A stretch of 64,000 bases of DNA from Piscibacillus halophilus (GTDB lineage: Bacteria; Bacillota; Bacilli; Bacillales; Alkalibacillaceae): the NCBI RefSeq assembly GCF_900110685.1, contig NZ_FOES01000004.1, positions 62,001-126,000 on the forward strand. Reading direction: 5' to 3'. Positions 1-64,000 of the stretch are shown here, one piece after another. Position 1 is the first letter of the stretch, and each line of letters opens with the position of its first letter. Both the position numbers and the translations under genes were made by a program. The notes under the pieces were generated by a model. The model saw only the letters and a list, made by a program, of their open reading frames with translations, did no database searches and had not been told where the DNA came from.

Positions 1-586
1 ATTGAGGATGATCCATTAACCAACGATTGAAACGATCAATTTTCTCACCGAGCTTCATGAGTCGCTTTCGATCGTCATGTACTTCTTTAGAAACATAACC
101 TTTAAATAAAACATTGTCAATTACAATGATTGAACCACTCTTTAAGTATGGGGTTATTTTTTCTACATAATTCTTATATTGACCTTTAGCCGCATCAATA
201 AAAACAAAATCATAATCATTTATTTCGATTTTGTCTAAAAAAAGTGATGCATCTTCTAATACTAAATGAATTTGTTCAAACATATTCGCTTTATGTACGT
301 TGTGTAAAGCTAATTGATGACGTTTTTCATCTATTTCAATAGATGTGACCTTAAGGTTTGGTTGAGTTAGAGCCATTTGAATAGCAGAGTACCCAATTGC
401 TGTCCCAATTTCAAGAACATGATCTGGATTATGAATTCGTATTAATTGCTTTAACAGCTCAATTCCATCAACCTCCATAATTGGTACTGAATGCTCTGTA
501 GCATAGTCTTCCATCTCTTGAATAATAGGAAGTTGATTAATGTTTTGATATAGACGAGTGATATAGTCTTTATTCGTGTTAGTCAT
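1..586 (-). CDS. trmR: tRNA 5-hydroxyuridine methyltransferase TrmR (O-methyltransferase), partial
   Basis: The gene enters from the left edge, so its C-terminus (about 20 residues by family length) lies outside the window. The 195 visible residues form a class I SAM-dependent methyltransferase. The SAM-binding stretch VLEIGTAIGYSAI lies at about residues 57-69. FIDAAKGQY at 129-137 is the metal-binding acidic stretch of the catechol-O-methyltransferase-like fold. In Bacillus TrmR (YrrM) methylates 5-hydroxyuridine at position 34 of several tRNAs. The start ATG at 584-586 has GAGGTG nine bases upstream; a second ATG at 589-591 is in another frame and stops at once. It follows mltG as in B. 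subtilis, but a terminator hairpin separates the two. Confidence 0.85.
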   Translation of the reverse strand, partial: MTNTNKDYITRLYQNINQLPIIQEMEDYATEHSVPIMEVDGIELLKQLIRIHNPDHVLEIGTAIGYSAIQMALTQPNLKVTSIEIDEKRHQLALHNVHKANMFEQIHLVLEDASLFLDKIEINDYDFVFIDAAKGQYKNYVEKITPYLKSGSIIVIDNVLFKGYVSKEVHDDRKRLMKLGEKIDRFNRWLMDHPQ

Positions 587-626
587 GTCATTGTACACCT
601 CAGCTAATCGACTCAAATTCTTATGA

Positions 627-661
627 TAAAAAACAGGAGAATGCGCAAGTCAGACGCATTC
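627..661 (-). terminator. Rho-independent terminator between mltG and trmR
   Basis: A perfect 7-bp stem (639-645 with 655-661, GAATGCG/CGCATTC) with a 9-base loop is followed on the minus strand by a short spacer and six T residues (628-633). It lies just after the mltG stop and only about 40 bases before the trmR start, so trmR expression depends on readthrough or on a promoter inside this short gap. Confidence 0.7.
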
Positions 662-668
662 CCTATCG

Positions 669-1790
669 TTAATCTTGTGGTGGGCGGTGTTCTTGAATGT
701 TTTTATTATGTTCTTCAAGCGTTTCAGCATAATAAACCTCGCCATCATAATCAGCCACAAAATATAAATAATCATGTTCTTCAGGATATAAAGCTGCTTG
801 TAAAGCATTCTCACGGAAATTAGCGATTGGACCAATTGGTAATCCGGTATTTTCGTAAGTGTTATAAGGCGAATCCACTTCTAAGTCTTCGTATAATACT
901 CTCTCTTTATGTTCACCTAGTGCATATAAAACGGTCGGATCTGTTTGAAGCGGCATTTCAGGAGAAGCATTCATACGATTAAAGAAAACTCCTGAAATCA
1001 TGTTACGATCTTCTTCGCTAACAGCCTCTTCTTCAATGAGTGATGCCATCGTAATCGCTTCATGTATCGACATATTTTGTTCAATCATATCCTGACGATA
1101 CGTCATAATTCGATTATTCGTTTGTTCAAGCATTATATCAACAACATATTCTATGCTCGGATTCTCTTCATAAAATGGATATGTGACCGGAAACAAGTAC
1201 CCCTCTAATGGATAACGTATATCCTCTTGTAAAATCTCATCTTCATTAAGGAGTTCTGGATATTTGACAATAAATGAGCGAATAAATTCTTCATCATTCA
1301 TTTTATCTAAAAATTCCTCTTGATCAATCCCTGTCTCTTCTTCCAAAATTTCCGCAATTTGTTCAATCGTTGTACCTTCTGGGATTGTAACAGTAAACAG
1401 AGGATCGACCAAAATTTTTCCAGTTTTTAGAGATTCTACAATTTCACTAAGTTCCATATTACTGGCTAGCTTATATTCTCCTGCTTGAAAGTCTGTTTCA
1501 TTTTGGAACTTCAAGTAATACTTAAAAATAGTAGCATTATTGATAATGTTATTTTCCTCTAATATTTCACCAATTGTGTCAACACTTGATCCAAGGGGGA
1601 TTTCCACCTCAATAATTGTGTCGTCATCTGGATCTACAGGACTTAAACCATCTGAAACATATGTATATGTTTTATAACCAACTGCAGCTATAGTGATTAT
1701 AATAACCGTTAGTATAACGACGATTATTTTACGTGAGATTTTTGCTTCTTTTACTCGTTGATTCTTAAGATCAGAATAATTTGGACTCAT
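669..1790 (-). CDS. mltG: endolytic murein transglycosylase MltG
   Basis: This is an inner-membrane lytic transglycosylase that cuts nascent glycan strands and so sets their length during cell-wall elongation. The 373-residue protein has a short basic cytoplasmic N-terminus and one membrane anchor at about residues 22-39. An acidic linker, a LysM-like subdomain and the YceG catalytic domain follow. Glu253 in ASLIEEEA is the expected catalytic glutamate; NRM, LQTDPTVLYALG and the GLPIGPIAN stretch are family signatures. A GGGGGGA ribosome site precedes the ATG. A terminator at 1881-1914 separates it from yrzB, so it probably has its own promoter in the A+T-rich gap. Confidence 0.93.
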   Translation of the reverse strand: MSPNYSDLKNQRVKEAKISRKIIVVILTVIIITIAAVGYKTYTYVSDGLSPVDPDDDTIIEVEIPLGSSVDTIGEILEENNIINNATIFKYYLKFQNETDFQAGEYKLASNMELSEIVESLKTGKILVDPLFTVTIPEGTTIEQIAEILEEETGIDQEEFLDKMNDEEFIRSFIVKYPELLNEDEILQEDIRYPLEGYLFPVTYPFYEENPSIEYVVDIMLEQTNNRIMTYRQDMIEQNMSIHEAITMASLIEEEAVSEEDRNMISGVFFNRMNASPEMPLQTDPTVLYALGEHKERVLYEDLEVDSPYNTYENTGLPIGPIANFRENALQAALYPEEHDYLYFVADYDGEVYYAETLEEHNKNIQEHRPPQD

Positions 1791-1880
1791 CGTCTAATCC
1801 CCCCTACACCCGTAATATTATAAATTATTTCTTTATTTTTTTCTATATTTTTTAAGATGATAAAATCATGACAATCATTT

Positions 1881-1914
1881 AAAAAGAGGGAATAGCCGCA
1901 AAAGGGCTATTCCC
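1881..1914 (-). terminator. Rho-independent terminator after yrzB
   Basis: A 10-bp stem GGGAATAGCC/GGCTATTCCC (1888-1897 and 1905-1914) is followed on the minus strand by CTCTTTTT. It ends the alaS-ireB-ruvX-yrzB transcript before mltG. Confidence 0.85.
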
Positions 1915-1925
1915 TTTATTCAAAT

Positions 1926-2204
1926 CTATTCTTCGTCTTGCTCTGTAAAAGTAGCAAGCATTTCTTCAATCATATCCCATTCATCATCTGTCTCAATTTG
2001 ATAAAGCGTTAAATCATCTTCGTTGTTGTCATTTTCCTCAAATCGAAAGGCGAAGACTTCCTGTTCCTCTTCCTCTGCCTGCTCTGCAGGAACAGCTACT
2101 AAGTATGACTTCTCTGTCTCATCAACATCAAATGTAAAGAGGATGTCAAATAAATGCTCCTCACCATTTTCATCCGGAATAATAATACGTTCTTTTTCGT
2201 CCAT
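1926..2204 (-). CDS. yrzB: DUF1292 family protein (YrzB)
   Basis: This is a 92-residue, very acidic cytosolic protein of the DUF1292 family. The body starts with the PDENGEEHLFDILFTF-type stretch seen in YrzB proteins, and the tail is rich in Glu and Asp. Its biochemical role is unknown. It sits after ruvX with a 19-base gap and has a strong TAGGAGG ribosome site. The order ireB-ruvX-yrzB-mltG is conserved in Bacillaceae. The fixed link to ruvX and ireB suggests a housekeeping role, but that is inference only. Confidence 0.85.
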   Translation of the reverse strand: MDEKERIIIPDENGEEHLFDILFTFDVDETEKSYLVAVPAEQAEEEEQEVFAFRFEENDNNEDDLTLYQIETDDEWDMIEEMLATFTEQDEE

Positions 2205-2223
2205 TTAAAATTACCTCCTAAAT

Positions 2224-2640
2224 TTAATGACCGGCATCTAAATAACTTTGTAAAATCATAACTGCCGCCATTTTATCAATGACTTTCTTTCTTTTCTTAC
2301 GACTAACATCAGCTTCTAACAATATTCTTTCTGCAGCCATGGTTGTTAGTCGCTCATCCCATAACACGACTGGAATATTAAAATGTCCTTCAATATAACG
2401 AGCAAATTCCTCAGCGGCTTGGGCTCGATCTCCAATCGTATTATTCATATTCTTAGGATGTCCCACGACTATTTTACTTATTTCATACCCTTTAATAATT
2501 TCTTCTAATCGTGGTATAGCGGAATTATAATTTGTTTCATCCCATTTTATAGTCTCTATTCCTTGAGCGGTGAATTGTAGAGCATCCGAGACAGCTACTC
2601 CGATGGTTCGTTCACCAACGTCTAAACCTAATACTTTCAT
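2224..2640 (-). CDS. ruvX: RuvX/YqgF family nuclease
   Basis: This 138-residue RNase H-fold protein was first annotated as a putative Holliday-junction resolvase and is also linked to 5' pre-16S rRNA processing. Acidic residues expected at the active site are Asp7 in [10 protein letters not shown], Glu96 in WDERLTT and Asp122 in [17 protein letters not shown] (60-70) is a conserved loop. The length is typical of the family. Its ATG overlaps the ireB stop by one base (TAATG), which points to translational coupling. Confidence 0.92.
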
Positions 2641-2906
2641 TACTTTGCCTCTTTATTTGATTTTAGATAGTATTTCACAACTTCTTCAATAATTTCGTCT
2701 CTCTCGACTTTTCTAATTAAATTTCGTGCATCCTTGTGACGAGGGATGTATGCTGGATCACCTGACAGCAAATATCCGACGATTTGATTAATCGGATTAT
2801 ACCCTTTTTCTTCTAATGATTCATACACAGAATGTAAAATCTCATTGACTTTTTGTTCTTGTGAGTCATCGTTGAATTGAAATTTCATTGTCCGATCATT
2901 CGACAT
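2640..2906 (-). CDS. IreB family regulatory phosphoprotein (YrzL, DUF965)
   Basis: This 88-residue cytosolic protein carries the invariant core [16 protein letters not shown] and [14 protein letters not shown]. In Enterococcus, IreB is the substrate of the PASTA Ser/Thr kinase IreK and is phosphorylated on threonines near its N-terminus. Here Thr6 in the DRTMKF start is the matching candidate, which is inferred by position. It lies between alaS and ruvX, in the usual Firmicute order. Confidence 0.92.
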
Positions 2907-2954
2907 CTTCTCATGTAACCCCCTCGTTAACTTCTACCATTATTATAAACTTAA

Positions 2955-5600
2955 TTAGGATGAAGTTAAAACACTTTGTACATATTCTTTTGCAGCGTTG
3001 AGTGCATCTTGTATTTTCTCAGGTTGTTTACCACCGGCTTGGGCCATGTCAGGACGGCCTCCACCGCCACCACCACATTGAGTAGCCGCTTCTTTTATTA
3101 AATTTCCGGCGTGTAATCCTTGATCGATTAAATCTTTTGTAACACCCGATGCTAACTGTACTTTACCATCTTTCTCCATTGCAAGTAAAATAACCACTGA
3201 ATCTAATTGATTCTTTAAATCATCAACCATGTTTCGCAAGGCATTCATATCATTAACACTTACTTTTGCTGCTAATAATGGTACGCCATTGATATTCTCT
3301 ACTTGTTCAGTTATATTTGCTGATTCGTAATTCGCAATTTTAGCTGCTAGAGATTCGTTTTCTCGTTCTAAAGCTTTCATATCATTAAATAAAGATTCAA
3401 TACGACTAGGGATCTGTTCAGTTTTGGTTTTAAGTAATGCTGCTGCTTCATTAAGTAATTTTTCACGTTGTTCATAATATTGATAAGCTCCATGACCTGT
3501 TCGGGCTTCAATTCTTCTCGTTCCAGCTCCAATCCCTGTTTCTGTCACGATTTTAAATAAACCTATCTCCGCAGTGTTTTGAACATGACAACCACCACAT
3601 AATTCAATACTATAATCTCCAACAGATACAACACGAACCACATCTTGATATTTTTCGTCAAACAAAGCCATTGCTCCCATTTCTTTAGCTTCATCTAAGG
3701 AGTGATGAGAAACGGTTACATCAATTGAATCCCATATTTTTTTATTAACGATTTCCTCAATTTTTTGTAACTCTTCGTGACTGATAGCATTAAAATGAGA
3801 GAAGTCAAACCTTAAGCGATCTGGAGCTACTAAGGAACCAGCTTGATTAACATGGTCACCTAACACATCTTTTAAAGCTTGATGTAATAAATGTGTTGCT
3901 GTATGGTTTTTGATAATCTGTTTTCTAAACTGTCTATAAACCGAAGCTTTAACGCTTTGTTGCATATAAAGTGAGCCGTCTTCTACTTCAATTTGATGTA
4001 AATGTTGGCCGTTAGGAGCTTTTTGGACATCGACAACTTGAGCACGACCTGTTTCCGTTTCAATTACACCATGATCCGCTATTTGTCCACCACTTTCTGC
4101 GTAAAAAGGTGTTTCTTTAAGAATGACATATCCTCTTTCTCCAGCGTTAAGCTCTTCTGAAATATTTTGATCAGCTACCATAACTTCTATAGATGATTCT
4201 ACATCCATTTGCTCATAACCTACGAATGAACTTTCGTGATGAAGGTTTTGAAATATTTCGCTTTGAACCTGCATTGAATCCACTTTTTGACGAGCTTCAC
4301 GTGCACGCTCTCGTTGTTTCTTCATTTCAGCTTCAAATCCAGCCTCATCAATCGAAAAACCCTCTGCTTGAACATATTCTTCTGTTAATTCTTTTGGAAA
4401 ACCATACGTATCATATAATGTAAATACTTCATGGCCAGGAAATACTTGACTTCCTTTTTGTTTTTCTTGTTCCATTACTTTCTCTAAAATAGTTAAACCC
4501 TCTTGTAACGTTTCATGGAAGCGTTCTTCTTCAGTCTTAATCACACTTTTGATAAACTCTTTTTTATCTTCAACTTCTGGATAGAAATCTTTCATAATGA
4601 CTGCCACTTGATCAACTAAACGATACATAAATGGCTCATTAACATTTAATTCTTTTGCAAAACGTACCGCCCGTCTGAGTAAACGACGAAGTACATATCC
4701 TCGCCCCTCATTTGAAGGAAGTGCGCCATCTCCAATAGCAAAAGCAACTGTACGCACGTGATCAGCTACTACTTTAAAAGCTGTGTCTTTTGCCTCAACT
4801 TCACCATATTTTTCACCTGATACTTCTTCAGTCTGTTTAATGATAGGCATAAATAAATCTGTTTCAAAGTTCGTTTTCGTATCCTGAATGACAGATAACA
4901 TTCTTTCTAAGCCCATTCCTGTATCTATATTTTTCTTTGGAAGAGGTGTGTAAGTGTCATCTGGATTATGATTAAACTGTGAGAAAACCAAATTCCAAAT
5001 CTCTAAATATCGTTCATTTTCTCCACCAGGATAAAGCTCGGGATCCTGGGGATTATTGCCGTATTTCTCTCCACGGTCGTAAAATATTTCTGTATTCGGC
5101 CCACTTGGCCCTTCACCAATATCCCAAAAATTCTCCTCAATTCTAATGATTCGTTCCTCTGGAACCCCCACTTGATCTCGCCAAATCACATATGCTTCTT
5201 CATCTTCTGGATGTACGGTAACAGATAATCGCTCAGAATCAAAGCCAATCCATTGATCACTCGTTAAGAATTCCCATGCCCATTTAATGGCGTCTTCTTT
5301 GAAATAATCGCCTATTGAAAAATTACCTAACATTTCAAAAAAAGTATGGTGACGAGCAGTAAATCCAACATTTTCAATATCATTTGTTCTAATTGATTTT
5401 TGTGCATTAACAATACGCGGATTTTCAGGAATCACTCTTCCGTCAAAATATTTCTTTAAAGTTGCCACCCCACTGTTAATCCAAAGTAATGTTGGGTCAT
5501 CTTGAGGTACTAAAGAACGGCTTGGTTCAACTGAATGCCCTTTTTCTTTAAAGAAATCTAAAAACATCTGTCTAACTTCAGCTGAATTTAGTTGTTTCAT
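2955..5600 (-). CDS. alaS: alanyl-tRNA synthetase AlaRS
   Basis: This class II synthetase charges tRNA-Ala and hydrolyses mischarged Ser/Gly-tRNA-Ala. The protein has 881 residues from the ATG at 5598-5600. An AAGGAGG site lies eight bases upstream of that codon, so an in-frame ATG twelve codons further up is rejected. The order is an aminoacylation domain, then an editing domain with HTATHLLH and the zinc-type CGGCH motif, a coiled coil, and a C-Ala domain with a [15 protein letters not shown] stretch. It is the first gene of the operon that continues to yrzB and is controlled by the T-box leader at 5690-5935. Confidence 0.97.
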
Positions 5601-5689
5601 TGCAATTTCCTCCTTATTATGGTTAATGATGTTCATTTAAGTATTATTCAATCACTTCCAGTAGTCGATTTATAAGTACTACTGTCATA

Positions 5690-5935
5690 TCATAAAAAAA
5701 CGCCCCTACATGTAACATGTAGGGACGATGATTCCGCGGTACCACCCTATTTATAAGCTCAAAAAGCTTATCGTCTCAAAACACCTTAACGTAGTGTTAA
5801 ACGGTGGGGATTAACCACTCTCAGGAATAGCTTCAATGACCCTTCACTTAGTATTTCTTTCAGCTAATGAAATACCTCTCTTTTAAGTGGACTGTCACTT
5901 ACTCGGTTCCATCTTCGAATTCGTGTTATTTACCT
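5690..5935 (-). promoter_or_regulatory. T-box riboswitch (tRNA-Ala) of alaS
   Basis: The conserved T-box AGGGTGGTACCGCGG lies at 5734-5748 on the minus strand. It is followed by a strong terminator, a CCCCTACATG/CATGTAGGG stem over 5701-5727 with a T-run at 5694-5700. Stem I has the AGTA-type internal loop, and GAA followed by GCT at 5829-5831 looks like the alanine specifier codon. Uncharged tRNA-Ala would pair with the specifier and the T-box, favouring the antiterminator and so expression of alaS. Confidence 0.95.
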
Positions 5936-5941
5936 GCCGTT

Positions 5942-5970
5942 ATTATAGATAACTACATTTCATCTGTCAA
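5942..5970 (-). promoter_or_regulatory. consensus sigma-A promoter of alaS
   Basis: TTGACA at 5965-5970 and TATAAT at 5942-5947 are separated by 17 bases. Both hexamers match the consensus perfectly. Transcription would start near 5935, at the 5' end of the T-box leader. Confidence 0.88.
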
Positions 5971-5984
5971 ATCATAATATGTAA

Positions 5985-6018
5985 ACGCTAATCCCCTCAT
6001 GCATTAGGGGATTAGCGT
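5985..6018 (-). terminator. Stem-loop after the two small genes upstream of alaS
   Basis: A perfect 13-bp inverted repeat ACGCTAATCCCCT/AGGGGATTAGCGT (5985-5997 and 6006-6018) with an 8-base loop lies just downstream of the small basic gene. Only a weak T-tract follows on the minus strand (TTTACATATT). It probably ends that transcript just before the alaS promoter. Confidence 0.6.
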
Positions 6019-6031
6019 CACAGCTTCAATC

Positions 6032-6181
6032 TTAGAAATATTGTTTTCTCAACCGTTTTCCCGTTTTACGCATCCGTTTCATAAAACGGTTCCTCTTAAA
6101 CATCTTATGATTGTTCCGAATCATCCATCCCATGGCTGCACCCATTCCAATTTTAGCGCTGTTCGATATTACTCGGTTCAA
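6032..6181 (-). CDS. small basic protein, DUF3918/YrzQ-like
   Basis: A 49-codon frame starts at a TTG (6179-6181) and reads MNRVISNSAKIGMGAAMGWM, then a tail dense in Arg and Lys that ends KRLRKQYF. A short glycine/alanine/methionine segment at residues 9-20 precedes the basic tail. This layout and its place near recD2 resemble the small Bacillus YrzQ (DUF3918) proteins, whose function is unknown. The start is uncertain because the GGTG ribosome site is weak. It lies 18 bases after the zinc-ribbon gene and before a hairpin, so the two are probably co-transcribed. Confidence 0.6.
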   Translation of the reverse strand: MNRVISNSAKIGMGAAMGWMIRNNHKMFKRNRFMKRMRKTGKRLRKQYF

Positions 6182-6199
6182 CGCCAATCACCAACCTTG

Positions 6200-6376
6200 T
6201 TATCCGTTTTCATCTAAAAACAGATCATCTAAAGAAGAGAGGGACCCATCTTCTTCTATTTCACGCACGTGCATTCTACCGTCGACAAAAGACATCTCTA
6301 TAAAGCAATTCCAACAGTAATACTGTTGTTCGCCTATTCTTCCGATGTCGGAAGATTGACAGTTTGGACACTTCAT
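6200..6376 (-). CDS. small zinc-ribbon protein (YrzR-like)
   Basis: A 58-codon frame starts MKCPNCQSSDIGRIGEQQYYC and continues WNC, so it has two CxxC pairs (Cys3/Cys6 and Cys21/Cys24) spaced as a four-cysteine zinc ribbon. A short acidic tail ends DDLFLDENG. AAAGGAG lies eight bases before the ATG at 6374-6376. Conserved paired cysteines, a good ribosome site and a close downstream partner support a real gene. It would bind zinc and perhaps nucleic acid or protein; no specific role is known. Confidence 0.75.
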   Translation of the reverse strand: MKCPNCQSSDIGRIGEQQYYCWNCFIEMSFVDGRMHVREIEEDGSLSSLDDLFLDENG

Positions 6377-6503
6377 CGGACAAGCTCCTTTTGTTTAATC
6401 TTTTGAAGTATTTTCACAACATGGATTATGTTGCTTTGTCCTCAGCTTATCCAAAATATTTTTATCCTATACCCCTGTATAAGATAGTTATAGTTTGCCA
6501 TGG

Positions 6504-8798
6504 TTACATAAAATCATAAGGCGTAATTTCTTCCTTTTCTTCAAGTTGGTTTTCTGAATCAGTGGTTGTAACTAAAGTGAACATATGCTGCAATCGATTA
6601 ACTAAAGTTGTTTTTCTTTCATAAGTATAATCCTTTTTGAGCCCATCAATAAATGCGTCAAAATCACCACAAATAATTAATGACGTTTTACTACGTGTAA
6701 TCGCTGTATATAAAAGCTTTTTTACAAGCATTCGTTTAAACGCCTTAACCACTGGTAAAACGACGATTGGAAACTCGCTACCCTGTGATTTGTGAATCGA
6801 TATAGCGTATGCCAACATGATTTGATTAAAATCCTGCTTCGTATATGATACTTGAAGCCCTTCAAAATCAATAATCATCTCATCTTTTTTAGCTTCAGAT
6901 TCACTTGGTTTCTTAATCGCAATAACTTCACCTATGTCACCGTTGTAAACCTTTTTCTCTGGCTGGTTGACCAATTGGATGACTTTATCACCGGTTCTAA
7001 AGGTTGTATCAAAATGTTGGATTTCCCGTTTTTGATCACTTTTCGGATTAAAAATCGTCTGTAATGTACGATTTAATTGATGAATTCCAACCTCTGTTTT
7101 ATACATAGGTGCTAATACTTGGATATCTTTCATCGTATATCCTTTATTTAACGCTCGTTGTACAATTTGTTCAACAACGTTTAATGTATGATGATCTTGA
7201 CTTGGAATAAAATTAAAGTCACCTGATTTATTAAGGCTCATATTTTCAACATTATTATTTTTAATGTGATGAGCTAATTGAATGATATAAGAATCTTCTT
7301 TTTGCCGATAAATTTCTGATAAATGACTAACTGGTATATGGTTTGATGCCAATAAATCAGATAATACTTGACCTGGTCCAACAGACGGTAATTGATCCTC
7401 ATCTCCAACAAGAATAACCTTCATATTGGAAGGGATAGCTTTAAACAATGAATTTGCCAACCAAACATCAACCATTGAAAATTCGTCAACGATGATAAGG
7501 TCACCTTCTAATTGATTGCCTTGATTATATTCAAACGTATCATCACCAGACCACCCTAATAAACTGTGTATGGTTTTGGCTTTCAAGCCTGTAGCTTCAG
7601 ATAATCGTTTAGCCGCTCGACCTGTAGGAGCGGTTAAGATAAATCGACGATCTTGGCTCACTTTCTTATGTGACTGAAAAAGTTCATCATAACAAGATAT
7701 GATTCCTTTAACGACAGTCGTTTTCCCTGTACCAGGACCTCCTGTTAATAGCATGACCTTTTCACGCATTGCTTTTTTGATCGCCTCATATTGTTCTTCA
7801 CCGTATGCAAAACCTTCTGTCTCTTCTAACTCACCAATTACTTTTAGTAGCTCACTTTCTTCAAAATCTTCATCCTCTTCAACATCCATAATACGTTTTA
7901 TTTGTGATGCAATTCCTTCTTCCGAATAATATAAGTGAGGAAGGTAAATACGATCATCTTCGACCACGATTAATTCTTCTTCTTCTAAATATTTAATTCG
8001 CTCTTTAAACTGTTCTTCTGAGATTTGAATTTTCCTTTGAAAAAGTAACTTGTTTGCTTTAATTAGTAAATTATTCTGATCTATATAGACATGCCCATTC
8101 ATTGATTCTTGCTCCAAGACGTGCAAAATCCCAGCTTCAATTCGAGTAGGGTGTTCTTTTCCAATTCCCATCTCTTGTGCCATCTCATCAGCTCGTTGAA
8201 AACCAAAGCCTTCTATAGTAAATACAAATGCATAAGGATTTTCATTTAAAAGAGGAAGAGTTTTTTCTTGATATGCATTATAAATTTTTTGAGCTAATTG
8301 CAATCCTATCCCGTATCGCGCTAATTCTAAAGCAACTTGTTCAAAACCTTGATTCACCCTAAGATCTGCTACTAATCGTTTTTTAGTTTCTTCATTTAGA
8401 CCAGGAACTTTGTTTAAAATAGTTTCATCTTTTAATATTTGATCTACTGCATTTAAACCAAGAGTATCTACAATTTTTTTGGCTGATTTTTGACCAATTC
8501 CATAAAATAGGTCACTCGAAAAATATTTAACTAAACTATCTTCGGTTTTAGGCATTTCTTTTTCATATGTAAAAACATGGTACTGTTCACCGAATTTTGG
8601 GTGAGTTTGTAAAGTCCCATAAAAGATATACTCATTGCCATAAGTTAATGGAGGAAAATGCCCTTTGACCACGAGTTCTTCTTCATCTAATTCTTCGTTC
8701 GTTTCAACAACAGAGACCGAAGCAATCGAGAACTGTTCCTCTTCTTTATGAAATATCATATGATTTAATTTTGCTTTTACAAACCCTCGATCTGACAT
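6504..8798 (-). CDS. recD2: ATP-dependent 5'-3' DNA helicase RecD2
   Basis: This 764-residue superfamily 1B helicase is the RecD-like form found in bacteria that lack RecBCD. It acts in DNA repair and replication-fork maintenance. It has an N-terminal OB/helix-hairpin-helix region (GIGQKSAKKIVDTLG near residues 98-112) and Walker A GGPGTGKTT near residue 345. Later come Walker B VDEFSM and the C-terminal UvrD-like motif with YAISIHKSQGSEF and LLYTAITRS. A GGGAGG site precedes the ATG. It follows the TPR gene by 22 bases, the same pairing as yrrB-yrrC in B. subtilis. Confidence 0.94.
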   Translation of the reverse strand: MSDRGFVKAKLNHMIFHKEEEQFSIASVSVVETNEELDEEELVVKGHFPPLTYGNEYIFYGTLQTHPKFGEQYHVFTYEKEMPKTEDSLVKYFSSDLFYGIGQKSAKKIVDTLGLNAVDQILKDETILNKVPGLNEETKKRLVADLRVNQGFEQVALELARYGIGLQLAQKIYNAYQEKTLPLLNENPYAFVFTIEGFGFQRADEMAQEMGIGKEHPTRIEAGILHVLEQESMNGHVYIDQNNLLIKANKLLFQRKIQISEEQFKERIKYLEEEELIVVEDDRIYLPHLYYSEEGIASQIKRIMDVEEDEDFEESELLKVIGELEETEGFAYGEEQYEAIKKAMREKVMLLTGGPGTGKTTVVKGIISCYDELFQSHKKVSQDRRFILTAPTGRAAKRLSEATGLKAKTIHSLLGWSGDDTFEYNQGNQLEGDLIIVDEFSMVDVWLANSLFKAIPSNMKVILVGDEDQLPSVGPGQVLSDLLASNHIPVSHLSEIYRQKEDSYIIQLAHHIKNNNVENMSLNKSGDFNFIPSQDHHTLNVVEQIVQRALNKGYTMKDIQVLAPMYKTEVGIHQLNRTLQTIFNPKSDQKREIQHFDTTFRTGDKVIQLVNQPEKKVYNGDIGEVIAIKKPSESEAKKDEMIIDFEGLQVSYTKQDFNQIMLAYAISIHKSQGSEFPIVVLPVVKAFKRMLVKKLLYTAITRSKTSLIICGDFDAFIDGLKKDYTYERKTTLVNRLQHMFTLVTTTDSENQLEEKEEITPYDFM

Positions 8799-8820
8799 TG
8801 GCTTGCGGCCTCCCTTAACC

Positions 8821-9483
8821 TTATTGACTATTCAACAATTCCTCAACTTGTTTCTTACCATGTCCTGCTAATAGGTGATCAGGTTGTATATTCAACGCCT
8901 GCTTAAAATGTTTGAGTGCTTCTTTAGGCTGGTCTTTATACAAGTAAGAAACACCTAAATTATAGTGTGCATCACTATGGTTCTTATCTAATTCTAATAC
9001 ACGGTTAAATTGTTTAAAAGCCTCATCAATGAGATTAGCATAAGCTAATGATAATCCATATTGAAATTGGACGTCTACATCATCTTGATTTAATTCACTT
9101 GCTCTTTGTAAATACGGAAGAGCTAATTTTGGTTGTTCTTGATTCATTAATGACATTCCTAACATTAGATAGACATCCGCTTCGTCTAATCCTTGTTGGA
9201 TAGCTTTTTGATATTGCTGAGTTGCTTCAGCGTAATTTTCTTCATCAAAATATACATTTCCTAGTCCGTAATGCGCAGTGGGTACCTCTTCTTTTAAATC
9301 TAGAGCTTTTTCAAAAAATCGTTTTGCACGATCGTATTCCTTTATATGAGCTAATAAATTACCGAAATTAATATATCCTATTGGATCGTTAGGATGATGT
9401 TCAATATGAAGATTAAACTGTTTAGCAGCCTCTTCAACATTATGTTCTTTCATATATTCTAAACCTTGCTGGATATAATCCAT
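8821..9483 (-). CDS. tetratricopeptide repeat protein (YrrB-like)
   Basis: The 220-residue soluble protein is made of about six tandem 34-residue TPR units. The repeats carry the pattern A..YGLGNVYF, A..QYQKAI, DAHYNLGVSYL and EALKHFKQAL. B. subtilis YrrB, in the same place next to recD2, is a small TPR protein thought to act as a protein-protein adaptor. There is no signal peptide or membrane segment. AAAGGAG precedes the ATG, and a terminator lies between this gene and mnmA. The partner protein is unknown. Confidence 0.88.
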   Translation of the reverse strand: MDYIQQGLEYMKEHNVEEAAKQFNLHIEHHPNDPIGYINFGNLLAHIKEYDRAKRFFEKALDLKEEVPTAHYGLGNVYFDEENYAEATQQYQKAIQQGLDEADVYLMLGMSLMNQEQPKLALPYLQRASELNQDDVDVQFQYGLSLAYANLIDEAFKQFNRVLELDKNHSDAHYNLGVSYLYKDQPKEALKHFKQALNIQPDHLLAGHGKKQVEELLNSQ

Positions 9484-9516
9484 ATCTGGCTACTCCTTTC
9501 TATATTAATGAAGTAG

Positions 9517-9552
9517 AAAAAAGCCACCACATTAAGATGTGCTGACTTTTTT
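9517..9552 (-). terminator. Rho-independent terminator after mnmA
   Basis: A stem of about 15 bp (AAAAAAGCCACCACA with TGTGCTGACTTTTTT, with a wobble and one mismatch) and a short loop lie directly after the mnmA stop. The minus-strand 3' arm ends in six T residues. It ends the cymR-iscS-mnmA transcript. Confidence 0.8.
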
Positions 9553-9555
9553 CTC

Positions 9556-11836
<2,281 letters not shown>

Positions 11837-11847
11837 GATATCACCTT

Positions 11848-12267
11848 CTAAATATAAAACATATTCTCTTCTTGATAGTTTGAATCATTATACTCTATTA
11901 AATCCTGTAAAGTTGTCTTTTCTAAAACATCTCTAACTGCATCACGAATTCTTTTCCATAATTCACGTTTAGAAGGCTCATCATCATCCATCTCTTCAAC
12001 AGGACGAATAGGCCCTTCAAGTGTACGAATAATATCAGCAGCTGTTATTAACTTTGGTTCTCTAGTTAATAAATAGCCCCCTTTAGCACCACGAACACTT
12101 TTTACTAATCCCGAATTCCTTAAAGGAGCTATTAATTGCTCTAAATAATGTTCTGACAAGTCATATTCATTTGCAATTGATTTTAATGGAATAGGTTGAT
12201 CTCCATGATTTTTTGCTAAGGCAATCATAATAGTAAGTCCATAGCGCCCTTTAGTTGAAATTTTCAA
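11848..12267 (-). CDS. cymR: Rrf2-family repressor CymR
   Basis: This winged-helix regulator of 139 residues matches B. subtilis CymR, which represses cysteine and methionine uptake and synthesis genes together with CysK. The recognition region runs through DLSEHYLEQLIAPLRNSGLV and RGAKGGYLL. The protein contains no cysteine, so it cannot carry the Fe-S cluster seen in IscR-type Rrf2 proteins. The start is TTG (12265-12267) with GGGAGG nine bases upstream. It heads the cymR-iscS-mnmA operon, behind an extended -10 promoter. Confidence 0.93.
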   Translation of the reverse strand: MKISTKGRYGLTIMIALAKNHGDQPIPLKSIANEYDLSEHYLEQLIAPLRNSGLVKSVRGAKGGYLLTREPKLITAADIIRTLEGPIRPVEEMDDDEPSKRELWKRIRDAVRDVLEKTTLQDLIEYNDSNYQEENMFYI

Positions 12268-12351
12268 TGGATGTAGCCTCCCTTAATCGTCTCTTTAATC
12301 TATAGTTTAACATGTGTCCACTTTATCATAATGAAATAAAAACCAAATGTC

Positions 12352-12360
12352 ATTATAGCA
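12352..12360 (-). promoter_or_regulatory. candidate extended -10 promoter of the cymR operon
   Basis: TGC followed directly by TATAAT (12352-12357) makes a perfect extended -10 element on the minus strand. The -35 region 17 bases upstream is poor. Transcription would start near 12345 and give a leader of about 80 bases before cymR. Confidence 0.45.
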
Positions 12361-12390
12361 TGAAGATAGTCATGTTGCACTTCAAGAAGA

Positions 12391-13683
12391 TTAAGTGTAT
12401 TTTTTTCGTTCTTGTTGTTTGAGTTGATTTAATTTATCGTATACATTTTTATACCGTTTTTCTTCCCCTAACTCTTTAGGTTGATAATAAGTCATTGTTT
12501 TTATTTCTTCAGGAAGGTACTCTTGATACACCCAACTATTAGGATAATTATGTGGATACTTATATTCTGTACCATGTCCTAATTCTTTAGCCCCTTGATA
12601 ATGAGCATCCTTAAGATGAGCTGGAACATCTTCGGTTGCTACTTTTTGGACATGTTTAATTGCTTTATCCAATGCCTTATAGGCTGAATTCGATTTAGGC
12701 GACAAACTTAACTCAACCGTAATAACAGATAAAGGTATCCTAGCTTCTGGTAACCCTAATCTCTCGACCGATTGAATAGCGGGTAAGACTCGTGAACATA
12801 ATTGAGGATTCGCTAAACCAATATCTTCATAAGCTATGACCAACAGACGACGTGAAATCGCTTCTAAATCACCGCCTTCTAATAGCCTAGCTAAATAATA
12901 TAAAGCTGCATCAGCATCACTACCTCGAATACTCTTTTGGAGGCCTGACAATAAGTTATAATAAATATCACCTTTATTGTCATGAGAAAATCCCTTATTT
13001 TTAATACAATAATCAACAGTCTCTTTCGTTACGACGATCCCGTCATCCGTTTCGTCTGAAGCATATACAATATCTTCTAATAAGGATAGAGCTGTTCGAC
13101 CATCACCTGTCGTTTCTGCAATAGAAGCTAGCAACGTTTCTTCAATCTTAACATTTAATTCTCCCAGCCCTTTTTCAGAGTCGTCTAATGCCCTTTTTAA
13201 TAATTGAATAATGGCTTCCTTATTTAAAGGTTTTAGTTGCTTAATTTGTCCACACCTTGAACGAATAGCATGGTTAACACTGTGGAATGGGTTTTCAGTT
13301 GTGGCACCAATTAGCGTAATAACCCCTTCTTCTAGTGCTTTTAATAAAGAATCTTGTTGACTCTTATTAAAACGGTGGATCTCATCAATGAATAAAATGG
13401 CATTGCTTGTCATTCTGGCTTCACTAATAATTCTCTCTACATCTTTTTTGCCAGCAGTAGTAGCATTAATGGCAAAGAATTCCTTATGGGTTGAGCCAGA
13501 TATGGCAAAAGCTAAGGATGTCTTTCCAGTTCCAGGTTCTCCATATAATAACATGGATGGAACATGACCTTTTTGAATCATTTTGTATAATGGTGTATCA
13601 CGACCAATAATATCATCTTGTCCAACGACTTCTTCTATTTTTTCTGGCCTCATTCTATAGGCTAACGGTTCTTGATAAAACAT
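12391..13683 (-). CDS. rarA: replication-associated recombination protein RarA (MgsA)
   Basis: This AAA+ ATPase of 430 residues is related to clamp-loader subunits and acts at stalled replication forks. Walker A is GEPGTGKTS (48-56), Walker B is LFIDEIHRF near residue 100, and GATTENPFHSV is the sensor 1 region. The C-terminal half holds the tetramerisation MgsA domain (DVPAHLKDAHY). AAAAGGAG precedes the ATG. A possible promoter TTGAAT-N17-TATAGG lies in the 230-base gap shared with the divergent rsfA. Confidence 0.94.
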   Translation of the reverse strand: MFYQEPLAYRMRPEKIEEVVGQDDIIGRDTPLYKMIQKGHVPSMLLYGEPGTGKTSLAFAISGSTHKEFFAINATTAGKKDVERIISEARMTSNAILFIDEIHRFNKSQQDSLLKALEEGVITLIGATTENPFHSVNHAIRSRCGQIKQLKPLNKEAIIQLLKRALDDSEKGLGELNVKIEETLLASIAETTGDGRTALSLLEDIVYASDETDDGIVVTKETVDYCIKNKGFSHDNKGDIYYNLLSGLQKSIRGSDADAALYYLARLLEGGDLEAISRRLLVIAYEDIGLANPQLCSRVLPAIQSVERLGLPEARIPLSVITVELSLSPKSNSAYKALDKAIKHVQKVATEDVPAHLKDAHYQGAKELGHGTEYKYPHNYPNSWVYQEYLPEEIKTMTYYQPKELGEEKRYKNVYDKLNQLKQQERKKYT

Positions 13684-13851
13684 GCATCGTTCTCCTTTTA
13701 AGAAAACTTCTTATAAACTCCTATAGTTTTCTATTTTACTATATTCAAAAGACAGTTTGCGAATTGTAATAACTATAATGAATTAACTTCGTTTTAAAAC
13801 ACATAAATCTTATATTTTTCACCACTTTTTAACAGATTTAAATTTTTATAT

Positions 13852-13881
13852 GTATATATTGATTTATTCTTGCACATGATA
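13852..13881 (+). promoter_or_regulatory. sigma-G-type forespore promoter of rsfA
   Basis: GTATA at 13852-13856 and CATGATA at 13875-13881 are separated by 18 bases. This fits the B. subtilis sigma-G consensus GHATR-N18-CATNHTA at every specified position. Transcription would start near 13888, about 33 bases before the rsfA start. The same GTATA, with a 15-base spacer, also fits the sigma-F -35 box, but the matching -10 is poor. Confidence 0.65.
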
Positions 13882-13920
13882 GAAATAGAAAACTATCACT
13901 ATTAAAAGGAGATGAAAATC

Positions 13921-14553
13921 GTGGTCAAAGTACGACAAGATGCCTGGTCTCATGAAGACGATCTACTATTAGCTGAAACAGTCCTGCGCCATATTAGAGA
14001 AGGTAGTACTCAGTTAAATGCCTTTGAAGAAGTTGGAGATCAATTGAATCGTACAGCTGCAGCATGCGGTTTTCGTTGGAATGCAGAGGTTCGTCAAAAC
14101 TATGAAAAAGCAATAGATTTAGCTAAAAGACAACGAAAACAACGCAAGCAAGCTGAAAAACATAAACTAAAGGGACAAACTGGGTTAAAAACTGTGCAAC
14201 GTAAACCTACTTATGCTTCTACAAATATTACTTCTACAAATGAGGAACAACCAACAATAGATTCGATTATTGCCCAATTACAGAAGTTAAAATCGAATGA
14301 TTTAAAAGTTAATTCTCAAGAAGTAGAAAAACTTAAAGAAGAGAATGAACGCTTAAAAGGCGAAAAAGAAACGCTAGAAAACGAACTTGAAAAGATGCAT
14401 AAAGAGTATCAATCACTTCAAGAAGATTATCAAACTTTCATTTCCATTATGGAACGTGCAAGAAAAATGGTGGTGTTGGATGATGATTCTTCTCTATCAT
14501 CTCCAACGTTTAAAATGGAGAAAAACGGAAATTTGCAACAAATCGCGAAATAA
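13921..14553 (+). CDS. rsfA: prespore-specific transcriptional regulator RsfA
   Basis: RsfA tunes gene expression in the forespore. The 210-residue protein has an N-terminal Myb/SANT-like DNA-binding region ([17 protein letters not shown] to GFRWNAEVR, about residues 8-60). A basic linker follows, then a long Glu/Lys coiled coil at about 130-185. The start is GTG at 13921, with AAAGGAG nine bases upstream. The in-frame ATG at 13912 touches that site and is too close. It stands alone on the plus strand, with a sigma-G-type promoter and two hairpins after it. Confidence 0.92.
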
Positions 14554-14572
14554 ATTAAGACATTATTTCGCG
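14544..14572 (+). terminator. first stem-loop after rsfA
   Basis: A 10-bp inverted repeat CGCGAAATAA/TTATTTCGCG (14544-14553 and 14563-14572) includes the rsfA stop codon in its left arm. No T-run follows. It may protect the 3' end or help the stronger terminator directly downstream. Confidence 0.45.
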
Positions 14573-14583
14573 AAAGATAAACG

Positions 14584-14622
14584 AAGGCTATTTGCAGATT
14601 CTGCAAATAGCCTTAATTTTTG
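14584..14622. terminator. bidirectional terminator between rsfA and the 6S RNA gene
   Basis: A 14-bp stem AAGGCTATTTGCAG/CTGCAAATAGCCTT (14584-14597 and 14601-14614) with a 3-base loop is followed on the plus strand by AATTTTTG. On the minus strand it is followed by a weaker TTCGTTTATCTTT tract. It can therefore end both rsfA and the 6S RNA, which converge here. Confidence 0.8.
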
Positions 14623-14632
14623 ACGTTCGTTA

Positions 14633-14841
14633 TGTACAACAATCCCAATCGTGCCGTCGATCTGGTTATAGTTTTGAACCCGCTCTAAGCAGGTGGGTGT
14701 CCTGTTCCATGTTTTGTAAGTCCTCCGCGAGGCATTTACGCCGCATGGAAACACCAGACTCCCTTTTCTATAAGTGTTCGGTCAAAACATGTGAAGATCA
14801 ACGTACACATTAGGATTGTTTGTGTGTTCATTTGTTTGTGT
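14633..14841 (-). ncRNA. ssrS: 6S RNA
   Basis: About 209 bases show the 6S layout. The closing stem pairs AACAATCC and GTG at the 5' end with CAC and GGATTGTT at the 3' end. The 3' half carries GACACCCACCT, GGGTTCAAAAC and GACGGCAC, which align with the same region of E. coli 6S RNA (GACACATTCACCT, GGGTTCAAGG, GCGGCGGCA). 6S RNA binds housekeeping RNA polymerase as an open-promoter mimic. The B. subtilis 6S-1 gene also lies beside aspS. A strong promoter lies directly upstream. The ends are estimated from the promoter and the pairing. Confidence 0.87.
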
Positions 14842-14847
14842 AATTGA

Positions 14848-14876
14848 ATGATAGCATATTACATAAGCCATTTCAA
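14848..14876 (-). promoter_or_regulatory. sigma-A promoter of the 6S RNA gene
   Basis: TTGAAA at 14871-14876 and TATCAT at 14848-14853 are separated by 17 bases. This places the start of transcription near 14841. Confidence 0.75.
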
Positions 14877-14913
14877 GAATAGACAAGTAGTAAAATCGAT
14901 GTATTTTTTTCCT

Positions 14914-16686
14914 CTATTCTGTCGCTTTTCCAGTTAATTTTAAGAATAACTCATCCAATTGTTCTGTGCTCACTGCTGATGGAGCATCAGTTAATGGATC
15001 AGAGGCTGAGGCTGTTTTAGGGAATAAGATGGTATCCCTTAAGTTAGTTTTACCAGCTAAAATCATAACAAAACGGTCTAATCCTAGTGCGATTCCACCA
15101 TGAGGTGGTGCACCGAACTCTAAAGCCTCTAATAAGAACCCAAACTGTTCTTTAGCTTCTTCATCACTAAATCCAAGAGTTTTGAGCATTTTTTCTTGCA
15201 GGTCTTTTTCGTATATACGCAAGGAACCTCCACCTAATTCAAATCCATTTAACACAACATCATAAGCTTGTGCTTTAACATTCGCCGGATCTTGTTCAAG
15301 CTTTTCGACATCTTGAACTTGAGGCATCGTAAATGGATGGTGTGCCGCGTGATAGCGACCTTCGTCCTCATCATATTCAAATAACGGCCAGTCTGTGACC
15401 CATAAGAAGTTAAATTTTGATTCATCAATTAGGCCTAAATCCTTACCTAATTTAAGTCTTAATGCTCCTAAACTATCTGCTACGACACTGGCTTTATCTG
15501 CAACAAATAATAGTAGGTCATTGTTAGATGCGTCCAATTTAGCACTTAACTGTTTAACCTCTTCCTCACTAAAGAATTTCGCAATCGGTCCAGTGAAAGT
15601 TTCTCCATCCACTTTCATCCAAGCAAGGCCTTTAGCCCCATATACAGCCACTAGCTCTGTTAATTTATCGATATCTTTACGTGAGAATTGGTCAGCCGCC
15701 CCTTTAACATTAATGGCACTAACCTTGCCTCCAGATTCAACCGCATTTTTAAAGACCTTAAAACCACTTTCAGATACGATATTATTCACATTGACCAATT
15801 CTAAACCGAAACGAGTATCTGGTTTATCTGAACCATAACGTTCCATCGCTTCTTCATATGTCATACGCGGAAATGGAGTTGGAACTTCAACACCTTTAAC
15901 TTTTTTAACAACTGAACTTAACATTTCTTCCGTCATAGCCATAATTTCTTCTTGATCCATAAACGAAGTTTCAATATCTAATTGAGTAAATTCCGGTTGA
16001 CGATCAGCTCTTAAATCTTCATCACGAAAACATCGTGTTATTTGGAAGTAACGCTCAAAGCCTGACACCATTAATAATTGTTTAAATAACTGCGGTGACT
16101 GTGGTAAGGCATAAAATTCACCTGGATGCACTCGACTTGGAACTAAATAATCACGTGCTCCTTCTGGCGTGCTTTTCGTTAACATTGGAGTTTCCATTTC
16201 ATAAAAATCATTATCATCTAAATAATGACGAAATGCCTGAGAAATATTGTGACGTAACTTCATCGTTTCTTGCATTTCTTCACGACGTAAATCTAAGTAA
16301 CGGTATTTCAATCGAATTTCTTCTGTTGCATCCGTTTGATTTTCAATTTTTATTGGTAAAGCTTTAGATTTGTTTAAAATATGAATCTCCGTTGCTTCAA
16401 CTTCAATTTCACCTGTTTTCATTTTAGCGTTGATCGTGGCTTCTTCACGTTTTTTGACCGTACCTTTTACTTCTACCACATATTCACTACGCAATTTTTC
16501 AGCTATTTCTAATGCATCTTTATTAATATTTGGATTAAACACGACTTGTACGATCCCTGATCGGTCTCTTAAATCAACAAAGATTAACCCTCCTAAGTCG
16601 CGTCTTCTTTGAACCCAACCTTTTAAAAGTACACTTTCATCGACGTTTTGAGTCGTTAACGTTCCACATTGTGTTCGACTTTGCAT
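14914..16686 (-). CDS. aspS: aspartyl-tRNA synthetase AspRS
   Basis: This class IIb synthetase of 590 residues charges tRNA-Asp. An N-terminal OB-fold anticodon domain ([23 protein letters not shown] split over residues 19-43) precedes the catalytic core. The core has motif 2 [18 protein letters not shown] near residue 220 and motif 3 [12 protein letters not shown] near 535. The bacterial GAD insertion domain lies between them. It starts 12 bases after hisS with AAGGAGG. It shares the hisS T-box, so its level responds to the same tRNA signal. Confidence 0.97.
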
Positions 16687-16698
16687 CCTGATGCCTCC

Positions 16699-17967
16699 TT
16701 AAAATCCTGTTTTTATTTCATCAGCAATCTTTTCTATTTCAACGGATTTTTGATCTCCCGTTTTTAAATTTTTAACATTCGCAACACCGTTGTTTAGTTC
16801 TTCTTCTCCAATAATAACTGCATAAGTCGCACCTAAACGGTCAGCTGCCTTAAATTGACCTTTAACCTTTTTATCTAAATAATCTTGATCAACTTTAATA
16901 TTTTGTTTCCTTAACTGATAAACAATTTTAGAAGATGCGTATTTAGCTTCTTCTCCAATTGCGATGACATAACAATCAACGCTTTCGTCTTTATCTAATT
17001 CAACGCCTTCTGCATCAAGTGCCATTAATAGACGCTCCATACTAAATGCAAAACCAATCCCTGAAATATCTGGCCCACCTAATTCTTCAATAAGTCCGTT
17101 ATAACGACCACCACCAGATAATGTGGTTATAGAACCAAATCCTTCTGCTTCACTCATAATTTCAAAAGCTGTGTGCGTATAGTAATCTAAACCTCTGACT
17201 AAGGTATCATCTACTACATAAGGGATTTGCATAGCATCTAGATGTTTTTTAACCTGTTCAAAATACTCAGCAGATGGTTCGTTCAAATAATCTAAAATCG
17301 ATGGTGCTGTTTTCATCGCCTCATGATCCCGATCTATCTTACAATCCAGTAATCGTAAAGGATTTTTTTCTAAACGATTTTGACAATCTTGACATAATTC
17401 ATCTTTAACCGGTTTGAAGTGCTCGATGAGAGCATTGCGGTGTGCCTCACGACTTTCTTGATCACCAAGACTGTTAAGTACTAACTTCAATGATTTTAAT
17501 CCAAGTGTTTGATAACATTCCATTGCAAAAGCCATGACTTCAGCATCAATTGCTGGACTAGCACTACCAATTGCTTCAATTCCAAATTGAGTAAACTGTC
17601 TTGTACGCCCCTGTTGAGGACGTTCATAACGGAACATTGGACCGACATAATAAAGTTTTGTTGGTTGTTCAGGTGATCCGTGAATTTTATGTTGAACATA
17701 TGCTCTTGCGACGGATGCTGTACCCTCTGGACGTAATGTCAAGCTACGACCACCACGATCCTCAAATGTGTACATTTCTTTTTGGACAATATCTGTTGTA
17801 TCTCCTACACTTCGTTGAAATAATTCTGTTCTTTCGAAAATAGGTGTTCTAATTTCTTTATAATTGTATACTTGAGCTAAATGATTCAGTTTCTCTTCAA
17901 TGACTTGCCATTTTTTTGTTACATCTGGTAATAAATCTTCCGTTCCTCTAGGGACATGAATATTCAT
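16699..17967 (-). CDS. hisS: histidyl-tRNA synthetase HisRS
   Basis: This class II synthetase of 422 residues charges tRNA-His. Motif 1 is in the first 60 residues. Motif 2 is [18 protein letters not shown] near 112-129. The HisA signatures [14 protein letters not shown] and GGGRYNGL follow. The C-terminal anticodon domain ends [14 protein letters not shown]. It opens the hisS-aspS operon, and a GGAGGAGG site precedes the ATG. Transcription is governed by the T-box leader at 18003-18281. Confidence 0.97.
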
Positions 17968-18002
17968 AAAGCTCCTCCTCCATTATTCAAAATCGTTTTA
18001 AA

Positions 18003-18281
18003 ATTAAAAAAGTCCCTACCAAAGATTTTCATCTTTGATAGGGACGAGATTGACCCGTGTTGCCACCCTGATTAGAATGGGGGTTAAATCCATTCTCACT
18101 TTATTATGTAACGCTTTTCGCGACCATCACCTACTACTATATTAGGTTCGATGCGGTACCTCCAGAATGTCTTTCGTAAAGTTAACCAAATAGGTTTATT
18201 CTCAGCCTTAGATAAACCCTCTCTGTAATAGTTATACCTTTACTACTCTTTCTTTCATAGGTTTTTCCATATTCAAATGTT
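18003..18281 (-). promoter_or_regulatory. T-box riboswitch of the hisS-aspS operon
   Basis: The T-box AGGGTGGCAACACGGG lies at 18054-18069 (minus strand). It precedes a terminator stem GTCCCTA/TAGGGAC with an inner CAAAGAT/ATCTTTG stem (18011-18046), then TTTTTTAATT. Stem I has the AGTA element near its base. In the specifier loop GAA-A is followed by GACAT (18167-18171), so either GAC (Asp) or CAT (His) could pair with a tRNA anticodon. The antiterminator would form when tRNA is uncharged. Confidence 0.93.
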
Positions 18282-18287
18282 TCACTT

Positions 18288-18316
18288 ATCATAAGATGGT
18301 TTGTTGAATCTGTCAA
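18288..18316 (-). promoter_or_regulatory. sigma-A promoter of hisS-aspS
   Basis: TTGACA at 18311-18316 and TATGAT at 18288-18293 are spaced by 17 bases. It sits directly after the dtd stop, so hisS-aspS can be transcribed apart from relA-dtd. Confidence 0.85.
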
Positions 18317-18323
18317 GATATTT

Positions 18324-18767
18324 TTAAACTTTTGAATCTAAAATTAACGTCACTGGACCATCATTTAGTAGTGAGACTTTCATATACTCTTGAAAAACAC
18401 CTGTCTCAACGTCTACGCCTTGATCACGGACTAATTCGTTAAATTGTTCGTACATATCATTCGCAAAATCTGGCTTCGCAGCTTGCATAAAGTTGGGACG
18501 TCTTCCTTTTCGGCAATCCCCATATAACGTAAATTGGGAAATGGATAAAACCTTCCCGTTAACATCTTTAACAGACAAGTTCATCTTTCCCTGTTCATCT
18601 TCAAATATTCGTAAATTAGATACTTTGTCTGCCATAAACTTAAGGTCTTTCTCGGTATCCTCATGTGTCACACCTAAAAGAACCACTAGACCAGTACCAA
18701 TTTCACCTGTTGTTTGTTCATTAACCGTAACAGATCCTTCTGATACGCGTTGAATAACAGCTCGCAT
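18324..18767 (-). CDS. dtd: D-aminoacyl-tRNA deacylase Dtd
   Basis: Dtd hydrolyses D-aminoacyl-tRNA (and Gly-tRNA-Ala), keeping D-amino acids out of protein. The 147-residue protein has the two family signatures: [15 protein letters not shown] (SQFTL active-site loop) near residues 77-91, and the C-terminal [10 protein letters not shown] with its Gly-Pro motif at about 137-146. It follows relA with a 14-base gap and an AAGGAG site, the same pairing as in B. subtilis. Confidence 0.95.
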
Positions 18768-18781
18768 GATTATCTGACTCC

Positions 18782-20974
18782 TTAATGTATCGTCCTTTGA
18801 ACAGTAAACACATCTCTTATTTGTTTAATTCGTTCTACAATTTTTTTCAGATGTTCAACATTATGAATTAAGATTGTTAGGTGAATGGTAGCCATTTTAT
18901 TGCGATCAGACTTACCATTAACTGCGGTAATGCTCGTATTGGTTTCATTCACAGCTTGTAAAATTTCGTTTAATAACCCACTTCGGTCAAACCCGGAAAT
19001 TTCTAAATCAACACTATAGCTTTTTTGATTATGCTGGTAATCCCATTCCACATCAATTAACCTTGATTCCTCTTCATTAACTATATTAGGGCAGTCTGAA
19101 CGGTGTACCGATACACCCCGTCCTCTAGTTATGAAGCCTACAATGTCGTCACCAGGCACTGGATTACAACACCTAGATAAACGAATTAGTAAGTTATCAA
19201 TTCCTTTTACAAATACACCTGAACCGGATGAACGTCTTCGTTTATTTTCTACTTCTTGCTGCACTTCTTTTATGGAATTCTCTAGGTCAGTTGCTTTTTC
19301 TTGTTGACGCAATTTCTCTGTAATTCGATTGGCTACTTGTTGCGCTGTTACCCCTTGATAACCTACAGCTGCATATAGATCTTCTTCATTATTAAAATTA
19401 AATCGATCTAATGCTAATTGAATATTTTGATCAATTAATACTTCTTTTGGCTGAAAACCTAAATTTCTAATTTCAGTTTCAACCGCTTCTTTACCTTTAC
19501 TAACATTTTCTTCACGACGCTGTTTTTTAAAGAATTGCTTGATTTTATTTTTAGCTTGTGATGTTTGGGTAATGCTTAGCCAATCTTCAGAAGGGCCATA
19601 AGAGTGCTTAGAAGTTAAAATCTCAATAATGTCACCTGTTTTTAGCTTATAATCTAATGGCTCCATTTTGCCATTAACTTTAGCACCTATCGTTTTATTA
19701 CCCACTTCTGTATGAATTCGATATGCAAAATCTAATGGAACAGACCCTCTTGGGAGTTCAATGACATCACCATTAGGTGTAAATACGTAGACCATGTCGG
19801 ATAAGAAATCTACTTTTAATGATTCCATAAACTCTTCTGCATCCGTTGTTTCATTTTGCCATTCTAAAATCTCTCTGAACCAAGCCATTTGACGTGACAT
19901 GTCTTCCTGTTTATCAGCGCCCGTTTTCCCTTCTTTGTAGGCCCAGTGTGCGGCAATCCCGTACTCAGCGATTTCATGCATATCTTGAGTGCGAATTTGG
20001 ACTTCTAACGGTTCTCCTTTCGGACCAATAACCGTTGTGTGTAATGATTGATACAGGTTTGGCTTAGGCATTGCAATATAATCTTTAAAACGACCCGGCA
20101 TTGGTTTCCAACAGGTATGGATAATCCCTAGTACGGCATAACAATCTTTAATACTTTTGACAATAACTCGTACAGCCAATAAGTCATATATTTCATTGAA
20201 GTTCTTCTTTTGGTGTACCATTTTTCGGTAAATACTATATATGTGCTTTGGACGACCCGAAATTTCTGCCGTTATATTAACATCACCTAGCTGTGAGTTA
20301 ATTTCTTCAATTACTTGTTCAATATAATCCTCACGTTCTTCTCTCTTTTGTTTCATCAGATGTACAATACGATAATATTGTTGAGGGTTTAAGTACCTTA
20401 AAGCCGTATCTTCTAATTCCCATTTAATGGTGGAGATCCCTAATCGATGTGCTAATGGAGCAAAAATCTCTAATGTTTCATTTGCAATTCGACGTTGTTT
20501 AGTTTCTGGTAAATGAGAGAGAGTTCGCATGTTATGTAGTCGATCTGCTAGCTTTATTAAAATCACACGAATATCTTTTGCCATTGCTACAAACATTTTA
20601 CGATGGTTTTCAGCTTGCTGCGCCTGCTTTGATTTATATTTAATTTTACCTAACTTAGTGACACCATCTACTAATAAAGCCACTTCTTCACTAAATTCTT
20701 CCTTTAAATCGTCGAAAGTGACCTCTGTATCTTCTAACACATCATGAAGAAAGCCACTAGCAATCGTCGCAGGGTCCATTTCTAGTTCTACGAGAATGCT
20801 TGCTACTTGAACTGGATGAATAATATAAGCTTCACCCGATTTACGAACTTGTCCATCATGTGCTTGATAGGCGTAATCATAAGCATGACGAAGCATAGCC
20901 GTATGTTCTTCGTTCAAATAACGACTTGCATCTTGTAAAACTTCTTCAATTTTTTTTGTTTGATGTTTTGCCAT
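18782..20974 (-). CDS. relA: bifunctional (p)ppGpp synthetase/hydrolase RelA (Rel)
   Basis: This is the stringent-response enzyme that makes and degrades (p)ppGpp on the ribosome. The 730-residue protein has the long RSH layout. The HD hydrolase domain has His77-Asp78 and Glu81-Asp82 in FLHDVLEDT. The synthetase domain includes [20 protein letters not shown], then come the TGS domain, a helical and zinc-finger region with RCCNPVPGD, and a C-terminal ACT domain. Both catalytic halves keep their key motifs, so it should be bifunctional. It starts at ATG with AGGTGG and is followed by dtd. Confidence 0.97.
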
Positions 20975-21082
20975 ACTACCACCTAGTCGTCCCTAATTAA
21001 TCCTCGTCCATTAAGAAGGTTTTGTTTTATTATTAATAATATAACGAAAATTGTAAAGTCCAAAAACAAATAATTAGTATAT

Positions 21083-21120
21083 AATACCGGCTGACTCCAA
21101 GTAAGAGGCCAGCCGGTATT
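21083..21120 (-). terminator. terminator after apt
   Basis: An 11-bp stem AATACCGGCTG/CAGCCGGTATT (21083-21093 and 21110-21120) lies three bases after the apt stop. The T-tract after it is weak. It separates apt from relA. Confidence 0.65.
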
Positions 21121-21123
21121 ATA

Positions 21124-21636
21124 TTAATACTGCATTAACGTTAAAATGTCGTAATCTTTTAGTTTATCTCGACCATTTAAATAAGTTAATTCAATTAAGA
21201 ATGCACAACCCGCAACTTCTCCACCAAGCTGCTCGACTAAATCAATTGATGCCTCAACAGTTCCACCCGTTGCTAACAAGTCATCAATGATTAAAACTCT
21301 TTGTCCTGGCTTAATTGCATCTTTATGGATTGTTAGAACGTTTTCACCGTATTCTAAACCGTAATCTACTTTGATTACATCACGCGGAAGTTTTCCTTCC
21401 TTACGAACTGGTGCGAATCCAATTTCTAGTGCATAGGCTACTGGACAACCAACAATAAAACCACGCGCCTCAGGTCCGACAACAATATCGACATCCTTTT
21501 GACGAGCATATTCAACTATATCATCAACAGCTGATTTAAATGCTTGTCCGTTATCCATTAAAGTTGTTATATCTTTAAATTTAATTCCTTCTTTTGGCCA
21601 ATCCTCAACAATCGTAATGTACTGTTTATAATCCAT
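21124..21636 (-). CDS. apt: adenine phosphoribosyltransferase Apt
   Basis: Apt salvages adenine with PRPP to give AMP. The 170-residue protein has the PRPP-binding motif [13 protein letters not shown] near residues 115-127 and the substrate region [16 protein letters not shown]. The ATG at 21634-21636 has AAGGAG about nine bases upstream. A TTG two codons earlier is too close to that site. The start lies inside the last codons of recJ (11-base overlap), so translation is probably coupled. The recJ-apt-relA order matches B. subtilis. Confidence 0.96.
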
Positions 21637-23935
21637 GTACAACTTCTCCTTCCTTCAATTGAGGCTTCATGTGAGACATGATCCACTCCTTCAGCTCATC
21701 AGCCGTTGAGTAATATAATGTTCGTTCCACCTCAATTTTCTGCATCTGATCCAGATATGTTTTTGAATTTGTCAATGGTTGCTGTCGAACATTCGACTGC
21801 AAACGAATATCACCATTCTCCATTGTAACAAAATTTAATTCAAAAAACACTTGAAGCATAAATTCTAATTGTTTCATATTCCAACCTTTTGCTCTAGCTA
21901 ATTGTTGCTTCTGGTTTTCTTGTATCACCTTATGTTGTAATAATGTCGTATACAATGTTTTAAAATGATTGCGTGTAAGACTAGATGTAAAAAATTGTTC
22001 ATCATGATTATGAAAGCATACATAGATGGATTCATAATGCTGAACACTTAAGACATCTTCTAGTTCAGTTAATGATGAAGGTAAATCGATCAGTACAATC
22101 TTAGTTGTATCATGTAGTAGATTAGATAAATTAGCTTTATGCTTATTATAGTCTATAACATCAAAATCTAACAGGTTTGATTGGCCCTTAAAGGTAATAA
22201 TGACAGCGTCTTTAGGTAAATTGATCAACTCTAATTTTTTACCTCGGTAATCGAAAACTTGTGATTCTAAACATCTAATATCTTTAATTTTGAGTTGTAA
22301 TTTCTGCTGACCATTCCATTCATTAATTTCAATCTCACCAACCACATCAATTAAACTCCCCGGTGATAAACAATCTGCTACATCTCCGATTTGAAAGCCC
22401 ACCATGTCAATCTTTTTTGAATCTTTTAATGCACTAATCTTGATATGATTTTTCTTAGCCCCAATTTTTCTTGCCTCAAGCAACGTCAATCCATTAAGTT
22501 GAAAATAAGGCTTTTCATTCCCCATACCAAATGGTGCTAAATAGGACAATTGCCGTGGAAGGTTAAGGTCAACTTCCTCCCAATCAATTTCATCTTCAAT
22601 GTTTAAAACGGGTTGGAAGTCACTTTCATCGAGTATCTCTTCAGCTCTCTCATTAAGCGCTTTTCTTAATTCATCGATTTGATCAACTGCAACCGTCATT
22701 CCAGCTGCTTGAGCATGTCCCCCAAACTGTAAAAACAAGTGACGAACTTCCATACCATTTTTGAAAATATCATAAGCTGGTATACTTCTAGCACTACCTT
22801 TTGCTTCATTCTTTTCGGGGTCAATTCCAAGAACAATGGTTGGACGGTGGTATTGATTGACAATACGTGAGGCAACGATTCCCAATACCCCAGGATTCCA
22901 ACCTTCTTTAGCTAATACAATAACTTTATCATTTAAATAATGATTTTCAATCTCCTCTAACGCCTCTTCTACACAATTAGAAACAATTTTTTGACGTTCT
23001 TTATTTAATGCATCAATTTCTTGGGCCATATCTTCAGCTATGAGCTCATCGTCTTCTAATAACAAATCAACAGCTAAAGAAGCGTCTTGTAATCTCCCTA
23101 CTGCATTTAATCGTGGTCCAATGATAAACCCTATTGAGTCTTCCGTTACTTCTTCAATTTTTCCAATAGTTTTCAATGCTTTTAAACCACCATCTGACGT
23201 ATGCTGTAATTCTTCTAGACCTTTTTTAACGATCACTCGGTTTTCATCTATTAAAGGTACAAGGTCTGCAACAGTTCCGATAGCAGCTAAAGCAAGCAAT
23301 TCTTTAGGAAGTTGTCCAAGTAAAGCATGAGCTAATTTAAAGGCTACTCCGACTCCCGCTAGGTGATCGAAAGGATACATTTCCGATAAGCGAGGGTGAA
23401 TAATAGCCAATGCTTCAGGCATTTCATCCTGCTCCTCGTGGTGATCCGTTATAATCAAATCGATACCTAACTGTTTAGCAAGCTTTGCTTCATTAGGAGC
23501 AGCAATCCCTGTATCAACTGTTATGATAAGATCAATACCCGCTTCATGTGCTTCCATAAAAGCATTTTCATTGGGTCCATACCCTTCTGTAAAACGGTTC
23601 GGAATATAATAATGTACATTTGCCCCTAATCTACGGAGTGTACGAACTAAAACAGCTGTGGATGTAACACCATCAGCATCATAATCTCCAAAGATCAAGA
23701 TTTGTTCATGATGTTCTATAGCTTTTCGAATTCGATCAACAGCTATGTTCATATCTGAAAACAAAAAAGGATCATGCAAATCTTCTAGACTCGCATGTAA
23801 AAATTGATTTGCATCTTCAGTTGTTTGAATACCTCTTTTGGCAAGCATTCGTTTTATAACATTTGAAAAAGGTAAATCAATGGCTGGTGTGTTTACCACG
23901 TTATGTAATACCCATTTCATTTTACTCTCTAGCAT
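21626..23935 (-). CDS. recJ: single-strand-specific 5'-3' exonuclease RecJ
   Basis: RecJ resects 5' ends in recombination and mismatch repair. The 769-residue protein has the DHH motifs [15 protein letters not shown] and [13 protein letters not shown]. It also has the DHHA1 region with [11 protein letters not shown], an OB fold, and the C-terminal extension usual in Bacillaceae. I start at ATG 23933-23935 because AGGGGTGA lies four bases upstream and the resulting MLESKMKW matches Bacillus RecJ. An ATG 24 codons earlier lacks a ribosome site and lies upstream of the recJ promoter. Confidence 0.94.
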
Positions 23936-23957
23936 AAGTTCACCCCTGACGAGATTC

Positions 23958-23986
23958 ATTATACTAGAGCTCACCAGGGGTATCAA
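23958..23986 (-). promoter_or_regulatory. sigma-A promoter of recJ-apt
   Basis: TTGATA at 23981-23986 and a perfect TATAAT at 23958-23963 are spaced by 17 bases, with a transcription start expected near 23951. The short leader ends at the recJ ribosome site, which supports the chosen start. Confidence 0.75.
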
Positions 23987-23999
23987 TGAAGTATAAGGT

Positions 24000-24335
24000 T
24001 TATTCATGATTTTCTTTGTTTTGCTGATCTTGTTGTTTTGACTGTTTTGACTTCGGTTCTTTCACCTCTGTTTTTGTTTGCTGAGATTCTTTTAGTTTGT
24101 TATTTTCATTTTTTAACGTCCTAACTTCTTTTTGAAGTTGATAAATCTTCGAAAAACTAAATCCGACAATTAGTAATGCTCCCATTAAAACTGACAATAA
24201 AATGACTAAAATTAGCGGAGCATTAGTTTTTACAAATAAAAAATCAACCTCAACTGTTTCAATATTAATGACAGCAAATACAGCAATTAAAAGTGCAAAA
24301 ACTAATGATAATACAATCCACGACTGTTGCTTCAA
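24000..24335 (-). CDS. LapA-domain (DUF1049) membrane protein, YrvD-like
   Basis: The 111-residue protein has two hydrophobic spans at about residues 6-23 and 37-57, then a coiled coil (YQLQKEVRTLKNENNKLK) and a Lys/Gln/Glu-rich tail. This is the LapA (lipopolysaccharide assembly A-like) layout, and B. subtilis YrvD lies in the same spot between recJ and secDF. Its role in a Gram-positive cell is unknown. The start is TTG at 24333-24335, nine bases after AGGAG; an upstream TTG touches the site. Confidence 0.78.
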   Translation of the reverse strand: MKQQSWIVLSLVFALLIAVFAVINIETVEVDFLFVKTNAPLILVILLSVLMGALLIVGFSFSKIYQLQKEVRTLKNENNKLKESQQTKTEVKEPKSKQSKQQDQQNKENHE

Positions 24336-24398
24336 ATATACCAACTCCTATACTCGATTTTATGGTTATTATACCCGTTAAAGTTACGCAATCAAACT

Positions 24399-24434
24399 TA
24401 AAAAGCCCAGTTAGACATAAACACTAACTGGGCT
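24399..24434 (-). terminator. Rho-independent terminator after secDF
   Basis: A 10-bp stem AGCCCAGTTA/TAACTGGGCT (24404-24413 and 24425-24434) is followed on the minus strand by TTTTTAAG. It lies eight bases after the secDF stop. Confidence 0.85.
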
Positions 24435-24441
24435 GCTACTC

Positions 24442-26724
24442 TTAAACTTGTGGTCCTTCTGGCTTTTTCTTTTTCCTGTAATCTACTGGTTTCTGATCGA
24501 TGTTTTTACCTCTCCAAACTAACCAAAGTTGGGCAGCAAGGAAAAGGGAAGAATAAGTACCAGCGATTAAACCGACAATTAATGCTAATGAGAAATAGGT
24601 GATGGCTTGAGCACCAAATATAAATAACATTAATGCCGCAAACACTACTGTAATAACGGTATTAAAACTACGGGCTAGTGTTTGCATTAGACTCTTGTTA
24701 ACAACACTAGCTAAGTGTTTAAAGGATTTAACCCGTTTTTCCAACCTGAGATTTTCTCTTATCCTGTCAAACGTAACAATCGTATCGTTAATCGAATAAC
24801 CGACGATTGTTAAAATGGCTGCGATAATGACCACACTAAATTCAAACTGGAAAATACTAAATAACGCTAATATAAAGAATGCGTCATGTAATAATGCAAT
24901 AATCGAGGTGATCGCAAAGAACATCTCAAACCTAAAGGCTAAATAAATAATAATCCCAATAGATGCATAGAGAACGGCTTGTACAGCATTCATCGCCAGT
25001 TCCCGACCTACTTTAGGAGTAACGGTACTAACATTAGGTTCATTACCGTAAACTTCATTAAAATGAGAATTGATTTCTGCGATCTCATCATCCTGTAACA
25101 CTTTGTCGAAACGCACTGTGCCAATTTCTGAGTTATCTCCAGCTAGGACAATTTGTATAGGTTCATAACCTAAGTCATTGAATTGTTCCTCAACTTGTTC
25201 TGTTGTAAGTGGCTGATCGGCTAACACTTCGACACGTGAACCACTAACGAAATCAATTCCTAGATTTAATCCTCTAAAGAGTAAGAACCCTGCTCCAATA
25301 GCCACTAAAGCAATTGAAATGATAAAGAACTTTTTACGATGCTGAACAAAATCAAATGTTTTACCCAAGAAATGAGGTTTGACCTCTTCACCTTTAGCTA
25401 TGTCTTGTATTTCTTCAGGTTTAACACCAAACCATTTAGGGCGTTTGTTTAAGAATTTACTCTTGATCCATAACCCAAGAAGTAAACGGGATAAAAATAC
25501 AGCTGTAATGAAACTTAAAATAATACTAATGATTAACATCGTTGCGAACCCTTTAACAGAGCTTGTACCAAAAACAAATAAGACAATCGCTGCTAATAAG
25601 GTAGTGACGTTCGCATCAAGAATCGTAGCTAATGAGCGTTTATTACCTGCATTAAAAGCCGCAAGTGTTGATTTACCAGCTTTTAGTTCCTCTTTTAGCC
25701 GTTCATAAGTAATAATGTTCGCATCGACCGCCATACCAACACCTAGTACGAGTGCTGCAATACCCGGTAAAGTTAGGACACCATTAATCATGTTAAAGAC
25801 TAATAAAATTAAGAAGATATATACTGTTAACGTAATAGATGCAATTACTCCTGGGAATCGATAATACGCAATCATATATAGGAAAATGAGTAAAACACCT
25901 ATAATACTAGCAAAAACTGTTTTATTTAAAGCTTGCTCACCAAACTGAGCCCCAACTGAAACTGAATAAATTTCATTTAAATCAGCTGGTAGTGAACCTG
26001 CATTTAATAGGTCTGCTAATTGTTTGGCTTCCTCAATGGATTCCATTCCATCAATCATAATGTCTGATCCTGCTATAGGTTTACCATCTTTAAATCCTGG
26101 AGCAGTTAATATTTTTCCTTGATCAGATTTATTGATTTCTTCGTCAAATGTATCGCCTTCTTCGTAGTCCATCCACACAACCATCCGGCCATCAGGTCCA
26201 TATTTTTCAAGAATACTAGAAGAAGCATCGTACAAATTCTCATATTCATTGTTTTCAAACGTACTGTTCAATTGAAACGTAACAACAGGCATATTCGTAT
26301 CCGGATGAAAATCCTGTTGTGCACTACCTGGTACAATTTGTGAACCATCAAAGTATAATTCATTGTTAACATCTCTAAAGGAAAGTTTCGCCGTTGTCGC
26401 AAGTATTTCCCTTGCCTGGTCTGGGTTATCAACACCCGCAAGCTGGACCCTTATCCGGTCATTCCCTTCAATATTAATTCTTGGCTCATTTACCCCTAGG
26501 ATATCAACACGTTGATAAAGGGATTGCACAACCGCATCAAGCATTCGGTCAGTAACTTCTTGTCCCTCTTGTTGTGGCTCCACTTCATATAACAGTTCAA
26601 AACCACCCTGAAGATCTAAACCTAGTGGTATATCTTTAGCGATTGTATTGGTTGTAGAACCAATAATGCCACCTAGTATGATGACAATTAGAAAAAAGGC
26701 TGTTATTCTGCCCTTTCTACCCAT
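24442..26724 (-). CDS. secDF: protein translocase subunit SecDF (fused)
   Basis: SecDF uses the proton gradient to pull exported proteins through SecYEG. The 760-residue protein is a natural SecD-SecF fusion, as in B. subtilis, with about 12 membrane segments. The SecD half has LGLDLQGGFELLYEV after the first membrane segment and GVGMAVDANIITYERLKEEL. The SecF half has GLNLGIDFVSGSRVEV and GYSINDTIVTFDRIRENLR. The start is ATG 26722-26724 behind AGGGGGA; an upstream TTG ten codons earlier lacks correct spacing. comN lies just upstream. Confidence 0.95.
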   Translation of the reverse strand: MGRKGRITAFFLIVIILGGIIGSTTNTIAKDIPLGLDLQGGFELLYEVEPQQEGQEVTDRMLDAVVQSLYQRVDILGVNEPRINIEGNDRIRVQLAGVDNPDQAREILATTAKLSFRDVNNELYFDGSQIVPGSAQQDFHPDTNMPVVTFQLNSTFENNEYENLYDASSSILEKYGPDGRMVVWMDYEEGDTFDEEINKSDQGKILTAPGFKDGKPIAGSDIMIDGMESIEEAKQLADLLNAGSLPADLNEIYSVSVGAQFGEQALNKTVFASIIGVLLIFLYMIAYYRFPGVIASITLTVYIFLILLVFNMINGVLTLPGIAALVLGVGMAVDANIITYERLKEELKAGKSTLAAFNAGNKRSLATILDANVTTLLAAIVLFVFGTSSVKGFATMLIISIILSFITAVFLSRLLLGLWIKSKFLNKRPKWFGVKPEEIQDIAKGEEVKPHFLGKTFDFVQHRKKFFIISIALVAIGAGFLLFRGLNLGIDFVSGSRVEVLADQPLTTEQVEEQFNDLGYEPIQIVLAGDNSEIGTVRFDKVLQDDEIAEINSHFNEVYGNEPNVSTVTPKVGRELAMNAVQAVLYASIGIIIYLAFRFEMFFAITSIIALLHDAFFILALFSIFQFEFSVVIIAAILTIVGYSINDTIVTFDRIRENLRLEKRVKSFKHLASVVNKSLMQTLARSFNTVITVVFAALMLFIFGAQAITYFSLALIVGLIAGTYSSLFLAAQLWLVWRGKNIDQKPVDYRKKKKPEGPQV

Positions 26725-26757
26725 ATGTAATGTCCCCCTAACCTTCCTGGCCAATAT

Positions 26758-27051
26758 TTAATTTTCTGTACTGTTTAATGCTTCAATTTGTGCCATTAGA
26801 TCTGTCGCTTGTTGACTTTCAACGGTTAAATAACTCATATAGACACTTCCACTTAGATGTAAGATATCTTGTACAACTTGGAACAACGGTAATGTCTGTT
26901 CCTTTTTCCAAACCTTCTTTTTTAAGCATTCCCAAACTTCAAAATCATTAACGCCATTATAACCTAATAATTTCAATTCGCTTACTTTACTCTCTAAAAC
27001 TTCTTTAATATAAGGTTTCCATACATCAACGTGCTGTACCATTGGTTCCAA
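26758..27051 (-). CDS. comN: post-transcriptional regulator ComN (YrzD family)
   Basis: The 97-residue soluble protein matches the ComN family of post-transcriptional regulators. In B. subtilis ComN acts on comE competence mRNA and works with the division-site protein DivIVA. Recognisable parts are WKPYIKEVLESKVSELKLLGY and the following ECLKKKVWKK. The start is TTG with GGGGGA nine bases upstream. It sits directly upstream of secDF, as in B. subtilis. No comE operon is in the window, so the target cannot be judged here. Confidence 0.8.
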   Translation of the reverse strand: MEPMVQHVDVWKPYIKEVLESKVSELKLLGYNGVNDFEVWECLKKKVWKKEQTLPLFQVVQDILHLSGSVYMSYLTVESQQATDLMAQIEALNSTEN

Positions 27052-27162
27052 GTGAAAAATCCCCCTTCACGAACTGAAAGTCGATGTCATGACTTGTACA
27101 TCTTTCAGCATATACATTATTGTACCGAATTTTCATCTTTTTGAGAAGGTAGGCATGCAGAA

Positions 27163-28713
27163 ATGTCAAAACAAACATTTATTAAAGGTGCTTTAATATT
27201 GATCATTGCAGGTATGATTAGTCGTCTTTTGGGCTTCGTAAACCGGATTGTCCTAGCCAGATTGCTGGGTGATGAAGGTGTTGGAGTCTACATGCTTGCT
27301 CTTCCAGCTCTATTCTTAATGATTACATTATCACAAATAGGGATACCAGTTGCCGTGTCCAAGCTTGTCGCTGAAGCTAGTATCCAAAATGATACGAATC
27401 GTGTAAGGAGAATATTATATATATCCTTTACCATCACAATCAGTTTAAGTATCATACTTACCGTCTTATTTATCCTATTTGCACCGATTGTATCCCAACA
27501 TTTATTACTTGATGACCGAACCTATATTCCGATGTTGATGATCAGTCCGATTATCCCTATTATTGCTGTATCGTCTGTTTTACGTGGGTACTTTCAAGGT
27601 ATTCAAAACATGAAACCACAAGCAATGGCACAAGTAATTGAACAAGTCGTTCGAATCGGACTAGTCTTTCTGTTCATTCAAATAATGTTACCTTATGGTG
27701 TGAGCTATGCAGCTGGAGGCGCGATGTTTGCGGTTGTTTTAGGTGAATTAGCCTCATTAAGCTTTATTTATTATTGTTTTAAAACAGACCAACATCGACC
27801 TGTTTCGATTTTCATTAAAGGTAAAATTGATCAATTACGAAATACGTTCAACGATATTATGCACATTGCACTTCCGACGGCTGGTACTCGTCTTATAGGT
27901 TCCGTCACTTACTTTTTAGAACCAATACTAGTCTCACAAAGCTTATTCATTGCCGGGTACACGGTATCCCAAAGCACGGCTGCCTATGGACAGTTAACTG
28001 GTTACGTTTTACCTTTGTTATTATTACCAACATTCATTACTCATTCCTTATCCGTTGCATTAATCCCATCTGTCAGTGAGTTTAATGCATTAAATCATCA
28101 AAACTCTGTGCATTATAGAATTAGACAAGCATTACGGTTGTCTTATGCTTCGGGTGGAGTTATGACGATTGTATTTATGTTATTCGCTCACCCAATCTTA
28201 AATCTCATATATGGTAATGTAGATGGAACACAATTTTTAACCTTTATGGCACCATTTTTCTTATTGTTATATTTCCAAGCACCATTACAGGCAGCTTTAC
28301 AAGCATTAGATTATGCAAAGCAAGCGATGATTAACAGTTTAATTGGTTCATTAGTCAAATTATCGACTTTATGGTTGTTAGCAACCAAACCTTCGTTTGG
28401 AATTGAAGGTGTTGTCATTTCCATTATCGTAGGTATTATGGTCGTGACTTTATTACACTTTGTAACTCTGTACAAAACCATTGGATTTATGATTCCATTT
28501 TCACTAGTATCTAAAATGATCGGGCTTTTAATTCTGATTTACTTTATTGGTGAGCGACTTCAACAGCTATGGACAACAGATACGAATATCATTTCACTTA
28601 TTTTTGCGATCATCATTTTAATGGCTGTTTATTTAATTGGACTTATTCTTTTACAAATTGTTTCTAAAGAAGAGTGGGAACAATTAAAAAAACGTAGTAA
28701 GGCTAATCTTTAA
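27163..28713 (+). CDS. spoVB: stage V sporulation protein B (SpoVB), MATE/MurJ-like flippase
   Basis: The 516-residue integral membrane protein has about 14 spans in the MOP flippase superfamily. It begins with KGALILIIAGMISRLLGF and has VLRGYFQGIQNMKPQA typical of SpoVB. In B. subtilis SpoVB is needed for spore cortex synthesis, probably as a lipid-linked precursor transporter. Its place beside the DUF421 gene, yrzE and comN matches B. subtilis. AAGGTAGG precedes the ATG. It is divergent from comN, and its 3' end overlaps the end of the DUF421 gene by 11 bases. I see no clear sigma-E promoter. Confidence 0.9.
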   Translation: MSKQTFIKGALILIIAGMISRLLGFVNRIVLARLLGDEGVGVYMLALPALFLMITLSQIGIPVAVSKLVAEASIQNDTNRVRRILYISFTITISLSIILTVLFILFAPIVSQHLLLDDRTYIPMLMISPIIPIIAVSSVLRGYFQGIQNMKPQAMAQVIEQVVRIGLVFLFIQIMLPYGVSYAAGGAMFAVVLGELASLSFIYYCFKTDQHRPVSIFIKGKIDQLRNTFNDIMHIALPTAGTRLIGSVTYFLEPILVSQSLFIAGYTVSQSTAAYGQLTGYVLPLLLLPTFITHSLSVALIPSVSEFNALNHQNSVHYRIRQALRLSYASGGVMTIVFMLFAHPILNLIYGNVDGTQFLTFMAPFFLLLYFQAPLQAALQALDYAKQAMINSLIGSLVKLSTLWLLATKPSFGIEGVVISIIVGIMVVTLLHFVTLYKTIGFMIPFSLVSKMIGLLILIYFIGERLQQLWTTDTNIISLIFAIIILMAVYLIGLILLQIVSKEEWEQLKKRSKANL

Positions 28714-29344
28714 AATCAATAAACAATTGATTGTCAGGCCCCATCTGGGCTATTGAGATATGCTTTATATCATAAACCCCACGTTCTTCAAGCAACTGAT
28801 AAAAACGTTCTTCGGTCATGTTTAACTCTTCTAATCCTTTTGTTTGCAATTCACCGTCAATGATGATTGGTTCAATAATTGACGGTGGGTTGTCTTTTTT
28901 TTCAAACACAGAAAGCTTGCCACTCGTCTCCAGAATGGCAAGCTCGACTTGTTTGAAATCAATAATCCCATTTTCCCTTAATTGAACGAGTAAATCGTCC
29001 ATATTATAACGTTGACGCTTCATTTCACGCTCATCGATATTTCCATTTTTTATAATAATGGAAGGGCGTCCATCCAAAAATGCTCTTACTTTTGGACTTT
29101 TTAATGATATATAAGCACTGAACAATTGAGCAACGAGTAATACTGCCATTGGAGTTAATAAAAGTAGAAACGATTGATCAGTCTTTTCTACGGAAAATAC
29201 GGCAAACTCAGCTAATAAGATAAAAACGACTAAATCCATCACACTTAATTCGCCTATTTCTCGTTTTCCCATTAAACGGAATACAATAAAAATGGCAACA
29301 TATACCCCAAACGTTCGAAATACTAATGTCCAGATATCCAACAT
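28703..29344 (-). CDS. DUF421 domain membrane protein (YrbG-like)
   Basis: The 213-residue protein has three N-terminal membrane spans (about residues 8-24, 34-50 and 58-78). A cytosolic YetF-type domain follows with KSPKVRAFLDGRPSIIIKNG and DDLLVQLRENGI. DUF421 proteins are common in spore formers and some are found in spore membranes, but their function is unsettled. The end QLFIDFKD is usual. Convergent with spoVB, it shares 11 bases at the 3' ends, so the two transcripts would be antisense there. Confidence 0.88.
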   Translation of the reverse strand: MLDIWTLVFRTFGVYVAIFIVFRLMGKREIGELSVMDLVVFILLAEFAVFSVEKTDQSFLLLLTPMAVLLVAQLFSAYISLKSPKVRAFLDGRPSIIIKNGNIDEREMKRQRYNMDDLLVQLRENGIIDFKQVELAILETSGKLSVFEKKDNPPSIIEPIIIDGELQTKGLEELNMTEERFYQLLEERGVYDIKHISIAQMGPDNQLFIDFKD

Positions 29345-29415
29345 ATTTTTGTCATCCCTTTTATATTTTCCAACTTATTTTAACCAGGATGACTCGGTCT
29401 ATTCTAATCCTATTT

Positions 29416-30699
29416 TTAAAGAAAATAGCGTCCAATTACGTATACAGTTGAGATAGTTAAAGAAAGCAAAACGATAATTAAACCATAAAACATAAATTTT
29501 ATAAAAGGAATTTTCTCCCCATGGGTACTAGCAATCCCAGCTACCACTACATTCGCAGAAGCTCCTAATAGAGAACCATTCCCTCCTAAACAAGCTCCCA
29601 AAGCTAATGCCCACCACAAAGGATCAATAGGGGAAACTCCAAACCCTTCAAATTCTTCAATGACCGGAATCATGGATGCCACATAAGGAATATTATCCAC
29701 AAAGCCTGATAAAATACCTGCTGACCATAATATAACAAGAGATGAAGTAAACGCATCCCCGTCTGTCCAATCTATAAATGTATAGGCTATTTGATCAATA
29801 ATACCTGCTTTTTCTAACCCACCAACTAACACGAATAATCCAACAAAGAAGAAAAGTGTGGTCCATTCGACTTTTTGAAAGACAACTTCACTAGACTCGT
29901 CATTTTCAGATATTAAAAGCATAAGTAAAGCTGACATAATCGCAATCGTTGTAAGCTCTATATGCAAAAAGCCATGTAATGTAAAAGCTACCATCGTTAA
30001 TAACAATATCGTGATAGATTGGTAAAGAAGTGGTGTTTTCTTTAACGAATCATTAGGGTTTAACGTTTTCACAAATTCTTGATCGAGTTGGTTTCCCTTG
30101 ATCAATGAGTTTTTAAACATCAAATATAGTAAGAACAGCGTAATAGTGTGAATCACTACAACCACTGGGCCTAAATGAAAAATAAAATCCAGAAAATCAA
30201 AATAAGGAACAGCTTGGCCAATCATTATATTAGGAGGATCACCAATCATGGTTGCGGTTCCTCCAACATTGGAACTAATGATAACATTCACTAAATATGG
30301 AAAAGCACGTAAATTTAATTGTCTTATCATATGAAGCAAAACTGGAACTAATAATAACACTGTCGTTACGTTATCCAATAAAGCAGAACCAATCGCGGTT
30401 AAGATTCCAATCCAAAAAAATAGCGCCATTGGTTGTCCACTAACTTTTTTAATCATCCATAATGCTATAAACTCAAATATACCAGTTCTCTGTGTAATTG
30501 AAATGATTACCATCATTGAAAAGAGTAAAGCAACCGTACTCCAATCAACATATGATGATAAAGCTTCGTCCCAAGAAAAAACTCCAAATAAGACCATTAA
30601 TGCAGCTCCAGTTGCCGCAATCAGAGCTCGATTAATCTTGTCCAACAATAAAAATACATAGCTAATCACAAAAATAGTTACAACAATCATAGCTTCCAT
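29416..30699 (-). CDS. ArsB/NhaD-type ion transporter (SLC13-like)
   Basis: The 427-residue integral membrane protein has about 11 spans with an inverted-repeat architecture. The two signature stretches are LLDNVTTVLLLVPV with GTATMIGDPPNIMIG, and GFVDNIPYVASMIPV with LGGNGSLLGASANVVVAG. These define the ArsB/NhaD group, which includes Na+/H+ antiporters and arsenite pumps. No arsenic genes are nearby, so Na+/H+ exchange is likelier but unproven. The start is ATG 30697-30699, nine bases after AAAGGAG; an earlier ATG lacks a site. B. subtilis has no such gene at this place. Confidence 0.85.
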   Translation of the reverse strand: MEAMIVVTIFVISYVFLLLDKINRALIAATGAALMVLFGVFSWDEALSSYVDWSTVALLFSMMVIISITQRTGIFEFIALWMIKKVSGQPMALFFWIGILTAIGSALLDNVTTVLLLVPVLLHMIRQLNLRAFPYLVNVIISSNVGGTATMIGDPPNIMIGQAVPYFDFLDFIFHLGPVVVVIHTITLFLLYLMFKNSLIKGNQLDQEFVKTLNPNDSLKKTPLLYQSITILLLTMVAFTLHGFLHIELTTIAIMSALLMLLISENDESSEVVFQKVEWTTLFFFVGLFVLVGGLEKAGIIDQIAYTFIDWTDGDAFTSSLVILWSAGILSGFVDNIPYVASMIPVIEEFEGFGVSPIDPLWWALALGACLGGNGSLLGASANVVVAGIASTHGEKIPFIKFMFYGLIIVLLSLTISTVYVIGRYFL

Positions 30700-30826
30700 A
30701 TCCAATATCTCCTTTACGGTTTCTCCCTTACCAAATAAATACGTCTTTTCTTGGTCAAACATGCATATTTTATATTAAGACAAGTTGCCAAATGGGCGTT
30801 TTTTAAATATTAAGGGAGGTAGAAAC

Positions 30827-31195
30827 ATGGGTGAACGTATGAAAGCAAGTTTTATAGGTGTTGTGACCGTAATTGGTCTGATGCTTGTGGGGAGTCTAGT
30901 GATTGCTATAATAGTTAATTTCTCTACTTTATCTTCTTCAGCTTTTCAATGGATTAGTTTTATCACAAGTGTCCTCGTCTTAATGGTTGGTGGTTTTATA
31001 GGAGGTAAAAAAACAGAGGAAAAGGGCTGGTTAACAGGAGCTGTGGTTGGGATTATTTATGTCATAGGAATTATTTTATATCAGTTCCTTGCTCAAGATG
31101 CTTGGATGTATCAAAATCAATTCTTATACTTCTTAATTTTTGTACTAGCAGCAGTGGTAGGTGGAATGTTTGGGGTCAATATCAAAAAAAGTTAG
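30827..31195 (+). CDS. TIGR04086 family membrane protein (YrzE-like)
   Basis: The 122-residue protein has four hydrophobic spans, with conserved glycine-rich GGFIGGKKTEEKGWLTGAVVG in the middle (residues about 55-75) and GGMFGVN at the end. This is the YrzE family of unknown function, found beside yajC in Bacillaceae. The ATG at 30827 has AAGGGAGG seven bases upstream; a frame extension to 30785 is not needed. It is on the plus strand, divergent from the transporter and convergent with yajC, with a shared terminator. Confidence 0.87.
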   Translation: MGERMKASFIGVVTVIGLMLVGSLVIAIIVNFSTLSSSAFQWISFITSVLVLMVGGFIGGKKTEEKGWLTGAVVGIIYVIGIILYQFLAQDAWMYQNQFLYFLIFVLAAVVGGMFGVNIKKS

Positions 31196-31203
31196 CAAAC
31201 ATT

Positions 31204-31240
31204 AAAAAAGAGCCGTTCTCTAAAGAGTCGGCTCTAATTT
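31204..31240. terminator. bidirectional terminator between yrzE and yajC
   Basis: AGAGCCG/CGGCTCT (31209-31215 and 31229-31235) with a small inner CTCTAAAGAG stem-loop has A/T tracts on both sides. The plus strand is followed by AATTTTATTT and the minus strand by TTTTTTAAT. It serves both converging genes. Confidence 0.82.
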
Positions 31241-31243
31241 TAT

Positions 31244-31507
31244 TTAGTTAGATTGAACTACTTCACGTACAGCTGAACGATCGTATGTAAGTTTCGTTCC
31301 CTCTTGTACTTCTATTACAAGTGTGCCTTCATCTAAAGCATGTACTGTGCCGTGGAGACCACCAATCGTAATAACACGATCTCCCTTTTGTAAGTTTGAT
31401 TGCATTTCTCTTACTTGTTTTTGGCGTTTTTGTTGTGGACGAATTAGAATCAACCAAAATAATAAGATAAATAGAATAATTGGTAATAGACTTCCTAGTA
31501 ATTCCAT
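31244..31507 (-). CDS. yajC: Sec translocase accessory subunit YajC
   Basis: The 87-residue protein has one N-terminal membrane helix (residues about 5-20, LGSLLPIILFILLFWLIL) followed by RPQQKRQKQ and a small beta domain with GDRVITIGGLHGTV. YajC associates with SecDF in the plasma membrane. It is the last gene of the queA-tgt-yajC run, with AAAGGAGG before the ATG. Confidence 0.95.
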   Translation of the reverse strand: MELLGSLLPIILFILLFWLILIRPQQKRQKQVREMQSNLQKGDRVITIGGLHGTVHALDEGTLVIEVQEGTKLTYDRSAVREVVQSN

Positions 31508-31522
31508 TGCTGCCCCTCCTTT

Positions 31523-32671
<1,149 letters not shown>

Positions 32672-32680
32672 TCACCTTTA

Positions 32681-33709
32681 TTATAAAATTAACATTGCGT
32701 CTCCAAAGCTAAAGAAGCGATAGCGTTCTTTTACAGCTTCGTTATAAGCATTTAAGATAAATTCTTTATTTGCAAAAGCACTGACTAACATGATTAACGT
32801 TGATTTTGGCAAATGGAAGTTTGTAATCATCGCGTCAATGGCTTTAAATTGATACGGAGGATAAATAAATATATCGGTCCATCCGTTCGCTTCCTTAAAC
32901 TTCCCATCTTCATCTCTCGCAATTGTCTCTAACGTACGAACTGATGTGGTTCCAACCGCAACGATTTTGTTGTCTCTTTGTTTAACGTCATTAAGTAAAT
33001 CTGCCGTCTGTTGATTCATTTGATAAAACTCAGCGTGCATATCATGTTCTTCGATATTTTCGACTTGTACTGGTCGAAATGTTCCAAGTCCTACATGTAA
33101 GGTGATATAAGCTATATGAACCCCTTTGGCTTTGATTTGCTCCAACAATTCTTCTGTAAAATGCAGACCAGCTGTAGGGGCAGCTGCTGAACCAACTTCC
33201 TCAGCGTAAACAGTTTGATAACGATCACGATCATCCAATTGTTCCTTAATATAAGGGGGCAATGGCATTTCGCCTAATTGATCTAATACTTCTAAAAAGA
33301 TTCCATCATATTCGAAACGAATCAATCTTCCACCATGTTCTTTTTGCCCCGTACATACCGCTTTTAATAAACCATCTCCAAATGAAAGCCTTGTGCCTTC
33401 TTTCACTTTTTTAGCAGGCTTAACAAGAACTTCCCATTCATCACCTTCTAGTTGATTCAAAAGTAATAACTCAATTTTTCCACCTGTATCCTCTTTTTCT
33501 CCAAATAATCGAGCAGGCATAACTTTCGTATTATTAAGAACGAGACAATCACCTGGATTTAAATAGTCAACAATATTGTAAAAATAACGGTGATTAATGG
33601 TCTCCTGTTCACGATTTAAAACCATTAATCGTGAACTCGAACGATCAACTAGCGGTGTCTGAGCAATTAATTCCTCAGGTAATTCAAAATCAAAATCCTC
33701 AATATTCAT
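32681..33709 (-). CDS. queA: S-adenosylmethionine:tRNA ribosyltransferase-isomerase QueA
   Basis: QueA turns preQ1 in tRNA into epoxyqueuosine, using the ribosyl part of SAM. The 342-residue protein starts [15 protein letters not shown] and has the family stretches [41 protein letters not shown] and [17 protein letters not shown]. The queA-tgt-yajC order follows the DUF2905 and ruvB genes, as in Bacillus. Confidence 0.97.
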
Positions 33710-33726
33710 GTTGTTCTCACTTCCCT

Positions 33727-33924
33727 CTATCTAAACCTACCTATTACAAAGAAAATTAAACTTAAAATAATACTAATCACAATGGATGTCACAATCGGAA
33801 AATAAACGGTCGTATTCCCTTTTTTAAACGTAATATCTCCTGGAAGCTTACCAATAAAACTCCATGAAATACCTATGACAATTAACACAATTCCAATAAC
33901 GACCAATATCTTTCCAAAATCCAT
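33727..33924 (-). CDS. DUF2905 family small membrane protein (YrzS-like)
   Basis: The 65-residue protein has two membrane helices (residues about 5-25 and 43-62) joined by [20 protein letters not shown], the core of DUF2905. Its function is unknown. Its ATG follows the ruvB stop with no gap, behind a GGAGGT site inside the end of ruvB, which implies coupled translation. B. subtilis yrzS is in the same place between ruvB and queA. Confidence 0.88.
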
Positions 33925-34923
33925 TTACGATTGGACCTCCCTGTCAAAATGTTCATAGGCCTTAATAGTTGCCACACGTCCTCTTGGAGTTCGTTGAATG
34001 AAACCTTGCTGAAGTAAAAAGGGCTCATAAACATCCTCTATCGTTTGAGATTCCTCTCCAATTGTAGCAGATATCGTATCTAGGCCAACTGGACCACCTT
34101 GAAACTTATCTATGATTCCAAGTAAATACTTATGGTCGATATGATCCAAACCTGCAATGTCCACCTGTAACATCGACAAAGCTTGTTGAGTCGTCTGTAA
34201 TGTAATTGAGTTTTCCTGTCTCACTTGGGCAATGTCACGGACTCGTTTTAATAATCGATTAGCAATTCTAGGTGTTCCTCGAGAACGTGAAGCAATCTCT
34301 CCAGCAGCATCTTCTTCGATTTCCACCTCAAAAATCTCTGCAGTCCTCTTTATAATCATGCTCAATTCTTCAATATTATAAAACTCTAATCGACTTAATA
34401 CTCCAAAACGATCTCTAAGTGGGGCTGAAAGTAATCCTGCTCGCGTTGTAGCTCCGACTAACGTAAAAGGAGGTAAATCCAAACGAACAGAACGAGCTTC
34501 TGAACCCTGACCAATCACAATGTCTAAAACAAAATCTTCCATCGCTGGATATAGTATTTCCTCAACGGACCTCGGTAACCTATGTATTTCATCAATAAAT
34601 AAAACATCTCCAGCCTCTAATGACGAAAGAATCGCAGCTAAATCACCTGCTCGTTCAATCGCAGGTCCAGATGTTGTTCTAAATTGCACGCCCATCTCAT
34701 TGGCAATAATGGACGCCATGGTTGTTTTTCCTAATCCAGGTGGACCATATAATAAAACATGGTCTAATGATTCCTCACGCATTTTAGCAGCTTCAATAAA
34801 AATACTTAAATTTTCCTTGGTTTTTGATTGTCCAATATATTGCGCAAGTCTAGTTGGACGCAAGCTTTGTTCAACATCTTGTTCTTCATGTTGCAGCTCA
34901 CCTGAGACCATCCGATCTTCCAT
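33925..34923 (-). CDS. ruvB: Holliday junction branch-migration ATPase RuvB
   Basis: RuvB forms the hexameric AAA+ motor that drives branch migration with RuvA. The 332-residue protein has Walker [10 protein letters not shown] (60-68), Walker [10 protein letters not shown] (about 106-114), sensor 1 LVGATTRAG and the C-terminal winged helix with [11 protein letters not shown]. It lies 15 bases after ruvA in the usual ruvAB order. Confidence 0.97.
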
Positions 34924-34938
34924 TTACTTCACCTACTT

Positions 34939-35547
34939 TTAACGCATTAATAATTGTAATCCTTTTTTCACAATATCATCTGTCGATGTAGCTTCGAGTG
35001 TTTTTAACTGAACGGATACTTTATTAATCTCTTTTGATGAATAACCTAACGCTTTTAACGCCTCAATAGCTTCTTCATAATGACTAGTTCCTGACTCGCT
35101 AGTTGATTGATACTCATCAACAGTTTGATTAGTCGAATGATTCATCCATTCATTTACTTTTCCTTTTAAGTCAAGAATCATCTGGCGAGCTGTTTTCTTC
35201 CCAACACCAGGAAATTGAGTTAAGAATTGATCATCTTCTTTTTCGATCGCTAAAGCAAAATCGTGAACAGTGGTTTGTCCAACAATATTCATCGCATGCT
35301 TTGGCCCGATTCCTGATACGTTTAACAGCTTCTTAAACATCTCTTTTTCCTCTTCTTCTTTAAATCCATATAAGATTTGAGCATCTTCTCGAACATGTAA
35401 ATATGTATATATCTTTACTAGTTGATTTAAAAAGGGCTGAAAACGAAATGGATTATCATTCATGATTTCATAACCAATCCCCATAACCTCAACAATTATG
35501 TAATCTTCCGTTAAATCAACTAATTCCCCTTTTATATATGAATACAT
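34939..35547 (-). CDS. ruvA: Holliday junction DNA-binding protein RuvA
   Basis: RuvA binds four-way junctions as a tetramer and recruits RuvB. The 202-residue protein has the N-terminal OB domain (MYSYIKGELVDL), two helix-hairpin-helix units (LLNVSGIGPKHAMNI and FPGVGKKTARQMILDLK) and a C-terminal UBA-like domain (EEAIEALKALGYS) that contacts RuvB. The gene bofC, next to ruvA in B. subtilis, is absent; yebC follows on the upstream side instead. Confidence 0.96.
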   Translation of the reverse strand: MYSYIKGELVDLTEDYIIVEVMGIGYEIMNDNPFRFQPFLNQLVKIYTYLHVREDAQILYGFKEEEEKEMFKKLLNVSGIGPKHAMNIVGQTTVHDFALAIEKEDDQFLTQFPGVGKKTARQMILDLKGKVNEWMNHSTNQTVDEYQSTSESGTSHYEEAIEALKALGYSSKEINKVSVQLKTLEATSTDDIVKKGLQLLMR

Positions 35548-35663
35548 GAGTTCCTCCTCAAAATCACTTCGCTCTGAACAAACGTTCTATTTATAGTTTA
35601 ACATGAGTTAAAACATTTTAGTGATGAAAAATTGAAAACCTCCCCATACAGGAGAGGTATTAC

Positions 35664-36383
35664 TTATTGCATATTATGATGAACTTCCTGAACATCATCT
35701 AAATCTTCTAGCATATCAATCATTTTTTCCATTTTACTTTGTTGATCATCATCTAAAGATGAATATGTGTCTGGAAACATCGATAATTCTGCAACTTCAA
35801 GTGGATAAGAATCCTGTAATGCATTTCGTACATCTTCAAAATCTTCTACCGATGTATAGATTTCATACACTTCGTCATTCGATTCAAATTCTTCACAACC
35901 TGCTTCGATGGCTTCTAACATTAAAGTATCTTCATCAACTTCTACTTCTTCACGTTTAATGACGATGTATCCTTTTCGATGGAACATGAAAGAAACACAA
36001 CCATTTTCACCGAGGTTGCCATCATATTTAGAAAAGGCATGACGCACTTCTGAAGCTGTACGATTTTTATTATCTGTAAGAGCTTCAACCATTACAGCCA
36101 CACCACCTGGTCCATAGCCTTCGTATACTATTTCCTCATAGTTTTCTCCATCTACGTTACCAGTCGCCTTGTTAATCGCGCGCTCAATATTGTCGTTTGG
36201 CATATTATTAGCTTTTGCTTTATCAATTGCCAAGCGTAAAGCAGAATTGGTCTCTAGATCGCTTCCACCTTGTTTGGCTGCCACATAAATTTCTTTAGCT
36301 AATTTCATAAATATTTTTCCGCGTTTTGCATCTTTAGCGTTTTTCTTATGTTTAATATTGTGCCATTTTGAATGACCTGCCAT
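35664..36383 (-). CDS. YebC/PmpR family DNA- or ribosome-associated regulator
   Basis: The 239-residue protein is a full-length YebC-type protein. It begins [24 protein letters not shown] and has [27 protein letters not shown] and the C-terminal domain with [11 protein letters not shown]. The family was described as transcription regulators, and more recent work links some members to translation of proline-rich or stalling sequences. It corresponds to B. subtilis YrbC, which is also near coxA and ruvA. GGGGGAGGAG precedes the ATG. Confidence 0.93.
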
Positions 36384-36404
36384 TGTTTCTCCTCCCCCGA
36401 TGTA

Positions 36405-37163
36405 TTACTTTACAAGATCATAGACACGATAAACTTTGCCATTTTCTAAGTTGGCTGAATCTTTGATAAGTCCCATCATTAGATCCGCCACTTCTTTTGG
36501 ACTTCTTAGTTTACCTTCTTCTTTATATTGTTTAAATTGATCGACCTGCTTAAAGTTGTCTTCATCAGAACGACGAATTTCTTCTTGCATATTCGTATCC
36601 ATTATACCAGGACTAAAAGCTATGTGTAGATCATTTGATTTTAATTCTTCCGCTTCAAGGGCAGCTGTTTCAGTGTACAAATTAACTGCTGCTTTTGTCG
36701 AACCATAAGCATTCCAACCATATACAGCACGCTCAGCTGCACCTGAAGTCACATTAACGACAAATAAACGATCGGTATTGATATGCTTTTTCATCGTATT
36801 AACAATAATCATTAACGCTGTTAAATTAACTGAAACATGCTTGGCGATCTCATGATTTTCAATCGATCCGACAGGACCAATCGGACTTACCATCCCAGCG
36901 TTATTGACGATTAACAATTCATCTAAAGAATCTTTATGTAATTTCGTTACAATTTCATGTAACGTATCATTCAATTTTTCAAGGTCGCTTAAATCGCATG
37001 AATGATGATAATAAGACTTACGGCTTTCATTAGCCAAGTTTTTTAGTTCATTTGTTTTTCTCTTTCTTGATATTGTGAATAAATTATATCCTTCTTCTAA
37101 TAAATTTTTGGCTACTTCTTCACCTAAACCGCGAGAAGCACCGGTTACAATTGCAAATTTCAT
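36405..37163 (-). CDS. short-chain dehydrogenase, benzil reductase (YueD)-like
   Basis: The 252-residue NAD(P)-dependent reductase has the Rossmann motif TGASRGLG (residues 7-14), VNNAGMV, and the catalytic Tyr-x3-Lys in AYGSTKAAV. The local patterns around TSGAAERAVYGWNAYGSTK resemble Bacillus (S)-benzoin-forming benzil reductases, but the substrate cannot be fixed from sequence. The ATG at 37161-37163 has GGGGGA seven bases upstream; an in-frame TTG five codons earlier is less good. It is not part of this locus in B. subtilis. Confidence 0.82.
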   Translation of the reverse strand: MKFAIVTGASRGLGEEVAKNLLEEGYNLFTISRKRKTNELKNLANESRKSYYHHSCDLSDLEKLNDTLHEIVTKLHKDSLDELLIVNNAGMVSPIGPVGSIENHEIAKHVSVNLTALMIIVNTMKKHINTDRLFVVNVTSGAAERAVYGWNAYGSTKAAVNLYTETAALEAEELKSNDLHIAFSPGIMDTNMQEEIRRSDEDNFKQVDQFKQYKEEGKLRSPKEVADLMMGLIKDSANLENGKVYRVYDLVK

Positions 37164-37191
37164 TGTTAAATCCCCCAATTTTCATTATGTA

Positions 37192-37219
37192 AGTGAAAAG
37201 GAGGTTCCTCCTTTTCACT
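37192..37219. other. perfect 13-bp hairpin at the end of the coxA-like gene
   Basis: AGTGAAAAGGAGG/CCTCCTTTTCACT (37192-37204 and 37207-37219) with a 2-base loop overlaps the stop codon of the lipoprotein gene. On the minus strand no T-run follows; on the plus strand AATCTTTTTG follows. It may stabilise or end the lipoprotein mRNA before the dehydrogenase gene. Confidence 0.5.
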
Positions 37220-37727
37220 AATCTTTTTGTCGATCTTCAATGCGGTTGTGGAATTCTTCATCCACACTAACAGATATATCTGTTCTACCAGTTATATTTT
37301 CTACTACTTCTTTAACTTTTTCAATAGCTTCCTCTTCTTCTACTCGACTCGCTAAATAAACTGCGACATAAATTTGATCTTCAGTAACCGCAACTCCAGC
37401 CTCTCTAATCTCACGCATATTCCTTAATTCATAGTAAATTTGACGATTCAATTCATTTCTTCTTTTGAATTTCTCATCTCGAATGCGATCACGATTATCC
37501 GTATTCCCTAGGGATTCATCTGTTTCACGTTGCTCATAATACTCATAAGGGTTCGGATACGCATTATACCTGATTTTTTCTTCAGTTGTGGGCTCTTCTG
37601 GCTGATCAAACTGAATATCAGTCGTCTCTTCACCATCTGTAATGCTTTCCTCTTCTTGTTCAGGATTTACAAACGTACACGCACCCAAGAAGATCAAACT
37701 TATAAGTAAAATCGATTTCTTAAACAA
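37218..37727 (-). CDS. YhcN/YlaJ family sporulation lipoprotein (CoxA-like)
   Basis: The 169-residue lipoprotein has a short basic start, a hydrophobic stretch and the lipobox LGAC with the lipidated Cys17. An acidic region follows, and then the YhcN/YlaJ domain (REAGVAVTEDQIYVAVYLASRV and a TDISVSVDEEFHNRIEDR end). The start is TTG at 37725-37727 behind GGAGGTG; the upstream ATG lies inside that site. B. subtilis CoxA, a cortex-associated spore protein, lies beside safA and yrbC. The same neighbours here make a spore-cortex role likely, though unproven. Confidence 0.8.
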   Translation of the reverse strand: MFKKSILLISLIFLGACTFVNPEQEEESITDGEETTDIQFDQPEEPTTEEKIRYNAYPNPYEYYEQRETDESLGNTDNRDRIRDEKFKRRNELNRQIYYELRNMREIREAGVAVTEDQIYVAVYLASRVEEEEAIEKVKEVVENITGRTDISVSVDEEFHNRIEDRQKD

Positions 37728-37778
37728 TGAAAACACCTCCATATCATTAGTTTGAAATAAGAGGTGTTTCTCATTCGT

Positions 37779-38537
37779 CTATTCTAATGTGAAATGATGG
37801 AAATCCGGCGGTGATGTTGGTAAATCACGTTTATGAGCTGTTCGTTCGTGCATTTTTACAATAGTCTGCTTATCTTCTTCACTGATTTTGTCCCCGCGTA
37901 GAAACGCATCAATCGTATCGTAGGAAATGCCCATTTCAGATTCATCTGTTTGACCTTCCCAAAGACCCGCACTTGGGGCTTTATGAATAATTTGATCTGG
38001 TACACCTAACTCTTTGGCTAATTCACGTACCTCAGTTTTAGTATAGTGAAGCAATGGTACTAAATCAACTCCACCATCACCATATTTTGTGAAGTATCCA
38101 GTATACCATTCTGCCGCATTATCAGTTCCTACGACTAAATAATTGTAGTTTGTAGCTATGGTATAAAGAGTACTCATTCTTAATCTAGCTCGTAAATTTG
38201 CATCTGCTAATTTCTCGTTTTTATCGTTCCAGTCACCTTTGTTCTGTAATTGTTTTTTAATGCTGCTAAACAACAATTCATGTTGATCTGTAAGGTCAAC
38301 TGTCACGGAATCAATTTGCGAACCTTCTATCACTAACTGAGCATCTGCCTCATCTTGGCCATTACTTTTACAAGGCATAACGACACCTAATGAATGTTCA
38401 GGAAGGGCTCTTTTGATTAAATAACCAACAACCGATGAATCGATCCCTCCACTTAATCCTACAAGTAAACCGTTAACATTTGCTTCTTCAACTTTCATTT
38501 GTAACCACTTCGTTAATTGTTCCACATGTTTTTCCAT
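37779..38537 (-). CDS. nadE: ammonia-dependent NAD+ synthetase NadE
   Basis: NadE amidates deamido-NAD to NAD+. The 252-residue protein has the PP-loop LSGGIDSS (28-35), VVGTDNAAEWYTGYFTKYGDGGVDLVPL for substrate and ATP binding, and PSAGLWEGQTDESEMG. There is no glutaminase domain, so it uses ammonia. In B. subtilis this spot next to safA carries nadB-nadC-nadA, while nadE is elsewhere. Here a different NAD gene occupies the spot. Confidence 0.93.
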   Translation of the reverse strand: MEKHVEQLTKWLQMKVEEANVNGLLVGLSGGIDSSVVGYLIKRALPEHSLGVVMPCKSNGQDEADAQLVIEGSQIDSVTVDLTDQHELLFSSIKKQLQNKGDWNDKNEKLADANLRARLRMSTLYTIATNYNYLVVGTDNAAEWYTGYFTKYGDGGVDLVPLLHYTKTEVRELAKELGVPDQIIHKAPSAGLWEGQTDESEMGISYDTIDAFLRGDKISEEDKQTIVKMHERTAHKRDLPTSPPDFHHFTLE

Positions 38538-38606
38538 ACCCTAGTCCCCTTTTCCGACATTTATTGTTATATATTCTACCATAAGATGTTATATCATGAC
38601 AAAAGG

Positions 38607-39170
38607 TTAATAATAATAACCATTGCACCCACAAGGGTTATAAGGTCGATAATAGTACTGATTATTGTAAGTATAACCATACGGATTTTGATTCATATAT
38701 CCATAAGGATTGTAATAAGGCTGGGCATATTGACGTTGTTCATAAGGATAAGGTGCCATCGTCTGGTTTACGTAATGATAATCATACGTTTGTGTTGGAT
38801 ATGGTTCAGGTATGACCCAATTCTCATACCCTTCAGGCAAAAATTGTTGGATATATTCATCTTTTTGGTTTTCTTCTATTGAAGAGATAACCTTATCACT
38901 AATAACAAATTCATCTTCTTTTACCCTTGGTAACATTTTTGGCTTATTTGGATCGTGAGGCGGTGCCATACGTTTATCCGAAACATTTAAGATTGGTTCT
39001 TCACTCGGTTTTTCCTCGACGACCATAGGAACCTTAACTTTCATTTTAGGCAAAGGGTCATTTGAATAATCTAAATGCCGATTCATATTAACTAGCTCAT
39101 CGACTGAGATATGATACTTTTTGGCAATCGATTCAAATGTTTCACCTTTTTGCACAACATGAATTCTCAT
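38607..39170 (-). CDS. SafA-like spore coat morphogenetic protein with LysM domain
   Basis: The 187-residue protein starts with a LysM domain at residues 1-46 (HVVQKGETFESIAKKYHISVDELV). A linker with acidic and proline residues follows. The tail from about residue 125 is very rich in Tyr, Asn, Pro and Gly and ends CGCNGYYY. This is the SafA pattern: LysM anchors at the cortex-coat interface and the C-terminal part recruits inner-coat proteins. It is about half the length of B. subtilis SafA. Neighbours (coxA-like, yebC) fit the safA locus. AAAGGAG precedes the ATG. Confidence 0.82.
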   Translation of the reverse strand: MRIHVVQKGETFESIAKKYHISVDELVNMNRHLDYSNDPLPKMKVKVPMVVEEKPSEEPILNVSDKRMAPPHDPNKPKMLPRVKEDEFVISDKVISSIEENQKDEYIQQFLPEGYENWVIPEPYPTQTYDYHYVNQTMAPYPYEQRQYAQPYYNPYGYMNQNPYGYTYNNQYYYRPYNPCGCNGYYY

Positions 39171-39275
39171 GATGATACTCCTTTCAGATTATAATCCCAC
39201 TAACACATTATGCAAAAGGAGCAAAATGTTGAGCGTTTGCCTATAAAATGAACGAGGTATTCAAAGTATTAGTAA

Positions 39276-39312
39276 GTAAAAATACACCAGCCATGATTTT
39301 TCAATCACAGCT
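39276..39312 (-). terminator. terminator after obg
   Basis: A 10-bp stem with two wobbles (AGCCATGATT/AATCACAGCT, 39289-39298 and 39303-39312) with a 4-base loop is followed on the minus strand by GGTGTATTTTTAC. It separates obg from safA. Confidence 0.6.
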
Positions 39313-39351
39313 AGTGCAACTTAGTATGGTAATAACAATTACCCACTGAAA

Positions 39352-40650
<1,299 letters not shown>

Positions 40651-40654
40651 TCAC

Positions 40655-41173
40655 CTACTTATAAGTAAATACAAATGAAGTTTCTTTTTCATTTTTTATA
40701 ACCTTCAATTGCCCATAACTATAAAAGGTTATATCATCCAATGATTCTATACCCTTAATGTGATACTTAATATACCAATCATGATCATATTTTATTTGAA
40801 CAAGAATATGTAAATGGATTAGAGAGTCAAGCTGTGCTTTTATTTGTTCAAATAACCGTTTTCCATCATGAGTTATTTGACCATCATAATCTTCTATCGA
40901 TGTTTCATGATTTTCAATCTCGAAATCAAAGTTCATTTCTCTCTCAAATAAATTTAATGATAACAGCCAATAAACATATTGAGGAGCATCTAATGTTTGC
41001 AACTGGCGTTCATTCTTTAATTGCATGATGAGATGATGAAGTTTTTCCTGAGATTGCTCATATTGTTTCATGCTTGCATAACCATCGACTAACTGCAAAT
41101 GATTCATTAAATCATGGCGATATAGACGCAACAAATATAAAACATCTTTTATATTAACTTGCAAATTCCTCAC
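40655..41173 (-). CDS. spo0B: sporulation initiation phosphotransferase Spo0B
   Basis: Spo0B passes phosphate from Spo0F to Spo0A in the phosphorelay. The 172-residue protein has the four-helix-bundle histidine motif YRHDLMNHLQLVDGY with phospho-acceptor His20, followed by YEQSQEKLHHLI and a degenerate kinase-like C-terminal domain. The family is poorly conserved, but position between rpmA and obg confirms it. The start is ambiguous: GTG at 41173 (used here) or TTG at 41164, both near AGGGTGAGG. Confidence 0.88.
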   Translation of the reverse strand: MRNLQVNIKDVLYLLRLYRHDLMNHLQLVDGYASMKQYEQSQEKLHHLIMQLKNERQLQTLDAPQYVYWLLSLNLFEREMNFDFEIENHETSIEDYDGQITHDGKRLFEQIKAQLDSLIHLHILVQIKYDHDWYIKYHIKGIESLDDITFYSYGQLKVIKNEKETSFVFTYK

Positions 41174-41239
41174 CCTGCCTTTTTATAATATCATATCACA
41201 TTCAAACTATGACTTTATGTATATATGGGCTCTTAAAAA

Positions 41240-41276
41240 GAATAAAAGCTGACTCTTCTTGATGAGTCAGCTTTTA
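41240..41276 (-). terminator. Rho-independent terminator after rpmA
   Basis: A 12-bp stem AAAAGCTGACTC/GAGTCAGCTTTT (41244-41255 and 41264-41275) is followed on the minus strand by ATTCTTTTTAAG. It ends the rplU-prp-rpmA transcript, perhaps with readthrough into spo0B-obg. Confidence 0.85.
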
Positions 41277-41286
41277 ATTCAAGGAT

Positions 41287-41924
<638 letters not shown>

Positions 41925-41935
41925 GTGGAATACCC

Positions 41936-42244
41936 TTACGCATTAATTTTTTCGATTGTCACTTTTGTATAAGGCTGACGATGACCTTGCTTACGCTTGT
42001 AATTTTTCTTCGGCTTGTATTTGAAAACAGTAATTTTGCGTCCTTTGCCTTGCTTTTCAACTTTACCTGTAACAGTTGCACCTTCAACTACCGGAGATCC
42101 AACTTTTACGTTGTCGCCACCAACAAAAAGGACTTTGTCAAACGTAACTTCTTCACCAGCTTCAGCGTCAAGCTTTTCGATGAATACTGATTGACCTTCT
42201 TCTACTTTGATTTGTTTTCCACCAGTTTCAATAATTGCGTACAT
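41936..42244 (-). CDS. rplU: 50S ribosomal protein L21
   Basis: The 102-residue protein starts [17 protein letters not shown] and ends with the L21 signature [28 protein letters not shown]-type stretch (here [16 protein letters not shown]). The ATG at 42242-42244 follows GAGGAGG. The GTG three codons earlier lies inside that site. The length equals B. subtilis L21. It is the first gene of rplU-prp-rpmA and is preceded by the L21 leader. Confidence 0.97.
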
Positions 42245-42354
42245 TCTCTGCACCTCCTCAAAAACTAAGACTCGCCATCGAGGTACTTACGATTGTAAGT
42301 TTCAAGACCTCTTCTGAGCGGTTGTAGCAGCGGGTGCTACATTTATGCATAACA
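42245..42354 (-). promoter_or_regulatory. L21 leader (rplU 5' UTR autoregulatory element)
   Basis: About 110 bases between the promoter and rplU hold the strongly conserved blocks of the Bacillus L21 leader. These are GTAGCACCCGCTGCTAC (a small hairpin), GCTCAGAAGAGGTCTTGAAAC, ACTTAC/GTAAGT, and CCTCGATGGCGAGTCTTAG just before the ribosome site. CCTC pairs back to GAGG. The leader is thought to mediate feedback by a ribosomal protein, L21 being the usual suggestion. Confidence 0.8.
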
Positions 42355-42360
42355 AAATAC

Positions 42361-42390
42361 ATAATAGCACGTTATGAAAGAGTTTGTCAA
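42361..42390 (-). promoter_or_regulatory. sigma-A promoter of rplU-prp-rpmA
   Basis: A perfect TTGACA (42385-42390) and TATTAT (42361-42366), spaced 18 bases apart, with an extended TGC before the -10. The start is expected near 42354. Confidence 0.85.
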
Positions 42391-42523
42391 CCTTCAACCA
42401 TGTTGAATTCGATGTCTCTCTGCTACCAACCGTTGTTCATTTTATTAAAAATAACTAGTACTTGTAAAGACCTATTTTATTTTTTCATAAATTTCAAGAT
42501 CTCCACTTATTTGAAATAACCAA

Positions 42524-42605
42524 TAAAAAAGAAGCTGCGCTAATTCGTCATGATCATGACTTTCTTGTCAGCTCCAATCTTAATTAACTATGCTTCTTTT
42601 GCATG
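42524..42605 (-). terminator. long stem-loop terminator after spoIVFB
   Basis: AAGAAGC near the spoIVFB stop (about 42593-42599) pairs with GCTTCTT followed by a T-run (42525-42537). An inner perfect palindrome GTCATGATCATGAC lies at 42547-42560. The hairpin is interrupted, but the final GCTTCTTTTTTATT is terminator-like. The rest of the 42391-42523 gap shows nothing I recognise. Confidence 0.55.
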
Positions 42606-43433
42606 AATGTTAGACACCGATATATTCGGTTTGTTTTCTGTAAAAAATGTTTGCAAACAATCTTCTTCTGTTATGAGATTATTGTGATTACCAACAAAAA
42701 TATAGTGATAACAATCCTTTTTAAAATGTTTCACTATTTCACTCAATGGTGTATGTTGACTAACTCTTAATAGTTCAACCTTAGATTGATCTACTCCCGA
42801 CACAAAGTAACGAGATAATAAGTGTTTGAGCAACATGATATGTTTATTTCGATAAAGAAGCCAATTATCGAGTAGCAAGAAAATAGATAAGAATGTTAAA
42901 TGAATGCTTGTCCACGATAATAAATACAGCAAAATGTTAGTAATGGCAATAGTCGTCATTGAAATAATCGACATCCAAATAATCGCTTGATGAAATGCAA
43001 TATATTGAGAAACGAACACAAACAGAATTCTCCCACCGTCGAGTGGAAGAATAGGTATAAGGTTAAATAATAAAATGACAGTATTAATCATCCATAACTG
43101 ATCCAAAATGATATGTTCAATATGAAAACCATTTAGGACGAGTAAAACGATGTAAATCCAAATATGTTGTAAAGGACCAGCTATTATCACCCATAATTCC
43201 TCTCTACTTGATCGATTATAAAAGTCTTCTGTTTCCATTACTCCACCAAATGGCCATATCATTAGACGCGTTATTTTCCACTTAAAGTACCTTGCAGCAG
43301 TATAATGTCCAAGTTCATGTATGGTGATGATAATGAAAAAGGCGATCAATTCAATGAATAACCCCAAAAAATAACTACCAATTAAGAGTAGTAGTAATAG
43401 TGGGTGAAATTGAATCACTTTAGTTCGAAACAT
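42588..43433 (-). CDS. spoIVFB: intramembrane metalloprotease SpoIVFB
   Basis: SpoIVFB is the site-2-type protease that cuts pro-sigma-K in the mother cell. The 281-residue protein has about six membrane spans, the zinc motif HELGH at residues 39-43, and the third ligand in IPILPLDGGRI near residue 130. A C-terminal CBS-like part follows. It overlaps spoIVFA by 14 bases, so the inhibitor partner SpoIVFA is made together with it. ATG follows AGGAGA. Confidence 0.92.
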   Translation of the reverse strand: MFRTKVIQFHPLLLLLLIGSYFLGLFIELIAFFIIITIHELGHYTAARYFKWKITRLMIWPFGGVMETEDFYNRSSREELWVIIAGPLQHIWIYIVLLVLNGFHIEHIILDQLWMINTVILLFNLIPILPLDGGRILFVFVSQYIAFHQAIIWMSIISMTTIAITNILLYLLSWTSIHLTFLSIFLLLDNWLLYRNKHIMLLKHLLSRYFVSGVDQSKVELLRVSQHTPLSEIVKHFKKDCYHYIFVGNHNNLITEEDCLQTFFTENKPNISVSNIHAKEA

Positions 43434-44187
43434 CCGTATCTCCTAAAATAAACTGAACTGGATCAACGAATTGACTACCATCTTGTACTGCAAAATACAT
43501 ATTAGTATAACCGACTAATTCATCAGGTTCAATTTTACCAATTGCCTGACCTGGTGAAACAAATTGATAATGAAAAACATCAATTGTATTCAGATGACCG
43601 TATACTGATTTTGTCCCATCTTCATGTTGAATAATTACCGTATTTCCCGTGTCAGACTTTTCTCCTGCAAATAACACTGTTCCTCGATCTAATGGATAAA
43701 CGTTTTGCGCCTCAACCACTTCAATAGATATACCATCTTCGTAGTCCCTTACTCGCTCCCTCTGTACACCGCTAACAGGTACAGATTGTACGTCTTGATT
43801 TACCATGCGTTCTTCATCTCTTCCAAATGATAGAAATGGTGTTGCGAAATGCTCATCGTACCAAGCTTGTACAGTGGCAAATGGCAAATCTTCAGTCATC
43901 GTTTGATGAACAAATGGCTTTAACTGATTTAATAGTGGAAGCTGTGTTTGATAAACAAATAAAGTAAAAAAGACAATTATGGCTGAACCTAAAAATTTCA
44001 TTAAGTATTTCGTGGATTTAGGTGTTCGAAACTCTGTAGAGTCAGCTTTTGGATATGAAGTATAACCATGGCGCTCTTCATCATCTAATAGTGCATGATA
44101 AGAATATGTTGATGATTTATTTATTTTGTTCTTTAGGTTTTTACGTTTAGCAATATTACTTCTAATTTCATCTAGTTTACGACTCAT
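43420..44187 (-). CDS. spoIVFA: SpoIVFA, regulator of SpoIVFB (M23/LytM domain)
   Basis: SpoIVFA holds SpoIVFB inactive in the outer forespore membrane until signalled. The 255-residue protein has a basic N-terminus, one membrane span (about 65-81) and a C-terminal LytM-like domain with TVIIQHEDGTKSVYGHL. The catalytic metal ligands of active M23 enzymes are incomplete, as expected for this family. A weak sigma-E-like promoter lies upstream. It begins the two-gene spoIVF operon. Confidence 0.9.
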   Translation of the reverse strand: MSRKLDEIRSNIAKRKNLKNKINKSSTYSYHALLDDEERHGYTSYPKADSTEFRTPKSTKYLMKFLGSAIIVFFTLFVYQTQLPLLNQLKPFVHQTMTEDLPFATVQAWYDEHFATPFLSFGRDEERMVNQDVQSVPVSGVQRERVRDYEDGISIEVVEAQNVYPLDRGTVLFAGEKSDTGNTVIIQHEDGTKSVYGHLNTIDVFHYQFVSPGQAIGKIEPDELVGYTNMYFAVQDGSQFVDPVQFILGDTDVSN

Positions 44188-44216
44188 TTCTCACCATTCC
44201 TTTTCTATTTTGTACT

Positions 44217-44245
44217 AGCTTATTCAAGGAATGAGAGAGATATGA
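44217..44245 (-). promoter_or_regulatory. weak candidate sigma-E promoter of spoIVF
   Basis: TCATATCT (44238-44245) and AATAAGCT (44217-44224), 13 bases apart, partly match the sigma-E pattern of an ATAT-type -35 and CATACAnT -10. The -10 match is only 5 of 8. It is reported because spoIVF is sigma-E dependent in B. subtilis. Confidence 0.3.
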
Positions 44246-44274
44246 TACAAGCTATAAAAATTATAGATTAATAT

Positions 44275-44307
44275 AAAAAAGCACACAGATTTAAAATGTG
44301 TGCTTTT
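44275..44307 (-). terminator. Rho-independent terminator after minD
   Basis: An 11-bp stem AAAAGCACACA/TGTGTGCTTTT (44277-44287 and 44297-44307) with a T-run on the minus strand lies just after the minD stop. It isolates the spoIVF operon. Confidence 0.85.
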
Positions 44308-44312
44308 AAAGG

Positions 44313-45110
44313 TTATTTCATTCCTAACAATTTCTTCACTTTAGTCATAAACCCTTTTTCCTCATCAAAGGACATGAGTGGAACTTGTTCACCTAATATA
44401 CGTCTGGCGATGTTTCGATAACTAATTGAAGCCTTTGTGTCAGGTTGAAAGGCAACGGGAACACCGTGATGTGAAGAACGAATAACGTCTTCATCATCTA
44501 AAATAATGCCTAACAACTCGATAGACAATGTGGATACTATTTCATCTACACTAAGCATATCTCCACTGTCAACCATATGTTTTCGGATTCGATTGATGAT
44601 TAAATATGGAGGATTCTCTAATTCCTCTTGTTCTAATAACCCAATAATACGATCCGCATCTCGGATACTAGATTTTTCAGGTGTTGAAATAACGATCGCT
44701 TTATCTGCCCCAGCAACAGCATTTTTATATCCTTGCTCAATACCTGCTGGACAATCAATTAAAATAAAATCATAATCAGGCTTTAACTCATCTACTAATT
44801 GGGTAATTGATTCTGGTGAAATTTCGTTCTTATCACTTGTTTGAGCTGCCGGTAGAAGGTGCAAACATTCGAATCGTTTGTCCTTAACAAGCGCTGATTG
44901 CAACTTGCAACGACCTTCAATAACATCAATTAAGTTGAATATAATACGGTTTTCTAATCCTAATACGACATCTAAGTTCCTTAGCCCAATGTCTGTATCA
45001 ATTAAACATACCTTTTGTCCCATTAAAGCTAATGCTGTCCCAATATTGGCTGTAGTAGTCGTTTTACCTACCCCACCTTTACCAGATGTAATAACTATTG
45101 ATTCACCCAT
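44313..45110 (-). CDS. minD: septum site-determining ATPase MinD
   Basis: MinD recruits MinC to the membrane to block division near poles and old septa. The 265-residue ParA-family protein has the deviant Walker A SGKGGVGKTT (9-18), DTDIGLRNLD and the C-terminal amphipathic membrane-targeting helix TKVKKLLGMK. The start is ATG 45108-45110 behind AAAGGGG; an in-frame TTG six codons up overlaps minC. It follows minC by one base. Confidence 0.96.
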   Translation of the reverse strand: MGESIVITSGKGGVGKTTTTANIGTALALMGQKVCLIDTDIGLRNLDVVLGLENRIIFNLIDVIEGRCKLQSALVKDKRFECLHLLPAAQTSDKNEISPESITQLVDELKPDYDFILIDCPAGIEQGYKNAVAGADKAIVISTPEKSSIRDADRIIGLLEQEELENPPYLIINRIRKHMVDSGDMLSVDEIVSTLSIELLGIILDDEDVIRSSHHGVPVAFQPDTKASISYRNIARRILGEQVPLMSFDEEKGFMTKVKKLLGMK

Positions 45111-45111
45111 A

Positions 45112-45783
45112 TTACAATCCCCTTTCAAAAACGTCTAAGAGCTTAGGACGTATTTTTTGTATATGCTGTAATTGATCCAATTCGATTTGTTCTGTTGATG
45201 GATTTATAAAGGCAAACTCTCTAGGAGAGCCTTGAACATCATAATCGGGAGCACGACTAATTTTAGAAGCAATTCTAATTTGATTGGGATGCATATAAGA
45301 AGCAGCCACAATACAGTTCTCGTCTCCTTCAACCCCTGCGTGTGCTATACCTCTTAACTTTCCAAGCACAAAAATGTTACCTGATGCATGCACGGCTCCT
45401 CCAGGATTAACATCACCGATGACTAAAGCATCACCTTTAACTTCATGAACTTGTCCTGATCTGATTGTTTTCATGACCGTTTTGACTGTTGTATGTTCAT
45501 ATAATTCATAGGCACTTTCTCGAGTTAACACATAGGACTCAATATTTTTCACCGTTAACTCACTATGTTGACCTATCAACTGAATGAGCGTTTGACGTTG
45601 ATCCTCGCTTAAATAACGGTGCTGACTATGTATCGTAATGTCTGTTGCCCCAGATGTTTGATTATTAACTAATTTATTTTCTAACTCTTTTAATAAAAAA
45701 TCAAAAGAGCATTGATCATCTAAGTAAACGACAATTCCATTATTGGTTCCCTTCATCGTTACATAATGGTTCCATTCTGACAT
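45112..45783 (-). CDS. minC: septum site-determining protein MinC
   Basis: MinC inhibits FtsZ polymerisation. The 223-residue protein has an N-terminal FtsZ-binding domain and the C-terminal beta-helix domain with GDALVIGDVNPGGAVHASGNIFVLGKLRGIAHAG split over about residues 115-148, which binds MinD. It follows the mre genes with a 37-base gap, as in B. subtilis (mreBCD-minCD). GGGGTG precedes the ATG. Confidence 0.95.
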   Translation of the reverse strand: MSEWNHYVTMKGTNNGIVVYLDDQCSFDFLLKELENKLVNNQTSGATDITIHSQHRYLSEDQRQTLIQLIGQHSELTVKNIESYVLTRESAYELYEHTTVKTVMKTIRSGQVHEVKGDALVIGDVNPGGAVHASGNIFVLGKLRGIAHAGVEGDENCIVAASYMHPNQIRIASKISRAPDYDVQGSPREFAFINPSTEQIELDQLQHIQKIRPKLLDVFERGL

Positions 45784-45820
45784 AATAGGTACACCCCAAT
45801 TTTTGTTCCACCATTAATAA

Positions 45821-46351
45821 TTACTTGATTTGTTGGTCTTCTTCCTGCCATTTTGTTAAACGTTTTGCGAAAAATGGATAAATAATTAATAAGAATAATA
45901 TATTACTTAATGTTGTAGGGATTAATCTTAACTGAACGAATTGATTAACAGTCATATCAACTTGTCCAACTAATGAATATATGAAATACAATATAAACTC
46001 GGCCACAACAATGCTCAATGTCACCAATAAAAAACTGACAGCAAAATTTTGCTGCAACACTTTAGTTAATAAATGGACTAAATATAAAGCTATTCCATAG
46101 GCTAGTAAATAGACACCCACTAAATCTGTATAAACTAGCTCAAATAACGCTCCAAAAATAACGCCATTTATAATCCCGTGATATGTGTGATTTCGATCAT
46201 AAAATAAAAGAATAAGTAATGAAAATACTAAAATCCAATGCGGAATATAAATTAAATCAGATATGGTTATTGATTTTGGAATAAACCGAACCGCAACACT
46301 TTCTAATACTAATAAAATTAATAAAGTTAAAGGAAGATAGAGGAATCTCAA
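45821..46351 (-). CDS. mreD: rod shape-determining protein MreD
   Basis: The 176-residue integral membrane protein has about six spans. Typical features are the start RFLYLPLTLLILLVLES and the polar GIINGVIFGALFELVYTDLVG loop. MreD works with MreC and MreB in lateral wall synthesis. The start is TTG (46349-46351) with GGAGGAG; the mreC stop lies two bases upstream. Confidence 0.9.
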   Translation of the reverse strand: MRFLYLPLTLLILLVLESVAVRFIPKSITISDLIYIPHWILVFSLLILLFYDRNHTYHGIINGVIFGALFELVYTDLVGVYLLAYGIALYLVHLLTKVLQQNFAVSFLLVTLSIVVAEFILYFIYSLVGQVDMTVNQFVQLRLIPTTLSNILFLLIIYPFFAKRLTKWQEEDQQIK

Positions 46352-46353
46352 TA

Positions 46354-47223
46354 TTACTCCTCCTCTTCTTCATTTTCTAGAACCGGTGAATAAATATCAC
46401 GATCAATGACCATAACATGATTGATATCTAATAAATCTGCCGCCGGTTCAATATGTGCAATTTTCGTTAATCCATACTGATCTAATTCAACAGATGAAAC
46501 TTCTCCAATCAACAACCCTCTAGGGAATACTCCTCCCATTCCAGAGCTAACGATTGTTTGTCCAACTTCAAGTTGTCCACTATCCGTCATCTCTCTAAAT
46601 AAAAGCGTATCAGTTTCATCATCGTACCCTTCTACTAAACCAAATATATCATCATCACCATCAACGACTGCTGAGATTCGATTATCTACATCAAATCCCG
46701 TTAATAGCTGGACAGTTGATGTCATCTGGGAAGCACCGATGACTTTTCCAACCATTCCACTTGCTGTTGTGACCGCCATATTCGGTTCGACTCCATGCAT
46801 TCGACCTCTATTAATTTTAACTTGATCAAACCATTGTTCTGGACTTCTAGAAATGACTGTCGCTTTAATTGGAGTATAGTCACTTATAGCTTCATCCATC
46901 TCTATTAACGAACGTAATTCTTCATTTTCTTTCTCTAATTCGTTAACTTGAAAAGCTAATGATTTATAATCTTGTAATTCCTCTTTTAATACTTCATTTT
47001 GCTTATATACATTACGTATATCGTCTACGTTATCAAAAAAACCAATAACATAATTTACTGGTTGATAAACAATATTTTGAAAAAAGCCAACAGTATCTGA
47101 AATAAACTGTACTCCTATATTCGATTGTTCATCTGCTCTGATTGAATATCCTATAATCGTAACAACGATAATAATACTAGTGAATAGTACGATTAGTTTT
47201 CTTTTTCTTAAAAATGAAGGCAT
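46354..47223 (-). CDS. mreC: rod shape-determining protein MreC
   Basis: The 289-residue bitopic protein has one membrane helix (about residues 10-28), a coiled coil (ELEKENEELRSLIEMDE) and the extracytoplasmic beta-barrel domain with VDNRISAVVDGDDDIFG and IVSSGMGGVFPRGLLIGEV. It links MreB to wall enzymes. The ATG at 47221-47223 has TAGGTG nine bases upstream; the GTG four codons earlier is part of that site. The acidic C-terminal tail ends EEEEE. Confidence 0.94.
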   Translation of the reverse strand: MPSFLRKRKLIVLFTSIIIVVTIIGYSIRADEQSNIGVQFISDTVGFFQNIVYQPVNYVIGFFDNVDDIRNVYKQNEVLKEELQDYKSLAFQVNELEKENEELRSLIEMDEAISDYTPIKATVISRSPEQWFDQVKINRGRMHGVEPNMAVTTASGMVGKVIGASQMTSTVQLLTGFDVDNRISAVVDGDDDIFGLVEGYDDETDTLLFREMTDSGQLEVGQTIVSSGMGGVFPRGLLIGEVSSVELDQYGLTKIAHIEPAADLLDINHVMVIDRDIYSPVLENEEEEE

Positions 47224-47241
47224 AAACTGTAGCACCTACTC

Positions 47242-48276
47242 TTAATTAAGTATGTTTCGTCTTGCGATGGTTGGAGAATTTTTAAAATGTTCTATGTGAT
47301 CCAACGATTTACCTGTACCGATTGCAACACAATCTAATGGTTGATCGGCTACAAACACTGGTATTTTCGTTTGTTGTTTAATCGCTTCATCTAAATTGCG
47401 TAACATAGCTCCTCCACCAGTTAGAACAATTCCTCTATCCATTATATCAGCCGATAATTCAGGTGGAGCGTTTTCCAAGGTTTCTACAACTGCATGAATC
47501 ATGTCCTCAATTGTATCAGATATAGCATCGACAACTTCAGAACTCGTAATAGTTTCCGTTTTGGGAAGTCCAAATACCGCATCACGGCCTCGTATTTCCA
47601 TACTACGTTCATCATCAGTTTTAATCGCAGACCCTAGCTCTACTTTAATTTGCTCAGCTGTTGATTCTCCAATTATTAAATCTTTTTGTTTTCTTACATA
47701 ATATAAAATTTGCTCGTCAATTTCATCTCCTGCGATCCGGATTGATTTACTTGTTACAATTCCTCCAAGGGAAATAATTGCAACCTCTGTTGTACCACCG
47801 CCGATATCTACGACCATATTTCCAGTTGGTTCCCAAACACTTAACCCTGCACCAATAGCAGCCGCAAAGGGTTCTGATATCGGATAAACATGTTTTGCTC
47901 CTGCTTGTTTAGTAGCATCTACCACTGCACGCTCTTCAACCATTGTAATTCCTGATGGGACACAAACCATGACATTTGGTTTACCTAGCCAGGATTTATT
48001 GTGAACTTTTCCGATATAGTAATTCATCATCGATGAGGTTGTATCATAATCAGCAATAACACCATCTCTCATCGGTCTAATAATAGACAAAGATTCTGGT
48101 GTTTTACCAATCATGCTTTTTGCTTCGCTACCAACTGCTGTAATCTCACCCGTTTGATTATTAATAGCTACAACGGATGGGTCTCGTAAAACAATCCCTT
48201 TACCTTTTACAAATACTAACGTATTTGCAGTTCCTAAATCAATGCCGAAATCACGACTGAATAAAGATGAGCCCAT
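47242..48276 (-). CDS. mreB: actin-like cell-shape protein MreB
   Basis: MreB forms membrane-bound filaments that guide wall synthesis. The 344-residue protein has the phosphate loops [17 protein letters not shown] and [16 protein letters not shown], and the adenosine region [14 protein letters not shown]. The start is ATG 48274-48276 behind GGGAGA, nine codons inside a longer frame. It follows radC, with a leader hairpin in between (48346-48382). Confidence 0.96.
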
Positions 48277-48345
48277 TACAATCTCCCTCTCCGATGTCTT
48301 CATTTGTTACTTAAAAATATGTAATGGCTTTACAAAACATGAATA

Positions 48346-48382
48346 AGCGCCACCATATTGTCCAAAATATATAGTTGGCGCT
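48346..48382 (-). other. hairpin in the mreB leader
   Basis: AGCGCCA/TGGCGCT (48346-48352 and 48376-48382) closes a 37-base stem-loop, about 70 bases before mreB. A perfect TATAAT (48402-48407) lies upstream in a T-rich tract without a clear -35. No T-run follows the hairpin on the minus strand, so it looks more like a 5' UTR structure than a terminator of radC. Confidence 0.45.
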
Positions 48383-48478
48383 CTTTATAATTCTCTATTT
48401 TATTATACGAAAAAAAAATAAAAATAGATAGAGTTAAGAGAAGCAAAAATGTGAGATATTATAACTAAATTTATAGAA

Positions 48479-49168
48479 CTATAAATACCCTTTTTCTTTC
48501 ATAGATATAAATTTTTGATCCCCTATGACGATATGATCAAGCAATTCAATCCCCAGTACTTTTCCTGATTCATATAACCTTTTTGTAACATGGACATCTT
48601 CATTGGAAGGAGAAGGGTCTCCGGATGGGTGATTGTGGGCACAAATAACAGAAGCTGCTGATCGTTTAATGGCTTCTTTAAACACTTCACGTGGATGTAC
48701 GATTGATGAATTTAAACTCCCGATAAAAATCGTTTGACGATGAATAACTTGATTTTTCGTATCTAAATAAAGAGCAACAAAATGCTCTTGTTTTAAGTTC
48801 CTCATTTCTTCCATTAAGAAATTCGCGCCATCTTCTGGGCTACGAATCGTATATCGATCGCCTGTTTTGAAACTGTGAAGTCTTTTCCCTAATTCAATGG
48901 CTGCAATAAGTTGTACAGCTTTAGCATCTCCAATTCCTTTTATAGACGTTAATTCATTAATGGTAGCATCTCTTAATAATGACAGACCTTCAAAATGTAC
49001 GAGTATTCTTGTAGAGAGAGATAATGCAGATGTACCCTTTGTACCACTGCCGATTAGGATGGCTATTAACTCTTGGTTAGATAACGCTTGTGGTCCTACT
49101 TGGATTAATCGCTCACGAGGCCGATCATCCTTTGGTACATCTTTAATAAAAATGGTATCAATTGACAT
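48479..49168 (-). CDS. radC: RadC family JAMM/MPN domain protein
   Basis: The 229-residue protein has an N-terminal helix-hairpin-helix part (LTSIKGIGDAKAVQLIAAIELG) and a JAMM metalloprotease-like domain with ICAHNHPSGDPSPSNED (metal ligands His, His, Asp). Despite the name, its role in repair is doubtful and its true function is unknown. The position before mreB is conserved (ysxA). The gene maf, normally upstream in B. subtilis, is missing here. Confidence 0.94.
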   Translation of the reverse strand: MSIDTIFIKDVPKDDRPRERLIQVGPQALSNQELIAILIGSGTKGTSALSLSTRILVHFEGLSLLRDATINELTSIKGIGDAKAVQLIAAIELGKRLHSFKTGDRYTIRSPEDGANFLMEEMRNLKQEHFVALYLDTKNQVIHRQTIFIGSLNSSIVHPREVFKEAIKRSAASVICAHNHPSGDPSPSNEDVHVTKRLYESGKVLGIELLDHIVIGDQKFISMKEKGYL

Positions 49169-49233
49169 ATAAAATCTCCTTTCTTTTTCTAACCTAAATA
49201 ATAGTCAATTAAATTGTTTGTCACAAAACATAG

Positions 49234-49270
49234 AAAAACACGATTTCTAATTAGTAGAAATCGTGTTTTC
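49234..49270. terminator. terminator after the spoIIB-like gene
   Basis: A 14-bp perfect stem AAAACACGATTTCT/AGAAATCGTGTTTT (49235-49248 and 49256-49269) has T-rich flanks on both strands. On the minus strand it ends the spoIIB-like transcript before radC. Confidence 0.85.
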
Positions 49271-49316
49271 TCTTTAAAAATGATTAATTTATCTTATATT
49301 AATGGAGAAATTTAAA

Positions 49317-50168
49317 TTATGATAAATTTGTATAAAATAGATGTAAATTAAGAAGAATGGTATGTTGTATAAAGTCAGATTGTGCATCGTCTTCCTCATT
49401 AGATAGTTCTCCTAATAAATTATTGACTTGATTTAATCTAGAGGCTTCCTCATATTGACTCGGACGTTTGCTTAACCAACTTTCTAATTCATTACGCCAT
49501 GTTTCATCATTTTGACTTTCACCACTTTCAATAATGGACAATCCTTCGTTTAACCAATTTAATGGTTCACCCTCAACATTTAAACTAACACGATCAAAAC
49601 CCCAGGATTTATAAAAGAAGTCCTCCATATAAACTAAACCTGTGGACTCTAACCAATCGGTTACAGAACTTTTTTCAGCTTCCTCCGAAACTAGATGGCT
49701 AATGACATAATATTGTCCACCATCTTCTTGAACAATAGCAGGGATTGAATTTGGCTTTAATTTATCCTGAACTAATTCATCCGCATTTTCCTGTGAAGAA
49801 AATAATCCAAATTGGATCACTTCATATTCTGTGCTAGGTTTAGAAAAAGCTTCACCATTTTCTTCACCTTCTCCACTAGATTGCTGTTCATTTGATTCTT
49901 CATCATCTTGATCAACTGTTGTCACTGGGACAGCATCAGGTGATAAATCCGAAAAATAATAAATCAAACCCGCTCCAAAAATAACTCCTAAAAATACAGC
50001 TAATAGTATTGGCTTGACCATCTTAGCCAACATGGTACGACCATTAAAAGTTAAGAACGATGACTTAGGGTTTGATTTTTTTGGCGTTAAATAATGTTCT
50101 AAATCATGTTTTTTTTCGTGTTGGGGGTATTGGTTCATGGTTACTCTAACTTTCTTTTGCTCGTCCAT
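49317..50168 (-). CDS. SpoIIB-like SPOR-domain membrane protein
   Basis: The 283-residue protein has a cytosolic basic N-terminus, one membrane span (about 52-71), an acidic Ser/Glu-rich linker and a SPOR-like domain (YEVIQFGLFSSQENADELVQDKL to about residue 190). A helical tail follows. SPOR domains bind denuded glycan at septa. Its place between folC and radC matches spoIIB, whose product helps septal wall thinning in engulfment. The start is ATG 50166-50168, seven bases after AAGGTGG. Confidence 0.78.
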   Translation of the reverse strand: MDEQKKVRVTMNQYPQHEKKHDLEHYLTPKKSNPKSSFLTFNGRTMLAKMVKPILLAVFLGVIFGAGLIYYFSDLSPDAVPVTTVDQDDEESNEQQSSGEGEENGEAFSKPSTEYEVIQFGLFSSQENADELVQDKLKPNSIPAIVQEDGGQYYVISHLVSEEAEKSSVTDWLESTGLVYMEDFFYKSWGFDRVSLNVEGEPLNWLNEGLSIIESGESQNDETWRNELESWLSKRPSQYEEASRLNQVNNLLGELSNEEDDAQSDFIQHTILLNLHLFYTNLS

Positions 50169-50269
50169 TTTCATACCACCTTACTCTAAGATGTTATGAG
50201 GATAGCATAGATAAGATAAAAAATAAGCCAAAACTTGTCATATAACTTCGACATTTTTTTTGGATAAAA

Positions 50270-50314
50270 AGAAAAACCCTATTAGAGACGATATTCCTCT
50301 AAATTAGGGTTTAT
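50270..50314 (-). terminator. terminator after the GGDEF gene
   Basis: AAACCCTAATTTAGAG/CTCTAATAGGGTTT form a long stem (about 50276-50312, two unpaired bases), followed on the minus strand by TTCTTTTT. Confidence 0.82.
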
Positions 50315-50334
50315 TCATTATTAAAAGAGTTTAT

Positions 50335-52053
50335 TTATAAAGTTAGAGAAGCAACCTTATTTTTTCCGTTACGTTTAGCCCCGACATACATAGAGCGGTC
50401 TGCATTACGAATCAATTCCTGTGGGGTTTCACATTGTTCCGGGTAAGTAGCCACTCCAATACTTGCAGTCACCTTAATTTCTTGCACTTCAACATCTCCG
50501 TCTATTGCCTTGTATAGAATAAATGGTTCGCTGGCAATAGCATATCTAATCTCTTCCGCTACTTGGACAACATCATCATGTGACATCCCTTTTATTAATA
50601 CTGTAAACTCTTCTCCACCATACCGTGCAATCACACCATAATGACCGAATAATCGTACTAAACGGTTTGATAACTCAACCAGTACTTCATTGCCGGATTC
50701 ATGACCGTATTGATCATTTATTGCTTTAAATGAATCTAGGTCAAGGATGATGACGGATAAGCTTTCATCGATGCCTTTCGCCTCTAAGTCTTTAGCGTAT
50801 TCATCAATGTATTCAATAAAATAACGATAATTGTATAAATTCGTTAACTGATCTCGCTGACTCTTAGTTTTTGCGGACTCGTAATGGCGTGCATTTTCAA
50901 TTGCGACAGATAAGAAATTAGCTAATATCTCAAGCAACATTAAATGATATTTTTCGTAAGCATTAATTTCATACGAAGCCACAGTTAATATACCTACTAC
51001 TTTATTATTTCTTTGAATTGGTACCCCCATAACACTATTTGTACCTCCAGGCAATTCATGCGGCATGAGTTCATTAATGTCTTTCTTCCCCATTAACATA
51101 ATACTTTCTTCTCGTTCATAGACTATTCCCGCAAATCCTTCACCCTGATGAAGCTTAAGTTTCTTCTTCACTTGATTTCCTTGATCATCCATATGCCGAA
51201 TTAATTTCATCATTCTATTTTCATTAGAAATATCAAATACATATATATTAGAAGCAGGAATCAAACGTTTGACCTCATCTAAAAATGTATCTAGCACACT
51301 TTTGACATTTAAACTTTTAGATAGTTCATGCCCAATTTCACTAGTTGTATGTAAGTATTTATTAATTCTTTGTGTGTTGTGGTAATAAGAAAATACAATC
51401 GATAGCAGAATAAAAGGAATACCAACAAAAAATACAGCAATAGCCTCAATTTGTAGATACATTAAATATAATACTAATCCTAATGGGAAAGCTAAAAATG
51501 TTACACCAGAATCTATTAACAAACTCTTAGGATATGCGAACAATTCTTCTCCGTGAACAAACCACTGAATAACGGATAAACATACTTGATTGACTAGGAT
51601 GACCCCAATAATGTAGCCTGCTAGAGGGATGATTTCTTCCATTGAATTAATAGCTAATGCACCATGGGTTCCACCTAAGGCATAATACAAACCTGCCGAT
51701 ATAACAGACGTTAGTAAAAACATGGTTGAATTAGTTGGGATTCGGTAGGAGTCGTCTTTTTTGAGATTTAATTTAACAAATAATACGACTAAAGAGATCT
51801 GAGTTAAAATCAACTCCACAAATAACCCGAAATATAAAAAGGCAGCTAGACTAATACCATTACTAAAAAACACTGTAATATTTCCTACTTTAATTGGAAA
51901 TACCGCAACCGCACTAATCACGATTGCAAAGGCTAATAAATCAAGCCAATATTCCGAAAAATTTGGTTTGAATTCAAGATACGAGTAAGTGACAAGAGAC
52001 GGAAAAGCGATTAACCAAATAACCCATAACGTTACAACCTTTGATTTCGCCAT
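50335..52053 (-). CDS. membrane GAF-GGDEF diguanylate cyclase
   Basis: The 572-residue protein has six to seven N-terminal membrane spans (residues about 5-210), a GAF domain (about 225-385, TFLDEVKRLIPASNIYVFD to ILANFLSVAIENARHYE) and a C-terminal GGDEF domain with the intact active site RYGGEEF (GGEEF at 479-483). It should make cyclic di-GMP. The RxxD inhibitory site upstream of GGEEF is absent. The ATG at 52051-52053 follows AAGGGG. It lies 29 bases after folC, where B. subtilis has comC. The GAF ligand and targets are unknown. Confidence 0.9.
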   Translation of the reverse strand: MAKSKVVTLWVIWLIAFPSLVTYSYLEFKPNFSEYWLDLLAFAIVISAVAVFPIKVGNITVFFSNGISLAAFLYFGLFVELILTQISLVVLFVKLNLKKDDSYRIPTNSTMFLLTSVISAGLYYALGGTHGALAINSMEEIIPLAGYIIGVILVNQVCLSVIQWFVHGEELFAYPKSLLIDSGVTFLAFPLGLVLYLMYLQIEAIAVFFVGIPFILLSIVFSYYHNTQRINKYLHTTSEIGHELSKSLNVKSVLDTFLDEVKRLIPASNIYVFDISNENRMMKLIRHMDDQGNQVKKKLKLHQGEGFAGIVYEREESIMLMGKKDINELMPHELPGGTNSVMGVPIQRNNKVVGILTVASYEINAYEKYHLMLLEILANFLSVAIENARHYESAKTKSQRDQLTNLYNYRYFIEYIDEYAKDLEAKGIDESLSVIILDLDSFKAINDQYGHESGNEVLVELSNRLVRLFGHYGVIARYGGEEFTVLIKGMSHDDVVQVAEEIRYAIASEPFILYKAIDGDVEVQEIKVTASIGVATYPEQCETPQELIRNADRSMYVGAKRNGKNKVASLTL

Positions 52054-52082
52054 AAGCAAACCCCTTCATTCTACAGAAATAG

Positions 52083-53378
52083 TTAACCATTTTCTTTCAT
52101 CAAAAAGTTCCGAACTTCAGAAACAAAATATAAAGATCCTGTTATGACTAAAATTTGATCAGTCTCTTGTTGTAACCTAAATTCATTAACAGCATATTTC
52201 CAATTTTCTGTTACTATAATACCACATTTATGAAACTTTTGTAATAGTTCTTTTTTACTATAACTTTTTTTGAAGTTAAATGGCGTCAATGTAATCTCGT
52301 TATAATGCTTTCTAAAAGCCTCTAACATCAAATCGATTGGCTTATCTTGAATAATGGAGATTAATAAATGTACGTTTTTGGGATCAAATCGACTGTTAAT
52401 TGTTTCAATCAACTGTTCTACCGCTTCCAAATTATGTGCTCCATCTAATACAATAGTTGGATGATGATTCACAAATTCAAACCTTCCGACCCAGGTCGTA
52501 TGTTCTATGCTTGTTATTATTTTCTCTATTGAAAATGAAAATCCTTCTATGTCACTTAACTTTTTAAAAGAATATATAGCTAAAGTCGCGTTCTCAATTT
52601 GATGCTTTCCACTCATCTTAAGTGTGAGGCGATCAATGTTGAGGTCATTTGATTTAAATTTAAACACTTCTCCGTTAGATAATGAATCCATCCATTCATA
52701 ATCAAAGTCTTCTTTAAGATGATGGATAGGACTTTGATTGAGTTCCGCTTTATGCTGAATAACATGATAAGGATTAGGTTTTTGTTCGTTTGTAATAATA
52801 GGTATGAAGGGTTTTATGATTCCAGCTTTTTCGTAAGCAATTTCTTCTAACGTATCCCCTAACATCTCCTTATGATCTAAACCAATCATAGTAATAATAG
52901 ATAAAATAGGTGATATAATATTCGTTGAATCCATTCTCCCACCAAGACCTGCTTCAAAAATTGCATAATCCACTTTCTGATCTTGAAAATACTTTAAAGC
53001 TATACAAGTCACAATTTCAAACTCTGTTGGTCTTCCGTATTTTGTTAAACCAATCTCATCACAAAGAGGTTTGACTAACTCAACGTAGTGTACTAGTTGT
53101 TCTCCAGGTATAGACTGACCATTAATACTGATTCTTTCATTAAACACTTCAATATATGGTGAGGTAAATGTTCCAACTGAATAACCGTGATTTTCAATCA
53201 TGTTTTTCAAAAATGATAAAGTTGAGCCTTTACCGTTCGTACCTGCAATATGAATAATTTTTAAGTTTTTTTCAGGGCGTCCCATTTTATCAAGTAATAG
53301 TTCTACTCGTTCTAAACCTGGCTTTATTCCGTATCTTAGCTGATCTTTTAACCAATCAATGGCTTGCTTTTCATTCAT
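52083..53378 (-). CDS. folC: folylpolyglutamate synthase/dihydrofolate synthase FolC
   Basis: FolC adds glutamates to folates and may also make dihydrofolate. The 431-residue Mur-ligase-fold protein has the P-loop GTNGKGST (46-53), the EAGLGGRMDSTN stretch and VLDGAHNLEAVEQL. It follows valS, as in B. subtilis. GGGGGTG precedes the ATG. A terminator lies between valS and folC, so some readthrough or a weak promoter must supply it. Confidence 0.95.
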   Translation of the reverse strand: MNEKQAIDWLKDQLRYGIKPGLERVELLLDKMGRPEKNLKIIHIAGTNGKGSTLSFLKNMIENHGYSVGTFTSPYIEVFNERISINGQSIPGEQLVHYVELVKPLCDEIGLTKYGRPTEFEIVTCIALKYFQDQKVDYAIFEAGLGGRMDSTNIISPILSIITMIGLDHKEMLGDTLEEIAYEKAGIIKPFIPIITNEQKPNPYHVIQHKAELNQSPIHHLKEDFDYEWMDSLSNGEVFKFKSNDLNIDRLTLKMSGKHQIENATLAIYSFKKLSDIEGFSFSIEKIITSIEHTTWVGRFEFVNHHPTIVLDGAHNLEAVEQLIETINSRFDPKNVHLLISIIQDKPIDLMLEAFRKHYNEITLTPFNFKKSYSKKELLQKFHKCGIIVTENWKYAVNEFRLQQETDQILVITGSLYFVSEVRNFLMKENG

Positions 53379-53398
53379 GTAAACACCCCCATATAATA

Positions 53399-53424
53399 AA
53401 TTGCCTGCTCAAGAGCAGGCAATT
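53399..53424 (-). terminator. Rho-independent terminator after valS
   Basis: A 12-bp stem with a 2-base loop, AATTGCCTGCTC/GAGCAGGCAATT, is followed on the minus strand by TATTATATG. It lies nine bases after the valS stop. Confidence 0.72.
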
Positions 53425-53432
53425 TTAATATT

Positions 53433-56081
53433 TTATAAAACTTCTTCTAACTCTCTTAATCGTTCTTGAACAAGACGTTGTTTTTCCAAATAATCTTTTT
53501 CCTTATCACGTTCTTCTTGTACAACATGATCAGGAGCTTTATTTACGAAGTTTTCATTAGACAATTTCTTCTGAACACGTTCAACTTCTTGATTCCATTT
53601 ATCCAGTTCCTTTTTAAGTCTTTCAATTTCTGATTCAATGTCAATGAGCCCTTCAAGAGGGAAGAATATTTCTGCGCCTGTTACAACTGCACTTTTAGCT
53701 TGTTCTGGAATTTGAACTTCAGTTGCAATCGTGAGTGTCTCAGGGTTACAGAAACGCTCAAGATAAATTTGATTCTTTTCTAATTCTCTAACAACAGATT
53801 CGTCATTTGCTTTAATGATCATCTTAATCTCTTTAGACATTGGTGTGTCTACTTCCGCTCGAACATTACGAACAGAACGGATAATGGAAACTAATCGCTG
53901 CATTTCTTTCGCAGATTGTTCATTATTATATTCTGTCTTTACTTCTGGCCAGCTGCTGGTAACGATTGATTCCCCTTCATGAGGGATGTGCTGCCATATT
54001 TCCTCGGTAATGAATGGCATAAATGGATGAAGCATACGTAAGATACTATCTAGAGTAACAACTAGTATAGAACGAGTTGTTTGTTTAGCTTCTTCATCAT
54101 CACCATAAAGTGGTAGTTTCGCCATTTCAATATACCAGTCACAGAATTCATCCCAGATAAAGTTATATAAATGGCGCCCCGCTTCACCAAAGTCATAACG
54201 GTCAATATTACGTGTGACGTTTTCAATCGTTTCATTTAAACGAGTTAGAATCCACTCATCTGCTAATGATTTTTTCTTAGTTAAATCAATATCTTCATAC
54301 TTAAACCCTTCTAGGTTCATCTGTACGAAACGTGAAGCATTCCAAATCTTATTCGCAAAGTTCCAAGTAGATTCAACTTTCTCCCAATGGAAGCGCAAAT
54401 CTTGGCCTGGGGATGAACCAGTAGATAAGAAATAACGTAACGAATCTGCTCCATATTGATCAATAACATCCATTGGATCAACACCATTACCTAATGATTT
54501 ACTCATCTTACGTCCCTGGGCATCACGAACGAGTCCATGCATAATCACATCTTTAAATGGTCTTCTATTTGTAAATTCGACAGATTGGAAGACCATACGT
54601 GCTACCCAGAAGAAAATAATATCATATCCAGTCACTAAAGCATCGGTTGGGAAGTATCGTTGATAATCTTTACTGTTTTCATTTGGCCAACCCATTGTTG
54701 AAAACGGCCATAATGCTGATGAGAACCACGTATCTAATACGTCGTCATCTTGTCTCCAATTCTCGATGTCTTCTGGTTCTTCACGTCCAACGTAAACTTC
54801 CCCAGTCTCTTTATGGTACCATGCAGGAATTCTATGGCCCCACCATAATTGACGGGAAATACACCAATCACGAATGTTTTCCATCCAATTTAGATAAGTG
54901 TTTTCAAAACGTTCCGGAACGAAATTAACCTTATCATCAGTTTTTTGTAATTCAACTGCTTGCTTAGCTAGTGGTTCCATTTTAACAAACCATTGCGTAG
55001 ATAAATAAGGCTCTACAACAGCTCCGCTACGCTCAGAATGACCAACTGAATGTTCATGTTCTTCAATTTTAAATAAAACGCCATCCTCTTGTAAGTCTTT
55101 CACTATCTGTTTACGGCATTCGAAGCGATCCATGCCTTTATACTTACCAGCATTTTCATTCATCGAACCGTCTTCATTCATAACTAAGATCCGCTCTAGA
55201 TTATGACGATTACCGATTTCGAAATCATTTGGGTCATGTGCAGGTGTAATTTTTACTGCCCCTGAACCAAATTCCATGTCTACATAATCATCAGCTATAA
55301 TCTCAATTTCACGTTCAACAATCGGAAGAATGACTTTTTTGCCAATAAGGTGCTTGTAACGCTCATCTTCTGGATGTACAGCAACCGCCGTATCCCCTAA
55401 CATCGTCTCAGGGCGAGTCGTCGCGATTTCAATAAGCCCTGAACCATCTTTTAAAGGATACCTCATGTGATAGAAAGCACCTTTAACGTCTTTATAGATG
55501 ACCTCAATATCAGATAATGCTGTTTGAGTACTAGGGTCCCAGTTAATAATATATTCTCCACGGTAAATGAGATCTTTTTCATATAAAGTAACAAAAACCT
55601 CTTTTACAGCGTCTGATAAGCCTTCATCTAATGTAAAACGTTCCTTAGAATAATCTAAACCTAAACCTAATTTTTCCCATTGCTGACGTATGAATGACGC
55701 ATACTCTTCTTTCCAGTCCCATGCACGCTCTAGGAATTTCTCACGTCCCAAATCATAACGAGATATCCCTTCTTCTCTAAGTTTACCTTCTACTTTTGCT
55801 TGAGTAGCAATTCCTGCGTGATCCATTCCAGGCAACCATAAAACGTCATAGCCTCTCATACGTTTATAACGAGTAATAATATCTTGTAATGTTGTATCCC
55901 AAGCATGACCTAAGTGTAGACGTCCTGTTACGTTTGGTGGTGGGATGACGACTGTAAACGGTTCCTTACTTTCATCATCTTTTGCTTCAAAAAACTTTCC
56001 ATCTACCCAAAACTTGTAACGGTCTTTTTCAACCTCTTGAGGGTTATACTTGGGAGCCATTGTGATCTGTTCATCTGCCAT
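53433..56081 (-). CDS. valS: valyl-tRNA synthetase ValRS
   Basis: This class Ia synthetase of 882 residues charges tRNA-Val and edits Thr-tRNA-Val. It has the HIGH motif as HLGH (56-59, [13 protein letters not shown]), the CP1 editing domain with [17 protein letters not shown], the KMSKS motif in [11 protein letters not shown] near residue 525, the anticodon domain and a C-terminal coiled-coil arm. A TAGGAGGG site precedes the ATG. It is controlled by the T-box leader at 56110-56375. Confidence 0.97.
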
Positions 56082-56109
56082 AATTGTCCCTCCTAAATTT
56101 ATATAAAAT

Positions 56110-56375
56110 AAAAAAATCTTTCCATCCTTATATAAAAGGACGAAAAGATTGATTTCGCGTTACCACCTTCATTCACAAACATCATAAAGCTCTTAGTTTG
56201 TGCACTTCATGAACATAACGGTTTTCCCGGGTTCACCTACTGAATTCAATGAACCAGCATTTTCAGAGCGACCTTCCAAGTTTTCATACTGAGGAAACTT
56301 TCAGCACGTGTTTCCCTCTCTGTCAGAATCCAACTTGTACTCCTCTCTTACAGCATTTTTCGATTATATTATTTT
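56110..56375 (-). promoter_or_regulatory. T-box riboswitch (tRNA-Val) of valS
   Basis: The T-box GAAGGTGGTAACGCG lies at 56156-56170 (minus strand). It is followed by a terminator: AATCTTTTCGTCC pairs with GGATGGAAAGATT and a T-run follows at 56110-56116. Stem I includes GACAGAGAGGG and AGTA. In the specifier loop GAA-G is followed by GTC (56270-56272), a valine codon. Confidence 0.93.
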
Positions 56376-56381
56376 GATAAT

Positions 56382-56411
56382 ATTGTATACGTATTTTATA
56401 CAATTAGTCAA
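56382..56411 (-). promoter_or_regulatory. sigma-A promoter of valS
   Basis: TTGACT at 56406-56411 and TACAAT at 56382-56387, spaced 18 bases apart, place the start of transcription near 56375, at the start of the T-box leader. Confidence 0.7.
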
Positions 56412-56469
56412 TGAATTTCAAGCAATATAGGCATTAGATTAAATATTTTCGATTCTTATCGTTCAAATC

Positions 56470-56506
56470 CATAAAAAAAGTGGGGCAATTGCCCACACTT
56501 TTATTA
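56470..56506 (-). terminator. terminator downstream of spoVID
   Basis: AAAAGTGtGGGCAATTGCCCcACTTTT forms a stem with one mismatch, followed by TTTATGG on the minus strand. It is the first terminator after spoVID, about 250 bases beyond its stop, so the spoVID mRNA would run antisense through the small plus-strand gene at 56565-56753. Confidence 0.72.
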
Positions 56507-56564
56507 TATATCATTAACACTTTCTCTCTAAGAGTCATATCGTGTAATAGAGAGGAGGAGACTA

Positions 56565-56753
56565 ATGGCTAGATACTACCGTTATAGATTACCACCATGG
56601 GCTAGACACTGTATATTTGTCATAGAGAAGTGTACACTCCCAATTATGGTCTTCCAACTGGTGAAAACATTATTATTCCCAACAACTCTTGATGTGTTCT
56701 TATCTGGTTTATTAGTTGGTTTATATATTGCTTTTTACTTAGAGTGGATTTAA
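56565..56753 (+). CDS. small two-span membrane protein, unknown
   Basis: The 62-residue protein starts MARYYRYRLPPWARH, a basic and aromatic N-terminus. Two hydrophobic segments follow (about 16-34 and 43-60), and it ends EWI. I do not recognise the family. It is likely real because a strong GAGGAGGAG site precedes the ATG and the hydrophobic pattern is well organised. It stops one base before the convergent spoVID end. In B. subtilis ysxE lies between spoVID and valS; here only this gene does. No clear promoter was found. Confidence 0.62.
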   Translation: MARYYRYRLPPWARHCIFVIEKCTLPIMVFQLVKTLLFPTTLDVFLSGLLVGLYIAFYLEWI

Positions 56754-56754
56754 C

Positions 56755-58053
56755 TTATGATTTATTATAAGGAACGTACAGAACATCTCCAGCTTTTATT
56801 TCCTGATTTTCTTCTAGGCCATTGAGACGTTCTAATTGTGACACGGTCACTTTATAGGAATCAGCAATAGAATCTAGCGTCTCATTTTCTTGTACAAACC
56901 GCATTTTCACACTCACTTTTTCTTTTTCTTGCTCTTCTTCACCGTCACGGAAGAAATGAGATAAATAGTTTAGACCAAACATTTTCTTTTTAGGTTTCTT
57001 TGAGCCATCTTGATCATCATAATCGTCTTGACCATCGTTCTCATCATAATCTTTTTTACTTTTTTGTTCCACAATTTCAGGAGATGAAGGTTTTTCTTTC
57101 TTCTTATCTTTTTTCTTCTCTTTCTTCTTTTCCTCTTTTGCCGGTTCAACTTCTTCTTTCTTTTCTTTCTTCTCTTTCTTCTCCTCTACTGGTTTAACTT
57201 CTTCTTTCTCTTTCTCTTTAACTGGCTCGACTTCTTCTTTCTTCTCTTTCTTTTTCTCTTTTACTGGTTCCACATTTTCATAATCTGCTTGATATTCGTT
57301 TTCATATTTTTCATTTTCATATTGTTTGTTCTCGGGTTTTTCTTTATTTTCAGCTACTTCTGGTTTTTCTTTTGCTTTAGCTTTATTCTCTTTATTATTA
57401 AAGAATTCATTGAGTGATTGCGATTGCTTCTTTTGCCAAAATTCACGGCCTTTTGAATCACTCTCTTTATTTTCATTTTCTTCTACACTCTGTACTTCAT
57501 CTACTGTATCTTCAGGTTCTTCATGATCATTAAAACTTGGTATTTCCTGCAACTGAAAATCCGAATTAACATTACTTTCGTTTCTTTCTTCTGCTTGAGG
57601 CTCTAACTCATATTCATCCTCTACCTCTACATTTGCTAAACGAATTTTGGCATAGACGTGTAACGTTTTAGGTTCAGGTAATTCATAATCAAAATATTCA
57701 ATTTCAACATCTGGTTCACCTGTTTGATTTACTCTGCTTGCTGGGATCGTAATATCAACTGGTATTGGATACTGGAATGTTGTAAAACCATTGTCGAGCG
57801 CTTTGACTTGTTGTACATAGTTTTCCTCATCTTCTTGATTATCCATATAAAACATAGGTTCTTCACGAGGCAGTGATTGATAATCACCTGACACCATTAA
57901 TACCCCACGCAACTGGATGTAGTTGGATTCTTTTATTATATTAACATCCGGTTGAATGGAAATGCCGTACAAATCATCGATTTCTTCACCTTGACGAAAT
58001 GCAATTGCTTCATGTAAATCAAATAAAAAGGGTTCATTTCCGTTTTGATTCAC
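56755..58053 (-). CDS. spoVID: spore coat assembly protein SpoVID
   Basis: SpoVID drives coat encasement of the forespore. The 432-residue protein has the N-terminal SPOCS-type domain (FDLHEAIAFRQGEEIDDLYGIS onward, to about residue 150), a long acidic and low-complexity middle, and a C-terminal LysM domain (FVQENETLDSIADSYKVTVSQL). Residues about 255-325 are almost only Lys, Glu, Val and Pro in imperfect EEVEPVKEK repeats. The start is GTG with AGGAGG seven bases upstream. It follows hemL but is separated by a terminator. Confidence 0.9.
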   Translation of the reverse strand: MNQNGNEPFLFDLHEAIAFRQGEEIDDLYGISIQPDVNIIKESNYIQLRGVLMVSGDYQSLPREEPMFYMDNQEDEENYVQQVKALDNGFTTFQYPIPVDITIPASRVNQTGEPDVEIEYFDYELPEPKTLHVYAKIRLANVEVEDEYELEPQAEERNESNVNSDFQLQEIPSFNDHEEPEDTVDEVQSVEENENKESDSKGREFWQKKQSQSLNEFFNNKENKAKAKEKPEVAENKEKPENKQYENEKYENEYQADYENVEPVKEKKKEKKEEVEPVKEKEKEEVKPVEEKKEKKEKKEEVEPAKEEKKKEKKKDKKKEKPSSPEIVEQKSKKDYDENDGQDDYDDQDGSKKPKKKMFGLNYLSHFFRDGEEEQEKEKVSVKMRFVQENETLDSIADSYKVTVSQLERLNGLEENQEIKAGDVLYVPYNKS

Positions 58054-58252
58054 GACTCATCCTCCTCACAAAAATATCCTTTACCACTAGATATATGATA
58101 ACTTGTTTATAAAAAGAACTTTTCAAAGATATTAAAGTAAATTGAGATTACTTTATTTAATGGGGATGAGTCCTTCTCAATCAGTGTATGTAGCAATTTT
58201 TGTAAGAGGAAAAATTATCTGTTTTTATCAATTAATGAGTATTTTTCCAATA

Positions 58253-58285
58253 AAAAACTCGCAACACAAATGCTGCGAGTTTTTA
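58253..58285 (-). terminator. Rho-independent terminator of the hem operon
   Basis: AAAACTCGCA/TGCGAGTTTT with a 10-base loop, then TT ATTGG on the minus strand, lies directly after the hemL stop. The rest of the 58054-58252 gap probably holds the spoVID promoter, but I found no clear sigma-E match. Confidence 0.88.
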
Positions 58286-58287
58286 TT

Positions 58288-59574
58288 CTACTTGTTATAC
58301 GATTTAAAAGCCTGCTCAGCTGCTTGAATTGTTTTTTCAATATCATCATCCGTGTGAGCTGTTGATAGAAACATTCCTTCAAACTGAGAAGGTGGTAAGA
58401 AAATACCTTGTTCACCCATTAAACGATAGTATTCGGCGAACCATTCTAAGTCAGAAGATTTTGCTGTTTCAAAATTGATGACTTCTTCATTAGTAAAGAA
58501 GAAACCAATCATAGAGCCTGCACGATTCACTGTTAGTGGAACCCCGTTAGCTTCAGCCGCTTTCTGGTATCCTTCCGTTAGACGGTCTGCTTTCTTATTC
58601 ATTTCGTCATAAGATTGCTCTGTTAATTGACTTAATGTTTCATAACCTGCTGCCATCGCTAATGGATTTCCAGATAGTGTACCAGCTTGATAAATATCCC
58701 CAGCTGGGGCAATACGTTCCATAATTTCACGTCTTCCACCATAAGCCCCTACAGGTAAGCCACCGCCAATAACCTTACCTAAACAAGTTAAGTCAGGTGT
58801 TACATCAAAATGGCCTTGTGCACAATGATAACCTACACGGAAGCCAGTCATAACTTCATCAAAGATTAATAGAGATCCATGGTCTTCTGTTACTTTTCTT
58901 AAGAAGCTTAAGAAATCATTAACTGGAGGCACAACACCCATATTACCTGAAACAGGCTCAACAATAACTGCCGCAATATCATTACCATATTGTTCAAACG
59001 CATATTGAACGCTTTCTTGATCATTGTAAGGTACCGTGATGGTATTTTTAGCAATAGAGGATGGAACCCCAGGACTATCTGGTAAACCTAATGTAGCAAC
59101 GCCCGAACCTGCTTTAATTAATAGAGAATCTCCATGGCCATGGTAGTTCCCTTCAAACTTAAGAATTTTATCACGACCAGTATAACCTCGTGCTAGTCGT
59201 AAAGCGCTCATTGTAGCCTCAGTCCCAGAGTTCACCATACGTACCATTTCAATTGATGGCACACGATCAATGACTAATTTGGCTAACTTATTTTCATACT
59301 CAACATTAGCCCCAAAGCTTGTTCCCTTTTCTAAAACCTTTTTTAGATTAGAAACAACTTGATCATTCGCATGACCAAGAATTAATGGACCCCAGCTCAA
59401 TACGTAATCAATATATTCATTTCCATCGACATCGTAAATTTTAGAGCCTTTTCCTTCTTCCATATAAATAGGGTCCATATTAACTGAATTGAAGGCTCTC
59501 ACTGGCGAATTAACACCACCTGGCAATAAATCAACTGCCTCATTAAATAGAGCTTTAGACTTATCATAACCCAT
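58288..59574 (-). CDS. hemL: glutamate-1-semialdehyde 2,1-aminomutase HemL
   Basis: HemL makes 5-aminolevulinate from glutamate semialdehyde. The 428-residue PLP enzyme has [36 protein letters not shown] and the PLP-binding Lys267 in [17 protein letters not shown]. It is the last gene of the hemAXCDBL operon and starts 15 bases after hemB with AAAGGAGG. Confidence 0.97.
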
Positions 59575-59589
59575 TAATATAACCTCCTT

Positions 59590-60567
59590 TTATTGTTGAA
59601 GCCATTTTGCTACATCTTTTGCAAAGTAAGTAATAATTAAATCTGCACCTGCACGTTTCATTGAGGTTAATTTTTCTAAAACGATCTGTTGTTCATCAAT
59701 CCAACCGTTTTGTGCTGCTGCTTTAACCATAGAAAATTCACCGCTCACATTATAAGCTACAACTGGTAAGTTAAAACGGTCTCGAACTTCTCTTATAATA
59801 TCTAAGTAAGTCATAGCGGGCTTAACGATTAGAAAATCAGCACCTTCCATGATATCTGATTCTGCTTCTCGTTGCGCTTCTAATCGATTGGCAGGATCCA
59901 TCTGATAGGTTTTTCTATCCCCGAATTGAGGAGTACTTCCAACAGCATCTCTAAATGGTCCATAGAAAGCCGATGCGTACTTAATCGCATAGGACATAAT
60001 AGGTATATTTTCAAACCCTGCTTCATCTAGTCCTTGACGAATCGCTGCTACAAACCCATCCATCATATTGGACGGAGCTATGATGTCAGCTCCAGCTTTT
60101 GCTTGTGATACAGCTGTCTGTACGAGTAAAGGTAGTGATTCATCATTATGAACGAAATGATCATGAATAACCCCGCAATGACCATGATCGGTATACTCGC
60201 ATAAACATGTATCTGCAACAACTAATACGTTCGGATAATTTTCTTTAATGAATCGTGTTGCTTGTTGAATAATCCCTTCATCATTATAAGCCTCAGACCC
60301 TACCGCATCTTTTACTTTTGGAATTCCAAATAATAAAACGGCTCGAATTCCTAAGGCGACCACTTCATCCATTTCTTCAGCTAATCGATCTAAAGAAATT
60401 TGATAAACTCCTGGCATTGATGGGACCTCGTTCTTCTGACCCTCTTCTTCTAAAACAAATATAGGGTAAATTAAATCTTCTGTACGTAAATGCGTTTCCC
60501 TAACTAATGCACGCATACTAGCTGATCTTCTAAGTCTTCTATGTCTGTCAAACCCTAAATCGTTCAT
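59590..60567 (-). CDS. hemB: porphobilinogen synthase (ALA dehydratase) HemB
   Basis: HemB condenses two 5-aminolevulinates to porphobilinogen. The 325-residue TIM-barrel enzyme has the Schiff-base lysines Lys196 (SYAIKYAS) and Lys249 ([11 protein letters not shown]). Cys121, Cys123 and Cys131 in [13 protein letters not shown] mark it as the zinc-dependent type. Its ATG follows the hemD stop directly, with AAAGGGGAG upstream. Confidence 0.97.
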
Positions 60568-61338
60568 CTATGACTCCCCTTTTCTTGAATAAAAATCAAT
60601 GACTTCATGTGCTAACCCTTCTAGCGTAAATATCTTTGGTACATAAGTCTCCGTGAAACCAACTTCTTTTGCCTTTTGTTGTGTTGTGTGCCCGATACAA
60701 AAGCAAGGTTTACTTAAACTGCCCTCAAAAGAATCTTGCAAATATATGAAAGCATCAATAGATGAAGGAGACGTAAATGTCCATGCATCTATTGAGTGTT
60801 TCATAATATGTTGTAAGTCATCTTGAGCTTGTTCGTTAAAAACAGTATTATATACTGTAATTGTTTCATAAGAAATCAACTCTTCATCTAATTTCCGGTC
60901 AATGACTTGACGAGATAAATTTCCTTTCACAAGCAACACGTTAGATGGTTTCGCTTCGGTGATAAACGCTTGACTAAAATGTTCAGCATCAAATATTTCT
61001 GGAACAAAATCTACCTTAATTCCATTTTGCTCTAATGACTCTTGAGTTTTGGACCCTACTGAGGCAATTTTTAAATGATAGATCTCGTCTTTTGGAATCT
61101 CATATAAGTTTAAAGTCTCAAAAAAATACTTAACCCCATTCGTACTGGTAAAAACCAACCATTCGTACTGGCTTAACTGACGTAATAAATTCTCATGTAA
61201 TTTAGAATGTCTTAATTCAAATGTGATAAGTGATTGCGCAAATATTTGAGCTCCATGTCTTTCAAGTGGGCCAATGAAGTCCTGAGCCTTTGATTCTTCC
61301 CTAGATATAAAAATCTTTTTCCCCATTATATGAGACAT
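60568..61338 (-). CDS. hemD: uroporphyrinogen-III synthase HemD
   Basis: HemD closes hydroxymethylbilane with inversion of ring D. The 256-residue protein has two alpha/beta domains and the weak family patterns KKIFISREESKAQDF, WLVFTSTNGVKYFFE and DAWTFTSPSSIDAF. The family is diverse, and position between hemC and hemB confirms it. Its ATG overlaps the hemC stop (TAATG). A second ATG at codon 5 is possible. Confidence 0.93.
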   Translation of the reverse strand: MSHIMGKKIFISREESKAQDFIGPLERHGAQIFAQSLITFELRHSKLHENLLRQLSQYEWLVFTSTNGVKYFFETLNLYEIPKDEIYHLKIASVGSKTQESLEQNGIKVDFVPEIFDAEHFSQAFITEAKPSNVLLVKGNLSRQVIDRKLDEELISYETITVYNTVFNEQAQDDLQHIMKHSIDAWTFTSPSSIDAFIYLQDSFEGSLSKPCFCIGHTTQQKAKEVGFTETYVPKIFTLEGLAHEVIDFYSRKGES

Positions 61339-62270
61339 TAGCTTTCATCCAATTCTTTTTTAGCTTCCTCTACTAAGTCTTTAGCACCTTGTTGTATTAA
61401 TTCTTTCGCCACTTCTTCACCAGCTTGAATTGGATCCGTGGATGACTTCTGAGTTTTAAGGACTGTCTTACCATCAGACGAAGATACTAATCCAATTAAA
61501 GTAATGATGTCGCCTTCTCTAATGGCATAAGCACCAATAGGTACTGAGCAACTACCTTCCAACATACTTAAAAATTTACGCTCAGCCGCAACAGTTGTAG
61601 CTGTATATTCATGATTGATTTTACCAAGAAGTTGTTTTAGTTCTTCATCACTTTCACGGCACTCAATGGCTAACGCACCTTGACCAACAGCCGGAAGGCA
61701 AACTTCAGGCTCTAAATATTGTGTTATTAGCTCAGTTGACCATCCCATTCGTTTTAAACCAGCTGCCGCTAAAATAATCGCATCAAAATTTTCTTCTTTT
61801 AGCTTTCTTAATCTCGTTTCAATGTTTCCACGAATCCATTGAATGTTTAAATCAGGTCGATATGCAAGAAGTTGAGCTCCTCTTCTTAAACTGCTTGTCC
61901 CAATAATAGCCCCTTCTTTTAAATCATCCAGTTTGACATGATCATTAGAAATAAATGCATCCCGATGATCTTCACGTTCAGGTACACATGCAATTTCAAG
62001 ACCGTCCGGTAACTGGGAAGGCATATCCTTCATGCTATGTACGGCCATATCTATTTCATGATCAAACATAGCTTGTTCTATTTCTTTAACAAATAAGCCC
62101 TTGCCTCCGACCTTGGATAACGTGACGTCTAAAATTTTATCACCTTTTGTCACGATTTTTTTGACTTCAAACTCAAAGTCATTCGTATGTTTTTTTAATT
62201 GTTCAATAACCCATTCTGTTTGTGTCAAAGCCAAGTTACTGCGCCTTGAACCGATAACGATTTTTCTCAT
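61338..62270 (-). CDS. hemC: hydroxymethylbilane synthase HemC
   Basis: HemC polymerises four porphobilinogens. The 310-residue protein starts [20 protein letters not shown]. It has [17 protein letters not shown], the [11 protein letters not shown] and [11 protein letters not shown] arginine stretches, and Cys241 in [11 protein letters not shown], which holds the dipyrromethane cofactor. It follows hemX by 11 bases with TAGGAGG. Confidence 0.97.
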
Positions 62271-62281
62271 CGTTGAGCCTC

Positions 62282-63109
62282 CTAATTAAAGTGAAAATTT
62301 GATAGAAATGAAAATAAGAAATAATTTAAAAATAGAATAGAAAATGCAATAGTATTGGCATTTGCCATATCTTTACCGACAGTTTTATTCACAACTTTTC
62401 GATAGATCATAAATCCATATATGATAATGACAATAAAGGAACCAATTGTTTTAGGGTCAATCCAATAAAACAAATCATTCGCTACATATGCCCATATAAC
62501 TCCTAAAATTAAAGAAATTAATAATAAAGGTGTGGAGATGATCATCATTAGGAACGATAATTCTTCCATTTGGCCTAATCGACCCAACCTTTTTAAGGTC
62601 CTGCCCCACTTCTTTTCTTTCAACATTTTAAATTGTAATAAATATAATACGGAAAAAGCAAAAGATATTGTAAATAACGTATAGGACAAAAAGGCTAATA
62701 CAATGTGGAATAGTAATAATTCTCCTATAAACTGAGTGCTAAAAGTCGTATCCTGGCTATTTAAATGGGAAACTAAAAAAATTAGCATAATAATAAAGCC
62801 GATTAAATTAATGACAAAAACTAAAAAATCCACTTTGTAAAAATAATTCACCACGATCGATACTAATAAAATAAGCCAGGCATAGAAATAAAGTCCCTCT
62901 GTAATACTCAGTATAGGCAAAGTTCTAGTCATATAAATCTCTCTAAATAAAAAAATGGTCTGTAAAATCCAAACCAATAAAAGTAACCAGAAGGCTAATT
63001 GGTTCGCCTTCCGGTCTTGCTTAACAAAATCATAGAAATACATGATTAAACTTAATCCATATAAAATGACAATTAATTCAAAAATTCTTAAGCCTTCAAA
63101 GGCACTCAT
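62282..63109 (-). CDS. hemX: HemX, CcsA/ResC-like membrane protein
   Basis: The 275-residue protein has about eight membrane spans of the cytochrome c assembly (CcsA) type. In B. subtilis HemX lowers the amount of HemA (glutamyl-tRNA reductase), giving feedback control of haem synthesis. Typical parts are the [27 protein letters not shown] split over spans 4 and 5, and [23 protein letters not shown]. It lies between hemA and hemC as in B. subtilis. Confidence 0.92.
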
Positions 63110-63124
63110 ATGAGCTTCCCCTTA

Positions 63125-64000
63125 TTAACGATGTTGAATGGCTTGAATAAGACCTGCTAAAGGTAATGAACGACTAACTTCTTCATGACTTTGATGCTTT
63201 TGACTTTGTTGCTTTAATTCTTCTTGTACCTCTTCATCAATTCCAAATACACGGATAAATAACTTAAGCATATCATCAGCATGTTCTTCCCCAGCCATTT
63301 CTTTAGCTTGAAGGATTGGTTCTTTTAACATTTGGTTAATAATACTTTTGGTATGTTTGTTTAAAACCTTTCGCTCACGATCTGTCAGGTTCGGCATTTT
63401 TCTCTCAATCGAAGCCATTGTCTGTTCTTGAATAGTTAGTGCTTTCTTTCGTAACGCAGAAATAATTGGCACAACACCTAAAGTCGTTAACCATTCTTCA
63501 AACTCATTCAATTCTTCGTCAATCATTTTTTCTATCTCTGCCGCCGCTTTTTGTCGTTCAGATAAGTTTTGATCAACAATGCCTTGTAAATCATCAATAT
63601 CGTATAAGAAAACATCATCTAGTTCATCAATTGCTGGATCCAAATTACGAGGAACAGCAATATCTACAAGAAATATCGGCTTACCATTTCGCTTTTTCAA
63701 AAGGTTCGCCATTTGGTCTTTATTTAACACAAAATCATTTGAGCCAGCTGAAGTAATCAAAATATCAGCATGTGCTAATACCGATTCAAACTGTTCTAAA
63801 GGTTGAGCTTCACCATTAAAGCGATCAGCCAACTCTTCAGCTTTTGAATAAGTTCTATTAACAACAGTAATTTTTTCGACCCCGCTACCATGTAAATTTT
63901 GAACAGCTAATTCTCCCATTTTACCAGCACCTAGAATAACAACATGCTGATTTTTTAACTGTCCGAAAATGGTTTTAGATAATTCGACGGCTGCATAACT
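63125..64000 (-). CDS. hemA: glutamyl-tRNA reductase HemA, N-terminus outside the window
   Basis: HemA reduces glutamyl-tRNA to glutamate semialdehyde, the first step of haem synthesis. The frame is open to the right edge, and the visible 291 residues are the C-terminal two thirds. The NADPH-binding motif is VVILGAGKMGELAV, followed by VNRTYSKAEELADRF and ITSAGSNDFVL. The dimerisation helices end at LAGLIQAIQHR. The catalytic cysteine is in the missing N-terminal part. It is the first gene of hemAXCDBL. Confidence 0.96.
   Translation of the reverse strand, partial: SYAAVELSKTIFGQLKNQHVVILGAGKMGELAVQNLHGSGVEKITVVNRTYSKAEELADRFNGEAQPLEQFESVLAHADILITSAGSNDFVLNKDQMANLLKKRNGKPIFLVDIAVPRNLDPAIDELDDVFLYDIDDLQGIVDQNLSERQKAAAEIEKMIDEELNEFEEWLTTLGVVPIISALRKKALTIQEQTMASIERKMPNLTDRERKVLNKHTKSIINQMLKEPILQAKEMAGEEHADDMLKLFIRVFGIDEEVQEELKQQSQKHQSHEEVSRSLPLAGLIQAIQHR

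Follow-up and report, generated by a model that had tools for sequence, protein, structure and literature searches.

Which tRNA is sensed by the leader of an operon that encodes two aminoacyl-tRNA synthetases of different specificity? The question is raised by a locus in a 64,000-nucleotide stretch of the Piscibacillus halophilus genome (hereafter the window), where the minus strand carries, in order, relA, dtd, a T-box leader, hisS and aspS, the four genes being named from their own sequences. The first gene of the operon, hisS (16699–17967), encodes a histidyl-tRNA synthetase of 422 aa, and aspS (14914–16686), for an aspartyl-tRNA synthetase of 590 aa, follows after 12 bp. A sequence-only reading had noted that an aspartate codon, GAC, and a histidine codon, CAU, overlap by one base in the specifier loop, and had proposed that tRNA-Asp, tRNA-His or both might be sensed. 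The analysis below favours the tRNA-Asp option among these, and the overlap did not stand as a sign of dual sensing. Directly downstream of aspS lies a 6S RNA (14638–14819, minus strand), as is also the case at the Lederbergia-type locus L211 (6291–6479, plus strand).

The leader and its specifier loop

The leader (18037–18267, minus strand) matched the T-box family RF00230 over its full length, model positions 1–219, with 122.8 bits (E 1e-26), above the gathering score of 93 bits. Besides the score, further marks of the family were found: a Stem I with specifier loop and AGUA/GAA S-turn, a UGGN bulge whose variable base complements the discriminator of tRNA-Asp, and an alternative terminator. 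The leader thus shares with transcriptional, long-Stem I members the full length, S-turn, specifier loop, UGGN bulge and antiterminator/terminator pair, and differs from them by ordinary sequence variation only. The predicted intrinsic terminator (18012–18045, minus strand) has a 15-bp stem followed by a U tract, with a z of -5.9, and upstream a sigma-70-type promoter candidate, TTGACA-17-TATGAT (18288–18316, minus strand), agrees with the consensus at 11 of 12 positions, consensus match being its sole basis. Two further T-boxes lie on the minus strand of the window, one with the specifier GCU (Ala) at 5718–5924, the other a valS leader at 56133–56362 with the specifier GUC (Val), reading GAA-G-GUC-G.

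From 18175 to 18163 the minus strand reads GAA-A-GAC-A-UUCUG, and the GACAU block at 18167–18171 was confirmed to lie at the specifier loop by the sequence, the Rfam alignment and the Stem I fold. Comparison with the valS leader, made already in the sequence-only reading, also holds good: the same spacing selects GAC (18169–18171) before hisS-aspS. In the Rfam alignment GAC falls under the specifier of the consensus GAA-a-uuc-a-CC, and fold, sequence and conservation agree with this register. In the minimum free energy fold of Stem I, AGAGUA on the S-turn side (18244–18249) stands opposite GAAAGACA (18168–18175), and these two strands form the specifier internal loop in the Rfam alignment as well. 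Below the loop UUCU (18167–18164) pairs with AGAA (18253–18250), so that U18167 of the CAU triplet is in a helix with A18250. The whole of Stem I folded no better than its shuffles (z -0.26), and the placement of the specifier accordingly rests on alignment and homology more than on energy. CAU (18167–18169) is thus made up of the third specifier base, the conserved purine and the first base of the lower stem. The purine 3' of the specifier is described as conserved and held for stacking (PMC7583486). The A of CAU is this purine and its U opens the lower stem as one half of the first base pair; both bases are accounted for by structure.

Overlapping triplets in control T-boxes and orthologous leaders

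The chance level of such an overlap was taken from 76 T-boxes parsed in nine genomes, 16 of them from the window genome and 30 apiece from two sets of four genomes, the loci from both sets being the best-scoring per genome and so mildly biased to the consensus. Of the 65 non-hisS T-boxes with a confident parse, 62 had a pyrimidine at position 5, counted from the first specifier base. A CAY triplet overlapping the specifier by one base was present in 19 of the 37 controls with an NNC specifier, their specifiers including codons for Ile, Ser, Phe, Cys, Leu and Arg. The grammar GAA-x-NNC-R-Y is enough to give this result, so the overlap comes with T-box architecture. Position 4 was G in all six GUC valS leaders, which indicates that this base can be fixed by descent. 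The GAC/CAU overlap in the window, real as it is, appears unremarkable and not above chance. Co-occurrence of the two codons was rejected as evidence for a dual specifier, and with it went the suggestion that the overlap indicates sensing of both tRNAs, both on the control count and because the A and U of CAU are structurally employed. An overlapping codon is to be expected in a T-box about half the time, which matters for automatic assignment of specifiers.

Leaders of hisS were drawn from five sources: the nearest to the window by HisRS (110 of 299 genomes); the window's family (22 genomes, its own included); the order surrounding a Lederbergia genome (110 of 248); genomes resembling Listeria and Enterococcus (30 of 148); and eight Lederbergia-type loci retrieved with CAC as the search condition. 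Because the last were sought by their codon, the share of His specifiers among the leaders is no frequency. A pattern search for canonical His T-boxes, its second gap chosen in view of an observed 5th to 95th percentile of 88–134, gave 17 loci, eight of them hisS-aspS and nine before other genes. In a Sporomusaceae contig a T-box reading GAA-A-CAC-A (L220, 52–266, minus strand) precedes an amino-acid-permease-like gene and is possibly a true His T-box. Altogether 279 hisS leaders were examined, of which 275 yielded a state and 265 were distinct; L095, L116, L289 and L374 were dropped. Automatic register parsers sometimes took the apical loop of Stem I, and hisS leaders were read by an NAC-anchored rule. 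Fifteen leaders missed by that rule were read by eye, as were others with a wrong or missing parse; 40 of the 275 states were assigned by hand.

The sequence-only reading had proposed alignment of related leaders as a check on both triplets; only GAC proved invariant. In the window's family GAC was kept in 22 of 22 genomes and CAY in 20, the block being GACAU in 20 and GACGU in two (G787 and G788), with A and G, respectively, at position 4 and UGGC in the bulge of all 22. Within this family the His triplet appears to vary by a purine exchange that T-boxes allow. Among the 265 distinct leaders the specifier was GAC in 122, AAC in 135 and CAC in eight. The codon before the purine was NAC in every one, a statement partly built in, since the rule presupposes AC at positions 2 and 3. 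CAY was broken in 30 leaders: 24 with GAC, the operon being unchanged, and six with AAC. Loss of CAY with retention of GAC was seen in 10 of 10 leaders of group f22, 6 of 8 of f32 and 3 of 3 of f15. All ten f22 leaders had GACAA or GACGA; GACCU, GACUU or GACCC occurred in f32, f15, f26 and f27, and GACGU in f1 and f37. The AAC blocks lacking CAY were AACAA in four f21 leaders and AACAG and AACCC once each.

Probable sensing of tRNA-Asp and its alternatives

Taken together, the leader in the window is very probably a canonical, transcription-terminating T-box with the specifier GAC that most likely senses uncharged tRNA-Asp, CAU being a by-product of its architecture. What was shown by computation for the tRNA-Asp reading is the sequence with its fold and register, the terminator, the discriminators of the tRNAs and the conservation; tRNA binding and induction are what we infer. 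The choice of tRNA-Asp follows from the position of GAC in the specifier columns and of U18167 in the stem, by Rfam alignment and minimum free energy fold. The GUC anticodon of uncharged tRNA-Asp would pair with G18171, A and C18169; the conserved purine, A18168, would stack beneath the codon-anticodon pairing, and the GCCA 3' end of the tRNA would pair with the UGGC bulge (18062–18065, minus strand). This pairing would stabilise the antiterminator and let RNA polymerase read into hisS-aspS, and hisS expression would thereby track the charging of aspartate. CAU would arise simply from an NNC specifier followed by a purine and a paired pyrimidine. In the window genome, tRNA-Asp has anticodon GUC and G73, and tRNA-His has anticodon GUG and C73. 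The C of UGGC complements G73 of tRNA-Asp and not C73 of tRNA-His, which is a weak argument for Asp sensing. It is weak because all eight leaders with CAC in the canonical register also carry UGGC, tRNA-His C73 having been read in one such genome (G790). For His, the T-box database TBDB is described as leaving the discriminator out of account, because C73 may be base-paired (PMC7778990). In group f14 the bulge was UGGA in 23 of 23 hisS leaders, and UGGA complements none of tRNA-Asp, tRNA-Asn (both G73) and tRNA-His (C73) of genome G025. UGGN as proof against His was downgraded to a weak point on account of these CAC and f14 leaders.

Against a reading in terms of Asp only may be set the enrichment of CAY, the place of hisS at the head of the operon, and the relatives with a His specifier. 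The leader might be a two-codon T-box, tRNA-Asp binding at GAC and tRNA-His at CAU, shifted by two bases, so that shortage of either would raise both synthetases; we think this improbable. Both triplets are indeed present and overlap in the specifier loop, and CAY was found in 98 of 122 GAC hisS leaders versus 19 of 37 NNC controls (Fisher 0.001), or, by group majority, in 19 of 22 GAC groups versus the same controls (Fisher 0.01), the rows of both comparisons being orthologues that share ancestry. Some residual constraint on CAY in hisS leaders may underlie this excess. There are precedents in print as well. A T-box of Clostridium acetobutylicum with Asn and Glu codons was reported by Saad et al. 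in 2013, as described in PMC4052509; it resembles the window leader in that two codons overlap within a single specifier loop, but both of its tRNAs are reported there to bind, whereas the window leader is known from sequence and has one triplet conserved. The lysK T-box of Bacillus cereus is said to answer a second tRNA, Asn besides Lys (PMC2916919), but it differs as a lysine system with a mixed codon box and no overlapping codons. Dual sensing of the hisS-aspS operon itself has been proposed in print, Gutierrez-Preciado et al. 2009 being cited for sensing of both tRNAs (PMC4342826). Elsewhere GACAC is said to characterise hisS-aspS T-boxes, and the same 2009 work is reported as favouring tRNA-Asp mainly (PMC5313534). 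The overlap, as GACAC, and its mainly-Asp reading are thus already published; the operon and the overlapping Asp and His triplets are the same, as far as these citing papers describe them, and the window differs in having GACAU, the His triplet ending in U.

Other observations speak against two codons. Two of the 22 genomes of the family and 24 of the 122 leaders with GAC have lost CAY before an unchanged operon, and conservation of both codons in orthologues is not found. The shift of register would open the first pair of the stem and leave U18166, which is no purine, after the codon. Pairing with CAU would require a G34·U wobble, which is described as rare in T-boxes, with 5% of His specifiers (PMC7778990), and UGGC mismatches C73 of tRNA-His. 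TBDB is reported to allow the frames -1, 0 and +1 in a stretch of five bases (PMC7778990); the His triplet in the window is at +2, outside these. A sensor of tRNA-His alone, working through CAU, is in our judgement very unlikely. It would suit the place of hisS as first gene, the staphylococcal leader annotated as a histidine T-box (PMC7927825), and the Lederbergia relatives, which use CAC in the canonical register before the same operon. That CAC, however, occupies the position of GAC and not one two bases further on, and in the window the canonical register holds GAC, invariant in the family as CAY is not.

Possible specifier exchange among related operons

The interest of these leaders lies in exchange of the specifier among relatives and not in the overlap in the window. 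The eight Lederbergia-type leaders (L211, L212, L214, L216, L217, L218, L219 and L224, all hisS-aspS) read GAA-[GA]-CAC-A with UGGC, that is, His in the canonical register, and the Rfam alignment for L211 agrees. A near relative, G979 (L286), whose HisRS is 87% identical, reads GAA-G-GAC-A, one base from CAC. AAC was found in most Bacillaceae-like leaders, in all 23 leaders of the Planococcaceae-like group f14 and in the 14 leaders of the Staphylococcaceae-like group f21, these family names being guessed. It stands in the specifier columns of the Rfam alignment for L020, of f14, and L024, which is Bacillaceae-like, and its register is supported by the Listeria-like leaders and L364, in which the loop has the same additional base but the codon is GAC. 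The 14 f21 leaders (among L048–L126) are mostly without a recognisable AGUA S-turn strand, and AAC is kept beside a stem. On a FastTree tree of 191 HisRS sequences (GAC 105, AAC 77 and CAC 9, duplicates counted) the codon needs at least 10 changes and the presence or absence of CAY at least 11, the root direction not being fixed.

The evidence leaves it evenly balanced whether the specifier has been exchanged repeatedly by single first-base changes, among GAC, as in the window's family and many lineages, AAC and CAC, always NAC and always for tRNAs with a GUN anticodon, while the two-enzyme operon stayed the same. An origin of AAC from a non-discriminating AspRS in species lacking AsnRS was rejected: asnS scored above the cut-off in 33 of the 36 genomes with AAC and in 30 of the 34 with GAC, and the AspRS marker was uniform. 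The L of RRRDLG, which we take to be the residue marking a discriminating AspRS, was present in every one of the 184 AspRS for which the leader had been assigned a state. A literature search that excluded the two main comparative papers gave no mention of AAC/CAC exchange in hisS-aspS leaders, and it may well be in print already.

If the exchange is real, tRNA-Asn would be the signal for production of HisRS and AspRS in half of the operons sampled. The Lederbergia-type leaders and their near relative would offer natural one-base Asp-to-His swaps, between genomes with 87% identical HisRS, for testing how T-box specificity evolves, and it would have to be asked why one two-enzyme operon tolerates any of three tRNAs.
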